From positions 1 to 7,995 of the forward strand of contig RFFU01000038.1 in assembly GCA_003697085.1 (NCBI GenBank): a stretch of DNA of 7,995 bases, read 5' to 3'. This stretch comes from Candidatus Hydrogenedentota bacterium (GTDB lineage: Bacteria > UBA8481 > J006). Both the position numbers and the translations under genes were made by a program. Shown piece by piece: positions 1 to 7,995 of this stretch; within the stretch, counting starts at the first letter, position 1; each line of letters starts with the position of its first letter. The notes below the pieces were generated by a model that did not search any database, was not told where the DNA came from, and saw only the letters and a list, made by a program, of their open reading frames with translations.

Positions 1-2
1 CC

Positions 3-704
3 CTTCCTACAGTGCTTGAATCCACCCAATCCGATACCATTGTGATCATGGCGCCGGAATTGAATGTCCTATCAGTTACACAGGACGTCATGCAAGGAAC
101 CGTCGATCTGATCAATAACTACGGCATCGGCACGCTCGTGCCCGACACGATCCTTCTTGGGGAAACGGAGAATCCTGAGAGTTTCATCGCATTCTCGCGC
201 ATCATCCGCAAGGCCCACCGGAATCAACGTAACGTCATCATCATGCGCGAGTCGCTCGAGACGGTTCCGACTGGTTCCGCCGGACGTATCGACGTCTGGT
301 GGGGCCGCAAAAAGAACAACGCCGGCCTCATGCTCGCGCTGGCCTGGCTGCTCAGCACCAGTCCCGAATGGGAAGGCGCAACACTTGAACTCAAAACAAT
401 CATCCGCGGCGCCGAGGACCCGACCGATGCGCGCGAGAGTCTGGAGGAGATGGTCCGGAACACGCGCATTAACGCCCGAGTCTCCGTCGTTACGCATACG
501 GAAGGCGAGGTCTTTGAGACGATCGGCAAGGCCTCGCGGGGCGCGCGTCTCGTCTTTCTCGGACTCGGCGAACCGGCGCCGGACGCCACCGATGAAGACT
601 ACAGCGCCTACTACGAATCTCTTCTGTGCAAGACCAATGGCTTCCCTCCCACCGCCTTCGTCCTCGCCTCCGAAAAGATCGACTTCAAACGGATATTCCG
701 TTAG
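3..704 (+). CDS. SLC12/APC-type cation-chloride cotransporter-like permease, C-terminal domain (5' end outside window)
   Basis: The reading frame is open to the left edge, so this is the 3' end of a longer gene. The GTG at 12 is probably internal. The visible ~230 residues contain no membrane segment and look like the soluble C-terminal domain that follows the 12-helix transport core in SLC12-type (Na-K-Cl / K-Cl cotransporter) proteins and their bacterial APC relatives. Supporting motifs, numbered from the GTG: GIGTLVPDTILLGE (38-51), resembling the family's GLGxMKPNTxxLG, and IDVWWGRKKNNAGLMLALAW (93-112), resembling IDVWWxxxxGGLxLLLxYLL. The domain has a USP-like alpha/beta pattern and ends in LASEKIDFKRIFR. 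In the family this domain is cytosolic and regulates transport. The transported solute cannot be told from this part. The metH start lies 57 nt downstream on the same strand and in the same frame, so co-transcription is possible. Family assignment is fairly sure; substrate is unknown. Confidence 0.72.
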   Translation, partial: LPTVLESTQSDTIVIMAPELNVLSVTQDVMQGTVDLINNYGIGTLVPDTILLGETENPESFIAFSRIIRKAHRNQRNVIIMRESLETVPTGSAGRIDVWWGRKKNNAGLMLALAWLLSTSPEWEGATLELKTIIRGAEDPTDARESLEEMVRNTRINARVSVVTHTEGEVFETIGKASRGARLVFLGLGEPAPDATDEDYSAYYESLLCKTNGFPPTAFVLASEKIDFKRIFR

Positions 705-761
705 CCTTGGCGTGGGGGATGGCATTCATTCCACGGAAAGGAACGAAATCGCGATCGATAC

Positions 762-3700
762 ATGACTTATTCTTACGCTAAATCCCGCTGTGACGAGGTG
801 ACACGGTACCTCGACAGCGAACTCAAGAAACGCATCCTGATCCTCGACGGCGCCATGGGCACGATGATCCAAAGGCATAACCCTACGGAAGAGGATTATC
901 GGGGCGACGTCTTTGCCGACCACGACAAGAACCTGAAGGGCTGTAATGACCTGCTCTGCCTGACCCGCCCCGAGATCATCCGCGATATCCATGCCGCCTA
1001 CCTCAAGGCGGGCGCGGACATCATCGAGACAAACACCTTCAACGCAACCTCCATCTCCCTTGCCGATTACGCTCTCGAAGATCAGGTCATTCCCGTCAGC
1101 CGCGCCGCCGCCGCACTTGCCCGCGCGGCCGCTGACGAGCTCTCAACGGAAGAGCGTCCGCGCTTCGTTGCCGGAGTGCTTGGCCCGACGAATCGCACCG
1201 CGACACTCTCTCCCGACGTCAACAATCCAGGCTTCCGTAACGTCTCCTTCGATGAACTGAAGAAGACCTATCTCGATTCAATCTCGGGTCTGGTCGAGGG
1301 CGGCGTGGATATCCTTCTGATCGAGACCGTCTTCGACACGCTCAAGGCCAAGGCGGCCATCTACGCGGTCGAGGACTTCTTCGAGCGGGAAGGCCTCCGC
1401 ATGCCGGTCATGATCTCCGGAACGATCACCGACGCCAGCGGGCGCACGCTCTCGGGACAAACACCCGAGGCCTTCTGGTACTCCGTCGCCCATGCCCGGC
1501 CTCTCTCAATCGGGTTCAACTGCGCTCTGGGCGCGAAGGACCTGCGCCCGCATATCCAGGAGGTCTCCCGTTGCGCCGATGTCTTCATAAGCGCCCATCC
1601 CAACGCCGGACTCCCGAACGAATTCGGCGGCTATGACGAGACTCCGGAAAGCATGGCCGAAATCCTGCGCGACTTCGCCCACGAGGGCCTGCTCAACATC
1701 GTCGGCGGCTGCTGTGGAACGACTCCCGACCATATCCGCACCATCGCCGAAGCCGTGGCCAACGAAGAACCGCGCCCGATCCCGTCTCTCGACCCGTACT
1801 GCCGCCTGAGCGGTCTGGAACCGCTGGTGATTCGCCCCGAAAGCAACTTCGTTAACATCGGCGAGCGCACCAACGTCACGGGATCGCGCAAGTTCGCAAG
1901 ATTGATCCGCGAGAAGAAGACAGAAGAGGCGCTCTCGGTCGCCCGCGCTCAGGTCGAGAACGGCGCACAGATGATTGACGTCAATATGGACGAGGGAATG
2001 CTCGACTCGGAAGAAGAGATGCGGATGTTCCTCTATCACGTCGCCTCCGAGCCGGATATCAGCAAGCTCCCGATCGTGATCGATTCCTCGAAATGGAGCG
2101 TGATCGAATCGGGTCTGAAGTGCGTTCAGGGCAAGGGGATCGTCAACTCGATCAGCATGAAGGAGGGCGAGGAGGTCTTCCTGGAGCACGCGCGCAAGGT
2201 CCGGCGCTACGGCTTCGCCGTGATCGTTATGGCCTTCGACGAAAACGGCCAGGCTGACACGCTCGAACGCCGTGTTGCGGTCTGCAAAAGGGCCTATCGT
2301 CTCCTTACCGAAGAGGCCGGATTCCCGCCGCACGACATCATCTTCGATCCGAACATCTTCGCCGTCGCGACCGGCATCGAGGAACACAACAACTACGCCG
2401 TCGATTTCATCGAGGCGGTTAAGAGGATCAAGGCGGAGTGCCCTGGGGTGCTGATCAGTGGAGGCGTCAGCAACGTATCCTTCTCCTTCCGCGGAAACAA
2501 TCCCGTCCGTGAAGCGATGCACGCCGTCTTCCTCTATCACGCCATCCGCGCGGGAATGGACATGGGGATCGTCAACGCCGGTCAGCTGGCAGTCTATGAG
2601 GACATTCCCGAACAACTGCGCGAACGTGTCGAGGATGGGATCCTGAACCGCCGGCCCGACGCGACGGACCGGTTGATGGAGGTCGCGGAGGAGTTCAGGG
2701 GATCGGCGGCAACCGCCAGGACGATCGACATGAGTTGGCGCGAAGCGCCGGTGGAGGAACGTCTGAAGCATGCCCTGATGAAGGGGATCGTCGAGTTCAT
2801 TGACGAGGACACCGAAGAGGCGCTCCAGAAACTCGGCAAACCGATCAACGTCATCGAAGGCCCGCTGATAGACGGGATGAACGTCGTCGGAGACCTCTTT
2901 GGCGCGGGAAAGATGTTTCTGCCTCAGGTCGTCAAGAGCGCGCGCGTCATGAAGAAATCCGTCGCCTGGCTCGTTCCCTATCTCGAGAAAGAGACGGTTG
3001 AGGATTCCGGGAAGGGGAAGCTTCTTCTGGCGACCGTCAAAGGTGACGTCCACGACATCGGCAAGAACATCGTCAGTATTGTCCTCCAGTGCAACGGCTA
3101 CGAGGTGATCGACCTTGGCGTTATGGTTCCGTGCGAGAAGATTCTGGAGACGGCACGCAAGGAGAACGTCGATGTCATCGGCCTGAGCGGACTGATCACG
3201 CCGTCGCTCGATGAGATGACGCATAACGCGGCGGAGATGGAGCGGGAGGGCTTCACGATTCCGCTGTTGATCGGAGGCGCGACAACCTCACGCATTCACA
3301 CGGCGGTCAAGATCGCTCCGGCATATCACGAACTCGTCGTCCACGTGACCGACGCCTCGCGCGCCGTCGGCGTTGTCGCACGGCTGCTGAATCCGGAGAT
3401 GAAACAGGAATTCGCTTCCGAACTTGCGGCGGATTACCAAAGACTCACGCAGCGGCACGAGGCCAAAAACGCCCGCGTGGAATTTCTTCCTCTGGAAAAA
3501 GCTCGCGCGAAAAAGTTCCCGACGGACTGGTCATCATACTCTCCGCCCAAGCCGACATTCCTGGGAGCGCGTGTCGTGAACGATCTCTCCTTCGACGCGA
3601 TCGTCGGTCGTATCGACTGGTCTCCGTTCTTCCAGGCGTGGGAACTTCCCGGAAGTTATCCGGCCATCTTCGAGGACAAGCAGGTCGGAAAGGAGGGCCG

Positions 3701-4406
3701 TAAACTCCACGATGATGCGCTCAAGATGCTGGAGGAATTGCGTGGAAAAATCCGCCCGCACGCGGTCGTCGGATTCTTTCCCGCAAACGCGACCGGGGAC
3801 GATATTCTCATCTACACCGACGAATCCCGCACGCAGGAACGCGCCGTCTTCTTCAATATGCGCCAGAAGAGGAAACACGGCGCTTCCAAACCGTATCTCT
3901 CGCTCGCCGACTTCATCGCGCCGGTCGAATCCGGCGTCCCGGATTACCTTGGTATGTTCATCGTGACCGCCGGACCGGAAGCGGATCTTCTGGCAACCGA
4001 ACACGAGAAGAAGAACGACGACTACGGCGCGCTGATGATTAAATCTCTCGCCGACCGGATTGCGGAGGCGACGGCCGAACATCTGCACGAACGGGTTCGC
4101 AAGGAACTCTGGGGGTATGCGCCGGAGGAAAACCTGACGAACGAGGAGATCATACTGGGAAAATATCGCGGCATCCGCACCGCACATGGCTACCCCGCCT
4201 GCCCCGATCACACCGAAAAGCGCACTCTCTTCCGCCTGCTCGACGCCGAAAAGAATTCTCCCGTCTCCCTCACCGAGACCTGCGCCATGCTCCCCGCCTC
4301 ATCCGTCAGCGGGCTTTACTTCTCCCATCCGCAAGCGCGCTACTTCGGCATCGGCCCGATCGCCGAAGACCAGGAGAAGGATTACACCACCCGCAAAAAC
4401 TCCTGA
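762..4406 (+). CDS. metH: Cobalamin-dependent methionine synthase (5-methyltetrahydrofolate--homocysteine methyltransferase), 3' end altered by an IS
   Basis: Cytosolic enzyme that moves the methyl group of 5-methyl-THF to homocysteine through methylcobalamin, giving methionine and THF. At 1214 aa it is close to the ~1227 aa of E. coli MetH, and all modules are present in order. Homocysteine domain (~20-340): DGAMGT, and zinc ligands C254, C317 and C318. Pterin domain (~360-650): [11 protein letters not shown] at 365-375. Cobalamin cap (~660-745): [19 protein letters not shown] from 704. Cobalamin Rossmann domain: DVHDIGK with axial H764, plus D762 and S815, matching the E. coli H759-D757-S810 triad with a constant +5 offset. 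Reactivation domain: [10 protein letters not shown] with R1139 and Y1144 at the AdoMet site. ATG 762 is the only good start before DGAMGT; a weak purine-rich GGAAAGGAA lies ~20 nt upstream. No B12 or SAM riboswitch fits the 57-nt leader. The protein ends DYTTRKNS, lacking the family's last ~18 residues. The TGA stop lies inside the IS end. Likely still active. Confidence 0.97.
4395..4401. repeat. Target-site duplication, left copy (AAAAACT)
   Basis: Seven bases immediately outside the left terminal repeat, identical to 6066-6072. It covers the AAA AAC codons and the first T of the next codon at the 3' end of metH. Confidence 0.93.
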
Positions 4407-4414
4407 CTTCGGAA
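4402..4414 (+). repeat. IS left terminal inverted repeat (transposase 3' side)
   Basis: CCTGACTTCGGAA is the exact reverse complement of the right end at 6053-6065. Its second to fifth bases (CTGA) complete a serine codon (TCC, 4401-4403) and give the TGA (4404-4406) that now ends metH. Confidence 0.95.
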
Positions 4415-4426
4415 ATTCAACACCCG

Positions 4427-5959
4427 TCATTTTTCATTGACCACTCGATAAAGCAGTGATTGTTCGTCATCCATATTCAACAATTGTCGTTGCCTGGTGC
4501 GGGAATCCGGAAGGGTGTATTCGAGTTCATACATGGTGCGTGTGAGTTCTGAGGCTTTTTGTGCGCTCATTTGAACACGGTTCTTTTTCAGCAGGCTTTC
4601 CAATTCCTTGTAAACCGCGTATGCAGCGAAGGCTACACACAGATGGGATTCGATTCTTCTCCTGCGGTAATGATAAATTGGTCTGATACGCAGATCGGTC
4701 TTGGAAATTCGGAAGGCCTTCTCTATTTGCCATAACTGTGAATAGTTTTCGATGATTGTTTTGGCAGGAAACTTCGTGTTCGTCTGATACCCTTTCAATC
4801 CGTCCCATTTGCCGTCCCTTCTGATTTTTTCGTCGTCAATGGTAATCATGACCTCACCTTTCAACGTGAGGAACTTGTTGTAACCACGCTGGTTTATCGA
4901 CTGTTTTGTCAGTCGGCCGCTTTTCAGTTTCTTTCGAAGACGACGGAGTCCCTTGTCGCGATTTGACGAGTCCTTATGGGCACGTGTGCTTGAATATGTC
5001 ACGAGAAGGCGGGAACCGTTGTCGCGTTCGATAAATAGATGATCCCCGTCCTTCATGCTAACGGAATGTTTCAGGATTTCCCTTTTAATTTGGTCGCTTT
5101 CATTCTTGATTCGGGCTCCGACGATATACTCGTGCCCGGCTTCCTCTAACTCTTTCAGATTCTTCTTCGAAAGCATTGCGGCATCAGCGATCACAACAGG
5201 CGGTTTGAATCCGTATTTCTTTTCAATGCCTTTGAGGGAGGTCATGAGCGTATGCCCCTCAAAGGTGTTTCCTTCATACAAATTATAACCGATCGGAAGA
5301 CCACCCGTTGCCACGAGAAGTCCCAGCATAACTTGGGGATGCTGGAACTTTCCGTCCTTGGAAAAACCTATTTTTCGCAGATCATCTTCATCTTCCGCCT
5401 CGAAATACAATGTGGTTACGTCATAGAAGACCACGGAAATCCCTTTCGCTCTCTTGCGAGTATGCTCATAGACGATTTTTTCGATTTGCGCCTTATGGCG
5501 CTTGTGAAGGCGGTCCAGAGATTTGTAGAGGGCGTCTACCGTTACCACCTTTCCCTCGTAGCGATAGAGGTAGTCCACCGTTTTCAGCTTGCTTGAGGGA
5601 AAGGCAAGGCGCGCAATGACCATGTGGCGAAACCAGGCATCCGGAATCTGATTAAGGCCGATACGATCGAACAGTTTTCCGAAGATTAATTCCGGCCCCG
5701 CGACGTGCACATCCGCGTTCGAAAATGATTCAATAAAAGATTTGGCGGATAGATCGTCTCTCGACTGCAACGAAAACAATCTTCCCTGTTTCGGATTCTC
5801 CTCCTTCGCCCGCCGTTTCGCTTCCATCCACAGGCGCTCGATCTCCTCGGGATCGGACGAAGTCCCCACAGTGCATTCAACTCGATAACGCCCTTGCTCC
5901 TTTGATATCACTTGAACGCTGACGGAACCGCTTCGATTTTTCACTTTTCGAGCAAACAT
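4427..5959 (-). CDS. IS1634-family DDE transposase (IS4 superfamily)
   Basis: 510-aa transposase that cuts the element ends and joins them to target DNA. The N-terminus (MFARKVKNRSGSVSVQVI) is typical of IS1634-type proteins. The RNase H-like catalytic core is complete: first Asp D180 in VVFYDVTTLYFE, second Asp D259 in VVIADAAMLSKK, the DGLKGYQTN segment (387-395), and the Glu motif Y406-x2-L-x3-E413-x6-K420 in YSQLWQIEKAFRISKTDLR. The catalytic triad is therefore D180-D259-E413, with an insertion domain between D259 and E413 (~285-380), as in other IS4-superfamily enzymes. Length is usual for the family and there is no stop or frameshift. No Shine-Dalgarno sequence precedes the ATG. A possible minus-strand promoter (-35 TTGGCC at 5995-5990, -10 TAAAAT at 5971-5966, 18-bp spacer) would place the transcript start at about the ATG, giving a leaderless mRNA; this is weak inference. 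The gene converges on metH. Confidence 0.93.
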   Translation of the reverse strand: MFARKVKNRSGSVSVQVISKEQGRYRVECTVGTSSDPEEIERLWMEAKRRAKEENPKQGRLFSLQSRDDLSAKSFIESFSNADVHVAGPELIFGKLFDRIGLNQIPDAWFRHMVIARLAFPSSKLKTVDYLYRYEGKVVTVDALYKSLDRLHKRHKAQIEKIVYEHTRKRAKGISVVFYDVTTLYFEAEDEDDLRKIGFSKDGKFQHPQVMLGLLVATGGLPIGYNLYEGNTFEGHTLMTSLKGIEKKYGFKPPVVIADAAMLSKKNLKELEEAGHEYIVGARIKNESDQIKREILKHSVSMKDGDHLFIERDNGSRLLVTYSSTRAHKDSSNRDKGLRRLRKKLKSGRLTKQSINQRGYNKFLTLKGEVMITIDDEKIRRDGKWDGLKGYQTNTKFPAKTIIENYSQLWQIEKAFRISKTDLRIRPIYHYRRRRIESHLCVAFAAYAVYKELESLLKKNRVQMSAQKASELTRTMYELEYTLPDSRTRQRQLLNMDDEQSLLYRVVNEK

Positions 5960-5965
5960 CGGCCG

Positions 5966-5995
5966 ATTTTACGCATGCAACACCCACTTGGCCAA
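5966..5995 (-). promoter_or_regulatory. Possible transposase promoter within the IS right end
   Basis: Reading the minus strand, TTGGCC (5995-5990, 4 of 6 to TTGACA), an 18-bp spacer and TAAAAT (5971-5966, 5 of 6 to TATAAT) precede the transposase ATG at 5959. The -10 is so close to the start codon that the message would be leaderless, which agrees with the absence of a ribosome binding site. Short AT-rich matches of this kind occur by chance, so confidence is low. Confidence 0.25.
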
Positions 5996-6052
5996 TTCAT
6001 ATAGACCTAACCTCAGAAATTACAGGGCTTTACATTTTTCTTGATTTGACCG

Positions 6053-6065
6053 TTCCGAAGTCAGG
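6053..6065 (-). repeat. IS right terminal inverted repeat (transposase 5' side)
   Basis: TTCCGAAGTCAGG is a perfect 13-bp inverted match to the left end. It lies upstream of the transposase start, so the transposase promoter must sit between here and 5960 or be supplied from outside. Confidence 0.95.
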
Positions 6066-6072
6066 AAAAACT
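6066..6072. repeat. Target-site duplication, right copy (AAAAACT)
   Basis: Seven bases immediately outside the right terminal repeat, identical to 4395-4401. Joining 4394 to 6066 restores the pre-insertion locus and continues the metH reading frame for S-S-P and a TAA stop at 6081-6083. Confidence 0.93.
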
Positions 6073-6075
6073 CTT

Positions 6076-6120
6076 CCCCCTAACACATAACCCCCCCATC
6101 GATATCCCCCCACTCATCCC
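6076..6120 (-). other. C-tract cluster (G-tracts on the minus strand)
   Basis: Runs of 5 C (6076-6080), 7 C (6091-6097), 6 C (6106-6111) and 3 C (6118-6120) lie within 45 bp, in a plus strand almost free of G. On the minus strand these are four G-tracts of three or more, with spacers of about 10, 8 and 6 nt, so an intramolecular quadruplex is conceivable although two spacers exceed the usual 7 nt. The tract begins inside the old 3' end of metH (the former proline codon) and continues into its 3' flank. Confidence 0.45.
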
Positions 6121-6173
6121 ATCCGTACAGACGCCCAACCCGACCGTCTCCCAACTTCTATCTATACCTCGGA

Positions 6174-6190
6174 GGTTAACTCGTTAACTC
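6174..6190. repeat. Tandem GTTAACTC pair
   Basis: GTTAACTC occurs twice head to tail (6175-6182 and 6183-6190). Because GTTAAC is its own reverse complement, the pair can also fold or act as a two-site symmetric element. It lies between convergent genes, directly before the GC-rich hairpin. No function is assigned. Confidence 0.6.
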
Positions 6191-6194
6191 TCTC

Positions 6195-6254
6195 GGGCGG
6201 GTCTGGGACCCGTCCCTACCGTTCGCAGGCTACAGGTTGGAGAACCTGCTCTCC
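6195..6254. repeat. Two adjacent hairpins, REP-like intergenic repeat unit
   Basis: First hairpin: CGGGTC (6198-6203), loop TGG, GACCCG (6207-6212), extended outward by G6197-T6213, G6196-C6214 and G6195-C6215 to nine pairs. Second hairpin: CAGGTT (6233-6238), loop GGAG, AACCTG (6243-6248), with an alternative pairing of GGAGA (6239-6243) and TCTCC (6250-6254). Neither is followed by a T-run on either strand, so these are not standard intrinsic terminators, although their place between convergent genes allows a role in ending or protecting transcripts. They resemble dispersed palindromic intergenic repeats; that they recur elsewhere in the genome is inference. Confidence 0.5.
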
Positions 6255-6267
6255 ATCGATTTGTAGA

Positions 6268-6990
6268 TTAGAAGTGGTACTGCAACCCGACCCTGTGGTT
6301 ATCACTAAAGACGTCATTCGGTATGTAGGCGTAATCCAGAACGATGTTGTTGATCTTAATCCCGATACCGGCCGTCAGACCGTTTCCGGCGTCGTTCGAG
6401 CCGTCGTATCCGGCGCGGAACGTCAGCATTGGGACGAACGGACTCGCCTCAACGCCGCCGCGAAAGACGAAGTCGTCGTGAATGACCTTCTCTACCCCGG
6501 CATACAACGTCAATCTATCGGACCACAGCTTTGTTGATGCGCCGATCTGGAACGTCCGTGGCAGTTCCTCCGAGACACGATCGAACTTCAATGTCGTCCC
6601 GAGATTCTGAGCCGTTGCGCCGAGCGTCACCGGCTGATCTCCGAACGTCAGTTTATACTCCGCGCCGAGGTCCGCCGCGAAGGCCGAAGCCGTGACGCCA
6701 TCGAGTTTCGAGTAAATTCCCTTCAACGAAACTCCGGCGGAGAAGTTGTCGTTGAAGAAATGGCGGCCAAACGCCACGCCGCCGGCGACATCCGCCGCGC
6801 TGAACGAGCCCGCGTTGTTGATGTTCGTAATCCCGCCCGCAGTCGAAAGCGTCGTGCGGTCCTGACTCCCAAAATCGAGATACGAAACAAAAGCCGAAAT
6901 TCCCAGACCATTGCTCAACGGCTGAGCGTAACCCAGCGACCCCAGATTAATTCCTTCAGGAAGTGACTGATATCCGCCGCCGATCTCCCG
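6268..6990 (-). CDS. PorV/PorQ-family outer-membrane beta-barrel protein, 3' part after a frameshift
   Basis: This frame carries about 240 residues of the barrel: GYQSLPEGINLGSLGYAQPL, then amphipathic beta strands such as LGISAFVSYLDFG, VAFGRHFFNDNFSAGVSLKG, FAADLGAEYKLTFG, LPRTFQIGASTKLW and LTLYAGVEKVIHDDFVFRGGVE. It ends in VGLQYHF, with the terminal aromatic residue typical of outer-membrane barrels recognised by BamA. In the T9SS, PorV (LptO) is an outer-membrane barrel that shuttles cargo; PorV/PorQ-like proteins in other phyla are less well understood. The frame stays open upstream to 7197, but that stretch (MEGCGIGVRDRS...) is the out-of-frame shadow of the real N-terminus and is not included. 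No sensible start codon exists within this part, so it depends on the upstream fragment. With one base restored, the whole gene (7208 to 6268) encodes 313 aa, a normal family length. The 5' boundary given here is approximate. Confidence 0.75.
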   Translation of the reverse strand, partial: REIGGGYQSLPEGINLGSLGYAQPLSNGLGISAFVSYLDFGSQDRTTLSTAGGITNINNAGSFSAADVAGGVAFGRHFFNDNFSAGVSLKGIYSKLDGVTASAFAADLGAEYKLTFGDQPVTLGATAQNLGTTLKFDRVSEELPRTFQIGASTKLWSDRLTLYAGVEKVIHDDFVFRGGVEASPFVPMLTFRAGYDGSNDAGNGLTAGIGIKINNIVLDYAYIPNDVFSDNHRVGLQYHF

Positions 6991-7211
6991 CCCGACATCG
7001 CCGAAAGTCCCGCCGGATTGTACCACGCGGCATCCAGTCCGCGCGCTCCCGCCGGCATAATTCCTCCGACCGCCGGAGCGTGCGCGCCATATCCGAGCCG
7101 CAGAAGCTCTCCGCTGGTCGATCCTCCCGACGATCCCGCCATCGCAGGAATCGACGCGAGCAGAACGATCCCGAACGCCGATGCCACAACCTTCCATCCT
7201 CGCTTCATCAT
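6915..7211 (-). CDS. PorV/PorQ-family outer-membrane protein, 5' part with signal peptide, ending early after a frameshift
   Basis: N-terminal part of the same barrel gene. Two adjacent ATGs (7211 and 7208) are possible starts. From the second, MKRGWKVVASAFGIVLLASI is a clear Sec signal peptide with a likely cut after AMA (about residue 24). It is followed by the family hallmark AxxxGxAxPAxxGGxMPAGARGLDAAWYNPAGLSAM, where a residue stretch like GARxxxxxxYNPAGL is typical of PorV/PorQ/UPF0164 proteins. After SAMSG the frame departs from the family (GRSAADISHFLKELIWGRW) and stops at 6915. The homologous continuation lies in another frame (see 6268-6990). The start overlaps the stop of the upstream gene (ATGA or TGATG arrangement), so translation is probably coupled to it. 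Confidence 0.75.
   Translation of the reverse strand: MMKRGWKVVASAFGIVLLASIPAMAGSSGGSTSGELLRLGYGAHAPAVGGIMPAGARGLDAAWYNPAGLSAMSGGRSAADISHFLKELIWGRWVTLSR
6980..7000 (-). other. Frameshift site in the PorV/PorQ-like gene (one base missing)
   Basis: Family-like sequence leaves one minus-strand frame after NPAGLSAMSG and resumes in another at about REIGGGYQSLPEG. Adding one base in the GGGCGGG stretch (6987-6993) joins the two halves as SAMSG-(R/G)-EIGGGYQSL and makes the total length divisible by three. It may be a real mutation or a sequencing or assembly error at short G runs. No classic slippery heptamer is visible. Confidence 0.75.
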
Positions 7212-7995
7212 CGGATCACCGTCAACTTTCCGGTCCGCGTCTCCCCCGTGGACGTATCCTTGATCCGCCACAAGTACACGCCGCTGGCGACATCCTGACC
7301 GTCACCGTTACGCACGTCCCACTGGACCTGACCCGTCGAATTCGTCGTCGAGAAGCGGAAGACGCGGCGGCCCGAGAGACTAAAGACCTCAATCTCGACC
7401 TGAGCCGGTAGATTCCCGAAGAAGATCCCCGTTCCCGCCGCGCCCGTGTAATTTGCTCCCGTCGCCGGATTCCCGTCATTCGGCCGGAACGGATTCGGAC
7501 CGACAACCACGTTCGAAAGATTCACCGAAGCCCCGACGCCGACAAGCCTGAAGATCGAGAAGTGCTCCGTCCACGTTTTCAGCCAGCCCGGCTGTCCGTT
7601 CGCCGGATCCTGCTTCGCGATCGTCGGCCTCTCTTCCCATAGGTCTCCTGCAACACCCGTATGACGATAGATCTTCAGCGTGTTCCAGCGAATCTGCGTC
7701 CCATCCACAAAGCCGTCGTTGTTGTCGTCCCGGAACGTCATCGTAACTGTTGCCGTTTCCCCGTTCGCAAGCTGGGTATCCCCGTTCGACAGTTTCACCT
7801 CCAGCGCGTCCCACACATCCGCGTTCGTACCTGGCAAAGCCGTGTCAAAGGGCGTCGAGGGCTCGAACGAAACAATGATAAAGACCTGTGCTGTATCCGC
7901 CGCGCTCGGGAACGCTCCCGCCGGAATCACAACCTGGCCCGTCTGCGTGTCGGGGTTGTTGGTGATCGTAACCGTCTCCGTCCGGTTGACATTGA
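7208..7995 (-). CDS. Secreted protein with FlgD-like / T9SS-type C-terminal sorting tail (5' end outside window)
   Basis: The frame is open to the right edge, so only the last ~262 residues are seen; the GTG at 7930 is probably internal. Parts in order: a beta-rich segment with VIPAGAFPSAADTAQVFI and VKLSNGDTQLANGETATVTM; a DDNNDGFVDG loop (7729-7703) with the D-x-N-x-D-G-x-x-D spacing of calcium-binding loops; LKIYRHTGVAGDLWEE and WTEHFSIFRLVG, resembling the ZU5-like modules often found before such tails; then the C-terminal domain. That domain has the hallmark pieces PNPFRPNDGNP, IFFGNLPAQVEIEVFSLSGR, QVQWDVRNGDGQDVASGVYL and a closing GKLTVIR, as in FlgD Ig-like / Por secretion-tail domains. 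Such tails mark proteins for export and surface attachment in T9SS organisms; other phyla have look-alikes of uncertain role. The stop overlaps the PorV/PorQ-like start by 1-4 nt. The function of the missing N-terminal part is unknown. Confidence 0.82.
   Translation of the reverse strand, partial: NVNRTETVTITNNPDTQTGQVVIPAGAFPSAADTAQVFIIVSFEPSTPFDTALPGTNADVWDALEVKLSNGDTQLANGETATVTMTFRDDNNDGFVDGTQIRWNTLKIYRHTGVAGDLWEERPTIAKQDPANGQPGWLKTWTEHFSIFRLVGVGASVNLSNVVVGPNPFRPNDGNPATGANYTGAAGTGIFFGNLPAQVEIEVFSLSGRRVFRFSTTNSTGQVQWDVRNGDGQDVASGVYLWRIKDTSTGETRTGKLTVIR

Follow-up and report, generated by a model that had tools for sequence, protein, structure and literature searches.

The metH locus and its insertion

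The window, the whole 7995-bp stretch of DNA analysed here, is the complete contig C68 of a draft genome of 3.2 Mb in 145 contigs (completeness estimate 94.6%). It carries a cobalamin-dependent methionine synthase gene, metH, with an insertion sequence (IS) in its last codons:

762-4406, + strand: metH, cobalamin-dependent methionine synthase, 1214 aa, stop codon IS-derived (TIGR02082 and NF007024 far above cutoffs; five complete Pfam domains)
4395-4401: target duplication, left copy, AAAAACT (AAAAC, 4396-4400, in a 5-bp model)
4402-6065 (or 4401-6066), - strand: insertion sequence, IS1634 family, 1664 bp (terminal repeats, target duplication; single copy)
4402-4414: terminal inverted repeat CCTGACTTCGGAA, on the transposase 3′ side
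4404-4406, + strand: TGA stop of metH, from the terminal repeat
4427-5959, - strand: transposase, IS1634 family, intact, 510 aa (NF033559; DDE_Tnp_1; D180, D259, E413)
6053-6065: terminal inverted repeat TTCCGAAGTCAGG, on the transposase 5′ side
6066-6072: target duplication, right copy, AAAAACT
6073-6083, + strand: putative original end of metH, displaced, CTTCCCCCTAA (with the preceding T, Ser-Pro-stop; the frame is restored without the IS and one duplication copy)

At the edges of the window, an upstream gene has its 3′ end in positions 3-704, which match SLC12-type cation-chloride cotransporters in their C-terminal region (PF03522 passes its cutoff, TIGR00930 does not), and positions 7208-7993 on the - strand encode the C-terminal part of a protein that matches the CHU_C type IX secretion signal domain weakly, below cutoff.

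The two terminal repeats are complementary at 13 of 13 bp, or over 14 bp with T4401 and A6066 included, and this leaves two boundary models. The element either spans 4402-6065 and is flanked by the 7-bp duplication AAAAACT, or spans 4401-6066 with 14-bp repeats and a 5-bp duplication, AAAAC; the models fit equally well and predict an identical empty site, CGCAAAAACTCTTCCCCCTAA. In 14 of 20 copies of this kind of element the CCTG-type start has a T before it, and in 18 of 20 the opposite end has an A after it (the metH copy counted), so the T...A pair may be part of the element or of the target it prefers. Under the 5-bp model, the final Ser codon of metH (TCC, 4401-4403) also comes entirely from the IS. 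Perfect terminal repeats of 13 or 14 bp and a target duplication around an intact transposase gene rule out a chance arrangement.

Since the window is a short contig from a draft, metagenome-type assembly, the junctions could in principle be an assembly artefact, an explanation we consider extremely improbable. No further copy of the element was found in the same draft genome, which makes repeat-induced misassembly at the junctions unlikely; both flanks are unique, and the target duplication and terminal repeats are perfect. An exact match to CCTGACTTCGGAA is present in contig C95, and when read by eye the sequence beyond those bases is unlike the element.

Effect of the insertion on the metH reading frame

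The first-pass annotation of this DNA proposed that the IS supplies the metH stop codon at a cost of two residues, and on recheck its bases and coordinates were all correct. With the IS in place metH reads ...DYTTRKNS and stops at the TGA inside the inverted repeat. Removing the IS and one AAAAACT (762-4401 joined to 6073 onward) gives a frame that continues K-N-S-S-P and then stops at TAA 6081-6083; compared with this restored frame, the window MetH lacks two residues. Both the frames and the complete Pfam domains agree that the insertion costs metH just Ser-Pro and leaves the rest intact. As in the MetH family generally, all five Pfam domains are shared through to the activation domain, covering the homocysteine, folate, cobalamin and activation regions. 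The TIGR02082 match reaches the last position of its profile at MetH residue 1197, and that of Pfam Met_synt_B12 does so at residue 1213 of 1214; as both profiles are matched to their last positions before the lost residues, these lie outside both. The longer NF007024 (PRK09490) profile is covered up to position 1215 of 1234, and the alignment of E. coli MetH (1msk) with the window MetH reaches the K-N position near its end.

The element is a new IS1634-family member

The transposase gene is the only evident gene of the element and its ORF is intact. Its product scored 347.6 bits against NF033559 (cutoff 100), with residues 36-507 aligned to profile positions 17-479 of 483, and it also matched DDE_Tnp_1 (PF01609) in Pfam. 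D180, D259 and E413 were invariant when eight members were aligned and, judged from their position, would form the catalytic triad. Members of the IS1634 family are 1500-2000 bp long, with ends that begin with C and have YT at positions 7-8 (PMC2266710), and the 1664-bp element, with CCTGACTT in the 4402-6065 model, fits this length, the initial C and YT at positions 7-8. In common with IS1634 and IS1549, of an emerging family related to IS4, it thus has an above-cutoff NF033559 transposase, the length and the terminal C, and its target duplication lies within an AT-rich tract and is 5 bp in one boundary model. We found no substantial difference from the family, save that the transposase is at most ~62% identical to the relatives found, which come from draft genomes of Omnitrophota, Elusimicrobia, Planctomycetota, Bacteroidota and others. 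The element is a new IS1634-family member of an ordinary kind.

The MetH C-terminus varies among relatives

A phylum-level search for relatives with an empty site gave one other genome, belonging only to the same order and having no copy of the element, and the best MetH match outside this genome was 62% identical. With relatives this distant, the ancestral empty site is a reconstruction from the two junctions. A second full-length metH is present in the same genome on contig C102 (L075, 4639-8253); it is 69% identical to the window metH, and the two cluster together in a tree with support of 100/100.

Comparison of the C-termini showed that the part of MetH beyond a Y-F pair is variable. The window MetH has 19 residues after Y-F with the element and 21 without, while of 19 further MetH compared, 12 end 2-5 residues past Y-F, and the C102 paralogue ends Y-F-A-V-stop. 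At the other extreme, the six closest outside MetH (L003-L007 and L018) have 33-44 residues after their last Y-F and extend ~15 to 26 residues beyond the K-N position, which makes the restored metH end short for its neighbourhood. It could be argued from these longer relatives, and from the NF007024 match that stops before the end of its profile, that the metH tail was once longer and was removed by the insertion or its aftermath, in which case K-N-S-S-P would not be ancestral. This seems very unlikely to us, since the target duplication is whole on both sides, which speaks against a deletion at the junction, and the C102 paralogue is even shorter. Searching downstream of the insertion in three frames we also found no remnants of the canonical MetH tail, which is of W-L-x-P-N type.

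Given the variability beyond Y-F, loss of Ser-Pro is probably neutral, and MetH function is probably kept, as far as sequence comparison can tell. The variable tail explains tolerance of the insertion better than the stop codon in the repeat does, and the second metH may add to this tolerance. In the scenario we favour, an IS1634-family element would have targeted the AT-rich AAAAACT in the final codons of metH, of which 7 (or 5) bp were duplicated on transposition. The TGA that forms bases 3-5 of the element's repeat would by chance have fallen in the metH frame, so that translation stops two residues early. MetH should remain functional, as the lost Ser-Pro belongs to a tail, absent from many MetH, that follows the conserved activation domain. 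We place the probability of this whole account, an ordinary IS1634-family insertion with a chance-frame stop and a functional MetH, at roughly 93%. The locus would then clearly illustrate a near-neutral insertion at the end of a housekeeping gene, a neat but ordinary accident, and its use is mainly for annotation, as the IS provides the stop codon of metH in this genome. Among the titles and abstracts retrieved by literature searches for IS-supplied stop codons, none dealt with such a case.

The stop codon in the repeat and the location of related copies

Although the reading of this single locus is sound, its generalisation to gene 3′ ends is not supported. The first-pass annotation had suggested that an IS whose end carries a stop is tolerated at gene 3′ ends, and that other copies might be enriched there. 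From either end of the element, the repeat TGA is hit in only one of three frames. In the remaining frames the first stop comes at base 37 or 56 from the left and at base 34 or 44 from the right, with closure 34-58 nt in, so that an in-frame insertion near a gene end adds at most 18 residues and the repeat TGA is unnecessary for tolerance. Nor is the motif constant, with CCTGA at 26 of 40 ends of related elements (14/20 and 12/20) and CCTGT common at the others.

A stronger version of the idea is that the terminal TGA has been selected in this IS1634 clade because it truncates host frames cleanly, making insertions benign and enriching them at gene 3′ ends. The frequency of CCTGA and the metH case itself fit this, as do two related copies (L038 and L047) that sit within 6 bp past the stop of an ORF. 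However, CCTGT at the remaining ends and the early closure of the frames that miss TGA count against it, and across 20 insertions there was no clear orientation or gene-end bias, the nearest ORFs pointing toward the element in 16 cases and away in 14. One copy (L042, 2907-4567) sits mid-frame in a type I restriction hsdR gene (4525-5961, with HSDR_N and SWI2/SNF2 ATPase domains), and among the 20 copies no convincing gene other than metH uses the repeat TGA as its stop. Selection for the terminal TGA is accordingly a reading to which we give very little weight. This gene-end comparison is crude, being based on the nearest ORFs with a minimum length of 80 codons, taken without gene prediction, with short flanks at several of the 20 copies, and a survey this small and ORF-based leaves room for a weak gene-end bias. 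ORFs beside two other copies (L041 and L046) seemingly end at the repeat TGA, and neither matched a Pfam family.

Target duplications of related copies

For the IS1634 family the published target duplications are AT-rich tracts of 5-6 bp, except that IS1634 and IS1549 make long and variable ones, from 8 to 514 bp, for which no mechanistic model had been proposed as of 2008 (PMC2266710). The related copies share such long variable duplications. Exact ones were found of 8 bp (L056, 476-2114), 22 bp (L046, 314-1968), 33 bp (L049, 2895-4561), 55 bp (L042), 70 bp (L047, 2900-4544) and 220 bp (L059, 2896-4554), along with one of 44 bp with a single mismatch (L051, 980-2628), and these copies serve as added examples of a behaviour whose mechanism was unmodelled in that account. 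At L047, a second IS1634-like transposase ORF (1379-2899) ends 6 bp before the element and the 70-bp duplication covers the end of that ORF; one element appears to have inserted at the 3′ end of another. At L036 (97-1768), the 96 bp to the left of the copy, which run to the end of both locus and contig, recur identically and end 1038 bp past its right end, possibly as a duplication of ~1 kb or as an assembly effect, given that the contig ends there.
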